Shown piece after piece: positions 1-42,812 of a stretch of DNA of 42,812 nt. Under the pieces are notes generated by a model that had not been told where the DNA came from, did not search any database, and saw only the letters and a list, made by a program, of their open reading frames with translations. The DNA is from Candidatus Fermentibacterota bacterium (lineage in GTDB: Bacteria; JAFGKV01): assembly GCA_016928395.1 (NCBI GenBank), contig JAFGKV010000016.1, positions 1 to 42,812 of the forward strand, read 5' to 3'. Position 1 is the stretch's first letter; every line of letters begins with the position of its first letter. Made by a program: the position numbers and the translations under genes.

Positions 1-1
1 C

Positions 2-1873
2 ATGGATGATACCCGGCTGGACTGCATCATCCAGTACCTCGCCTCGCCGGATTTCTGGTTCGCTGATCTGTATCGGCAGGCGGCTGAGACATACGCGCCA
101 GAACTGACTGTTTCCCCTAACACTGCCTCGGGAGGGTCCGATTGGTATCCCTTTGCCGCCCTTGGTTATCCTGCGGTGGGTGCAGCGGAACAGGCCCGCA
201 CTTCATTCAACCCGCACTATCACAGCATCACCGATCGCATCGAAACGCTCTCACCGGAGCTCTATACCGCCATAACTCGGGCCTCGGTGGCCACCTTAAT
301 TACCATGGGAATTTGCCCGGGCATGGTCGAGGATGTGTGCGCCCAAGACATGGGTGACGGCTCTGCTCTTTCGGTTCGCTGGTCAGCCAATCCGGAGCCA
401 GACCTCACGGGATACCGGCTGTGGTGGGGAACAGCCAGCCAGGCGCATACCGACTCGGCCTGGGTACCGGGAGCAGAAACCACCTCATACCTACTCAGCG
501 GCCTCATTGCCGACACGCCCCATTATCTGGTCGTGCGGGCACAGGACACCGATGGCCATACCAGCTTCCGCGCCACGGAGGTGGTGGCTACACCTCACCT
601 GATACCCCAAGCCCCTTCAGGTGTCGCGGCAACACCAATTCCCGGTGGCATCCGGGTCGACTGGTTTCCAAACGGCGAAGCCGACATCGCTGGCTACCGT
701 GTGTTGCGGCGCACCAATGAGGGGCCGTACGACTTAGTGGCAGATTGCCAGGCTGACACCACGTTCACCGATCCAAATCTCTCCGGCACGGATCGCTACT
801 ATTACCGCGTCGAGGCTCTGGATAGCGAGGGCAATGCGAGCATGCCCAGCACCGAGGCGTATGGCAGGCCGATGACCTTGGATCAGGGCATTCTGGTGGT
901 GGATGAGACCCGCAACTACACGGCAGTGCCCGACAGCCTTCAGGACTCTTTCTACCATGCCATCCTGCAGGGTTTCACCACCACCGAATACGAGTATGGT
1001 TCCGCGAGCCAAGCACCGGTGCTCTCCGATTGTGCGCCCTACTCAACTGTTGTGTGGCATGCCGACGATTTCGCGCAGTTTCTTGCTGCTGGCCACGTAT
1101 CGGATCTTGCCACCTACCTCGATGCAGGGGGAAATGTCTGGCTTATTGGGTGGAAGCTCAGCGCGAACCTCAGCGGTTCGTCTGTCTACCCAATGGCTTT
1201 TGAGGCCGGGTCGTTCATGTACAACTATGTCGGCGTCGATCATGTGGCGCTATCAGGTACAAGCGATTCGCTGCAGGCCGTGAACGGTGAAGCCGGGTAC
1301 CCGGACCTGCCGGTGGACGGTTCGAAGATCCCTACGCCCTCATGGGGCACAACCCTGCGGTACATCGAGTCACTCAATCCCCTGGCGGGCACGGAAGCTA
1401 TCTACCGGGCAGACATGGCAAACGGAGGGGCCTTTGACGGCACTGTCTGCGGCATACGCAGGATAGACACTGGGCCAAAGGTCGTTTTCTTCGCCTTCCC
1501 GCTGTACTTCATGGACGAGGCGGCCGCCCGCCACGCTGCCCGCGTGGTGCTCACCGGCTTCGGGGAACCCCTGGCCGCGGCCACTGCATCGGTCTGTCCT
1601 CGCCTGGTTCTTGATGCCTCGCCCAATCCTTTCGAGGCACGCACGACCCTGTCGTTCGCGGCGCGTAATGAGGGGAAAGCCAAGGTTGCCGTGTTCGATA
1701 TCGCAGGCCATCTGGTGGCTACGCTCCTGGATACGCAGGTGGCATCGGGCCGTCATACGGTCATCTGGGACGGCACCGACACTGCAGGCACCCCCGTGGG
1801 CAGCGGTATCTATCTGTGCCGGCTCGAAGCACCCGGCGGTCACGCGGTCCGGCGGGTCCTGCTGCTGCGCTAA
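2..1873 (+). CDS. Secreted M28-type metallopeptidase, C-terminal part, with FN3 domains and FlgD-like sorting domain
   Basis: The gene is cut by the left window edge, and the ATG at position 2 is probably internal. Residues 1-105 look like the end of an M28 aminopeptidase domain: a GYPAVG segment followed by NPHYHSITDRIETL, where the His is the expected last zinc ligand. Two fibronectin type III domains follow (about 117-200 and 203-290). Next comes an alpha/beta domain starting ILVVDETRNY (about 297-535). The last ~88 residues form a FlgD-like Ig domain (SPNPF, then VAVFDIAGHLV, WDGTD, GSGIY) of the kind used as a C-terminal secretion signal in FCB-group bacteria. The protein is therefore probably exported and acts on extracellular peptides. 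The N-terminal zinc ligands and signal peptide lie outside the window, so catalytic competence cannot be judged. It converges on the minus-strand operon that ends at 2027. Confidence 0.85.
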   Translation: MDDTRLDCIIQYLASPDFWFADLYRQAAETYAPELTVSPNTASGGSDWYPFAALGYPAVGAAEQARTSFNPHYHSITDRIETLSPELYTAITRASVATLITMGICPGMVEDVCAQDMGDGSALSVRWSANPEPDLTGYRLWWGTASQAHTDSAWVPGAETTSYLLSGLIADTPHYLVVRAQDTDGHTSFRATEVVATPHLIPQAPSGVAATPIPGGIRVDWFPNGEADIAGYRVLRRTNEGPYDLVADCQADTTFTDPNLSGTDRYYYRVEALDSEGNASMPSTEAYGRPMTLDQGILVVDETRNYTAVPDSLQDSFYHAILQGFTTTEYEYGSASQAPVLSDCAPYSTVVWHADDFAQFLAAGHVSDLATYLDAGGNVWLIGWKLSANLSGSSVYPMAFEAGSFMYNYVGVDHVALSGTSDSLQAVNGEAGYPDLPVDGSKIPTPSWGTTLRYIESLNPLAGTEAIYRADMANGGAFDGTVCGIRRIDTGPKVVFFAFPLYFMDEAAARHAARVVLTGFGEPLAAATASVCPRLVLDASPNPFEARTTLSFAARNEGKAKVAVFDIAGHLVATLLDTQVASGRHTVIWDGTDTAGTPVGSGIYLCRLEAPGGHAVRRVLLLR

Positions 1874-2026
1874 CCTCGGGCTGTGCCTGCGTTGGAGGCC
1901 TTCAGTTGCTGGTGATTAGAGCGTCAGGAGAGCCTATAGCCCCACTACGGTGAGAAGCGGCCATGTTGCGCTCCGCCAACCAAGAAAATACATGGGGCCA
2001 CGCTCCCTCGGCCCTTGGGGATAGGC

Positions 2027-3511
2027 TCAAAACATGCTGGTGAGCTGGACTTCCAGGCCCTTGAACTCAGGCACCGTCCGGCATGCGCCGCCGGCGCATA
2101 CCTTACCTTGGGGACGCGAGCCGAGTATGACGCGAAGCTGATGTCCTCGCACGATGTCGACGATTCCCTGCAGGTAGAACCACGCGGTCTCATCTTCAAA
2201 CACCGGGAGCCACGGGAGGTCGCGCTGCATGGCTGAAACATTGGAAAACTCCGCAACCGCGGCAATGGAGATTCCCGGGGAACGGGACGCTTCGATCTCG
2301 ATGTGCTCCAGATCGAATGCGCCCACGGCATCACCGTCGGTATGCTGATGCTCCACTGAGACCCTCCCACTCCATGGATCCTGCACGGGAAAAGTCACCT
2401 CAGCGATGAAGGTCACATGCTCGCGGCGGTCATCCACCGGCCCTGAGGTGGTGAGTGCAGGCCCTAGAAACTCCTCAGTCCATGCGGCCGCCACGGTCAC
2501 CGGCGTGGATGAGAGCTCGGCGATACGAGCCTCCGCCATGGCCTCACTGAAGAGCCGTTTTGCATCGAAGAGACGGTCAGAATCGTGATTCTCAGTCAGT
2601 GAGAATGCCCCGCTGAGCCCCACGAGTCCGCTTGGCTGCCACTCCAGCTGTGCAAGGCCGCCTCGCTCGTCGTCAGCATTGAGGTCACGGGAGTGGCGAG
2701 CCAGGAGCGACCAGCGATGCTCTACTGAGGCCGGGGGCGGCGTCGTGTACTCCTTACCCTCGGCACCCACGCCCATGTGGCGATAGTCCTTGTACTCAAG
2801 CCCGAGTGCCGCTCCGGGCACGGATGCGCCGATGGAGGCAAAAAGCCCCCTCCCCCCCTCCGGTGCGCTGGACTTGGATCGCCGCCCTCCCTCCACGAAG
2901 ATATCGACGGGTCCGGCAGTGACCCTCATCCGGCCGGTTCCCAGTTCAAGATCCGGGGAGTTGTATCCTGTGGACGAGGTCTGGCGGCGGGAGAGATAGC
3001 TGCCGCCGGCCTCTATGCCCAGGGGGAGACGTAGATCGCCGTCCATGCCGTGCAACACCACAGTCTTCCCCGGCGTCTTTCCGGAAAAGGCCTGGAACGC
3101 GACCGGCCCGTGTTCCAGGTTGAGGTCAACCCCATCCAGAGAGTTGTCCACCCGGAGATCACGGTCCTCGTACCCGTGAAAAGCCATGCCCCGGCCAAAC
3201 AATTCATAGAAGTTGCCCACCCACAGCGAACCCCAGGTGGTGGTCCCGCCCACGGCGCGGAATACCTGACCTTCCCGGTCGCGCTGTTCCTCGGATGGTT
3301 GAAACACCTCGTACCGCAGCCGCGCCCGGAAGGAGCCGTGGCTGTAGTCGGCATCGAAGTAGTCTTCCAGAATCTCCTGGTTGGTTTCACTACTCAGTGA
3401 GTAGCGAAGGCTGTTGCCGATGCTGATTGATCCATCGGCTGATGCCGCCGATGGCATCAGGATGCACAACCCTGCCGCCAGGCCGACCGATAGCCTTACC
3501 GGCCGTCGCAT
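2027..3511 (-). CDS. Outer-membrane beta-barrel protein, DUF6029-like
   Basis: A 494-residue protein with a signal peptide (MRRPVRLSVGLAAGLCILMPSAASA). The remainder has alternating hydrophobic/polar strands and ends in an aromatic residue (TSMF), as outer-membrane barrels do. The segment GNFYELFGRGMAFHGYEDRD followed by a VDNSLDGV strand is typical of the DUF6029 family seen in Bacteroidota and relatives. It is the last gene of a four-gene operon: its start overlaps the tlpA-like gene by 16 bp and has only a weak GGGGAA ribosome site, so translation is probably coupled. Function is unknown. Being next to two thioredoxin-fold proteins and a Cys-rich secreted protein suggests a role in assembly or passage of that protein across the outer membrane (inference). 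Confidence 0.7.
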   Translation of the reverse strand: MRRPVRLSVGLAAGLCILMPSAASADGSISIGNSLRYSLSSETNQEILEDYFDADYSHGSFRARLRYEVFQPSEEQRDREGQVFRAVGGTTTWGSLWVGNFYELFGRGMAFHGYEDRDLRVDNSLDGVDLNLEHGPVAFQAFSGKTPGKTVVLHGMDGDLRLPLGIEAGGSYLSRRQTSSTGYNSPDLELGTGRMRVTAGPVDIFVEGGRRSKSSAPEGGRGLFASIGASVPGAALGLEYKDYRHMGVGAEGKEYTTPPPASVEHRWSLLARHSRDLNADDERGGLAQLEWQPSGLVGLSGAFSLTENHDSDRLFDAKRLFSEAMAEARIAELSSTPVTVAAAWTEEFLGPALTTSGPVDDRREHVTFIAEVTFPVQDPWSGRVSVEHQHTDGDAVGAFDLEHIEIEASRSPGISIAAVAEFSNVSAMQRDLPWLPVFEDETAWFYLQGIVDIVRGHQLRVILGSRPQGKVCAGGACRTVPEFKGLEVQLTSMF

Positions 3512-3987
3512 TCGGTTTCCCCGAGCAACGTGAGAAGCCGCACCCTCAGCTCCCTCTCATCTCCCGGTTTGTAGCCCAGGTGGGAATAGACGATGGTACC
3601 GCTGGTGTCCACGATGCAGGTATAGGGCAGGTTGGCGATCTTGTACCGTCGCATGACCTCGTTGTCAGTATCCATCAGGATAGGGAACGTAAGCTTGCGG
3701 CCTTGTACAAACCCGGGCACCCTTGATACGGTCTTGGGCGAGTCGGCGCACATGCCGATCACGGTGACTCCGCGGTCCGCGAACTCCTCGCTCAAGGCCT
3801 GAAGATGCGGTAAAGCCTTCACGCATGGCCCGCACCAGGTTGCCCAGAAGTCCAATACTAAGGGTCCGTCCTTGATGAGCTCCTCCAGGCAGACCTTCTG
3901 GCGCGACAGATCAGGGAGACAGAACGACGGAGCATCATCCGCCGCTGCTGAAGAGACGGCAATGAGTAAGGCTGCCAGGATGATCAT
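3496..3987 (-). CDS. TlpA-family periplasmic thiol-disulfide oxidoreductase
   Basis: A 163-residue protein with a short signal peptide (MIILAALLIAVSSAAA) and a thioredoxin fold. The active site WCGPC lies at residues 51-55, preceded by VLDFWAT, and the cis-proline loop is NLPYTCIVD. WCGPC with a TlpA-like insertion (GVTVIGMCADSPKTV) indicates a membrane-near or periplasmic reductase of the TlpA/ResA type. The ATG at 3987 was chosen because it overlaps the upstream stop as ATGA and begins the signal peptide; the longer reading frame adds 38 residues that are antisense-like and carry no signal. Two extra cysteines at residues 23 and 33 could be structural. It probably reduces or isomerises disulfides of its operon partners. 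Confidence 0.85.
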   Translation of the reverse strand: MIILAALLIAVSSAAADDAPSFCLPDLSRQKVCLEELIKDGPLVLDFWATWCGPCVKALPHLQALSEEFADRGVTVIGMCADSPKTVSRVPGFVQGRKLTFPILMDTDNEVMRRYKIANLPYTCIVDTSGTIVYSHLGYKPGDERELRVRLLTLLGETECDGR

Positions 3988-5294
3988 TTGGTTCCCTCCA
4001 GGATAATCAGCGGGTGCGCGGAACAGGCTGAGGGTGTATGCACGCGGACCACGTAGGTTCCTTGCGAAACGTCTGGAAGCGTCAGCAGAGGGGCTGGCCA
4101 CGGGCCGTCGAACAAGCCGCAGACTGCGCGGCCCGACAGATCTGCCAGCAGGATGCGGACGGGACTGCCCGCGGGGATCCCAAGACTTACGGCCAGGATG
4201 CCCCGGGAGGGGTTGGGTCCGAGACTGACCATCAAGGGCGCAGCCGGCTGCGCAACATCGCCGGACACGTCGCCATCAAGCCAGCTGAGGAAGAAGTCCA
4301 GCGATTCCTCCAGCACGGTCGAGTCGGCGCAGGCCTCGATGCCGAAACCACAGGCGAGGCTCCTCCGCCCGTCCTGTCCGATCCTGCCCACCGCAGCGAT
4401 TTCGCCACTCTCGTACCGAAGCGCACGAACCGCCAGGCCCTCGGGGCTGAGCGCATCGGGGGAGGTCTGGTTGTCTGCCCCGTCACCGCCGGCGATATCG
4501 AATGAGATCAGGTCAAAGACGGTGCCTGCTACGCCCCGCACGTGTCGAGACTCGACCGAGGTCGATTGCACGCTGGCTCCCAACTCATCCTGCCCGAACG
4601 CGGCGCCTACCTCCCCTTCTAGTGCGTTCTGTCCTGAAAGCAGCAGCTTACCGCCGTCCTGCAGCAGTGCGGTCATGACCTCGGCCTCGTCCTCGGTGAT
4701 GCAGCCCGCTGACGCGCTCCCGGTAATCCAGACGATGCGCTCCAGCAATGCCACATCAGACAGTGCCAGGGGTTCGAGGCTTTGATCCCATGTCAGGAAG
4801 ACCCGATTGCCGGGTATCGACCGCTCCACGAAGCGTTGACTGTCCCCTTCCCCGTCGTCGTCCACCAGAAGCGACTCGACGCCTGAGAAGATCTCCAATC
4901 GGACACTGTCCGCCCGTGCGGCGTTGGCGTATCGAAACCAGTACACGCCCTTGCCCGCCGTGTCGAACGGATAGAAGGAGAGATGGACCTCCAGCTGGGC
5001 TCCGGGAGGAAGTTCCACTGAGAAGTCCATGTCGGATGGAAAGCACGACACGCCGATGCATACGCCCGGCGGCAGCCAGGCTTCCGGCTGGCTCGTCACC
5101 AAGGCACACTGAACGTTCAAGGTGGATGTTCCAGTATTGGCCATCTCGCCGAAGAGCCCCACCTCGACCCCGGTCTGGCTCGTGAGTTCTCCCACGCAGG
5201 CGTGTCGATCCATGGCGACATGCACATCGGCGGCGGCCGCGGCGACAAGAAGACCTACAAAGGCCATCATTGCTCGGACTGCTGTGTTACGCAT
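3984..5294 (-). CDS. Cys-rich secreted protein with alpha/beta domain and sorting-domain-like C-terminus
   Basis: A 436-residue protein. The ATG at 5294 follows a strong site (GGAGGAAAGG) and opens a signal peptide, MRNTAVRAMMAFVGLLVAAAAA. The mature part begins with an Ig-like module (about 25-150) in which W, C and C are spaced as in PEAWLPPGVCIGVSC, a pattern familiar from secreted Bacteroidota proteins encoded beside Omp28 genes. An alpha/beta domain follows (LLVDDDGEGD, VWITGSA, LLLSGQNAL). The last ~80 residues (GPNPSRG, ILLADLSGRAV, GTYVVRV) look like a shortened FlgD/T9SS sorting domain. Nine cysteines in the mature chain make disulfides likely, consistent with the thioredoxin-fold neighbours. 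No catalytic motif is recognised. It lies 35 bp downstream of the Omp28-like gene and overlaps tlpA by 4 bp. Confidence 0.75.
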   Translation of the reverse strand: MRNTAVRAMMAFVGLLVAAAAADVHVAMDRHACVGELTSQTGVEVGLFGEMANTGTSTLNVQCALVTSQPEAWLPPGVCIGVSCFPSDMDFSVELPPGAQLEVHLSFYPFDTAGKGVYWFRYANAARADSVRLEIFSGVESLLVDDDGEGDSQRFVERSIPGNRVFLTWDQSLEPLALSDVALLERIVWITGSASAGCITEDEAEVMTALLQDGGKLLLSGQNALEGEVGAAFGQDELGASVQSTSVESRHVRGVAGTVFDLISFDIAGGDGADNQTSPDALSPEGLAVRALRYESGEIAAVGRIGQDGRRSLACGFGIEACADSTVLEESLDFFLSWLDGDVSGDVAQPAAPLMVSLGPNPSRGILAVSLGIPAGSPVRILLADLSGRAVCGLFDGPWPAPLLTLPDVSQGTYVVRVHTPSACSAHPLIILEGTK

Positions 5295-5329
5295 CCTTTC
5301 CTCCGGGTTACTGCTACACCATATCGTCG

Positions 5330-6460
5330 CTATTGAAGCTGATGCACGGCAAGCCCAACCGTACCGGGCATGCCCGGTTTTCGCGCATGGGCTACCAACG
5401 TGATACTCTCCCCCTCGGATCTCCAGGCCAGGGTGGCGGCCCATACCCTCAACTCGGGGTCGGTCCCGAGAATGACGTCTTCGCCACACGCTTCAGGCAG
5501 TACTCCCCGCACCACATGACGGAAGTCCGTCTCGCCGTTGTTGCCTGGCGCGGTTTCAAACTCCTCATGATCATCGCAGACAAACACAGTCAGCACACAC
5601 GGCCCGGGAACCTCCGCCACTGCACTCACGGAACAGGTCAAGGCGGCGCCATCCAGCCACGCACCCAGGGTCAAAGCAACCTTCTCGAGAGCAATCGTTT
5701 CCCCGATCGCTTCTTCCACCACGTCACGACTCGTGGGCTGAAGGGCTTCCGTGCCTTCGACCACCAGCCATGGCACCTGCCCTACCCCATACAAGGTCAT
5801 GCGGGCATCCATCAGCGCGCGCTGGGCCAGATAGAAAGGATCCAGAGGGCTGGGAAAATTGGTGTGAAACTCCAGAAGCACCACCCGCTGGGGTCCAAGG
5901 TCATCCACGAGCCTGTACAGCATCGGATTGACCTCGGCACAGGGCATGCACCCTGTGTTCGTGAAGCTCTCCAGTAGGGTCACACGGCCAGTCTCTGACA
6001 CCAGATCAAAATGCGCGGAGGAGACGACTCCCGGACTCACGTTCACCTGAAGGGAACACGGCATCGGCTGGTACCCTCCCCGCTCAACGTTGATCCAGTG
6101 CAGGCCGGTCGAGATGTCCCAAAGGGTATCCGGAGTGACACGTCCCGTGGGGTCTCGATCCAGAAAAATGGCCGCAGAGTCAGGCGAACTGGAGACGGCA
6201 ATGGACCCGGTGTCTACGGGAGGCGAAATGGTGGGATCCTTCTGACCGCACCCCACGACCATCAGCGAAACAACCAGAGCAACGCCGTGTCTGAATGAAA
6301 AAACCCCGGTGATCGAAAAACGCCTTAGCGTCGCATGGCGCGGCGTTCGCGTAATCTTGGCATTGCGCCCGATGGGCTGCAGGAGTGATCTTGAACGGCC
6401 GTGCGATCTAACCACGCACCCCCGGCTGCCATTTCGCACGGCTATGGGCTGACTCAACAC
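5330..6460 (-). CDS. Omp28-like thioredoxin-fold lipoprotein with PEGA domain
   Basis: A hydrophobic stretch ends in a lipobox (LMVVGC), so the mature protein is probably a lipoprotein. It continues with a PEGA-like beta-sandwich (GSIAVSSSPDSAAIFLDRD through AHFDL) and then an Omp28/thioredoxin-like domain with a CxxC motif in NTGCMPCAEVNP, followed by VVLLEFHTNFPSPLDPF. Start choice: a GTG at 6460 (or the adjacent TTG at 6457) follows GAGGAG at good spacing. This leaves an unusually long, basic N-terminal tail of about 65 residues before the signal segment, so a later alternative start remains possible. It is first gene of the operon and diverges from the membrane-protein gene at 6515, with about 50 bp between them. 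Probable role: envelope thiol redox or a binding partner for the secreted protein. Confidence 0.75.
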   Translation of the reverse strand: MLSQPIAVRNGSRGCVVRSHGRSRSLLQPIGRNAKITRTPRHATLRRFSITGVFSFRHGVALVVSLMVVGCGQKDPTISPPVDTGSIAVSSSPDSAAIFLDRDPTGRVTPDTLWDISTGLHWINVERGGYQPMPCSLQVNVSPGVVSSAHFDLVSETGRVTLLESFTNTGCMPCAEVNPMLYRLVDDLGPQRVVLLEFHTNFPSPLDPFYLAQRALMDARMTLYGVGQVPWLVVEGTEALQPTSRDVVEEAIGETIALEKVALTLGAWLDGAALTCSVSAVAEVPGPCVLTVFVCDDHEEFETAPGNNGETDFRHVVRGVLPEACGEDVILGTDPELRVWAATLAWRSEGESITLVAHARKPGMPGTVGLAVHQLQ

Positions 6461-6514
6461 ACTCTCTCCTCGGGATGGGAAGCGAAAATCGGGTGAGTTA
6501 CAAGGAAGATGCAA

Positions 6515-8851
6515 ATGGCAACTAGCGGCCAGGGAGGCCAGGCGTCAACTGAGAAACGCGTTGGGCGGTCCGTGACGCCGCACCCGGCATTCATGACCCT
6601 CGCGATAGTTATCGTGCTTCTCGGCGCATCGGCCGCGTCACTGGCCCTCCGGCCGATGTTGAACTACGATATCTGGAGGAATCTCACCGTCGGCCAGTGG
6701 ATTGTCGAGAACGGGCGTGTTCCCCATGAGGAGGTGTTCACCTTCACTGAAAGGGGCAGGCCCTGGATTGACTATGAGTGGCTCTCCGAGCTAGTCTTCT
6801 ATGGCGTGCATCAAATCGGCGGGTATGCCGGGTTGGTCGCGTACGAGGCAGTGTTGGTGTGGGTGACGGGGGCGGGGCTACTGCTGTTGTTCCTCGCCAG
6901 ATCCCACGGGTCGCCTTGGGTACTGGTTTTGGCCGCTGTGCCCGCCTTCGTTCTATCCGAATTCCACATTCTGGTCAGGCCCCATCTGCACTCCATGGCA
7001 TTGGCGCCGCTGTTCCTGTGGTGGGTGTGGCGGCCGAGACAATGGAGAGCTGTCGGTGTCGCCGTTCTCTTCTGCCTGTGGGCAAATCTCCATTCGGGCA
7101 CACTTGGTGTTCTTCTGCTGGTCCTCTCTCTGCTGGGCGGTATTCCACGGACCGGACGCGTTCGGACTGTGGTAGCCGCGGGAGTCGGCCTCCTGGTCAA
7201 TCCGTATTCGTGGCGTATCGTGCTACCCTTGGTGCGGGTGCTGAGCGCCCAGGCCCCGGGCGGCGTGCAGGTCACGGAGTGGATGCCCCTGCCCTTCGAT
7301 GAGATGCGGGGCTTCTGGGCGTATTTGGTTTTCTCCCTGTTGCTTCTGTGCGTTCCCGGCAGATCGCACAGGCGCTGGGATACGGTGATGCTTGTGACCT
7401 TTGGCGCGCTGAGCATGAAGGCGGTCAGGATGGTGCCGTTCTTGGCCCTTATGGCAGTCCCCGGCAATGCCGAGGCATTGGGATGCCTGGCGGGCCACCG
7501 GTGGACGCGTTACTCCCGATGGATCGGGGCCGTTGCCGCCGTTGCGGCAACTACCGTCCTCGTTGCCAGGCATATGCCCCTCTCACTCCATCCAGACCCC
7601 CGGGCCTGCCCTGAGGCTGCAGCCTCCTACCTCCTTGACCGCAATCTCGACATACGGTGCTACAATGATATCCACCAGGGCGCATATCTGATGTGGCGAT
7701 GGTTTCCCCGGCTCGTCTACTCCGACAATCGCACTGAGCTGTTCGGCGATGTAGCATCGGCTGAGCGGGCCGCCTGCGGCGATGTTCTCAGTTTTAAGGT
7801 GTTTCTGGAGAGCTACGGCATACGCGGAGCCGTGCTGGACTACCCGTGGAAGATGGACGACACTGAAACCGCAACCTTCTACCCCCTCTTCCGATTCCTC
7901 GGCTGGCACACGGTAGCCTGGGACGACGGAGGCGCTCTGCTGCTGGCACCGGGTACTGACAATGACAGCATCATCGCCGCCGATGCCTTTCACGTGCTCG
8001 ATCCTTTCGTGGTAGATCCCCCCTTCAATGGCTTATCGTCCCAAGAGCGTGAGCTTCTGCTCGCCGAGGCCCGCCGCGCTCGTCGGAGTACCTCCAGATC
8101 ATCGCGGGCCTGGGAGATTTGGGGCAACATTGCCTCCAGCGCCAACCGTCCTGCTACAGCCTTAGCGGCATTTGACACCGTGGCGGCGCTCAACCGCAGA
8201 GATGTCAACGTGCACGCACGAAGAGCATTGGCCCTCGAGAAGCTAGGGAAGCATGACGCCGCGGCCCGGGAATGGAAGCGGCAGGCGTCCCGAAAGCTCG
8301 ATCTCCCCCTGGTCTGGTTCAATTTGGGGCGGCTGGCGCTGGTGAATGCCCAGCCGAAGCAGGCTGAGTCGTGGTTACGCAAGGCAGTTCGGGCAAAGGC
8401 CGATGAGAGATCATGGCGTGATCTGCTGGCCTTCGCTCGTTCGGCCACCGCAGCGCAGCTGTCGCAGCAACAGGCGGGCCTTCGGTCGAGTGCGGCATCG
8501 CGAGAACGCGAAGCCATGAGATCGATGGGCCGGGGCGAATGGGAGCTGGCAGAGAGAACCCTGCGGGAGGCTATCTCCCTCGTTCCGTCGGTTCCGACCT
8601 TTCATCAGAACTTGGGTGCGAGTCTGGCCAGCCAGGAGCTCTGGGAGGAGGCCGAGGCCGAACTCAGAGAAGCATTGCTGTTGGATTCCAATCTGGGATG
8701 GGCGCGGTACAATCTGGCCGGGCTCCTCGCCACGGCCCGGGGCGACACCGTCGGCGCAGTGAGAGAGTTACAAGCCCTTGCGGCATCCGGGCCGGACTCG
8801 GCCCTTTCCGATCTTGCCCAGGCATATCTTCGCGAGATCGGAGGGCCATAG
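6515..8851 (+). CDS. Polytopic membrane protein with C-terminal TPR repeats (GT-C-like)
   Basis: About 778 residues. After a first transmembrane helix comes a loop with DIWRNLTVGQWIVENGRVP and then WIDYEWLSEL, followed by eight or more further hydrophobic helices to about residue 340. This layout resembles GT-C glycosyltransferases such as oligosaccharyl or dolichyl-mannose transferases. Residues ~340-500 form a soluble domain (YNDIHQGAYLMWRWFP, DNRTELFG), and residues ~520-770 contain TPR-like repeats (WFNLGRLAL, FHQNLGASLA, ARYNLAGLLA). The second ATG (6515) is preferred because AAGGA lies 8 bases upstream; the ATG at 6509 is too close. Catalytic residues are not certain, so glycosyl transfer from a lipid carrier is an inference from topology only. 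Confidence 0.7.
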   Translation: MATSGQGGQASTEKRVGRSVTPHPAFMTLAIVIVLLGASAASLALRPMLNYDIWRNLTVGQWIVENGRVPHEEVFTFTERGRPWIDYEWLSELVFYGVHQIGGYAGLVAYEAVLVWVTGAGLLLLFLARSHGSPWVLVLAAVPAFVLSEFHILVRPHLHSMALAPLFLWWVWRPRQWRAVGVAVLFCLWANLHSGTLGVLLLVLSLLGGIPRTGRVRTVVAAGVGLLVNPYSWRIVLPLVRVLSAQAPGGVQVTEWMPLPFDEMRGFWAYLVFSLLLLCVPGRSHRRWDTVMLVTFGALSMKAVRMVPFLALMAVPGNAEALGCLAGHRWTRYSRWIGAVAAVAATTVLVARHMPLSLHPDPRACPEAAASYLLDRNLDIRCYNDIHQGAYLMWRWFPRLVYSDNRTELFGDVASAERAACGDVLSFKVFLESYGIRGAVLDYPWKMDDTETATFYPLFRFLGWHTVAWDDGGALLLAPGTDNDSIIAADAFHVLDPFVVDPPFNGLSSQERELLLAEARRARRSTSRSSRAWEIWGNIASSANRPATALAAFDTVAALNRRDVNVHARRALALEKLGKHDAAAREWKRQASRKLDLPLVWFNLGRLALVNAQPKQAESWLRKAVRAKADERSWRDLLAFARSATAAQLSQQQAGLRSSAASREREAMRSMGRGEWELAERTLREAISLVPSVPTFHQNLGASLASQELWEEAEAELREALLLDSNLGWARYNLAGLLATARGDTVGAVRELQALAASGPDSALSDLAQAYLREIGGP

Positions 8852-8879
8852 CCAACCCCCCTCTTTCTCGATCGGTGGT

Positions 8880-9120
8880 CGGGGCTCGATGCTGCGGCTC
8901 TTGGCCCTCCCGGTTCTGGGCGAAGACTGGGTTCCAGAAATCCCAGGCGATTTCTCCATCGCCAGTGATCTCAAATAGCCTGCCCGCATCTGATTGGGCT
9001 ACCAGCAGGTTGCCGTTGGGCAGCACCTGCGCCATGCCGCCACGCCTGGTGAAGAACGATTCCGGTGGAAGGGCGAATGGAGTCATTGCGGGAACAGCGC
9101 CGCCGCGCATCACTTTCAGG
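8880..9120 (-). pseudogene. Decayed arylsulfotransferase-family (ASST-like) C-terminal fragment
   Basis: The minus strand encodes, from about 9065 down to 8919, a stretch containing PPESFFTRRGGMAQVLPNGN, then LLVAQSDAGRLFEITGDGE and IAWDFWNPVF. This is the conserved C-terminal part of bacterial arylsulfotransferase-like proteins, whose usual form is close to SAQRLPNGNTLITE...GRIFEVT..GEIVWE. No usable upstream domain follows in any frame before the deacetylase gene at 9255, and downstream the frame runs into low-similarity sequence antisense to the membrane-protein gene. The family is normally several hundred residues long, so this is a remnant of a deleted gene. The position suggests a former gene downstream of the deacetylase operon. 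Confidence 0.6.
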
Positions 9121-9254
9121 TGCATAGGAGTGATCCCCAATATCCCTCAATCCCCGACATGAAGTCTGCAGCATTGGAGGAAGGGAGGGGCTGCCGAGCT
9201 GAATCCCTATGGCAAAGAGCTGATGACGTCGACAGGAGATCGGGTATTGCATCG

Positions 9255-9971
9255 TCAAGCGGGCATCGCGAACTCGTCGCGACGTTCTCCCCCATTGAGC
9301 CGGACACATGGGATACCGCCTCCGCGCAGGGTATCCAGCACCACAGGAACCGCCTCCACGGTCGCGGATCGGTCTCCGCCTCCGTCATGGAGCAGCACGA
9401 TGGCCCCAGGCCTGGCCCCGCGGAGAACCCGCTCGGCGATAGCCTTGGATGACCGTACTCGCCAGTCAAAGGCCATGACGCTCCAGTAGACCGGGCGTAG
9501 CCCCTCACTCCGGAGGATTCGGTGCAGTCCGGGACTGCGAATCCCATAGGGCGGGCGGAAAAGGGAAACCGAATCCCCGAGCACATCTTCAAGGCCTCGG
9601 ACCGCATCACTCACCTGGCGGTGGAGCGTCTCGCGAGAACGGAACGCCAGAGGAGTATGGGTCATGGCGTGGCATCCGATGGCGTGCCCTTCTGCGTGAG
9701 CACGGCGCACGATGGAGGGATGCCGAACGGCGAGGGATGTAGAGACGAAGAACGTTACCGTGGTATGGAATGCCCGTAGCGCATCCAGGAGCTTCGGGGT
9801 GAATCGAGGGTCAGGGCCATCATCGAAGGTGAGGGCAACGCCGCCAGGCACGCGCCAGAGGGGCCAGCATCCGAGGCCGATCTCGAACAGGGCCCGGCGG
9901 GGCACCCACCACGAACAGGCCACCGCTGCCGTCGTCAGGGCAGCGAACGTGACAGCAACACCCACGACCAC
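9255..9971 (-). CDS. Polysaccharide deacetylase (NodB/CE4 family), membrane-anchored
   Basis: A 238-residue protein with an N-terminal hydrophobic anchor (residues 1-22) and a complete CE4 domain. TFDDGP (48-53) supplies the catalytic base and a metal ligand, CHAMTH (100-105) gives the two metal histidines, RPPYG (139-143) is motif 3, and LLHDG (193-197) carries the histidine of motif 5. The enzyme removes N- or O-acetyl groups from an extracytoplasmic polysaccharide, possibly peptidoglycan or a capsular glycan. The start is GTG at 9971, three bases after the stop of the phosphofructokinase gene, with only a weak AAGAAG site, so translation is probably coupled. It is the last intact gene of the prs-pfp unit. 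Confidence 0.9.
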   Translation of the reverse strand: MVVGVAVTFAALTTAAVACSWWVPRRALFEIGLGCWPLWRVPGGVALTFDDGPDPRFTPKLLDALRAFHTTVTFFVSTSLAVRHPSIVRRAHAEGHAIGCHAMTHTPLAFRSRETLHRQVSDAVRGLEDVLGDSVSLFRPPYGIRSPGLHRILRSEGLRPVYWSVMAFDWRVRSSKAIAERVLRGARPGAIVLLHDGGGDRSATVEAVPVVLDTLRGGGIPCVRLNGGERRDEFAMPA

Positions 9972-9974
9972 GAT

Positions 9975-11183
9975 CTACTTCTTGCTGGGGCGGTATGAAA
10001 GCGCCTCTTTGAGCGTGTAGAAATCACTCCCCTTGCCCACGTTGCGCAGCTTGGTTACCAGCGTGTCTGGATCTACCAGTTCCTCAAAGGGTATAGCCTG
10101 TATGTCAAAATTGTCCGACACGCTGACCATGTGTCCGAACTTCTCTTCAGCCACAAGCTTGAACGCACCGTAGCCCAGCATGGCCCCCAGGACGACATCG
10201 AAGCTGATGGGTCCGCGGCTTCTGGTCTCGTATCCGACCTGCTTGTACGTGACCTTCTTCTTCCTTCCGGTACGCTCCTTGTAAGCGCGAGAGACCGCCT
10301 CCGACACGATGCCGCCGACCTCAACCTTGCCATACAGAAGATTGCCGTGACGGTCTATTTCCTTGGGGCGCAGTGCCTCCGGCAAGCGCTCCGCCAAGCC
10401 TTCGGCCAGACAAATCACACCGTAACCCTTATCCTCCCTCTCCCGGGCTACGATGAGGTCCACAATCTCGCCAGCCATGGCGTCAACGTCCAACATCGCA
10501 TCGCCCAAGTCTTCAAGGGCAATCATTCTATCGGCCATACCTGCGATGCCTGCCGCATAGGTAATCCAGCCCGCCTTGCGGCCCATGAGCTCGATCACAA
10601 ACCACGAATCGGTGGCCTCGGCGTCGCCGCGGAGATTGAGCAGGATGTCTTGGGCCATGTCCACTGCGGTCCAGTACCCGAAGGTCCATGCAATGCCGTA
10701 GTAGTCATTGTCGATGGTCTTTGGTACGTGGACTACAGGAATGCCCATGAGGTGAAGGTAGTTGGCGGTCTTCAGCGTGTCGTCTCCCCCGATGGTGACC
10801 AAGACGCCCACATCCAAGCAGGCGAGGGCGCCAACGATGTTCTTCAGTCGTTTGGCACGCTCGGGATCGTCCAAATCATCCTTGCACCTGATGCACTTTC
10901 CCGGATTTGCCCGGCTCGTCTTTAGGAACACACCCCGCCTGTTCCGAAGACCCGAGACCTGATGGGTAAGATGAACGTAGTGAGTGCCCTCGCGAAGGCT
11001 TGAGGGATCACGCGGGTCAAAATCCTCGATGTACTCAAATCCCTTCAGGAAACCGACCACGGGCACGCCATGATTCAGAAAGGTGAGGGTGACTGCGGAG
11101 ATCACGGTATTGGCGCCCGGAGCCGGCCCGCCTGAGAACACCACTCCGGCCCTCCTGGGCCTGTCTGTCAAGTCTATCTTCAT
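9975..11183 (-). CDS. pfp: Pyrophosphate-dependent phosphofructokinase
   Basis: A 402-residue PFK-A superfamily enzyme interconverting fructose 6-phosphate and fructose 1,6-bisphosphate. Two positions mark the PPi-dependent type: GGDDT (132-136) has Asp where ATP enzymes have Gly, and PKTIDND (154-160) has Lys in the adjacent specificity position. The N-terminal SGGPAPGAN loop binds the phosphoryl donor, and MGRKAGW is the sugar-phosphate site. The reaction is reversible, so it can serve glycolysis and gluconeogenesis. The ATG at 11183 has a clear AGGAGG site. It lies 21 bp downstream of prs in the same operon. PPi specificity is inferred from these residues and is well established for the family. 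Confidence 0.93.
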   Translation of the reverse strand: MKIDLTDRPRRAGVVFSGGPAPGANTVISAVTLTFLNHGVPVVGFLKGFEYIEDFDPRDPSSLREGTHYVHLTHQVSGLRNRRGVFLKTSRANPGKCIRCKDDLDDPERAKRLKNIVGALACLDVGVLVTIGGDDTLKTANYLHLMGIPVVHVPKTIDNDYYGIAWTFGYWTAVDMAQDILLNLRGDAEATDSWFVIELMGRKAGWITYAAGIAGMADRMIALEDLGDAMLDVDAMAGEIVDLIVAREREDKGYGVICLAEGLAERLPEALRPKEIDRHGNLLYGKVEVGGIVSEAVSRAYKERTGRKKKVTYKQVGYETRSRGPISFDVVLGAMLGYGAFKLVAEEKFGHMVSVSDNFDIQAIPFEELVDPDTLVTKLRNVGKGSDFYTLKEALSYRPSKK

Positions 11184-11204
11184 CGATCCTCCTGCGTGGA
11201 CGGC

Positions 11205-12248
11205 CTACTTGAGCAACTGGCTGACGGATTGCTTGGAGTTGATGCGGGAGATGACCTCCGCGAACAGCGGAGCCACGCTGACTTCCCGATACCACGGATG
11301 CGCCGTGGTGAACCCCCGGCCGCGGTAGACGGCATCGGTGCCGATCACACACTTCAAATCAGCTTGCGCGTAGAGAAGGTCAAAGAGCCCGATGGCAGGC
11401 CCATTCAGCAAAGCAAAGCTGCACGCCACATAGACCTCCCGGGCTCCGGCCTCCTTCACGGAGGTGATCACCTCAACCATGGAGCTTCCCTGATCGATCA
11501 TGTCGTCGACGATTAGCACGTCCTTCCCTGCCACGTCGCCCACCAGCCGCGTTCCGACCACGCTGCCCGCCTTGTAGTCCCGCTCCTTGTCACCAATGGC
11601 TAAGGTGCATCCCAGTGTCTTGGAGAAATAGCGGGCGCGATTGGCGCTCCCCACATCCGGCGAGACGACCGCGAGAGTCGCCTGCCGATTGGCGTTCGGA
11701 TAAACCTCAAGAAACTCGGCGATGAGCACACGGCTGGCATGAAGGTCTTCCAGGGTAGCGTGGCGAAAGAAACCAGCGATGGCCTCGGCATGGATATCCA
11801 GCGTGAGTACGCGATCCACCCCCGATGCCTCCAAGAAACCGGCAATCTGCGCCGCTGTGATGGCCTCCCGCGTCTTCTTGCGCTCCTGCCGTGAGTAAGG
11901 GAAGTAAGGAAGCACTGCTGTGATCGTCTCGGCATCGCTCTGGTGGGCCGCATTGATGGCGGTCAGCACGGCCATCAGGTTATCATTTACCGAACGGCTG
12001 GAGAGAGGATCACACACGCTTTGCACGACGTACGCGTCGCTGCCTCGAATGTTCTCATTGATGACGACTTTGACTTCGCCATTGGCAAACCGCTTTTCGG
12101 TGACTGAGACCGCCACACGGTCCGGGCCGGGGTTTGGCCCCGCGCCGGGATAGCGACGCCGAAATGCCTCAGCCAAGGCCCGGCAAATACGCACGGAGAA
12201 CAACCTGCCTGACTTGCAGCCGATGATGGTCAGTCTCCCGCGATGCAT
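11205..12248 (-). CDS. prs: Ribose-phosphate pyrophosphokinase (PRPP synthetase)
   Basis: A 347-residue enzyme making PRPP and AMP from ribose 5-phosphate and ATP, the precursor of nucleotides, His, Trp and NAD. Visible motifs are FANGEVKVVINENIRG, the flexible loop SRQERKKTREAITAA, the DIHAEAIAGFF segment (usual form DLHAGQIQGFF), SPDVGSANRAR, and the PRPP-binding loop VLIVDDMIDQGSSM. The length is slightly above the usual ~315 because of extra N-terminal residues (PGAGPNPGPDR). The ATG at 12248 has AAGGAG about 10 bases upstream. It is first gene of a prs-pfp-deacetylase operon, driven by the promoter at 12336-12364. Confidence 0.95.
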   Translation of the reverse strand: MHRGRLTIIGCKSGRLFSVRICRALAEAFRRRYPGAGPNPGPDRVAVSVTEKRFANGEVKVVINENIRGSDAYVVQSVCDPLSSRSVNDNLMAVLTAINAAHQSDAETITAVLPYFPYSRQERKKTREAITAAQIAGFLEASGVDRVLTLDIHAEAIAGFFRHATLEDLHASRVLIAEFLEVYPNANRQATLAVVSPDVGSANRARYFSKTLGCTLAIGDKERDYKAGSVVGTRLVGDVAGKDVLIVDDMIDQGSSMVEVITSVKEAGAREVYVACSFALLNGPAIGLFDLLYAQADLKCVIGTDAVYRGRGFTTAHPWYREVSVAPLFAEVISRINSKQSVSQLLK

Positions 12249-12335
12249 GATAAACGGGCTCCTTACTGTTCAGGGATTGACTTCGCCCTCGAGGCATGAC
12301 GCCCACGAACGCCGGCTTTTGTCGTGAACCCTCCT

Positions 12336-12364
12336 ATCATAGGGAGCTCCATCGACCGAGGCAA
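12336..12364 (-). promoter_or_regulatory. Predicted sigma70-type promoter of prs
   Basis: On the minus strand, TTGCCT (12364-12359) and TATGAT (12341-12336) are separated by exactly 17 bases. The -10 box sits in an imperfect inverted repeat (CTCC-TATCATA-GGGAG on the plus strand) that might be an operator. It lies about 90 bases upstream of the prs start. Confidence 0.6.
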
Positions 12365-12451
12365 CGGTCTCGCGCCGCCCGGAGTTCAACTCAACGGATC
12401 ACGGTGCTAGGTCCGAGCTCCGCCGGGAGTTCTCAGCGCACACCCCCAGAT

Positions 12452-13666
12452 CTAGCCGATTCGCCATACCGCTCCCTTCCTCAAGGCTCCGCGGAGCACG
12501 CACTCCAGCTTTTCGGCGGTGTCATCCCAGCTGAAACGCACGCTGCGCCGCCGCGCCCGCCCGCGCAGTGCGCGACGTAGCAACGGCCTCTCCATTGACC
12601 GTCGCAGAGCCGCGATGGCCTCGGCCCACTGCGGTGGCGTCACGTCACCAAAGCGGTTCATGAAGGCGTCGGTCAACTCCCTATGGGCGGGCACCCCGAC
12701 ACCCGCCTTGCCCACCACCTCGCTCATGACCCGGCCATCCGTGGTGTACAGCACAGGGAGGCCGCACGCCATGCACTCGATCAGGGGCAGCCCAAATCCT
12801 TCACCGTGGGCAACATGGGCCGCGCAGTCGGCAGCTTGAAGGCGTTGTATGAGGCGTTCTTCTGGGATGCCCACGCTTTGGTCGGATAGGTCGTCAGGAA
12901 AAATCACAACGTCCTCAAGGCACAATCGGCTGCGCAGACTCAGCAAATCGAATTCTTGCGATAGAGCGCCCATGCCCGGCACCCAGTGGGAAGAACCCAA
13001 GGTTGGCACGCAATGGAGGTAGAAGATGATGTCTTCCATACCCCGCTCCCGGAGAATTCGGGCCGCCTCCAAAAGCTTGGGCTGTTGTTTGTTCCATCGG
13101 TTTCTGGCCACATAGGCCACCACGAAGCGCCCGTGCCACCCCAGATCCCGCCGCAGTGTGCGTCGGATGGCGGGAAGGGCCGGACGGAATCGTCCTCCAT
13201 CAACGCCGAGATGGATAGGCGTGCAGGCAAATCCATGGGCCTGGATGACTCGGGCGCCGTAACGGGAGAGAGAGGCCCGAGCATCCATGAGCCGGAGTCC
13301 TGCCTGTTCCTCCCGCGCCAGTATGGGGCCATAGACCGGGAAATAGCCCACGATGGGTCCCATCCAGCCTGCTCCCCGGATCCGTTTGGCCCATTGGTGG
13401 CAGTACACCATCTCGTGCATTACTACCACGATAGTGGGGCTACGATGCAGAAGTCCGGGAACGTGGGAGAACCCCATGGAATCCCCGACGGCAACAGGAA
13501 AGATTGTTCCAAACCCGGCCCGATACGGCTCGGCTCCGGTCTCGTAAATGGCGAGGGCATCAATTTCGAACCCAGCCTTCGCCAGCCTGGGCAGGATGTT
13601 GCGCGCTGCCGCACCGAACCCCGTGGCCGCCCGGAAGCTATCCGAGATGAACAGAAGGCGGATCAG
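12452..13666 (-). CDS. GT4-family glycosyltransferase with probable CTG start
   Basis: The C-terminal domain is clearly GT-B/GT4: ARNRWNKQQPKLLEAA opens the donor domain, and EGFGLPLIECMACGLPV carries the E-x7-E signature. The first in-frame ATG (13477) would lose the start of the acceptor domain. Reading upstream, the frame stays open to 13669 and encodes LFISDSFRAATGFGAAARN, which matches the N-terminus of the GT4 at 32011 (IGIISDSPVLTTGYGVEVN). No ATG, GTG or TTG exists there. A CTG at 13666-13664 overlaps the upstream TGA as CTGA, mimicking the usual ATGA coupling. With this start the protein has 404 residues, exactly like its paralogue. Substrate unknown; probably a surface-glycan sugar. 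Confidence 0.8.
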   Translation of the reverse strand: MIRLLFISDSFRAATGFGAAARNILPRLAKAGFEIDALAIYETGAEPYRAGFGTIFPVAVGDSMGFSHVPGLLHRSPTIVVVMHEMVYCHQWAKRIRGAGWMGPIVGYFPVYGPILAREEQAGLRLMDARASLSRYGARVIQAHGFACTPIHLGVDGGRFRPALPAIRRTLRRDLGWHGRFVVAYVARNRWNKQQPKLLEAARILRERGMEDIIFYLHCVPTLGSSHWVPGMGALSQEFDLLSLRSRLCLEDVVIFPDDLSDQSVGIPEERLIQRLQAADCAAHVAHGEGFGLPLIECMACGLPVLYTTDGRVMSEVVGKAGVGVPAHRELTDAFMNRFGDVTPPQWAEAIAALRRSMERPLLRRALRGRARRRSVRFSWDDTAEKLECVLRGALRKGAVWRIG

Positions 13667-14253
13667 GAATCACCTGCCGCGAGCTTCATCATCTGGTAGG
13701 CCCATCCGTCTCTTCGTCGATGGGGATACGGACGGCGCAGTCTTCGCTCCCACTCTTCGTCATGAAAAACGCGGAAACCGAGCTTCTCATGGAGCGCAAT
13801 GGCAGGAGCGTTGCCGCGATGAACCACCATAAAGAGATCGGCCCCGGGCTCCCGCGCTCTCCATGCATCCACAACTCGCCGCACCAACCGGGTACCGACG
13901 GCACGGCCACGCCATCGGGGTGCGACGTCTAATCCTGTCAACCACCACCCAGGTATCCCCACGTCCGGCCGTTGCCACTGCCGGAATATCGACACATGGC
14001 CAACGATCGTCCCGTGCCATATGGCCACGGCGCAGTATGTGCCCTCACCCGGGAGGCGGAGCGTGCCGCGGGGTGCCTGAAGGTAGTCTTCCCAGGAGGT
14101 CAGGGAATCCTGGCTCAGCATGTCAATGACAGGTTCCTCTGCCGTGGGCGCTCCCAGAAGGAGCCGGCCTAGCCTGTAGTGGCAGGCACGGCCGATGAGA
14201 ACACGCCCAACTCGCCACAGTATTGAGCGGTAGTGACCGAAGGCCGAGGGCAT
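13663..14253 (-). CDS. GNAT-family N-acetyltransferase
   Basis: A 196-residue protein whose C-terminal two-thirds form a GNAT domain: the beta4 strand WLTGLDVAPRW, the acetyl-CoA pyrophosphate loop RGRAVGTRLV (R/Q-x-x-G-x-G/A type), and the motif B segment NAPAIALHEKLGFRVF. It transfers an acetyl group from acetyl-CoA to an unknown amine. The ATG at 14253 follows GGAGG at 7-8 bases. It overlaps the following GT4 gene by 4 bases, so the acceptor could be an amino sugar of the same glycan pathway (inference). It diverges from the membrane-protein gene starting at 14315. Confidence 0.85.
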   Translation of the reverse strand: MPSAFGHYRSILWRVGRVLIGRACHYRLGRLLLGAPTAEEPVIDMLSQDSLTSWEDYLQAPRGTLRLPGEGTYCAVAIWHGTIVGHVSIFRQWQRPDVGIPGWWLTGLDVAPRWRGRAVGTRLVRRVVDAWRAREPGADLFMVVHRGNAPAIALHEKLGFRVFHDEEWERRLRRPYPHRRRDGWAYQMMKLAAGDS

Positions 14254-14314
14254 GGCAAATCCTCCGGATGCATGGTATCCTTGCCGGGTCGATTCACGGA
14301 ATCAGGAGAATCTC

Positions 14315-16423
14315 GTGTCGAGCAAGAAACCCCCACACACCTTGTGGTGCAAACCAACAGTCGTAGCAGCGGCTACTGCGATTGTGGCGCTGGGTATCGC
14401 GCTGATCTGGTCATTCCCCCTGGTTCTGGCGCCTGCTGAGCTCTTGCTGGGCCATCCGGGCGATGCCTTGTCGACCCTGCAACGGTGGGAAAGCTGGCAG
14501 CCTTCCCTGCGGTACGTGGAGCGACCATTGCTCAACATCTCGGGCCGCGCTTTGGCCGATCTCGTGGGGTCAGTGACCGCCTATAATACCCTCGTTCTTA
14601 TCAGTTTCCCCTTGACTGCATTGGCGGCATTCGGCCTCATCTTCCGTATCGTGCCCCATTCCCCCTCGGCAATGATCGGCGCCCTGGCATTCACGATCTC
14701 CCCGTTCCACTGGGCGCACAGCCTCGGCCACCTCTACGAGGCGCATATCCAGTGGATTCCACTGGTTGCATGGAGCCTGCTGACAACTGTCGCGCATCCC
14801 AGTCTCCTGAGGATGGCTGGCCTTATCGCTGCCAGTGCTCTTCTAGTCGCTTCGAGCTTCTACTACGGTTTCTTCGCGGCAGTGGTGGCGCTGCCAATCG
14901 TGGTCTTGTGGACGCTTTCTCTGCTGGCGAGGAGACGCGCCCGGCGACTGGCGGCGGTCCTTCTGGCGACCGTGGGAGCCTTCCTTGCCTCTCTGCCCAT
15001 AACGTATTCGTACCTCACGTGGCTAACCCGTACTCGTCGCCCATCGTCGCGACATTTCGAGGACCTCTTTCGCTACTCAGCCCGGTTGCAGGAGTACGTG
15101 TGTCCGGGGGCGTTCTCCGCCCTGCGCCGCCTTCTGTCGCCCGCAACCACGCCAGGATCCCTGCACTTCTCCAACGAGGTCGAGCAATCTCTCTTTCTCG
15201 GATGGGTGGTGCTGACTCTGGCTGCCATTGGGGTGGGAAGCATGCTCATCCGCCGAAGGCCCTCCATCCGACGGGGAGAGCTTGCCGTGATGTTGGCGGC
15301 AGGAGTGGCGGCGACCCTGTGTTCGGCTCCTCCCATTGTCCGCATAGACGGCTGGTCCATTCGTATGCCCTCTTTTTACTTAGGGAGCCTGGTCCCGTTC
15401 TTCCGGACCTATGCGCGCATGGGCGTCTTCGTGCACCTGTCGGTCTGCTGTGCGGCTGCCGCGGGAGCGGAATTGCTGGCTCGTCGCCGAGCTGCATCCT
15501 TGTGTGCCGTTGCCGTGCTGCTCATTGCCGCCGAGTACACGCCGATACCGCCGCCACGTACCGTGCGTCTTCTGCCCTTGCGAGGTGCGCATAGGTGGTT
15601 AGCCCAGCAATCTGACGGGATGTTGGTGCTGGAGTATCCTATGGATCGCCGCATCACGCCCCGCACTTCGGTTCGATCCTGGGTGAGCCGCATCACGGCT
15701 CGGTACAGCATGGAAGAGAACGCCTCCATGGATCTGCGCCACGTGGCCGGTCTGGGTCCACTGGAGTGTTGGGATCTGGCGGTAAGCGGCGTTGGTTATG
15801 TTCTGTTTCATGATCGCAATCCCGATCCGTCGCTCCAGGTGCACAAAGACCGGCCCGACCGCGGCCCCAATGTGCCCGGAACCTGGCCCGCCGTACCCGC
15901 GCATGACGCGCTCACTCTTGTGGCGCATTTCCCCGAGACTGTCCTGTTCTCAGTGCGGGACGTCCAGGCATCGGTGTCATTGTCGCCCGGCGAAGGCCTT
16001 GCTCCATGGCGGGAGGGACCGAACGTCATCGGGAGACCCTTCGTGGCCACTTCTCATCATGTGATGCTGCGGAACGCAACGCAATGGCCTGTGAAGATTG
16101 GCCTGGACATGCAGGTAGTCCCTACCGCTCCTCTCCGGGAGCTGCGGCTTCTGCTCAACGGCGTGCCGGCAGGGGCCTACCCGGCTGCGGACACGATTCG
16201 AATCGCGTTGCGTGATCTCGAGGTCTTGCCCGACCGTAACCACCTCCGTCTTGAAGGGGTGGGAAAGCACGGCGTGCTTCCCGCCAACACGGGACAGGTC
16301 GGGCTTCTCCTCGGCGTCAGGATCACGGATGAGGCGCCCGCTCGCGGGACATCTGGCCGATGGCTCTCGGCCCCCCAATCCTCTGCGCCCGGAGACACCA
16401 CACACACCCACTGGCTAGAATGA
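14315..16423 (+). CDS. Large polytopic membrane protein, GT-C/YfhO-like, with C-terminal soluble domain
   Basis: About 702 residues. GTG at 14315 is preferred over the ATG at 14252 because AGGAG precedes it at 6 bases and the longer form would overlap the GNAT start. About ten to eleven hydrophobic helices span residues 15-430. The first external loop contains HPGDALSTLQRWESW, and a later one reads PFFRTYARMGVFVHLSV, a pattern seen in YfhO-like and other GT-C membrane glycosyltransferases. The C-terminal ~250 residues are soluble and beta-rich. No family assignment is certain. Its place beside GNAT and GT4 genes suggests glycan or lipid-linked sugar transfer at the outer face of the inner membrane (inference). 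Confidence 0.65.
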   Translation: MSSKKPPHTLWCKPTVVAAATAIVALGIALIWSFPLVLAPAELLLGHPGDALSTLQRWESWQPSLRYVERPLLNISGRALADLVGSVTAYNTLVLISFPLTALAAFGLIFRIVPHSPSAMIGALAFTISPFHWAHSLGHLYEAHIQWIPLVAWSLLTTVAHPSLLRMAGLIAASALLVASSFYYGFFAAVVALPIVVLWTLSLLARRRARRLAAVLLATVGAFLASLPITYSYLTWLTRTRRPSSRHFEDLFRYSARLQEYVCPGAFSALRRLLSPATTPGSLHFSNEVEQSLFLGWVVLTLAAIGVGSMLIRRRPSIRRGELAVMLAAGVAATLCSAPPIVRIDGWSIRMPSFYLGSLVPFFRTYARMGVFVHLSVCCAAAAGAELLARRRAASLCAVAVLLIAAEYTPIPPPRTVRLLPLRGAHRWLAQQSDGMLVLEYPMDRRITPRTSVRSWVSRITARYSMEENASMDLRHVAGLGPLECWDLAVSGVGYVLFHDRNPDPSLQVHKDRPDRGPNVPGTWPAVPAHDALTLVAHFPETVLFSVRDVQASVSLSPGEGLAPWREGPNVIGRPFVATSHHVMLRNATQWPVKIGLDMQVVPTAPLRELRLLLNGVPAGAYPAADTIRIALRDLEVLPDRNHLRLEGVGKHGVLPANTGQVGLLLGVRITDEAPARGTSGRWLSAPQSSAPGDTTHTHWLE

Positions 16424-16952
16424 GAATCAGCTCCTACAGACCAAGGGTACTACACAGGTTTCGGGCCTCCGAGGGCGCGGGGCGCACTCAGACTCTTCGA
16501 GGTGGAGAGTGCGAATCCCCGCGCGGTCGGCTCACGGTCAGAGGTCGCAGTGTCACTCAGGAAGATGCTTCCCTGTTGCTCTCGATATCGCTACCGCAAT
16601 CGAAGGCTATCCCCTCGCTTCGACTGCAAAACCGATTGCGTTGGCGAGAGTTATGGGATCGTTGGACATCCTGCTCTCAGACATGTCCGGCCGTTGAGAA
16701 AAGGGGTGCCCTCAGTCCCTTCAGGGTTACGGGCCGATGATGCACTGCCGTCACAACAGGGGCGACCCTCCCCGTCCGCGGCCAGGAGGGGGACGGATCG
16801 AGATTGACCTGTGACCGCGGAGTCGACCAGGACACTATGACAGCGATTGCGAGGGGATGGCCGAACCCCATGCTCAGATACACGCGTGCACTCGAACCGT
16901 GCCCAGGCTCGATTCCGCGAATAGCCACAACGAAAAGCGCCGTGGGAACATC
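16424..16952. other. 529-base gap without recognised gene
   Basis: No open frame here resembles a protein; the frames on both strands have no homologous motif and no start sites of note. The stretch holds the strong hairpin at 16475-16524 and a second GC-rich inverted repeat around 16765-16795 (CCCTCC / GGAGGG). It separates the membrane-protein gene from tRNA-Ser. Confidence 0.6.
16475..16524 (+). other. Long GC-rich hairpin downstream of the membrane-protein gene
   Basis: GCGCGGGG (16475-16482) pairs with CCCCGCGC (16517-16524), and CGCACTC (16483-16489) pairs with GAGTGCG (16507-16513), leaving only a 3-base bulge. A small inner CTC/GAG stem caps it. There is no T-tract, so it is not a classical terminator. 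It could be an mRNA 3'-end stabiliser or a structured RNA. Confidence 0.5.
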
Positions 16953-17040
16953 TGGCGGAGAGAGAGGGATTCGAACCCTCGGAGCCCGGAGGCTCACGCG
17001 ATTTCCAGTCGCGCCGATTCAACCGCTCTCGCATCTCTCC
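16953..17040 (-). tRNA. tRNA-Ser(GGA), CCA encoded
   Basis: On the minus strand the 5' acceptor GGAGAGA (from 17040) pairs with TCTCTCC near the 3' end. The anticodon loop is CTGGAAA, giving anticodon GGA (Ser, UCC/UCU codons). A long variable arm typical of class II serine tRNAs follows, then the T-arm GAGGGTTCGAATCCCTC, discriminator G and an encoded CCA (16955-16953). Confidence 0.95.
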
Positions 17041-17062
17041 GACTTGACGATTACATTGCCAC

Positions 17063-17090
17063 ATTATAGTGGCTTTGGTCTGCGGCGCAA
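17063..17090 (-). promoter_or_regulatory. Predicted promoter of tRNA-Ser
   Basis: Minus strand: TTGCGC (17090-17085), a 16-base spacer, then a perfect TATAAT (17068-17063), about 23 bases upstream of the tRNA 5' end. Confidence 0.65.
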
Positions 17091-17126
17091 CATCCCCTAT
17101 GACGGGATGCTTCCCCGGAGGATTCA

Positions 17127-18518
17127 GTGAAACCCATCGTAGTCACCAACGCGGACGCTCTGATCACCATGGATGGCAGCCGAACGGTCTTACCCGAGGG
17201 GTATGTGGTGATTGAAGGAACCCGCATCACGAAGGTGGGATCAGGCACACCGCCCGTAGTGCCAGATGCCCGGGTCATCAATGCAGCCGGGTGCATTGTG
17301 ACGCCCGGTCTCATCAACACCCATCACCATTTCTACCAGACTCTGACGCGATGTTACCCGCCAGCTGTTGACGCTGCGCTGTTTCCGTGGCTTCAGAGCC
17401 TCTACCCCGTGTGGGAGGGACTCGATGCTGAATCGGTACGCTTGGGCACTATGGCTGCCATGGCGGAACTTCTGCTCTCTGGCTGCACGATGTCCGTGGA
17501 TCATCATTACGTGTTTCCCGGCCACGCCTCTCCCGAGCTCATCGACGTACAGGTGAAAGCTGCCCAAAGTCTCGGTATGCGTTTCGTGGCGACGAGAGGC
17601 AGCATGAGTCTGGGCGCCAGCGCAGGCGGCCTCCCGCCGGACTCGGTAGTCCAGGAAGAGGCAACGATCCTTGCCGATTGTCGCCGGGTGGTGGAGCAGT
17701 ATCACGATCCGGATCCCTATGCCATGATCCAGGTAGCCCTGGCCCCGTGCTCGCCGTTTTCCGTGACCCCTAAGCTCATGGAAGCGACCGCAGCCCTGGC
17801 GGAAGAGCTGAATGTGCGACTTCACACGCACCTGGCCGAAACCGAGGACGAGTTGGACTATTGCCGCCGCCACTATGGCTGCACTCCCCTTGACCTTTTG
17901 CGCCGCACGGGCTGGTTGACCTCACGGACGTGGCTGGCCCACGGCATCCACTTCTCGCCGTCGGAGATAGAGTCTCTCGGTGCCGCAGGAGTCGGGATCG
18001 CCCATTGCCCCACGTCGAACATGCGGTTGGGCAGCGGAATCGCCCCTGTTCCTGCGCTTCGCACTGCGGGATGCCCCGTGGGTCTGGGAGTTGATGGCTC
18101 CGCCTCCAATGACTCATCCAACATGCTTCTGGAGGTGAGACAGGCAACCCTTCTGGGCAGGCTCAATGCCGGTGCTGGCGGTTTTTCGATCTGGGATAGC
18201 CTGGAGCTGGCCACAGTGGGCGGGGCTGCCTGTTTGGGCCGAGCCGGAGCTCTTGGTGTACTCGCGCCGGGGTGTGCGGCGGACATTGCCGTGTTCCGTA
18301 GTAACGGGTTAGCTCATACCGGAGCCCTGGATGCCGCAGCTTCCTTGGTCTTGTGCGCGCCGGCTCAGGTGGCGCATGTGTTTGTCGCCGGTAGGCATGT
18401 GGTCCACGATGGGGCAATTGACGGCCTGGACATCCCGTCACTCCGAGACACACACCATGCCGAGGCTCAACGGCTGTACCACCGGGTGCAGACCATATCA
18501 CTGGGAAGGAGGCCATGA
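17127..18518 (+). CDS. Amidohydrolase, 8-oxoguanine deaminase-like
   Basis: A 463-residue member of the cytosine-deaminase/TrzA-AtzB branch of the amidohydrolase superfamily. Metal ligands visible are the HxH at residues 66-68 within INTHHHFYQTLTR, the His of LHTHLAETEDE, the His of AHGIHFS and the Asp of GLGVDGSASND. The combination HHHFYQTLTR, LFPWLQSLYPVWEGL and APCSPFSVTPKLM is characteristic of 8-oxoguanine deaminases, which convert 8-oxoguanine to uric acid. A related aminohydrolase substrate (other purines or triazines) is possible. The start is GTG at 17127 behind GGAGG with 6-base spacing. It overlaps the next gene by 4 bases, so the two are co-translated. Confidence 0.82.
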   Translation: MKPIVVTNADALITMDGSRTVLPEGYVVIEGTRITKVGSGTPPVVPDARVINAAGCIVTPGLINTHHHFYQTLTRCYPPAVDAALFPWLQSLYPVWEGLDAESVRLGTMAAMAELLLSGCTMSVDHHYVFPGHASPELIDVQVKAAQSLGMRFVATRGSMSLGASAGGLPPDSVVQEEATILADCRRVVEQYHDPDPYAMIQVALAPCSPFSVTPKLMEATAALAEELNVRLHTHLAETEDELDYCRRHYGCTPLDLLRRTGWLTSRTWLAHGIHFSPSEIESLGAAGVGIAHCPTSNMRLGSGIAPVPALRTAGCPVGLGVDGSASNDSSNMLLEVRQATLLGRLNAGAGGFSIWDSLELATVGGAACLGRAGALGVLAPGCAADIAVFRSNGLAHTGALDAAASLVLCAPAQVAHVFVAGRHVVHDGAIDGLDIPSLRDTHHAEAQRLYHRVQTISLGRRP

Positions 18519-19564
18519 TGAATGACATGCCAGACCGTGACCAGTGGGCGTGTTTCGATCCGGCTCTCCGGATGCTCACCTGGATAGAAGGCTTGCCCCA
18601 GCAAATGAAGACGGCTGCGGAGGAATGGCCCAACCCTCGCCTGTCGTCCACTGCACAGGGCCCGGTCGTTGCGGCTGCCATGGGGGGCTCCGCCATGGCA
18701 GCCGAGGTGGCCTTGGGTATGGTGACTGCTCGAACTCCTGCGTTGGTCATCAGAACCGACACCCTGCCGCACTGGGTTGACTCCCGGTGGTTATGCATTG
18801 CGTGTTCATACTCCGGCAATACGCGTGAAACCCTGGCCTGCTATGATGACTCATTCGCGCGGGGCTGCGTGGCCGCTTCGGTGTCGGCGGGAGGTGTGCT
18901 GGCCGAGCGTGCCGCGTCGCGGAAAGCGCTGCACCGTACGCTGCTAGCGGGACAGCCTCCCAGAACGGCAGTCGGTCAGGCTGTTGTCGGCATCCTCTGG
19001 ACCTTGTGGGCACACCGGCTCATTGATGACCCGCGAGAGGTTGTCGTGGCGACGGCCGATGGGCTGCAGCGGCAGTGGGGCCTCACCCTTGGGAAGCCAG
19101 AACCATGGGAGACTCTGCCCGGCCAAATCGCCGCTGCATGCCACACGGGCTACCTCTTGGTCGTGGCGGCGGGGCCAACGATGCCTGCGGCTCTCCGTTG
19201 GTCACAGCAACTCAACGAGAACGCCAAAGTGCCGTGCTATCCCCTGGAGATCCCTGAGATGCTCCACAACCACGTGGAAGGGCTAGAGGCCTCGGCGCGC
19301 TTGGGTGCATGTCTCGTGGTGCTGCGTGACACTTCCCATTCGTATGCCGAGAGTGCTGCCATGGATTTCATCTCCGCGACGTTCCAGGCATTCGGTGGCC
19401 GGGTGTTCGAGGTGAGCAGCACGGGCGAATCCGAGTTCCATCGCATTTTCTCCTTGATGTATATGGGCGACCAGGTTTCTTACCTCGCCAGTCTGCTCAG
19501 GAGTACCGACCCAACCCCCGTGGAACGAATCGCGGAGCTGAAGAGAGTGATTGCGTCCCCATAG
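18515..19564 (+). CDS. SIS-domain phosphoglucose/phosphomannose isomerase
   Basis: A 349-residue protein with two SIS domains of the bifunctional PGI/PMI family. Sugar-phosphate-binding motifs are AAAMGGSAMAAEVA near residue 55 and CSYSGNTRETL near residue 95 (the SYSGNT-ET signature of the family). PEMLHNHVEGLE near residue 250 holds the His and Glu expected at the catalytic site. The enzyme interconverts fructose 6-phosphate with glucose 6-phosphate and mannose 6-phosphate in the cytoplasm. The ATG at 18515 overlaps the preceding stop; a second ATG directly follows at 18518. It may be the main hexose-phosphate isomerase feeding the PPi-phosphofructokinase and glycan synthesis (inference). 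Confidence 0.85.
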   Translation: MMNDMPDRDQWACFDPALRMLTWIEGLPQQMKTAAEEWPNPRLSSTAQGPVVAAAMGGSAMAAEVALGMVTARTPALVIRTDTLPHWVDSRWLCIACSYSGNTRETLACYDDSFARGCVAASVSAGGVLAERAASRKALHRTLLAGQPPRTAVGQAVVGILWTLWAHRLIDDPREVVVATADGLQRQWGLTLGKPEPWETLPGQIAAACHTGYLLVVAAGPTMPAALRWSQQLNENAKVPCYPLEIPEMLHNHVEGLEASARLGACLVVLRDTSHSYAESAAMDFISATFQAFGGRVFEVSSTGESEFHRIFSLMYMGDQVSYLASLLRSTDPTPVERIAELKRVIASP

Positions 19565-19665
19565 CTGATGTCGTTGCGTGGGAGCCATGGGCTCTGCTCC
19601 ACGGGTCACTGATGCCTGGGCGCCAGATGGGAGGGCAAGAGGGTCTCCGTGGATAACTCCTCGAT

Positions 19666-19685
19666 CCGGCTGACGGTCCAGCCGG
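19666..19685 (+). other. Short hairpin in the metK leader
   Basis: CCGGCTG (19666-19672) and CAGCCGG (19679-19685) form a 7-bp stem with a 6-base loop, in the 229-base gap before metK. There is no T-tract and no recognised SAM riboswitch core, so its role is open. Confidence 0.4.
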
Positions 19686-19793
19686 CCATCAGGGGAGGGA
19701 GATCCTTGCTCGGGCCGAGTCTATCGATGATCCTGTCATCACCATGACCGGATACAAGCGTGCCGGCAATATCGGCGGCACAAGGAGGAGTTC

Positions 19794-20984
19794 ATGCTAG
19801 CAACCAGAGACTGCGTATTCACTTCGGAATCGGTGACGGAGGGCCACCCCGACAAGGTGTGTGACCAGATTTCCGATGCCGTATTGGACGCAGTGCTTCA
19901 GGACGACATCGAAAGAGGGCGGATCGGCCAGAGCCGAGTCGCATGCGAGACCTTCATCACAGTTGGACTGGTTATCGTTGGCGGGGAGATCTCCACCGAA
20001 GCGTGGGTCGATGTCAACGAGTTGGTGCGCAACCTCGTGCGCGAGATCGGCTACACCAATAAGAAGTACGGTTTCAACTACTCGACCTGCGGCATCCTCA
20101 ACGCGATCGGCCGCCAGTCTCCCGATATCGCCCAGGGCGTCAATGTCGGCGGCGCCGGCGACCAGGGCCTCATGATCGGGTTCGCCTGTGACGAGACATC
20201 CGAGCTCATGCCGATGCCCATCAGCCTGGCCCACAAGATCACCTTGCGTCTCGCCGAAGTACGTCGGGCCAATATCCTGCCCTACCTTGGCCCAGACGGC
20301 AAATCGCAGGTCACCGTCGAGTATCGCGAGGGCAAGCCCCACCGCGTCGATACGGTGGTCATCGCCGCCCAGCATACGGAAGAAATCCTGGATCCTGCCC
20401 GCAACAATGCCTTCATCACCAAGGCCGCCAAGGACGAGATCATCGACAAGGTGGCGCTGGCTGTTCTGCCTAAGGACTTGGTTGATGCGAAGACCAAGTT
20501 CTATGTGAACGAGACGGGCAAGTTCGTGGTGGGCGGACCCCAATCGGACACCGGCATGACCGGCCGCAAGATCATCGTTGATACCTACGGTGGATGGGCG
20601 CCCCATGGCGGCGGTGCGTTCTCAGGCAAGGATCCGACCAAGGTCGATCGTTCTGCCACCTACATGGCACGCTATGTCGCCAAGAACCTCGTCGCCGCCG
20701 GTCTGGCCCGGGAGGCATTGGTGCAGCTCGCCTATGCCATCGGCGTGGCCGAACCAGTATCCGTCATGATCGACACGGCCGGCACTGGCGTCGTCCCGGA
20801 TACCCAGCTCACGACCATGGTGAGGAAGGCGTTCCCTCTGACCCCGAAGGGAATGATCGATCACCTGCAGCTTCTTCGGCCCATTTACTGCAAGACCGCA
20901 TCCTACGGGCACTTCGGTCGTTCGCTGCCCGAGTTCACCTGGGAGGCCACTGACAAGGCCGGGGAGCTGAAGAAACTGGCGTAG
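19794..20984 (+). CDS. metK: S-adenosylmethionine synthase
   Basis: A 396-residue cytoplasmic enzyme making S-adenosylmethionine from ATP and methionine. The family signatures are all present: [20 protein letters not shown] at the N-terminus (ATP and metal), [13 protein letters not shown] in the middle, and [20 protein letters not shown] with its P-loop-like segment. Length matches the family. The ATG at 19794 follows AAGGAGG with 5-base spacing. It is a single-gene unit closed by the strong terminator at 21004-21042. Confidence 0.98.
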
Positions 20985-21322
20985 AATCAATTCCAATTGC
21001 AGCCACGCTCCCGGTGGGGAATCCACCGGGAGCGTGTTTGTTGGACAGGTTGCGGGGTTCACGTGGCCACTGAAAGGGCCCACACTGTGGGGGTGAACCG
21101 CAGACGAGCGAAGGCACGATGTCGTTCTTCAAGCAGGTCATGAGGTTTCAAACGCACTCAGGCCCCGGGCGACGCTGACGATACATGGTGTAACTTCCGA
21201 TGCTGTCGCGTCACGTCACAGCTCAGTTCAGCGGGCATAGTTGCCCCCGTACCTGTTTACTCACTTCTGCGCCTCTCCCCTTCCACTTCTCTCCTACTTC
21301 GGCCACCGCAGGCGCGCGGCAT
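20985..21322. other. 338-base intergenic region between metK and the GGDEF-ATPase gene
   Basis: It contains the metK terminator and an outer inverted repeat GGTTCAC (21056-21062) / GTGAACC (21093-21099). I see no gene. The two flanking genes converge here. Confidence 0.6.
21004..21042 (+). terminator. Rho-independent terminator after metK
   Basis: A perfect 14-bp stem (21004-21017 with 21023-21036; CACGCTCCCGGTGG and its complement), a GGAAT loop and a following TTTGTT. Confidence 0.9.
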
Positions 21323-24300
21323 TCAACTGAGGTACGCGTACGGATTCCATTGTGTGCCCTTGATCTCTGCATACAGATCACGCACGCGACGCACCTCGCG
21401 GGCGTGAAGCATACTGGTCCGGTACGTATGATTGTCGAGACGCTCCAAGTGTTGTCCCAGAACGGCCAGCGCCTCATCCAGAGTCTGACAGGCGTCTTCG
21501 GTGAGTCCCAACGCATTCTGAGCGCGGGCCAGAAAATACGAACACCTCATCAAGCCCGGTAGGTCATCCCGCGCCAGGCTCGCCCGGGCACGGGTCAACA
21601 CTTCGACCGCCTCATCTGCCGATGAGTCGGGCGAAAGCAGCATATGCATACCCTCGAGGCAACGCACCTCATCCCCGTCCACCACAGCCTCCAACGCGGA
21701 TTCCCGGATTCTGGCCAACTCATCCGCGCCCTTGTCCAGCGCGCCGGTCTCGAACAGCACTTCGGCGAGGCGAATCCGACTCATGACAGCAAGCTGGTCC
21801 GTGCCCAGGCGCTGGAACACCTGAACCGCAGCACGGTAGCGCTCCTCGGCCGCCGGCAAATCGCCTTCCAGCCAGGCCAGATAGCCGAGGCCGAACTGCC
21901 CGTAGCCAAGACCAAGTTCATTCCCTATCCTCTCGCTGGTAGCCATGTACCGCACGTAGTATTCCCTGGCCAGACCGACCTGATTGAGGCTCCCGTAGGT
22001 CTCGGCGAGGTTGTAGTGAGCAATAGCCAAACCCAGGGCGTCATCGATCTGGGAATTGAGCCGGGCAGCTTCCAGCAGAAGATCTATGGAGCGTTCGGAA
22101 TCTCCCAGGGAGGAATAGCAGGAAGACATGTTGTTGACCACCGCAGACTCCCCGATCCGATCTCCCTGGCTGCGGTACAGCTCCAGGGATCGGTCATAGT
22201 GGCCCAGAGCCTCTTGTGCGCGTGCCTTCTCCTGACACACATCACCCATCCGCTTGTGGTAGGCAGCCCAAAGATGCAGGATCTCCGGACTCTGAGGAGC
22301 CGACTGGAGGAGCAGTCGCACCTCCTCCAATCGTGCCGTCGCGGCGGAGAACCTCCCCTCCAGATAGTCGAGATAGACCAGCGATACCAATAGATCGGCC
22401 TTTCCCACGGCATCCGGTACAAGGGCCAACGCCTTGTCATACCATGTGCGGGCATCGGGATATTTGCTGCGTTTCTGGGCATTGTTACCGATGGTTGTCA
22501 TGACCGCTGCCAGATCTCCAGCACCCTCGGCCAGTTCCAGCGCCCGAAACAGCGACTCCTCCGCGGCATCGCCCTGGCCGATCAGACTCAGAAACTCGCC
22601 GCGGCTGCGATGAGCAAACAGAAGATCGCTACGGGGTGCCGACTTCTCCTCGACCCGAGCCAGGTAGGCATCCAACCAGTGAAGGGCCTCCCGTGTTGCC
22701 TGTCGCTCTACGGCCACCTTGGCCGCCTGAAGGGCATAGTGGAGTGCTTTCGCAGTGTCAGTACTCTGGATGTAGTGGTGTGCCACGGCGGAGAGTATGT
22801 CCGGGTGTCTCTCTATCAACCGTTCGCAGAACCTTCCCATGCGCGCATGCAGGAGAGCTCTGGTGGCGTGCGGGAGATCTCGGTAAATGAAGCTCCGCAC
22901 TATGCCATGCGCGAAATCGTAGAGGGGCTGCGATCCGGCGACTTCGGCCACGATACCCGCCTTGAGGGCCTCCTCGAGGCATTCGGCTACCTCCAGCTCT
23001 GACCGGTCAGCGACTTCGGTCAGAAGGTCCACCGAGAACGGCCGCTCCGAGAGCGATGCCGTTCGCAGCAGCCGCATCGTGGGTTCGGAAAGCGATTCGA
23101 GGCGCCGAGAAATAGTCTGTGCCAACGATGCAGGTAATGCCGGCTGAGAGCCAAGCCGGTACTCCCATCTTCCGCCGGCACGTGCAACAATCCGCCCTGA
23201 ATCTCTGAGGGATCGCAGTAGTTCCAGGAGAAACAGCGGGTTCCCTCCGCTCTGCCGGTACAGAGTCCCTAACATCTCGAAGGGCACGGCAGGATCATGG
23301 AGAGCCAGGGTCACAAGGCTGGTGGCATTGTCTGCATCCAGATTGCCCAGGCTCACCGTGACGGAGGGAATGCTTCCGGCAAGGCCGCGGATGAAATCAA
23401 AGGTATCACTCGGCTGGCTGCCCCCCTGCCGAACGGTCACGGCCACCGCCACTGGGGCGTCTCCCAATGAGCGGAGAAGGAAAGCCAGAAGATCCAGATC
23501 ATGACGGGGCATCCACTGCGCGTCATCGAGCACCAGCAGCACGGGCCGCACCTTAGCCATGGCTTGAATGACGTGGAGAAGATCATCGAACACGCGGAAT
23601 CTGAGGCCATCCTCCGTAAAAAACCTCCCGTCTTGCTCCGAGTGGGGAAAACCGGGGAGCAAAGTCACGGAGGCCTGATGCACGGGCCCAACGATCTGGT
23701 GAATCTGCCGGACCTGGTGGTCCGGCAAGGCAGCAAGCCAGGCTTGAATCGGCGTTGCCGCGAAGGAATAGGGTTCGACTTGGCCGAACTCAGGACTGGC
23801 GCCCCTGTGCACAAGACATCCTCGAAAGATGCCGTAGCGCGCCAGCTCATCGGCAAGTCTCGTCTTGCCGACCCCGACATCCCCGGCAATCACCGCAAGC
23901 CTCGGCCCTTGCGCCAGGGCTTCATCAAGAACCTGTCGAAGCATGCGCACCTCGCGAGTCCGGCCAACGAGATCTGTCACTCCCAGATCGTTGCGGGGTA
24001 GACGTGACGTGCAGGGGTCGAATACTACCGCGCGGTTGCGACCCGCATGTTTTGCCTGGTACAGGGCAAGATCCGCCCGAGTTAGGACGTCGTCCAGGGA
24101 TGCGTCCTCGGCTAGTCGCTCCGCTATGCCTATGGACAGTGTGAGTGTGAAGCGATGAGGAAACGTCAGTCGCGAAATCGCATCCATGATACGATCCGCA
24201 AAGTTCATCGCCCCTCGAACATCGGTGGCCGGAAAAACCGCAGCAAACTCGTCACCGCCATAGCGCAACACCGAATCGCCGGCTCGCGCGTTCCGTCGGA

Positions 24301-24487
24301 ACGCTGCGCCCACCTCTGCCAGCACGAGGTCCCCGAGGAGATGCCCATATGCATCGTTGATCAGCTTGAACTGATCAACGTCGATCATCATGACGGTCCA
24401 CACATCGTGGTGACGGGTCTGGGTGAAACCACTCCGTAGTTCATCCAGCAGCTCCCGGCCCGGCAACCCCGTGAGTCTATCGGTCAT
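21323..24487 (-). CDS. GGDEF diguanylate cyclase fused to STAND-type ATPase and TPR repeats
   Basis: A 1054-residue protein in three parts. Residues 1-160 are a GGDEF domain: the active-site loop YGGDEF (76-81) is intact and RAGD (68-71) sits five residues upstream as an RxxD product-inhibition site, so it should make c-di-GMP. Residues ~170-480 are an AAA_16/STAND-like ATPase with Walker A GDVGVGKT (202-209) and Walker B VLLVLDDAQW. The remaining ~570 residues hold about ten TPRs (AIAHYNLAETYGSLNQ, FGLGYLAWLEGD). No receiver, PAS or transmembrane segment precedes the cyclase. The design resembles adenylate-cyclase/ATPase/TPR regulators with the cyclase swapped for GGDEF. The ATG at 24487 has AAGGTG upstream. 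Confidence 0.85.
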   Translation of the reverse strand: MTDRLTGLPGRELLDELRSGFTQTRHHDVWTVMMIDVDQFKLINDAYGHLLGDLVLAEVGAAFRRNARAGDSVLRYGGDEFAAVFPATDVRGAMNFADRIMDAISRLTFPHRFTLTLSIGIAERLAEDASLDDVLTRADLALYQAKHAGRNRAVVFDPCTSRLPRNDLGVTDLVGRTREVRMLRQVLDEALAQGPRLAVIAGDVGVGKTRLADELARYGIFRGCLVHRGASPEFGQVEPYSFAATPIQAWLAALPDHQVRQIHQIVGPVHQASVTLLPGFPHSEQDGRFFTEDGLRFRVFDDLLHVIQAMAKVRPVLLVLDDAQWMPRHDLDLLAFLLRSLGDAPVAVAVTVRQGGSQPSDTFDFIRGLAGSIPSVTVSLGNLDADNATSLVTLALHDPAVPFEMLGTLYRQSGGNPLFLLELLRSLRDSGRIVARAGGRWEYRLGSQPALPASLAQTISRRLESLSEPTMRLLRTASLSERPFSVDLLTEVADRSELEVAECLEEALKAGIVAEVAGSQPLYDFAHGIVRSFIYRDLPHATRALLHARMGRFCERLIERHPDILSAVAHHYIQSTDTAKALHYALQAAKVAVERQATREALHWLDAYLARVEEKSAPRSDLLFAHRSRGEFLSLIGQGDAAEESLFRALELAEGAGDLAAVMTTIGNNAQKRSKYPDARTWYDKALALVPDAVGKADLLVSLVYLDYLEGRFSAATARLEEVRLLLQSAPQSPEILHLWAAYHKRMGDVCQEKARAQEALGHYDRSLELYRSQGDRIGESAVVNNMSSCYSSLGDSERSIDLLLEAARLNSQIDDALGLAIAHYNLAETYGSLNQVGLAREYYVRYMATSERIGNELGLGYGQFGLGYLAWLEGDLPAAEERYRAAVQVFQRLGTDQLAVMSRIRLAEVLFETGALDKGADELARIRESALEAVVDGDEVRCLEGMHMLLSPDSSADEAVEVLTRARASLARDDLPGLMRCSYFLARAQNALGLTEDACQTLDEALAVLGQHLERLDNHTYRTSMLHAREVRRVRDLYAEIKGTQWNPYAYLS

Positions 24488-25029
24488 ACGCCCACCTTCA
24501 GTCGTGACGATGGTATGGGGGTCATAAGACCAGCGCCCTCAGTAAACTGAGGACTCCGCGCTCTCTGGGCAACCACGATTCGCGTTTTGGCGCGCCACCG
24601 CAGATACAAGGGGTAGCCGCTGGGGTTGCGGAATTCCAAACCCGGGGTTTCAGGACGGTGAAGCGGGAGCCCGAATCGCGCGGGCTCAGCTGCCGTGCGG
24701 TTACGGAGTCCTGACCCCACAAGATGGGCGGAGATCCGAGCGTTGCCCTCCTGCTAGGTATGGGTCTATAAGGCCGCCTGTACTGAAGATCCGCCATCGA
24801 TATCGGGGTCGAAACCTGCCCCGAAGGTCCCACTGGGTTTGCGATACGATAAGAGGAGATGGGTCAGGATGGGATGAACAAGACGCGCAACCGTCAGATC
24901 TATGTACTCTCAAAGGCGGCCTGCAACCGTACCCCCACACATCCGTTAGTTCCTGCTCCCACGCGTGTGAACCACAGGCGGTACACACACGGCGCCACCC
25001 AGGCGAATCGCGCCGGGGTGGCGCCGTTC
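24488..25029. other. 542-base gap between the GGDEF gene and tmRNA
   Basis: No convincing gene. Short frames here are tRNA/tmRNA-derived or antisense artefacts. Visible structure includes GAGCCCG (24667-24673) / CGGGCTC (24681-24687) and the tmRNA-proximal hairpin at 24991-25025. Confidence 0.6.
24991..25025 (-). terminator. Hairpin just downstream of tmRNA, probable 3'-end signal
   Basis: GGCGCCACCC (24991-25000) pairs with GGGTGGCGCC (25016-25025), and the stem continues with a further GGCG/CGCC after one mismatch. It starts five bases past the tmRNA CCA on the minus strand. A U-tract is lacking, so intrinsic termination may be weak. Confidence 0.55.
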
Positions 25030-25379
25030 TGGTGGAGGCGGCGGGAATCGAACCCGCGTCCGAAGCTGCCTCAGCCAAGGCTCTACGTGTGTGTCCTGTC
25101 GTTTGAGTCTCGCTCCCTTACGCTCCGGCAGGCAGGATCGTCAGGCAGCCAGTCCCTGAATCTCGCCCGGCAGCGTCGGAACTCCACGCCGGACCAGCCC
25201 ACGTAATCGGCGCCTGATCCCGGCCCCGCAGGCGCAAGCCAGGTCAGACGTGGCCGCTCTTAGGCAGCCAGGAGATACTGCTCGTTGGCAGTTGTTTGTT
25301 TCCCGCTTTTTAACGAGGCCGCGGGGACCTCGACACGCAACCCGGGCGTCATCCAACCCCGTCGAATCCATTCGCCCCC
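25030..25379 (-). ncRNA. ssrA: tmRNA
   Basis: Transfer-messenger RNA that rescues stalled ribosomes with SmpB. The 5' end GGGGGCGAATGGATTCGACG (from 25379) is diagnostic. The 3' end GGTTCGATTCCCGCCGCCTCC followed by A and an encoded CCA (25032-25030) completes the alanyl tRNA-like domain, with the acceptor strands pairing. The internal reading frame at 25289-25260 encodes the tag ANEQYLLAA followed by TAA; the first alanine codon is taken as the resume codon because of the upstream AACT-GCC context, which is a pattern-based judgement. Length is 350 nt, within the usual range. It lies head to head with hypC. Confidence 0.96.
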
Positions 25380-25390
25380 ATGTCGTGATG

Positions 25391-25419
25391 ATAGTAGCAA
25401 AAACAGGTTCTGCTGTCAA
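25391..25419 (-). promoter_or_regulatory. Strong sigma70-type promoter of tmRNA
   Basis: Minus strand: consensus TTGACA (25419-25414), exactly 17 bases, then TACTAT (25396-25391). The mature 5' end lies 12 bases past the -10 box, consistent with a short leader removed by RNase P. Confidence 0.8.
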
Positions 25420-25490
25420 GACGTTCGACAGGTGGTTGCGCCATTGCGTTTTACGTGTTGCTTGGTGGGCCGCGGCAAGGAGGAGTCCTG

Positions 25491-25754
25491 ATGTGTCTAG
25501 CAGTTCCCGCGCAGGTACTGTCCCTTGATGAGACCGGTCATGCGTGCGTCGATTTGGACGGCGTGCACCACGAGGCGTGTGTCGAACTCGTGCCCGATGT
25601 CCGCATCGGTGATTTTGTGATCGTCCATGCCGGATTTGCCATTAGCCTCATCGATCCGCAGGAAGCGGAGGAGACCCTGGAGCTGTTTCGTCAACTGAAT
25701 AGGTTAGCGCGCGCACCCTCGACCCTGGATCAAGCGGCAGAACCTGCCTTGTGA
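25491..25754 (+). CDS. hypC: NiFe-hydrogenase maturation chaperone HypC
   Basis: An 87-residue HypC/HupF chaperone. It begins MCLAVPAQV, and the Cys at position 2 is the essential residue that binds the Fe(CN)2CO group with HypD. ATG 25491 is fixed by that Cys and by AAGGAGGAG just upstream. The length is normal. It hands the cofactor from HypD to the large subunit of a NiFe hydrogenase. No hydrogenase subunit is encoded in the window. It is divergent from tmRNA and 230 bases upstream of hypD. Confidence 0.95.
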   Translation: MCLAVPAQVLSLDETGHACVDLDGVHHEACVELVPDVRIGDFVIVHAGFAISLIDPQEAEETLELFRQLNRLARAPSTLDQAAEPAL

Positions 25755-25984
25755 GTGAGGGGCTGGGGATAGCCGGGTGTACGCAACATTGGGTACCGAA
25801 TGACTAAAGGGAAGGGTCAAAGCCGCACTCCAGAGTTCGCAGCCCAGGAGTTCTCACCATCCCCCTTGCCCCACCGCTGTGCTCCTCCCCTACCCCGTTC
25901 ATTCCCTGTGCGTGGTCAGCAGTACGCCCTGAGCCGCTCACGACGCGAGCCCATGCGCGAATCTGTCGCCTCGGGGCCGTCTCC
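25755..25984 (+). other. 230-base gap between hypC and hypD with a short overlapping frame
   Basis: hypC and hypD normally lie close together, but here 230 bases separate them. HypD has no visible Shine-Dalgarno site. A 62-codon frame (25800-25988) and a shorter one (from 25953) end in TGA overlapping the hypD ATG as ATGA. They could serve as a coupling leader, but show no protein similarity. Confidence 0.4.
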
Positions 25985-27079
25985 ATGAAGTACCTCACTG
26001 AATTCCGGCAGGCTTCGCTTCGCGATGGGCTCGTGCAGGCAATCAGCGCGGTCGCCCGACCGGTCAGAATCATGGAAGTCTGCGGCGGCCATACCCATGC
26101 CATCTGTAAGTACGGCCTCGCCTCGCTGCTGCCACCGGAGGTTCGGCTCATTCACGGCCCCGGCTGCCCGGTCTGCATCGTGCCGCCAGGCACGGTGGCT
26201 CATGCCGTGGAACTGGCCCAACGCCCCGGCACCATCGTGGCATGCTTTGGCGACATCATGCGGGTACCATCACCGCGGGGAACACTGCTCTCCTTGGCGC
26301 GACGCGATGGCCGAGTCCGCATGGTGTACTCAGCCATGGATGCCCTAAACCTGGCACGGGAGAACCCAGGGATACACGTGGTGTTCTTGGCCATCGGTTT
26401 CGAGACCACTGCGCCGTCAACTGCCGTGGTTCTTCGGCGCACCCGTACCCAGGCCATTCCCAACTTTTCGGTACTGTCTGCCCATTACCTGGTGCCGCCG
26501 GCCCTCCGGGCCCTCATGGCCGATCCCGCGACTCAAGTCGACGCATTCATCGCGCCGGGTCACGTCTCAACCATCATCGGTCTCGATGCCTACCGGTTCC
26601 TGGCCGACGAGAAGGGATGCCCCGTGGTTGCAACGGGGTTTGAGCCCCTGGATATCTTGCACGCTGTGCTCATGATCCTCACCCAGCTCGACCGAAACGA
26701 GACTGCGGTGGAAAACCAATACCGCAGGGCAGTGCGCGTGGGTGGGAATCCCGCGGCCAGGGATGCCATGGCTGAAGTATTCACGCCCTTCGACGCAGAG
26801 TGGCGAGGGCTGGGCGTGATAGCCCAATCAGGCCTAGCCGTGGCTCAGGCGTATGCCCAGTGGGATGCTGTCGCACTCTACGGCGCTGTGGAGTCAAACG
26901 AAACGACCGATGGGGCCGGATGCCGCTGCGGGGATGTCCTGCGAGGCATCATCAGCCCTGATGCCTGCGGTTTGTTCGCCGTGCGCTGCACGCCCGACAA
27001 CCCCTGCGGCCCGTGCATGGTCAGCACCGAGGGCGCCTGTGCCGCATACTATCGCTACGGTCTCGGGAGTCGAAAGTGA
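25985..27079 (+). CDS. hypD: NiFe-hydrogenase maturation protein HypD
   Basis: A 364-residue [4Fe-4S] protein that scaffolds assembly of the Fe(CN)2CO cofactor with HypC and receives cyanide from HypE. Family motifs: MEVCGGHTHAICKYG, HGPGCPVCIVP with the redox-active CxxC, FLAIGFETTAP, APGHVSTIIG and GFEPLDIL. The C-terminal cysteine cluster (GCRCGDVLRG, DNPCGPCMVS, GACAAYY) holds the iron-sulfur cluster. The start MKYLTEFR agrees with family N-termini even though no good ribosome site is visible. Its stop overlaps the hypE GTG start. Confidence 0.97.
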   Translation: MKYLTEFRQASLRDGLVQAISAVARPVRIMEVCGGHTHAICKYGLASLLPPEVRLIHGPGCPVCIVPPGTVAHAVELAQRPGTIVACFGDIMRVPSPRGTLLSLARRDGRVRMVYSAMDALNLARENPGIHVVFLAIGFETTAPSTAVVLRRTRTQAIPNFSVLSAHYLVPPALRALMADPATQVDAFIAPGHVSTIIGLDAYRFLADEKGCPVVATGFEPLDILHAVLMILTQLDRNETAVENQYRRAVRVGGNPAARDAMAEVFTPFDAEWRGLGVIAQSGLAVAQAYAQWDAVALYGAVESNETTDGAGCRCGDVLRGIISPDACGLFAVRCTPDNPCGPCMVSTEGACAAYYRYGLGSRK

Positions 27080-28104
27080 GAGACGCCGCCATCCCCATGA
27101 CCACTGTCACCCTTGCCCACGGGGCCGGCGGCCGGGCCAGCGATGACCTTTTGCGAAGGGTTATCCTCCCGGCATTGGGTACATCTACAGAGCGGGCTCT
27201 GTGCGATTCCGCCGTATTCGACAGTCCTGGCGGGAGGATCGCATTCACCACCGACGGATTCACCGTCACGCCGTTGTTTTTCCCCGGCAGCAGTATCGGA
27301 CGACTGGCAGTGTTCGGCACCGTCAATGATCTGGCGATGGCGGGGGCCATCCCCCACGCCCTCTCCCTGGCCATGGTCGCCGAGGAAGGCCTCGCCATGA
27401 ATGTGATGCGCCGAGTTCTGGAGGATGTCGGGGCGGCATCGGCCGAAGCCGGAGTCCGCATCGTGACCGGTGACACCAAGGTAGTAGGTAGAGGCGCCGT
27501 CGATAAGCTCTTCCTGACGACTTCAGGCATCGGGGTAATCGGGCCCGGGACGCCGCCATTGTCGCCGGAACGGGCACGGCCGGGCGACGCAATCCTGGTG
27601 AGTGGGACGGTGGGTGATCACGGCGTGGCCGTTCTCGCGGCCCGAGAGAACCTCTCCTTCTCCCCTACCGTAGAGAGCGATTGCGCTCCTCTTGCCGATC
27701 TCGTACAACGGCTGCTGGCGGCTGCTCCGGGGACGCGGTGCCTGCGTGATCCGACCCGGGGAGGGATTGCCGCAACATTGAACGAGTTCGCCCACGGATC
27801 GCGCGCAGGCATCGAGGTGGACGAGGATACCATTCCGATACGGCGCCCGGTAAGGGCCCTGTGCGAAATCCTCGGCCTGGATCCCTTGTACCTCGCAAAC
27901 GAAGGCAAACTGGTGGCCGTGGTGGATGCACTTCAGGCCGATGCGGCCCTAGCGGCGCTCAGGTGTCATCCCCAGGGCGCCGAGGCCTGCATCCTCGGCA
28001 GGATGACGGCTGATCACCCCGGCACGGTAGTCATACGGACCGAGTTGGGCACGCACCGAATCGTGGAGTACCCCACCGGCGAGCTACTGCCGCGGATTTG
28101 CTGA
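27076..28104 (+). CDS. hypE: Carbamoyl-dehydratase HypE
   Basis: A 342-residue AIR-synthase-like protein that dehydrates the thiocarboxamide made by HypF on its own C-terminal cysteine, forming the cyanide ligand. It begins VTLAHGAGGRAS as usual, contains TTDGFTVTPLFFPG, GDTKVVGRG and DPTRGGIAATLNE, and ends with the obligatory PRIC. GTG at 27076 overlaps the hypD stop as GTGA and has GGGAG at 6 bases; an ATG at 27097 giving 335 residues is the alternative. hypF, hypA and hypB are not in the window, so the pathway is completed elsewhere or the genes are scattered. Confidence 0.97.
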   Translation: MRDAAIPMTTVTLAHGAGGRASDDLLRRVILPALGTSTERALCDSAVFDSPGGRIAFTTDGFTVTPLFFPGSSIGRLAVFGTVNDLAMAGAIPHALSLAMVAEEGLAMNVMRRVLEDVGAASAEAGVRIVTGDTKVVGRGAVDKLFLTTSGIGVIGPGTPPLSPERARPGDAILVSGTVGDHGVAVLAARENLSFSPTVESDCAPLADLVQRLLAAAPGTRCLRDPTRGGIAATLNEFAHGSRAGIEVDEDTIPIRRPVRALCEILGLDPLYLANEGKLVAVVDALQADAALAALRCHPQGAEACILGRMTADHPGTVVIRTELGTHRIVEYPTGELLPRIC

Positions 28105-28389
28105 AGCCGACAAGAGCAGCCGTTTCCGTCGCGTGGCGTTCGATGGGCGGTGCTTTGCCCTGAATTCTGAACCCTGGGAACTCATCGCGAATCGAGGCGA
28201 TAGTGTTCTGCCCCAGAACCAGGTTCACGCACTCAAGGAAGCGAGACCCGCGACATCCACGGCGCGACGAGGGCACATGTCCGTTGTGCTATCTAACCGA
28301 CGAGCAACGCAGTAGGTCGTGAGGTATCGTCCAAGGAGGTCGAGATGTATCGGCCTCATCATGTGATGGGACTTCTGGGACGGGACACT

Positions 28390-30414
28390 TTAGCCCGAGA
28401 CGTCGGACGTGGTAACCCTATCAGGGGCCTGATGCACGGTACACTGGATCTTGGGCTCGTCTCCCTCGCGGAACACCTCCTCGATAACCTCGGGGCATCG
28501 GGGGCCGCTGAGCTCACCGCTTCGGGTGCACACCGTCACCCTTACGATACCGGGAGGCTCAGAGAAACTCCGCGGCGGTAGCCCTTCATGAGCGGCCTTC
28601 ATGACATCGATCCACATGGGAAGGGCTGCCACGGCCCCGGTTTGCTTAAGGCCCAAGGAAAGGCGGAGGTCAAAACCCGTCCACACACCGCAGACATAGT
28701 CCGGCGTGAACCCGACAAACCACGCATCGCTGCAGTCGTTGGTCGTGCCTGTCTTGCCCGCAGCGGGGCGTTTGAACCCGCTATAGGCAATGGAAGCCCC
28801 CGTACCCGACTTCACAACGCTCTCCAGAAGACTTGTCATAATGAAGGCGGTGCGGGGGTCGATGGCCTCTCTGACCTCACGATGCGCCGAGTACACCAGT
28901 GCGCCATTCCGCTCGATCCGGGTAATGAACACCGGTTCAACCAAGAGCCCGGTGTTGGCAAACACTGAGTATGCCCGCACCATCTCCAGGATTTTGACCT
29001 CGACGCTGCCGATGGCGATGGATGGCACGGGCACAAGCGGCGTCGTCAGCCCGAATCGCCGTGCATACTGGATGACCTGGTCGACTCCAACCGCTTCCAA
29101 AAGCCGCACGGAGCATACATTGCGGGATTCTCGCAGAGCATGACGAAGGGTGATCTTCCCCTTGAACTGTCCGTCGAAGTTCCTCGGGCGCCACACATCG
29201 TTGTGCAAGGGAAGGACGATCGGTGAGTCCATCACGAAACTCGACGGGTAGAAGCCATTGTCGACAGCTGCGGTATAGACAATCGGCTTGAAAGCGCTTC
29301 CCGGCTGGCGGGGTGCGTCGATGGCGCGGTTGAACTGGCTCTGATAGAAATCACGCCCGCCCATGAACGCGCGGATGTGACCCGTCGCGGTGTCCATGAG
29401 AACCAACGCTGACTGCACATACCCCGCCGAATCCCCGTCGGAACGTTTGAAACGATAGCCTTGAGTCTTTTCTTTGGCGGTGAGGAACTGCTCGACGACG
29501 CTTTCTGCGTGGCTCTGGAGGTGATAGTCCAAGGTCGTGTGGACTACAAGCCCTTCGGTCATTAGCGCGTCAGTGCCCAGCAGGCCTACGACCTGTCGGC
29601 GCACGTAGTCCACGAAATACGGCGCCTTGGTAGGTCGAGAGCGGTCTGGCCCCAAACCCAAGGGCAAAGCCTTCAGGCTATCCGCCCGGGCCTGGCTTAT
29701 GACATTCACCCTTGCCATCCTCTGGAGCACCCGATTTCTCCGTGCAAGGCAGTTGTCTGGCTTGCGCCGAGGCGAGTACAACGACGCATTGGCGGCCACG
29801 GCCACCAAGGTGGCCGCTTCTTCTGGTTTGAGATCCGCTGCCGACTTCGCAAAATACTCTTGGGCAGCAGCTTCGACGCCGTAGGTGCCCTCACCCAGCC
29901 AGATCTGGTTGAGGTACATGGTGAGGATCTCGTCTTTTGTGTAGAGCCGCTCGATTCGTAGCGCCAGCAGCGCCTCTTTGATTTTCCTGGGGATGATCTT
30001 CTCATTGGAGAGGTAGAGACTCCGCGCCAACTGCTGGGTAAGCGTCGAGGCTCCTTGAGCGAAGCGACGCTCCTTGATGTCGGCGATGAGAGCACCGACC
30101 AGCCTGCGCAGGTTCAATCCCCAGTGTGACCGGAACTCCGTGTCCTCCATTGCCAAGAACCCGTCCACAAGCCATGGTGACACTTGGTCCAGCCGGAGGA
30201 CTATCCGGTTTTCCGTGTAGAACTCGTAGAGCACTTCATCGTCAGCTGACAGGATCCGCGTCGTCTTTACTTGCGGAGGCTGTTCAAGTGCCGACACGGG
30301 GGGAAGATCCGATGAGAATCTGCCCAGGATCCCAAAGACCACCACGGCCAGAGCGCACGTAGTAAACAACGCCGCGAAAACGATGCGCCGCAAGGCGCGA
30401 GTCCTATTCCACAC
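28390..30414 (-). CDS. Bifunctional penicillin-binding protein, PBP1A type
   Basis: A 674-residue class A PBP that polymerises and cross-links peptidoglycan. It has a short cytoplasmic tail, one membrane anchor (about 10-31) and a GT51 transglycosylase domain with EDTEFRSHWG (catalytic E90), GASTLTQQLARS (121 on) and RKIKEALLALRIE. The transpeptidase domain has the nucleophile motif SAFK (373-376), SRN (430-432) and KTGT (554-557). All catalytic residues are intact. The C-terminal extension carries two cysteines in VCTRSGELSGPRCP, a common add-on in this group. The start is GTG (30414) behind AAGGG. It diverges from the malic enzyme gene. Confidence 0.95.
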   Translation of the reverse strand: MWNRTRALRRIVFAALFTTCALAVVVFGILGRFSSDLPPVSALEQPPQVKTTRILSADDEVLYEFYTENRIVLRLDQVSPWLVDGFLAMEDTEFRSHWGLNLRRLVGALIADIKERRFAQGASTLTQQLARSLYLSNEKIIPRKIKEALLALRIERLYTKDEILTMYLNQIWLGEGTYGVEAAAQEYFAKSAADLKPEEAATLVAVAANASLYSPRRKPDNCLARRNRVLQRMARVNVISQARADSLKALPLGLGPDRSRPTKAPYFVDYVRRQVVGLLGTDALMTEGLVVHTTLDYHLQSHAESVVEQFLTAKEKTQGYRFKRSDGDSAGYVQSALVLMDTATGHIRAFMGGRDFYQSQFNRAIDAPRQPGSAFKPIVYTAAVDNGFYPSSFVMDSPIVLPLHNDVWRPRNFDGQFKGKITLRHALRESRNVCSVRLLEAVGVDQVIQYARRFGLTTPLVPVPSIAIGSVEVKILEMVRAYSVFANTGLLVEPVFITRIERNGALVYSAHREVREAIDPRTAFIMTSLLESVVKSGTGASIAYSGFKRPAAGKTGTTNDCSDAWFVGFTPDYVCGVWTGFDLRLSLGLKQTGAVAALPMWIDVMKAAHEGLPPRSFSEPPGIVRVTVCTRSGELSGPRCPEVIEEVFREGDEPKIQCTVHQAPDRVTTSDVSG

Positions 30415-30512
30415 TTTTTCGCCCTTGATGAGGTAAGATGATCTGCATCGACACTACAACCAAGTGGGAAAGTGACAATGGGTCAAGGCGTCGGAATGCT
30501 GCACGCGACCGG

Positions 30513-30541
30513 TTGACGCCATGAGAGACCAGGGATAGAAT
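30513..30541 (+). promoter_or_regulatory. Predicted promoter of the malic enzyme gene
   Basis: TTGACG (30513-30518), 17 bases, TAGAAT (30536-30541): five of six consensus bases in each box, about 70 bases before the start codon. Confidence 0.7.
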
Positions 30542-30611
30542 GTCCGGGCAGTCCTTTCTGAGGAGTCTGTTCCTACACTTCACCCAACGCCCATGAGCGG
30601 GGAGGATGACG

Positions 30612-31961
30612 ATGAGCCAGCACCTACCTTCAGTCGAGGAACTTCTCGCCAAAGCGCAGAAACCCTCGGCAGACGCAATGGAACTTCATCCCTTCTACAA
30701 GGGCAAGATTGAGGTAGTTCCCAAGTGCTGCGTCCGCAGCATGGACGATTTCGCCATCTGGTATACGCCGGGAGTCGCCGCCCCGTGCAAGGATATCGCG
30801 AAGAATCCTGAAAAGGTTTTCGAGCACACGAACAAGGCCAATTTTGTCGCCGTGGTTTCAGACGGCACGAGAGTCTTGGGTCTGGGCGACATCGGCGCTG
30901 AAGCCGGGCTCCCTGTCATGGAAGGCAAGGCCCTCTTGTTCAAGTACTTGGGGGGCGTCGATGCTGTCCCCATCTGCCTCGGAACCAAAGACCCCGACCT
31001 TTTCATTCAGGTCTGCAAGGTCTTGACGCCGTCGTTCGGCGGTTTCAACCTAGAAGACATTTCCCAGCCCAAGTGCTTCCGGATCCTCGACACGCTACGA
31101 GCCGAGTGTGAGATTCCGGTATGGCATGACGATCAGCAGGGAACCGCGGCGGTCACTCTGGCCGGGCTTATCAATGCCGTGAAGTATGTCGGCAAGGACC
31201 TTTCCACCGTAAGAATCGCCCTGATCGGCGCCGGCGCCGCGAACATCGCGATCTCCCGGGTCATTATCTCCGGCGGAGTCACTCCGGCGAACATCGTGAT
31301 GGTGGATACTAGAGGCACTCTGCATGTCGATCGGGAAGACCGCGACAGTCTCCAGGCCAACTACAAGGAGAAATGGCACATATGCGAGATCACCAACGGC
31401 CGCCGCATACAAGGCGGTGTTCCGGAGGCAATGGAGGGTGCGGATGTGGTGATTGCCCTGTCCAAGCCAGGCCCGGGGACCATCAAACCTGAGTGGATCA
31501 AGCGGATGGCAAACGATTCGGTTGTGTTCGCCTGTGCGAACCCCGTTCCGGAGATCTGGCCCTGGGAGGCCAAAGAGGCGGGTGCTCGGATCGTGGCAAC
31601 AGGCCGGTCGGATTTCCCGAACCAGGTGAACAACTCCCTGGGCTTCCCCGGCATCTTCCGCGGCACCCTCGACGTCATGGCAAGGACCATCACGGACGAG
31701 ATGTGCATCGCCGCCGCCACCGAGCTTGCGAAGGTTGCAGAAGACAAAGGTATTCGGGAAGACTATCTCATTCCCACCATGGACGAGTGGGAAGTATACC
31801 CCCGCGAGGCCGCCGCGGTGGGCATGAAGGCCATCGAGCAGGGAGTGGCGCGGGTCACCATGACCCGAGAAGAGCTTCTTGCGGTGGCATCGGCCAAGAT
31901 CAAGCGCGCACGGGAGCAGACCCAGGCGCTTACCGAGCGGGGATTCATCGCTCTGCCTTAG
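30612..31961 (+). CDS. Malic enzyme (oxaloacetate-decarboxylating malate dehydrogenase)
   Basis: A 449-residue short-form malic enzyme converting malate to pyruvate and CO2 with NAD(P). Motifs: IWYTPGVAAPCKDIA, VSDGTRVLGLGDIGAEAG, KALLFKYLGGVDAVPICLGT, the metal site HDDQQGTAAVTLAG, the Rossmann loop IGAGAANIAI, and SDFPNQVNNSLGFPG near the C-terminus. It lacks the phosphotransacetylase-like extension of MaeB. The ATG at 30612 is preferred over 30606 because GGAGG lies six bases before it. NAD versus NADP use cannot be read reliably. It feeds pyruvate and reducing power and is probably expressed alone. Confidence 0.95.
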   Translation: MSQHLPSVEELLAKAQKPSADAMELHPFYKGKIEVVPKCCVRSMDDFAIWYTPGVAAPCKDIAKNPEKVFEHTNKANFVAVVSDGTRVLGLGDIGAEAGLPVMEGKALLFKYLGGVDAVPICLGTKDPDLFIQVCKVLTPSFGGFNLEDISQPKCFRILDTLRAECEIPVWHDDQQGTAAVTLAGLINAVKYVGKDLSTVRIALIGAGAANIAISRVIISGGVTPANIVMVDTRGTLHVDREDRDSLQANYKEKWHICEITNGRRIQGGVPEAMEGADVVIALSKPGPGTIKPEWIKRMANDSVVFACANPVPEIWPWEAKEAGARIVATGRSDFPNQVNNSLGFPGIFRGTLDVMARTITDEMCIAAATELAKVAEDKGIREDYLIPTMDEWEVYPREAAAVGMKAIEQGVARVTMTREELLAVASAKIKRAREQTQALTERGFIALP

Positions 31962-31977
31962 CGATCTATGACAACCT

Positions 31978-31998
31978 GGGGGGAGCCCGGCTCCCCCC
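31978..31998 (+). other. GC-rich hairpin between malic enzyme and GT4 genes
   Basis: GGGGGGAGC (31978-31986), loop CCG, GCTCCCCCC (31990-31998). It ends directly before the GAGGAG ribosome site of the GT4 gene and lacks a T-tract, so it could be an mRNA boundary, a weak terminator, or a control on GT4 translation. Confidence 0.5.
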
Positions 31999-32010
31999 CG
32001 AGGAGACTTC

Positions 32011-33225
32011 GTGAAGATAGGTATAATCAGCGACAGCCCAGTGCTCACCACCGGTTATGGGGTCGAGGTGAACTACCTGGCCGCGGAGCTGCATCGAATG
32101 GGGCAGCAGCCGGTGTGCCTGGGGCTTCACCAGCGATTCTCGGGGCCGGAAAAGGATCTTCCGTATCCCGTCGTCGTGCCCCACGCGGGCAGCGGTCCCG
32201 GGTTCACCTCCATCGGCCCGTTCTTGGTTGAGCACAAACCAGATGTCGTTCTCGTGGATCATGCGCTGCATACCTGTCGCCTGGTCGTGGACGCCATTCG
32301 CGACAGCGGTGTCCGCGTACCCACCCTTATCTGGTACACCATGGAAGGCGCGCCCCCCTACAAAGAGTGGATCCGGTCGGTGGTGCTCGCCGATCGTGCC
32401 GTCTCCCACAACCGCACCGGCGCGCTGGAAGCGCACCGAGTGGCCAATATCCCCGTGCGATGGGTACCCGCGGCGGTGGATCACTCGCTCTTCCATCCGC
32501 TGGAACGCCCGGAGCGGGAGCGCATTCGTCAAGTTCTCGGATGGAGCGGGAAGTTCGTGGTTATGTTCCTCGGTAGGAACATGTGGTCAAAGCAGCAGGC
32601 AATCCTCATCGAGGCAATGTCGCTGTTGAGGAGGCGTGAAGACCGGGATATTCTCCTCTACGTTCACTGCAAGCCTTTCGAGCAGTTCAGGGAAGGCGGA
32701 TGGGACCTTGTCGATCTGGTGAATCGAATGGATCTGCAGGACCGGGTGGTCTTCCCCGATGGCCTCACCGACCAGCGAGTCGGCTTGCCCGCGTCAGGAT
32801 CCCTTGAGATACCTGGGGTTGCCGCACGGTATGCCTCGGCTGACATCTTCTGCTCGGCATCCGCAGTCGAGGGCTTTGGCTTGGCCATACTGGAAGCCAT
32901 GGCCAGCGGCCTGCCGGTCTTGCATCCCGATGATGGCGGTACCATGAACGAGATAAGCGCCGACGCCGGATGGAGGATCCCGGTGCATGATCAGTATCTC
33001 ATCGCCTGGGGCTCGACCTATGTCAAGGTATCACCTCGGGCCGTTGCAAATGCCATCCGTGACGTCAGGGGGGTCCTCGCCAACCCCACACAGCGCGAAG
33101 ATTGGGCTCTTCGCCTTCAGCGGAGAGCATCCGCCTATCAATGGCCCGAGGTAGCCAGGGCGCTCTATCGTGAACTCCACCTTCTCCTGCGCAAGGGGCA
33201 AAAAGGAGGATGGCGAAAAGGATAG
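32011..33225 (+). CDS. GT4-family glycosyltransferase
   Basis: A 404-residue GT-B enzyme that transfers a sugar from a nucleotide-sugar donor, probably at the cytoplasmic membrane face. The N-terminal acceptor domain starts KIGIISDSPVLTTGYGVEVN. The donor domain starts FLGRNMWSKQQAILIEAM, and EGFGLAILEAMASGLPV gives the E-x7-E signature. It is a paralogue of the enzyme at 12452-13666: the same length and many identical motif positions (KQQ, FPDGLTDQRVG versus FPDDLSDQSVG). The start is GTG at 32011 after GAGGAG. Its stop overlaps the lipoprotein gene by 16 bases, so it heads a three-gene operon with a heparinase-like protein. Confidence 0.9.
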   Translation: MKIGIISDSPVLTTGYGVEVNYLAAELHRMGQQPVCLGLHQRFSGPEKDLPYPVVVPHAGSGPGFTSIGPFLVEHKPDVVLVDHALHTCRLVVDAIRDSGVRVPTLIWYTMEGAPPYKEWIRSVVLADRAVSHNRTGALEAHRVANIPVRWVPAAVDHSLFHPLERPERERIRQVLGWSGKFVVMFLGRNMWSKQQAILIEAMSLLRRREDRDILLYVHCKPFEQFREGGWDLVDLVNRMDLQDRVVFPDGLTDQRVGLPASGSLEIPGVAARYASADIFCSASAVEGFGLAILEAMASGLPVLHPDDGGTMNEISADAGWRIPVHDQYLIAWGSTYVKVSPRAVANAIRDVRGVLANPTQREDWALRLQRRASAYQWPEVARALYRELHLLLRKGQKGGWRKG

Positions 33226-33545
33226 CCGCGCTGCTTCTGGCGCTGGCGATCGGCTGCTCGCGGGATCGTTCTGCCGATGCACGCTTCGTCGATTTCTACG
33301 CCGATGTAGTGCATGCCCAAGGCACGGCATTTGACTCAGTCACCGCCGTCGATTCGGCTCTGGCCGTGGCGGCACGCCACGGGGTAACCGAGCAGGAACT
33401 GGCGGCGTTCCGTGAACGGATGGCCCGGAGCCCGGAGCAATGGGTCGACGTCTGGGAGCGCATGCAGGCACGTCTGCGCGAGCTTGAGACGGCGTCGAAA
33501 CCGAATGGCGACCCCGCTGCGCCGTCGCCCGGCGCGATACCGTAA
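33210..33545 (+). CDS. Small lipoprotein of unknown function
   Basis: A 111-residue protein with a short basic N-terminus, a hydrophobic stretch and a lipobox (LALAIGC), so the mature form is about 97 residues and lipid-anchored. The rest is charged and mostly alpha-helical (TEQELAAFRERM, WVDVWERMQARLRELE), ending in a Pro/Ala-rich tail. I recognise no family. GGAGG sits immediately before the ATG, with an A-rich stretch slightly further out. It lies between a GT4 gene and a heparinase-like gene with overlapping or near-touching ends, so it may belong to the same glycan assembly step. Confidence 0.75.
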   Translation: MAKRIAALLLALAIGCSRDRSADARFVDFYADVVHAQGTAFDSVTAVDSALAVAARHGVTEQELAAFRERMARSPEQWVDVWERMQARLRELETASKPNGDPAAPSPGAIP

Positions 33546-33561
33546 GCAGGCGGAGGGCCTG

Positions 33562-35400
33562 ATGTGGCCCCCATGGCCAACGATCCCTGACTGCCCTCCA
33601 TTCTTTCCTCACCGCTCTGCCGAAGCCCGCGCCGTGTACCGTGCATTGGGTTCACACTGGCTCCCATCCAACTGCCGGGGAAGCTGCGCGACCGCGCCCT
33701 TTACGGCCGCAGAGACGTGCTCCGGGTTCTACCCATGCCCCACCGAAGTCCCCGGAGTCATGGAGACAGCCGAGGAAGCCCTCGCGGGGCGATTTCGACT
33801 CTGGGCCCACCGCCTAGAACTAGGCACGCCGTCATGGCACGTGGATCCCCTCTCCGGGTATACCTGGCCCCATGATCGACATATCGTGATCTTCCCTCCT
33901 CAGGGGCCGCCAGGCGGGCTCCGGCGGGTCTGGGAGCTGAACCGCATGGCGTGGCTGTACGACCTCGCCCTGGCCTCTCACGCCAGCGGGCAAGGCGAGT
34001 TCTCTGCCGCGGGCTGGCGGCACGTTATCGACTGGGTCACGTCAAATCCTCCGGGCCTCGGGGTGAACTGGACGAGCCCTCTGGAGATGGCCATGAGAGT
34101 CCTGGCCTGGCTGGCATTCATGGACATTTCTGGAACCATCCCACCGCCCGAGTTTCGAGACCAGTTCTGGGAAAGCGTGGCGGCACAGACACGCCATGCG
34201 GCGTGGCATCTCTCCTTGCGACCCGCGCCGAACAATCACCTGGCTGGCGAGGCACTGCTGCTGCTGGCGGTAGGGCGCCTGTGTCCCTGGATAGCCGGGG
34301 CGACCGCATGGGCCAGACTGGGACGTGATCTGCTCGTCTGGGCTGTTGACTCCTGCGTGCTCCCTGATGGCGGACCCGCGGAGGGATCTTTGGGCTATCT
34401 CATGTTCGTGCTGGAGATCTACTGGCTGGCTGATCGAATCCTCACGCATACCGGCGGCCTGCCATTTCCCGCGCACGTCCAGAATCGCCTCACGGCCGGG
34501 TGTGCGGTCGTGAATCAAATGGCGAATCGAGCATGGGCGCCATGCCTGGGTGACTCCGACGAGGCAACCATGTTTCCATGGCTTCCCTCGCTCGCCCACC
34601 GCGCCGGATGGCTTCAGGAGGGTGCCGGATCCTGGGGCTCTCCAGCCACGCGCGTAGACATTTCGGACACACGGTCCGCGTCCCCACATGATTCGGTGTG
34701 CGATGCCTGGGCCTCGGCGAGCAGGGGCGACTTCACCGTTGTCTATGCCGCCGGCAGGCTGGGGCTCCCTCCCCTCTACGGCCACGGCCATGCCCATGCC
34801 CTGAGCATTCTCCTCTGGCTCCGGGAAAGGCCCGTGCTCATCGACCCAGGCACATACTCCTACGCCGAACAGCCGTGGCGCGACTACTTCAGGTCAACCG
34901 CGGCCCACTCCACCGTGGAGGTGGAAGGAGTCAGCCAGGCCGTTCCTCTGGGCGATTTTCAATGGTGCGAACCCTATGCGTGCCGGTCGAGGCTCATACC
35001 CCATCCCGAAGCATGTGTCATGCGCGGGACTCATGACGGCTACCTCCGGCTACCGCAGCGCGTTCGGCACGATCGCAGGATAAAGCTCTGGCGCGGAGGC
35101 CTGGAAGTCGAAGATACGGCGCACGGCCGCAGCCGCTTTGTGGCCCGGCTCCATTGGCATGTTCACCCCGAGTGGATCGTGTGCGCGATGGATGGCAAGA
35201 GCGCCCTGCTCTCATGCGGCTCCGATAGGCTCTGCATCCGAATCGAAGGCCCCGGAAGGCTCACAGCCCACAGCGGAAGCTTGGAACCTCTTCTGGGGTG
35301 GTTCTCGCCCGGGTTCGAGCAGAGGCTGCCAACCACGACGCTGAGGGTTGAAGCTGCGGACTCCGCTATCCGCTGGCGAACCACGATACGCCGGCCATGA
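33562..35400 (+). CDS. Heparinase II/III-family protein (uronate-polysaccharide lyase-like)
   Basis: About 612 residues. The N-terminal part is an alpha/alpha-toroid: WELNRMAWLYDLALA, WTSPLEMAMRVLAWLAF, NNHLAGEALLLLAVGRL. The C-terminal beta-sandwich of Heparinase II/III type contains YGHGHAHALSILLWLRERP, VLIDPGTYSY and FRSTAAHSTVEVEG, with the expected His and Tyr. Such proteins cleave uronic-acid polysaccharides or occur within exopolysaccharide gene clusters. No signal peptide is visible at the start MWPPWPTIP, which is odd for a lyase that acts outside the cell. ATG 33562 was chosen because GGAGG lies six bases upstream and it follows the lipoprotein stop by 16 bases. The longer frame overlaps the lipoprotein gene. 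Confidence 0.85.
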   Translation: MWPPWPTIPDCPPFFPHRSAEARAVYRALGSHWLPSNCRGSCATAPFTAAETCSGFYPCPTEVPGVMETAEEALAGRFRLWAHRLELGTPSWHVDPLSGYTWPHDRHIVIFPPQGPPGGLRRVWELNRMAWLYDLALASHASGQGEFSAAGWRHVIDWVTSNPPGLGVNWTSPLEMAMRVLAWLAFMDISGTIPPPEFRDQFWESVAAQTRHAAWHLSLRPAPNNHLAGEALLLLAVGRLCPWIAGATAWARLGRDLLVWAVDSCVLPDGGPAEGSLGYLMFVLEIYWLADRILTHTGGLPFPAHVQNRLTAGCAVVNQMANRAWAPCLGDSDEATMFPWLPSLAHRAGWLQEGAGSWGSPATRVDISDTRSASPHDSVCDAWASASRGDFTVVYAAGRLGLPPLYGHGHAHALSILLWLRERPVLIDPGTYSYAEQPWRDYFRSTAAHSTVEVEGVSQAVPLGDFQWCEPYACRSRLIPHPEACVMRGTHDGYLRLPQRVRHDRRIKLWRGGLEVEDTAHGRSRFVARLHWHVHPEWIVCAMDGKSALLSCGSDRLCIRIEGPGRLTAHSGSLEPLLGWFSPGFEQRLPTTTLRVEAADSAIRWRTTIRRP

Positions 35401-35474
35401 ACGGAACGGCAGAACAAGCGAATGAGAAGGGCTCGACCTGCCCACTCTGAACTCCTCGCACAGCGAGCCTGAGC

Positions 35475-36065
35475 TCAGTCATCAGGATCTTCCCGGACCA
35501 GGGTTACCGCCAGGGTGCCTCCTCGATGCAAGGGCACCGATCTCGCAAGCCTGAATCCCGTCGTCCTGGCGAGATCCGCAATCCGGCGAGGAAACGAGAA
35601 TCGATCACGGAAGACAGGCCCGTAGCGCCCGGCGATGCGGTTGGCGATCCACCATAACGGTGGAAACTGTCTGTTCGGCGTGATGATGAGCACGCGCGCA
35701 CCGGGATTCATAACCGCTCGGGCACTGCGCAATAGGTCACGGGGGCGGGAGAAACGGTCCCAGCACTCCAGAATCAGAATACGATCTACCTCCCACGAGG
35801 CGGGGATACTCTTCTGGGCGTCGGCCACCAGGAATACGCAGTGGGCCAGTCCTTCGCCCTGCGCCATCCTGCGCGCCCGAGCAACCATGGTGGGATCCCT
35901 GTCGAGGCCCAACACTCGGTGCCCGTCCCGGGCCAATGACAGGCAGTAGCCGCCCATGCCCGCCTCGACGTGCACAATGGTCGCCGGTGCCGGGCCGATC
36001 CAATCGATCACGAATCGGCGGACTTCCTCACCACGATTTCCAGGCACGGCGTGGGATGCAGTCAC
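35475..36065 (-). CDS. Class I SAM-dependent methyltransferase
   Basis: A 196-residue protein with the seven-stranded methyltransferase fold. Motif I is IVHVEAGMGGYCLSLA (a degenerate form of the usual LDxGxGxG), followed by HRVLGLDRDPTMVARAR (acidic ribose-binding Asp), VADAQKSIP and RVLIITPNRQF. The substrate is unknown; the last part (FSFPRRIADLARTTGFRL) resembles UbiE/Met_transf_11 members acting on small molecules. The start is GTG at 36065, two bases after the stop of the deacylase gene, so the two form an operon with translational coupling. Confidence 0.85.
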   Translation of the reverse strand: MTASHAVPGNRGEEVRRFVIDWIGPAPATIVHVEAGMGGYCLSLARDGHRVLGLDRDPTMVARARRMAQGEGLAHCVFLVADAQKSIPASWEVDRILILECWDRFSRPRDLLRSARAVMNPGARVLIITPNRQFPPLWWIANRIAGRYGPVFRDRFSFPRRIADLARTTGFRLARSVPLHRGGTLAVTLVREDPDD

Positions 36066-36067
36066 GT

Positions 36068-36529
36068 CTACAGTGCGAATGTCACCACACGCGGCCTGAC
36101 CAGCCGGGCAAAATCCTCATACCGCATCCTGATGAGTTCGCGGTGTGTTCCCGCATTGAAGGCAATCTCCTCGTCTTCTGCCAAGCGCTTGGCCGTGAAG
36201 ACTTCCATGTCGTACAGATTTCCGAAGGGCGGCATCGCCCCCAGCTCGCATTCCGGAAAGAGATCCCTGAACTCCGCCTCGCTCGCCAATTCGGCCTTGT
36301 CGCATCCGCTCGCGGTTGCCAGTGTCCCGAAATCAACCCGATACGAGGCCGGGAGAACCGCCATGGCCATACGGCCATCCAGCTTCACCATGACCGTCTT
36401 GGCCATTTCCTTGCCCGGAACGTGGGCAGAGGCGGCGATCTCCTGGGCGGTGTACGCCGGGGAGTGTCGGAGCGTGAGATACTTCACGCCGTGTTCATCG
36501 AGAAACGCCTTGACCTTTGACGCTGGCAT
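36068..36529 (-). CDS. YbaK/ProX-family aminoacyl-tRNA deacylase
   Basis: A 153-residue stand-alone editing-domain protein that hydrolyses mischarged aminoacyl-tRNA (YbaK, ProX and related). The hallmark segments are MPASKVKAFLDEHGVKYLTL, HSPAYTAQEIAASAHVPGKE, MAKTVMVKLDGRMAMAVLPA and GAMPPFGNLYDMEVF. Substrate type (Cys-tRNAPro, Ala-tRNAPro) cannot be told from sequence alone. The ATG at 36529 has AAGGAGG at five bases; the longer frame adds a 16-residue tail without support. It leads a two-gene unit with the methyltransferase. Confidence 0.9.
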   Translation of the reverse strand: MPASKVKAFLDEHGVKYLTLRHSPAYTAQEIAASAHVPGKEMAKTVMVKLDGRMAMAVLPASYRVDFGTLATASGCDKAELASEAEFRDLFPECELGAMPPFGNLYDMEVFTAKRLAEDEEIAFNAGTHRELIRMRYEDFARLVRPRVVTFAL

Positions 36530-36981
36530 GATGCCCTCCTTGTGGCTGGGATGACTTGAGCTTTGGCCGTCTTCCATACCGAATACTACACGGCCGGCTT
36601 CCCATCCCCCAAACGTAGCATCCGACCTCGCGCGTGGTCAAGAGGCTCGGCGGTGTGCGGTGATGCCCGTAATGTGACGTCAGGCGAACAGCGCTCGGGC
36701 ATCGTATCCGCGTGCACAGCCGAAACTTAGGATTCGGGATCCGAACCGGCAGATACGGTGACGAGGCGAAAGAGTGAAGCTGTGCATGCCTCGAGCATTG
36801 TGGCTCAGCGACAGCGGCGGGCGGGGGAGATCCCTTCGCCGTCATCACGCTACTTGTGAAGAGGTATGCGGGATTCGAGCGGCGTAGCCGCTGCTCTGTG
36901 GAGGAGGTCCCGGGTGAGGAGCCTTCGTGAATTCAGTCATTACCGGCAAGACAATCCGGGAACCACCCTGGAGGATCCTCG
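36530..36981. other. 452-base gap between YbaK and patatin genes
   Basis: No gene recognised on either strand. It must hold the promoter of the ybaK-methyltransferase unit, but I find no -35/-10 pair good enough to name. A GGATTCGGGATCCGAACC inverted repeat near 36730 is the only structure of note. Confidence 0.5.
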
Positions 36982-37845
36982 CTAGGTCTTTGCAGGCGGT
37001 GAGTCTGAACCCTCCCAGCGGTCGAGCATCTCCTGTGCGGCCCGGTACCCCAATTCAACCGCCTCATCGAGGCGATGGACATCCTCAACACCGAAGCTTA
37101 CGTCGAGGTGCGGACGGATCAGAACCTCGGGCGGATCCATGGCCAGACGTGTCTCAGTGATGAAACGCTGCGGAATATCGAAAGACTTCATGAACAGCTC
37201 CACGGTGAGCGTGCGAAACTCCCGGTTGCTCAACCGTTTGAAAAAATTCACAATGCTGTGATCCTGCGTGAAATCCAGCGCGCGGTTATGCGGCGCTCCG
37301 ACGTCCACAGCCACGACCGGTGCCAGCGACATCGTCCGGACAACGTCGATAGGCAGGTTGTTCAGCAGGCCGCCGTCGATGAGAACTCGATCGGCGTGCT
37401 CGACCGGGCTCAGAATGCCCGGCAGCGCGCTTGTGGCCAACAGGGCGGGAACCAGCGGCCCGGTTCCCAGGACCACCAGCGTACCTCGCTGTACGTCCAC
37501 CGCCGTCACCTTGAGCGGGATGTCGAGATCGTCGAACGTATCACGAACGTGTTCCCGTAACAGCCGATCGATCCCCTTGCCGCCGACGATGCCACCCATG
37601 GCTCCGAAATCGAGAACATCCCTGAAGCGGATATCCTTGATGAGGTCGATGATGGTGCTCGACGTGTAGCCGGAACCGATCAAAGCGCCGATGACTCCCC
37701 CCATGGAGCAGCCCGAGATCGCCTCTATGGCGTAGGTGCGCTCCTCCAGGGCACGCAGAACACCGAGATGCGCAAGCCCACGGGCGCCGCCGCCACCAAG
37801 CGCGAGCCCGATTGATCTGCCGCGGGATTTCTGAATATCGCTCAT
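36982..37845 (-). CDS. Patatin-like phospholipase
   Basis: A 287-residue RssA/YchK-type patatin. The oxyanion-hole motif GGGGARG (17-23) is followed by the nucleophile elbow GCSMG (45-49, Ser47) and the catalytic Asp in IDGGLLNNLP. The Ser-Asp dyad is intact, so it should hydrolyse acyl chains of phospholipids or similar esters in the cytoplasm or at the inner membrane. The ATG at 37845 (MSDIQKS) was chosen because the conserved domain starts about ten residues later; a weak GTGAAG lies upstream and a 28-residue longer form is possible. Single-gene unit, divergent from the M14 gene. Confidence 0.92.
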   Translation of the reverse strand: MSDIQKSRGRSIGLALGGGGARGLAHLGVLRALEERTYAIEAISGCSMGGVIGALIGSGYTSSTIIDLIKDIRFRDVLDFGAMGGIVGGKGIDRLLREHVRDTFDDLDIPLKVTAVDVQRGTLVVLGTGPLVPALLATSALPGILSPVEHADRVLIDGGLLNNLPIDVVRTMSLAPVVAVDVGAPHNRALDFTQDHSIVNFFKRLSNREFRTLTVELFMKSFDIPQRFITETRLAMDPPEVLIRPHLDVSFGVEDVHRLDEAVELGYRAAQEMLDRWEGSDSPPAKT

Positions 37846-38219
37846 TGAGGTCACTTCACTTTCCCTCACGAATACGGATGCCAAAGGAACGCTCATGAAC
37901 GGCAGAAAACCCTCCCCGCGCAAGAGCATTGGTCGGCGTGATCGACCGGAGGATCGCGCGACGCTGGGTCTCGGGAGTTGCCGTGCCTCCCCTTTCGCAC
38001 CTCCACGTCTTCATGATTAGCCCATTTGCCGTTTCGCAGTCTGAGCCTATCGCCCTTGATATGCGCGAAAACCTCTCGATGGCGTGCCAATCACGCCCCA
38101 TTCCCTTCCTTGAATCCAGTTGTCCTTTGCGGTTGTGCAGGTGAGGGCAACGATGCAACTTGTCAATGCGATGCTCTTCCGGAGACCCTTCGACCCATGT
38201 AACTCACAAGGATGCCCCC
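37846..38219. other. 374-base divergent intergenic region
   Basis: It lies between the patatin gene and the M14 peptidase gene and should contain both promoters. No consensus pair is convincing. Minus-strand short frames here show weak HicA-like resemblance across frames, which I do not accept as a gene. Confidence 0.5.
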
Positions 38220-40673
38220 ATGATCGCCGTTGCCTTGCTGCTGAGCCTTCTCACCGTCTCCCCTGATCCCTATCAGCAAGCTCTCCTGCCGACACCTGCC
38301 CGTGCGGACATTGACCGACTCCTTGCCCTGGGCGTCGAGGTCAAGCCCACTGATAGCCCCGCCTACCTGCGGATCATCGGGCGCGCATCGGAACTCGTCG
38401 AGGCCGAGGACATGGGGTTCCCCATGGAGATTGAGATTGTAGACCTCGAAGCATGGGCAAGCTCGCAGATGAGCGGACGGGGAGACTTCGGTGCGTACTA
38501 CACGTATGCCGAGGCCGTCACCAGAATGAATGAGCTGAACGCCCTGTACCCCTCGCTGGTCACCGCGCCGCAGTCGCTTGGGCTCTCAGGGCAGGGCAAC
38601 GCCATCTGGGCGATGAAGGTCTCGGACAACCCAGCAGTCGACGAAGATGAGCCTGCCATCCTGTTCACCGGCGTGCATCACGCCCGGGAACCCATAGGCT
38701 GTACCCTGTGTCTCGACTTCATCGAGTACCTGGCATCCGGCTACGGCACCGATCCTCTATGCACCTTTCTCGTGAATCAGCGGGAGTTCTGGTTTGTCCC
38801 GGTCGTGAATCCAGACGGGTATCTCTACAATGAGAGTACCAATCCCAATGGCGGCGGCATGTGGCGCAAGAACCGGCGAACCAATGGCGACGGTTCCTAC
38901 GGCGTTGACTTGAACCGCAACTATCCATATCAGTGGGGCTACGACAACAGCGGATCCAGCCCAACCCCCTCGTCGGACACCTACCGCGGCCCATCGGCCG
39001 GCTCCGAACCAGAAGTCCAGGTCATGATGGCCTTCTGCCAGGCGCAGGGCTTCACTGCGGCCCAGAACTGGCACAGCTATTCCAATCTGCTGCTCTACTC
39101 ATGGGGCTACGATGATTTCCTCACCCCCGATGACGACGCCTTCGACACCCAGGCCGCGGACGCCACCATGGGTATTGGGTATTCGACGGGCACAGCCTGG
39201 GAGCTCCTGTACAACACCAATGGCGATGCCAATGATTGGATGTACGGCGACCCGGCCAAACCGAAGGTGTTCGCATGCACCGGTGAAGTAGGTGAAGACT
39301 TCTGGCAGGAATCCCAGATCCCGGTGCACATCGCGGAGGGCAGGCAAATCTCAACGGTGCAGTCACTCTATGCAGGGCCACTGCCGGAATCAGGCGGCAT
39401 TACCGTTGATGACGCGGCGGCAAACAACAACACACGCCTCGATCCCGGCGAGACCGCCTCACTGCTGGTTTCCCTGTATAACAAGGGTTTCCATGGGAGC
39501 CCAGCCGTTACGGCCACGGTGGCCTGTGACGATCCTTACCTGCAGATCTCTCCTGCCCAGATCACTTTTACCCCTTTCCCTGCGCTGACGCTGGTGCAGG
39601 GTTCACCTGGTGTCGAGGTTACAGTCGATCCTGCCTGTCCCATGGGGTGGGCGGGATCCTGCCACCTGATCGTCGAGGGTCAATGGGTACGGCCCGATAC
39701 CATCGCCGTTCCCCTGACCGTGGGCAGGCCCACCATTCTGGTAGTCGATGCCGACAATGAGCCGACGGAGACACGGCTGATCGACGCTCTGGGCCGAGCT
39801 CCCATCGCCTTTGACACGTGGTATGAACCGGGTAATCCCGTGACCCTCGATCTGCTCCGGTTATACCGTGCAGTGATATGGACCGCCGGCGACCAGAACG
39901 TCTCGTCGATCCCGACGGCAGACCGTCAGGCGTTGAGCGCCTACCTCGATTTGGGCGGAGCCCTGCTCCTCTCTGCCGAGAACTATCTTAGTGCTTATGG
40001 CTCAGACCCATTCACATCCCAGTATCTCCATGTCAGCTCCTACACAACCAGCATCAGCGTATCCTCGGTGCAGGGAATGGCCACAGATCCCGTGACCGAC
40101 GGGATAGCCATGAACGTGTCCTTCCCAGGAGGCCTGAGCAATGCCCCCGACGCGGTTGTGCCCGACGCGCAAGCCACGGGGATTCTCCGGTACAATAACG
40201 GGAGCGCGTATACTGCGATTCGGTATCCCGCCACGGGTTCGTCTACGTTCAGGGTGATCTTCACCGCCACACCCCTGGAGGCCATGCTGCCCCCAACAAC
40301 GGCGCTGGAGGAGACACTCGAATCCATGGTGTCATGGCTGCTATTGTCGTCGGACACAAGCCCACCATCGGCCCCCATCTCTCTGACTGCACAGGCAGGG
40401 CCAGGCCCGGGTCAGGCGACGCTTACGTGGACGCCATCATCCGACAATGTCGGCGTGGCCCACTATCGCATCTACGAAAGCGCTCAGTCCGTCCCGGCAC
40501 CCGTGGGGGCGCTTCTGCTGGACGTGGCGGCTGCGTCCCCGTTTGTGCGAACCATCCCGGCGCCAGAGCCGGGTAGGGCCTTCTGGGCCGTAAGCGCCGT
40601 GGATGCGGGAGGCAATGAAAGCGGCCCGTCGCCGGCTTCGGGTTCGATGGTGTTCACGTTGGGCGCGCCCTGA
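38220..40673 (+). CDS. Secreted M14 zinc carboxypeptidase with C-terminal FN3 domain
   Basis: An 817-residue protein with a signal peptide (MIAVALLLSLLTVS...), a propeptide and a carboxypeptidase-T-like M14 domain (about 90-385). Zinc ligands are H154 and E157 (HAREP) and H285 (QNWHSY). The substrate-binding LNRNYPY segment and the catalytic Glu of TGEVG (E356) are present, so it should be active on extracellular peptides. Then follow a beta-rich module (about 390-500), an alpha/beta domain starting ILVVDADNEP (about 506-715) and a final FN3 domain. It lacks the FlgD-like sorting tail of the peptidase at the left edge. ATG 38220 has AAGGA at eight bases. Its 3' end overlaps the next gene antisense by 190 bases. 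Confidence 0.92.
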   Translation: MIAVALLLSLLTVSPDPYQQALLPTPARADIDRLLALGVEVKPTDSPAYLRIIGRASELVEAEDMGFPMEIEIVDLEAWASSQMSGRGDFGAYYTYAEAVTRMNELNALYPSLVTAPQSLGLSGQGNAIWAMKVSDNPAVDEDEPAILFTGVHHAREPIGCTLCLDFIEYLASGYGTDPLCTFLVNQREFWFVPVVNPDGYLYNESTNPNGGGMWRKNRRTNGDGSYGVDLNRNYPYQWGYDNSGSSPTPSSDTYRGPSAGSEPEVQVMMAFCQAQGFTAAQNWHSYSNLLLYSWGYDDFLTPDDDAFDTQAADATMGIGYSTGTAWELLYNTNGDANDWMYGDPAKPKVFACTGEVGEDFWQESQIPVHIAEGRQISTVQSLYAGPLPESGGITVDDAAANNNTRLDPGETASLLVSLYNKGFHGSPAVTATVACDDPYLQISPAQITFTPFPALTLVQGSPGVEVTVDPACPMGWAGSCHLIVEGQWVRPDTIAVPLTVGRPTILVVDADNEPTETRLIDALGRAPIAFDTWYEPGNPVTLDLLRLYRAVIWTAGDQNVSSIPTADRQALSAYLDLGGALLLSAENYLSAYGSDPFTSQYLHVSSYTTSISVSSVQGMATDPVTDGIAMNVSFPGGLSNAPDAVVPDAQATGILRYNNGSAYTAIRYPATGSSTFRVIFTATPLEAMLPPTTALEETLESMVSWLLLSSDTSPPSAPISLTAQAGPGPGQATLTWTPSSDNVGVAHYRIYESAQSVPAPVGALLLDVAAASPFVRTIPAPEPGRAFWAVSAVDAGGNESGPSPASGSMVFTLGAP

Positions 40674-41227
40674 TCGCCTGGGGTCTTAAGAAACGGCCCC
40701 GGGGCTGCCCACAGAGGATCGGTCGCCACCTGCCGCCACGCGTCGCCCGCAAGATGCACGAGATCAATATGGTCCACCTGGATGGGATGAGTGGAGGCGG
40801 TGAACACCCGCAGCCAGATCCCTCGATCAGACGATCCTGAAGGCATGATGGTGGCCGCAGTCACGAACTCAGGCCCCAGTTCCCTTGGTTGCAGCGCCAT
40901 CTGCTGAGCGGCTTCATCCCAACCGAAACCCCATAGATCGAGTTCCAGTGGGGCATCAGCCTCCTCTGACCGGGCGCGAACACTGAGCGTCAGCGATCCA
41001 TCCGCCGGCAAGGGCGGCAGAAGCAGCATGGCCAGCGAAGGCGTGCCCACCACCACAGACTGAAGCACAAGCACACCCCCTTCCATGGCGCAGCCCTCCA
41101 GTCTCCACGACCCTCGGGAGTCCATGCCGTCCCGTACCAACACCATCCCTTCCGCCACAGGGCGGTGGCATCCTGCGCAAAGGAGGATGACCACGGAGGA
41201 GAGCACGCGTGCGACGAGAAGCGACAT
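40484..41227 (-). CDS. Lipoprotein of unknown function, 3' end antisense to the M14 gene
   Basis: A 247-residue reading frame beginning MSLLVARVLSSVVILLCAGC, a clear lipoprotein signal with lipobox LCAGC. The next ~165 residues read like a beta-sandwich, possibly carbohydrate-binding or jelly-roll (SRGSWRLEGCAMEGGVLVLQ, SLTLSVRARSEEADAPLELD, GIWLRVFTASTHPIQVDHID). The last ~63 codons overlap the FN3-coding end of the M14 gene on the opposite strand and look like low-complexity read-through. The ATG at 41227 is fixed by the signal peptide; the longer frame lacks one. It diverges from the lipoprotein gene at 41322 and may work with it. Confidence 0.7.
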   Translation of the reverse strand: MSLLVARVLSSVVILLCAGCHRPVAEGMVLVRDGMDSRGSWRLEGCAMEGGVLVLQSVVVGTPSLAMLLLPPLPADGSLTLSVRARSEEADAPLELDLWGFGWDEAAQQMALQPRELGPEFVTAATIMPSGSSDRGIWLRVFTASTHPIQVDHIDLVHLAGDAWRQVATDPLWAAPGPFLKTPGDQGAPNVNTIEPEAGDGPLSLPPASTALTAQKALPGSGAGMVRTNGDAAATSSRSAPTGAGTD

Positions 41228-41263
41228 TCGATGCTCCAATGCGAGGGAAACAGATGGATGGCG

Positions 41264-41292
41264 TTGTTCCGGATGCATGCCGCTCTTACATT
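41264..41292 (+). promoter_or_regulatory. Predicted promoter of the sulfatase-like lipoprotein gene
   Basis: TTGTTC (41264-41269), 17 bases, TACATT (41287-41292), 30 bases before the GTG start, in the 94-base divergent region. Confidence 0.5.
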
Positions 41293-41321
41293 GGACGAAA
41301 CCGTCTGTCAAGGAGTCCTTC

Positions 41322-42284
41322 GTGCGCGTCGTCCTTTCCCTCGCTCTTGCCGTGGTGCTGGCTGGCTGCTCCGACAACCCGCCTGTGGTCATCCTCATGT
41401 CGGTCGATGGCCCTTCCTCGTGGCCCACGAGGTACCTCCTGGGAGGTACCGAGACCTGGGCGATGGTCGGTCATTCCGATTCACTTCCCGATCTCATTGC
41501 CGGTATACACGAGGGCTTCCTCCGGCCCTGGTCCTTTGGGACCTCCGGCGGCATGCGAGGCCAGGGATCACTCCTCACCTTGGCAGCCCGGGAAGGATGG
41601 TCCACCGCAGTGTTTGCCTCGGTCTCGACGGATGTGCGGCCCGCGCTTGAACGTCTGTCCAACTCGGCGTCAGACGCCAGGATCCGGCCGGCGGGCCTGT
41701 CCAACTGGCCGCTCCTGGCCAATGACGTGGTCCTGTGGGCGGCATCCCACGACGCGCCACGCTTCGCAACCGTTCATCTCTCGGTGACGGATCCGCCGAC
41801 ACCTGAGGCGATGAGTGCGGTGGTTCAGATGTGGGCGCGCATCGACGACCTCATCCGCGGCACGGGTGATTCGTCGGCCCTTCTGGCGGTCTATCTCGCC
41901 GATGCCCCCCCCGGTGATTCCATGGCGCGTCTGCGCGTGGTGGGTTCGGTGCCTGGGGCGACGGCGATGCGTGACACCTGGCTCTCTACGTTGGATGTGG
42001 CGCCGACCGTTGCCTCCGTCTTAAACGTGCTCTACACACCGGACTATCTCGGTCAGTCCCTGGCGGCGTTGTCGAGTGGGCAACGGTCCGAGCCGGTGGT
42101 ATTCACGAGGGGCACCACGCGCATGGTCATGGGAAGCCGTTGGATGGTCGTGGCCGACGAATTCGAAGACGACGCACTGCCCTCCAGGGTTCGCTTTGTT
42201 GATCTCTGGCGGGGCGAGTTCAGTGCCTCAGGAACCCGCTCGCCCGAGGCACTGAAGCTGCTGGAACACCTGCCTCATCGGTAA
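41322..42284 (+). CDS. Lipoprotein resembling a degenerate sulfatase/alkaline-phosphatase-superfamily protein
   Basis: A 320-residue protein. GTG 41322 has AAGGAG at the right distance and opens a lipoprotein signal with lipobox (VVLSLALAVVLAGC). PPVVILMSVDGPSSW resembles the first strand of sulfatases (N-V-V-L-I-S-I-D), and WLSTLDVAPTVASVLNVLYT followed by YLGQSLAAL matches their late D-x-APT-x-x-x-L-G segment. The nucleophile (Cys/Ser in CxPSR) and most metal-binding His/Asp residues are not visible, and the protein is shorter than usual, so it is probably non-catalytic or a binding relative. This assignment is tentative. Confidence 0.6.
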   Translation: MRVVLSLALAVVLAGCSDNPPVVILMSVDGPSSWPTRYLLGGTETWAMVGHSDSLPDLIAGIHEGFLRPWSFGTSGGMRGQGSLLTLAAREGWSTAVFASVSTDVRPALERLSNSASDARIRPAGLSNWPLLANDVVLWAASHDAPRFATVHLSVTDPPTPEAMSAVVQMWARIDDLIRGTGDSSALLAVYLADAPPGDSMARLRVVGSVPGATAMRDTWLSTLDVAPTVASVLNVLYTPDYLGQSLAALSSGQRSEPVVFTRGTTRMVMGSRWMVVADEFEDDALPSRVRFVDLWRGEFSASGTRSPEALKLLEHLPHR

Positions 42285-42454
42285 CCCGGGAGGGAGCACA
42301 ACTGGGCAGACCAACGGGGCTCGCTCCGCGGACATCGCGGGTGCGAGAGTTGGCACTACACTGTGGAAGCGGCCTCCAGACCGCGGTCAAGCGATCGCGG
42401 TGCCGCGCCATACCGTTCCCACGCGGAGTGGGTGACCGGAAGGTCGAGTGTCAC

Positions 42455-42514
42455 CACCCGGTCTATCCGGGTGATCCGGAAACTCAGCCTGGATTGCCCG
42501 ATCGAGTCGGGCAA
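42455..42514. repeat. Palindromic intergenic repeat unit (CACCCGG and TTGCCCGA inverted repeats)
   Basis: CACCCGG (42455-42461) / CCGGGTG (42467-42473) and TTGCCCGA (42494-42501) / TCGGGCAA (42507-42514) are two perfect hairpins 20 bases apart. The minus strand reads GTCATTGCCCGACTCGATCG and encodes VIARLDRAIQ, a hallmark of dispersed non-coding repeats best known from Alphaproteobacteria. Confidence 0.6.
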
Positions 42515-42545
42515 TGACAGCGGGGAGGGCGAAGAGTGCCCTGCA

Positions 42546-42768
42546 CATGTCCGTAGGGAAGGACGCCTCTCCCGTATCCAGTGGTGCGGGACCAAGTGCC
42601 CTCCCGAGCAGCTCGCGCAAGTACGCGGCTCGTCGATCACGATTACGAGAGCGATAAGGACAACGATAGCAACACCGGCCCCGAGCCTGCGGCGGGCGAC
42701 CGTGGACGATCACCCCTTCGAGGGTTGGTGCCCATCATGTCCGTAGGGGCGGGACTCTGTGCCCGCCC
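42546..42768. repeat. Direct repeat CATGTCCGTAGGG with GGGCGGG/CCCGCCC hairpin
   Basis: The 13-base word CATGTCCGTAGGG occurs at 42546-42558 and 42736-42748. The second copy continues into GGGCGGG (42747-42753) and CCCGCCC (42762-42768), forming a hairpin. This layout is like small dispersed intergenic repeats of uncultured bacteria. Confidence 0.55.
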
Positions 42769-42812
42769 GTGTAGCGAAGGGCGACCGATTTGCCACTGTG
42801 TAGCGTACTCTC

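Follow-up and report, generated by a model that had tools for sequence, protein, structure and literature searches.

The envelope thiol pathways built from DsbD or CcdA together with TlpA, ResA or CcmG lead from the cytoplasm to the periplasm, where they end. Disulfide-dependent assembly of an outer-membrane barrel is exemplified by LptD, the cysteines of which are served by the periplasmic thiol enzyme DsbC. Thioredoxins are also found on the cell surface, where such proteins, HBP35 among them, have been described since 2010, and we know of no electron source for them outside the outer membrane. HBP35 of Porphyromonas gingivalis reaches the surface through the type IX secretion system (T9SS) and reduces insulin in vitro by means of two cysteines; its authors left unexplained what the thioredoxin domain does physiologically and suggested that it maintains the redox state of the cell surface (PMC2907840, PMC3120885). 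The protein also binds hemin and is required for growth under hemin depletion (PMC2907840). HBP35-type surface thioredoxins of Muribaculaceae are treated in a 2026 preprint that mentions neither DUF6029 nor a barrel (PMC13404670).

The operon described here lies in the window, the whole stretch of 42 812 nucleotides that was analysed, and resembles each of these systems in part. With the DsbD/CcdA pathways it shares a TlpA/ResA-type thioredoxin with a WCxPC site and, in 23 of the 24 DUF6029-containing genomes tested, a DsbD-type protein, but its thioredoxin is tied, and in some loci even fused, to an outer-membrane barrel. As with LptD and DsbC, the cysteines of a barrel appear to be served by a periplasmic thiol enzyme, although LptD belongs to another barrel family, has more cysteines and is neither encoded with nor fused to its enzyme. 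Gene 1 has the thioredoxin and beta domains of HBP35 (Z 23.6) and its CxxC, but carries an added PEGA domain and a lipobox and lacks a sorting tail; no report linking HBP35 to a barrel was found in the literature searched. Bona fide Omp28 (PF11551) genes adjoin DUF6029 in Bacteroidota. The FimD and PapC ushers, which are 24-stranded pores, have the closest solved fold to the model of gene 4, yet gene 4 shares only ~10% identity with them, lacks the plug and the N- and C-terminal periplasmic or chaperone-binding domains and has other partners. No description of a module of DUF6029 and a thioredoxin was found in the literature searched, outside which most subscription journals lie, and of the publications retrieved on DUF6029 (PF19494), or on Omp28 with a thioredoxin, a single one was relevant (PMC9603273). 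The analysis points to an undescribed system for disulfide handling that operates at the outer membrane and may reach across it. The reading preferred here, with a probability of about 0.4, is that the operon encodes an outer-membrane thiol–disulfide module in which TlpA serves the cysteine pair of the barrel, with electrons perhaps passing onward to surface thioredoxins.

The four-gene operon recognized in the initial annotation, with intergenic gaps of 35, -4 and -16 bp, was confirmed in its coordinates and lies on the minus strand. Its features are the following.

5330..6460, minus strand: gene 1, lipoprotein (lipobox Cys71) combining a PEGA domain with a thioredoxin fold of the Omp28/HBP35 type
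5950-5939, minus strand: CxxC of gene 1 (C171-C174), invariant in 23/23
3984..5294, minus strand: gene 2, exported nine-cysteine protein with an Ig-like N-terminal part, a middle domain and a weak T9SS-type sorting tail
5060-5043, minus strand: W73-x5-C79-x4-C84 of gene 2, invariant
3496..3987, minus strand: gene 3 (tlpA), TlpA/ResA-type periplasmic thioredoxin with a signal peptide
3834-3823, minus strand: active site WCGPC of gene 3 (C52, C55)
2027..3511, minus strand: gene 4, DUF6029 outer-membrane beta-barrel, ~24 strands predicted
2081..2098, minus strand: C-A-G-G-A-C of gene 4 (C472-C477), forming a tight hairpin between the last two strands (23 and 24)

The lineage of the window is represented by three available genomes, all of which contain DUF6029. 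Its nearest named relatives are Candidatus Eisenbacteria Prado127 (locus L051, same genus) and Candidatus Fermentibacteria CSMAG_2897 (L063, same family), and in both the gene order is identical to that of the window operon. A divergent membrane protein with TPR repeats (window 6509-8851, plus strand) also adjoins the module in a same-genus relative (L019 1-952). In the Fermentibacteria relative the DUF6029 gene extends over two frames (L020 7423-8845; same place in L063), reflecting a frameshift or an assembly error.

Gene 4 matched DUF6029 over model positions 50-538 of 538 (E 6e-28, 98.2 bits against a cut-off of 27) and is a member of the family, as had been noted from the sequence alone. 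An AlphaFold model calculated for gene 4 with 50 related sequences is a confident barrel (mean pLDDT 91.5, pTM 0.87) that takes up nearly all of the 494 residues; 24 main strands were counted, and short turns alternate with long loops, the pattern expected of an outer-membrane barrel. The best solved fold matches were FimD (3ohn; Z 19.8, rmsd 4.3, 361 residues) and PapC, with 18-strand porins fitting less well (rmsd ~6), while no solved structure was found by sequence at E 1. The key feature of the barrel, absent from the initial annotation, is a cysteine pair of its own: C472 and C477 are the only two cysteines of the mature window barrel. Since the number of strands is even and the termini are periplasmic, the loop joining strand 23 to strand 24 would face outwards, and C-x4-C is thus predicted to occupy the last extracellular loop. 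Residues 467-482 of this loop form the most conserved segment of DUF6029 (mean 3.27 bits, against 1.86 for the whole protein). The motif is present in all complete barrels examined and missing from one of 125 loci, in which the barrel is truncated. Among loci found without selecting for the motif it occurs in 11 of 11 and in 68 of 69, the exception again being truncated. A further 45 loci were found by scanning with patterns from a four-sequence DUF6029 alignment (a ten-sequence alignment held no stretch conserved enough); the second of these patterns includes C-x4-C, so that invariance is tested by the HMM-found loci and not by this set. In 88 of 121 barrels there is no cysteine other than this pair.

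The immediate partner of the barrel is a thioredoxin. Gene 3 matches the AhpC-TSA (E 3e-26, 92 bits) and ResA families in Pfam and NCBIfam, has the WCGPC motif and a hydrophobic N-terminus serving as an export signal, and retrieved ResA (4nmu, E 3e-20) among solved structures, in agreement with its original identification as TlpA. A DUF6029 profile search of 60 related genomes returned 11 loci besides that of the window, and in all 11 the TlpA gene either immediately precedes that of the barrel, in the same orientation, or is fused to it; L020, with its frameshifted barrel gene, is among these and was scored by hand. DUF6029 is present in 80 of 296 sampled Bacteroidota genomes, and TlpA lies no more than 400 bp away or is fused in 59 of 69 Bacteroidota loci; two of the remaining ten have TlpA within 1.4 kb and one ends at a contig end. 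The commensal Bacteroides stercorirosoris DSM 26884 (L078) is among the carriers of the module. In the 45-locus set, drawn from other named genomes (KSB1, Neomarinimicrobiota, Fibrobacterota, Calditrichota, Zixibacteria, Gemmatimonadota, Acidobacteriota, Eisenbacteria, Krumholzibacteriota, Bacteroidota and Planctomycetota), TlpA adjoins or is fused to DUF6029 in 38, and three of the seven exceptions are cut by contig ends. Among the 81 loci that span 9 kb or more, 60 TlpA genes were observed within 400 bp of DUF6029 where 0.64 were expected from the background beyond 2 kb (~94-fold). The genome of the window agrees with this, its AhpC/TSA-family genes numbering just five. Chance falls far short of explaining the arrangement. 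The initial annotation had suggested a comparison of DUF6029 neighbours across genomes, and for TlpA the co-occurrence proved to be conserved in about ten phyla; rather than a general porin unlinked to thiol proteins, the barrel represents a family of its own that is tied to them.

In 18 loci of a tree of 123 barrels, TlpA and DUF6029 are fused in a single reading frame, always with TlpA first, which places the TlpA part in the periplasm. The fused state requires five changes on this tree, at least four of them forced by well supported branches, and one of the five is a probable artefact caused by a truncated fused gene scored as unfused (L066). Fused rows fall in a Krumholzibacteriota/Fibrobacter clade, at L027, the placement of which is uncertain owing to its long branch, and at L087 among Bacteroidota, so that the fusion has roughly three separate origins. 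Such repeated fusion strongly indicates that TlpA and DUF6029 are a functional pair. The fusion of L049, from a record titled Verrucomicrobia bacterium B12_G4, is nearly identical in the tree to that of a Krumholzibacteriia record (L048 7425-9371), and its label is doubtful.

In the module proposed here, a dedicated TlpA is encoded with a large outer-membrane barrel bearing an invariant C-x4-C, or else is joined to that barrel at its N-terminal, periplasmic end. This first step draws on the pairing, the fusions, the invariant cysteines and a recurrent second thioredoxin-fold protein, all observed in the loci, together with the predicted extracellular place of the pair. As a second step, TlpA would exchange disulfides with C-x4-C, which is likely: the barrel usually has no other cysteine, making action on this pair the most economical explanation. 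We infer a redox-active, not a structural, role for the pair. Two considerations count against the proposal, namely that hairpin disulfides may be purely structural and that the pair is predicted to be extracellular whereas TlpA is periplasmic.

TlpA would probably be kept reduced by an inner-membrane DsbD/CcdA protein. The DsbD-type transmembrane domain (DsbD_TM) was found in 23 of 24 DUF6029 genomes, including that of the window, in which it occurs in a frame of 688 residues (C268) and in a shorter, CcdA-like frame (C153). DsbB and VKOR are the known oxidizing membrane enzymes. Each was detected in one of the 24 genomes, both times the Bacteroides genome, and both are absent from the other 23, which, together with the nearly universal DsbD, favours a reducing role; an oxidizing role driven by DsbB or VKOR was set aside for the same absence. 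The window operon alone encodes several cysteine-rich exported proteins, yet the two oxidizing enzymes are lacking in these 23 genomes.

The main rival explanation holds that TlpA is a dedicated folding helper, reducing or isomerizing a single structural disulfide while the barrel is assembled into the outer membrane, much as LptD is served by DsbC in Escherichia coli, with no electrons crossing the membrane and the Omp28-type genes merely co-regulated. One disulfide-capable pair per barrel, a tight hairpin close to the C-terminal assembly signal and a TlpA located upstream or fused N-terminally, in the manner of an in-cis helper, would all fit such a role. A single pair, however, offers nothing to isomerize, and in the fusions the enzyme is permanently held at the barrel. 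While this explanation accounts for the pairing of TlpA with the barrel, it does not account for the recurrence of a second thioredoxin-fold protein with an outward address, and it is considered unlikely.

That second protein is represented in the window by gene 1. The PEGA domain (E 4e-5), the CxxC, the lipobox and the fold originally attributed to it were all recovered, but its assignment to Omp28 missed the sequence cut-offs: NF033782 scored 13.4 bits against a cut-off of 150, NCBIfam matches reached 13-17 bits, PF11551 was not reported, and DUF1223 matched at E 7e-4, below its cut-off. No solved structure was found by sequence at E 1. The model of gene 1, confident for residues 80-376, superposes on HBP35 (5y1a) over 211 residues (158-376) with an rmsd of 2.3, a thioredoxin domain preceding a beta domain, and also resembles the Omp28 domain 2r2c (Z 9.7), which places it structurally in the HBP35/Omp28-like group. 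By sequence gene 1 is a remote Omp28, with which its modelled fold agrees. In gene 1 and 22 relatives the CxxC is invariant and the lipobox cysteine nearly so. The Bacteroidota neighbours of DUF6029 are true PF11551 proteins, and a second CxxC thioredoxin-fold gene, either PF11551 or its kin, lies within 3 kb of DUF6029 in 93 of 125 loci. The constant core of the module across about ten phyla consists of TlpA and the C-x4-C-bearing barrel, and the Omp28-type CxxC protein is its next most frequent component. The 117 Omp28-like reading frames beside DUF6029 include 107 with CxxC, 27 with a T9SS-type sorting tail and 40 with a lipobox, the last count resting on a crude test. In a Bacteroidota clade (L140-L148), DUF6029 with TlpA upstream is accompanied by one or two further TlpA-like genes (GANCPHC-type) in place of Omp28.

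These proteins would provide the third step of the proposed module, in which the barrel would hand reducing equivalents on to proteins with a thioredoxin fold at the outer face, such as the Omp28/HBP35-type CxxC lipoprotein of gene 1, which would then reduce or repair disulfides of surface proteins, gene 2 for example. This step is tentative, at somewhat short of even odds, and its surface placement is weakened by gene 1 being a lipoprotein without a sorting tail. The net effect would be an extension of the DsbD–TlpA reducing pathway across the outer membrane. Such a complete relay, from periplasmic TlpA through the C-x4-C of a 24-strand barrel to surface thioredoxins, is a little more doubtful still, and the modules without an Omp28-type gene count against it. 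With its dedicated thioredoxin and its single invariant cysteine pair, the barrel is a concrete candidate electron source for surface thioredoxins, and the widespread DUF6029 family gains a partner and a probable chemistry. The module belongs with the known envelope thiol pathways; should the relay prove real, the module would represent a system of a new kind, one that provides the cell surface of Bacteroidota and of many candidate phyla with reducing power.

The resemblance of the barrel in size and fold to FimD and PapC, which pass folded subunits, and the presence of CxxC and C-x4-C proteins in operons with DUF6029 might instead suggest an usher-like protein-conducting pore that exports these proteins, with TlpA holding the thiols of the cargo reduced beforehand. 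This is improbable, as DUF6029 lacks usher-like plug and chaperone-binding domains, some modules have no Omp28 to export, and many Omp28 neighbours carry T9SS tails in a group of genomes most of which encode SprA, indicating another export route. This T9SS translocon component was found in 19 of 24 DUF6029 genomes, including that of the window; a role of the module as a T9SS accessory was set aside, SprA being missing from the other five and the link therefore not obligatory.

Among 93 flanking proteins, no other family besides the sorting tail recurred more than three times. The lack of recurring TonB receptors or other uptake genes in this set, as well as the absence of a plug domain from the barrel model, makes uptake of a metal or of heme, in which surface thiols would reduce the ligand or release it, very improbable, even though HBP35 binds hemin and is needed under hemin depletion (PMC2907840) and the copper transporter OprC is among the Foldseek matches. 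Least probable of all is a polysaccharide export porin, a role put forward on the basis of the HHpred similarity of Wzi-type barrels (PMC9603273) and echoed by the alginate exporter AlgE among the fold matches, since the barrel has ~24 strands, not 18, OPX, polymerase and other polysaccharide-export families are all missing from the 25 families most often seen in the 93 neighbours, and the TlpA linkage and invariant cysteines would be left unexplained.

Gene 2 has no Pfam or NCBIfam match above cut-off. The nine-cysteine exported protein described initially does contain the motif attributed to it, as W-x5-C-x4-C in the Ig-like N-terminal part, invariant among its relatives. Its C-terminal two thirds have a general secreted architecture found in 18 more places in the same genome; the sorting domain TIGR04183 reaches 14 bits against a cut-off of 23, and the genome has SprA. 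Gene 2 is found only in a subset of loci (the phylum of the window, Eisenbacteria, Krumholzibacteriota and similar loci), which, with the wide distribution of its C-terminal architecture, makes it an optional part. Hence, of the co-occurrence anticipated for the other partners, that of the Omp28-type gene was borne out and that of the W-x5-C-x4-C protein only in this subset; likewise, a thiol module of the outer membrane linked to DUF6029 is strongly supported, and the notion of its being dedicated to the cysteine-rich protein as client is not. An M14 zinc carboxypeptidase (window 38160-40673, plus strand) has the same middle domain as gene 2, and two long reading frames (14252-16423 and 41085-42284, plus strand) have no Pfam match at E 0.001.

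Thioredoxin-like genes near the module in L025 (10011-12389, plus strand) and L027 (near 4743, minus strand) have a stop codon at the first active-site cysteine, the interrupted sites reading WESW-stop-TYC and FAASW-stop-GPC, respectively; judging from these sequences, selenocysteine is likely. In the genome of the window, an AhpC/TSA-family gene (G000:C260:18730-19128) is open only through one TGA and probably encodes a selenoprotein, and in L023 (10190-11557) selA, encoding selenocysteine synthase, lies directly downstream of DUF6029.
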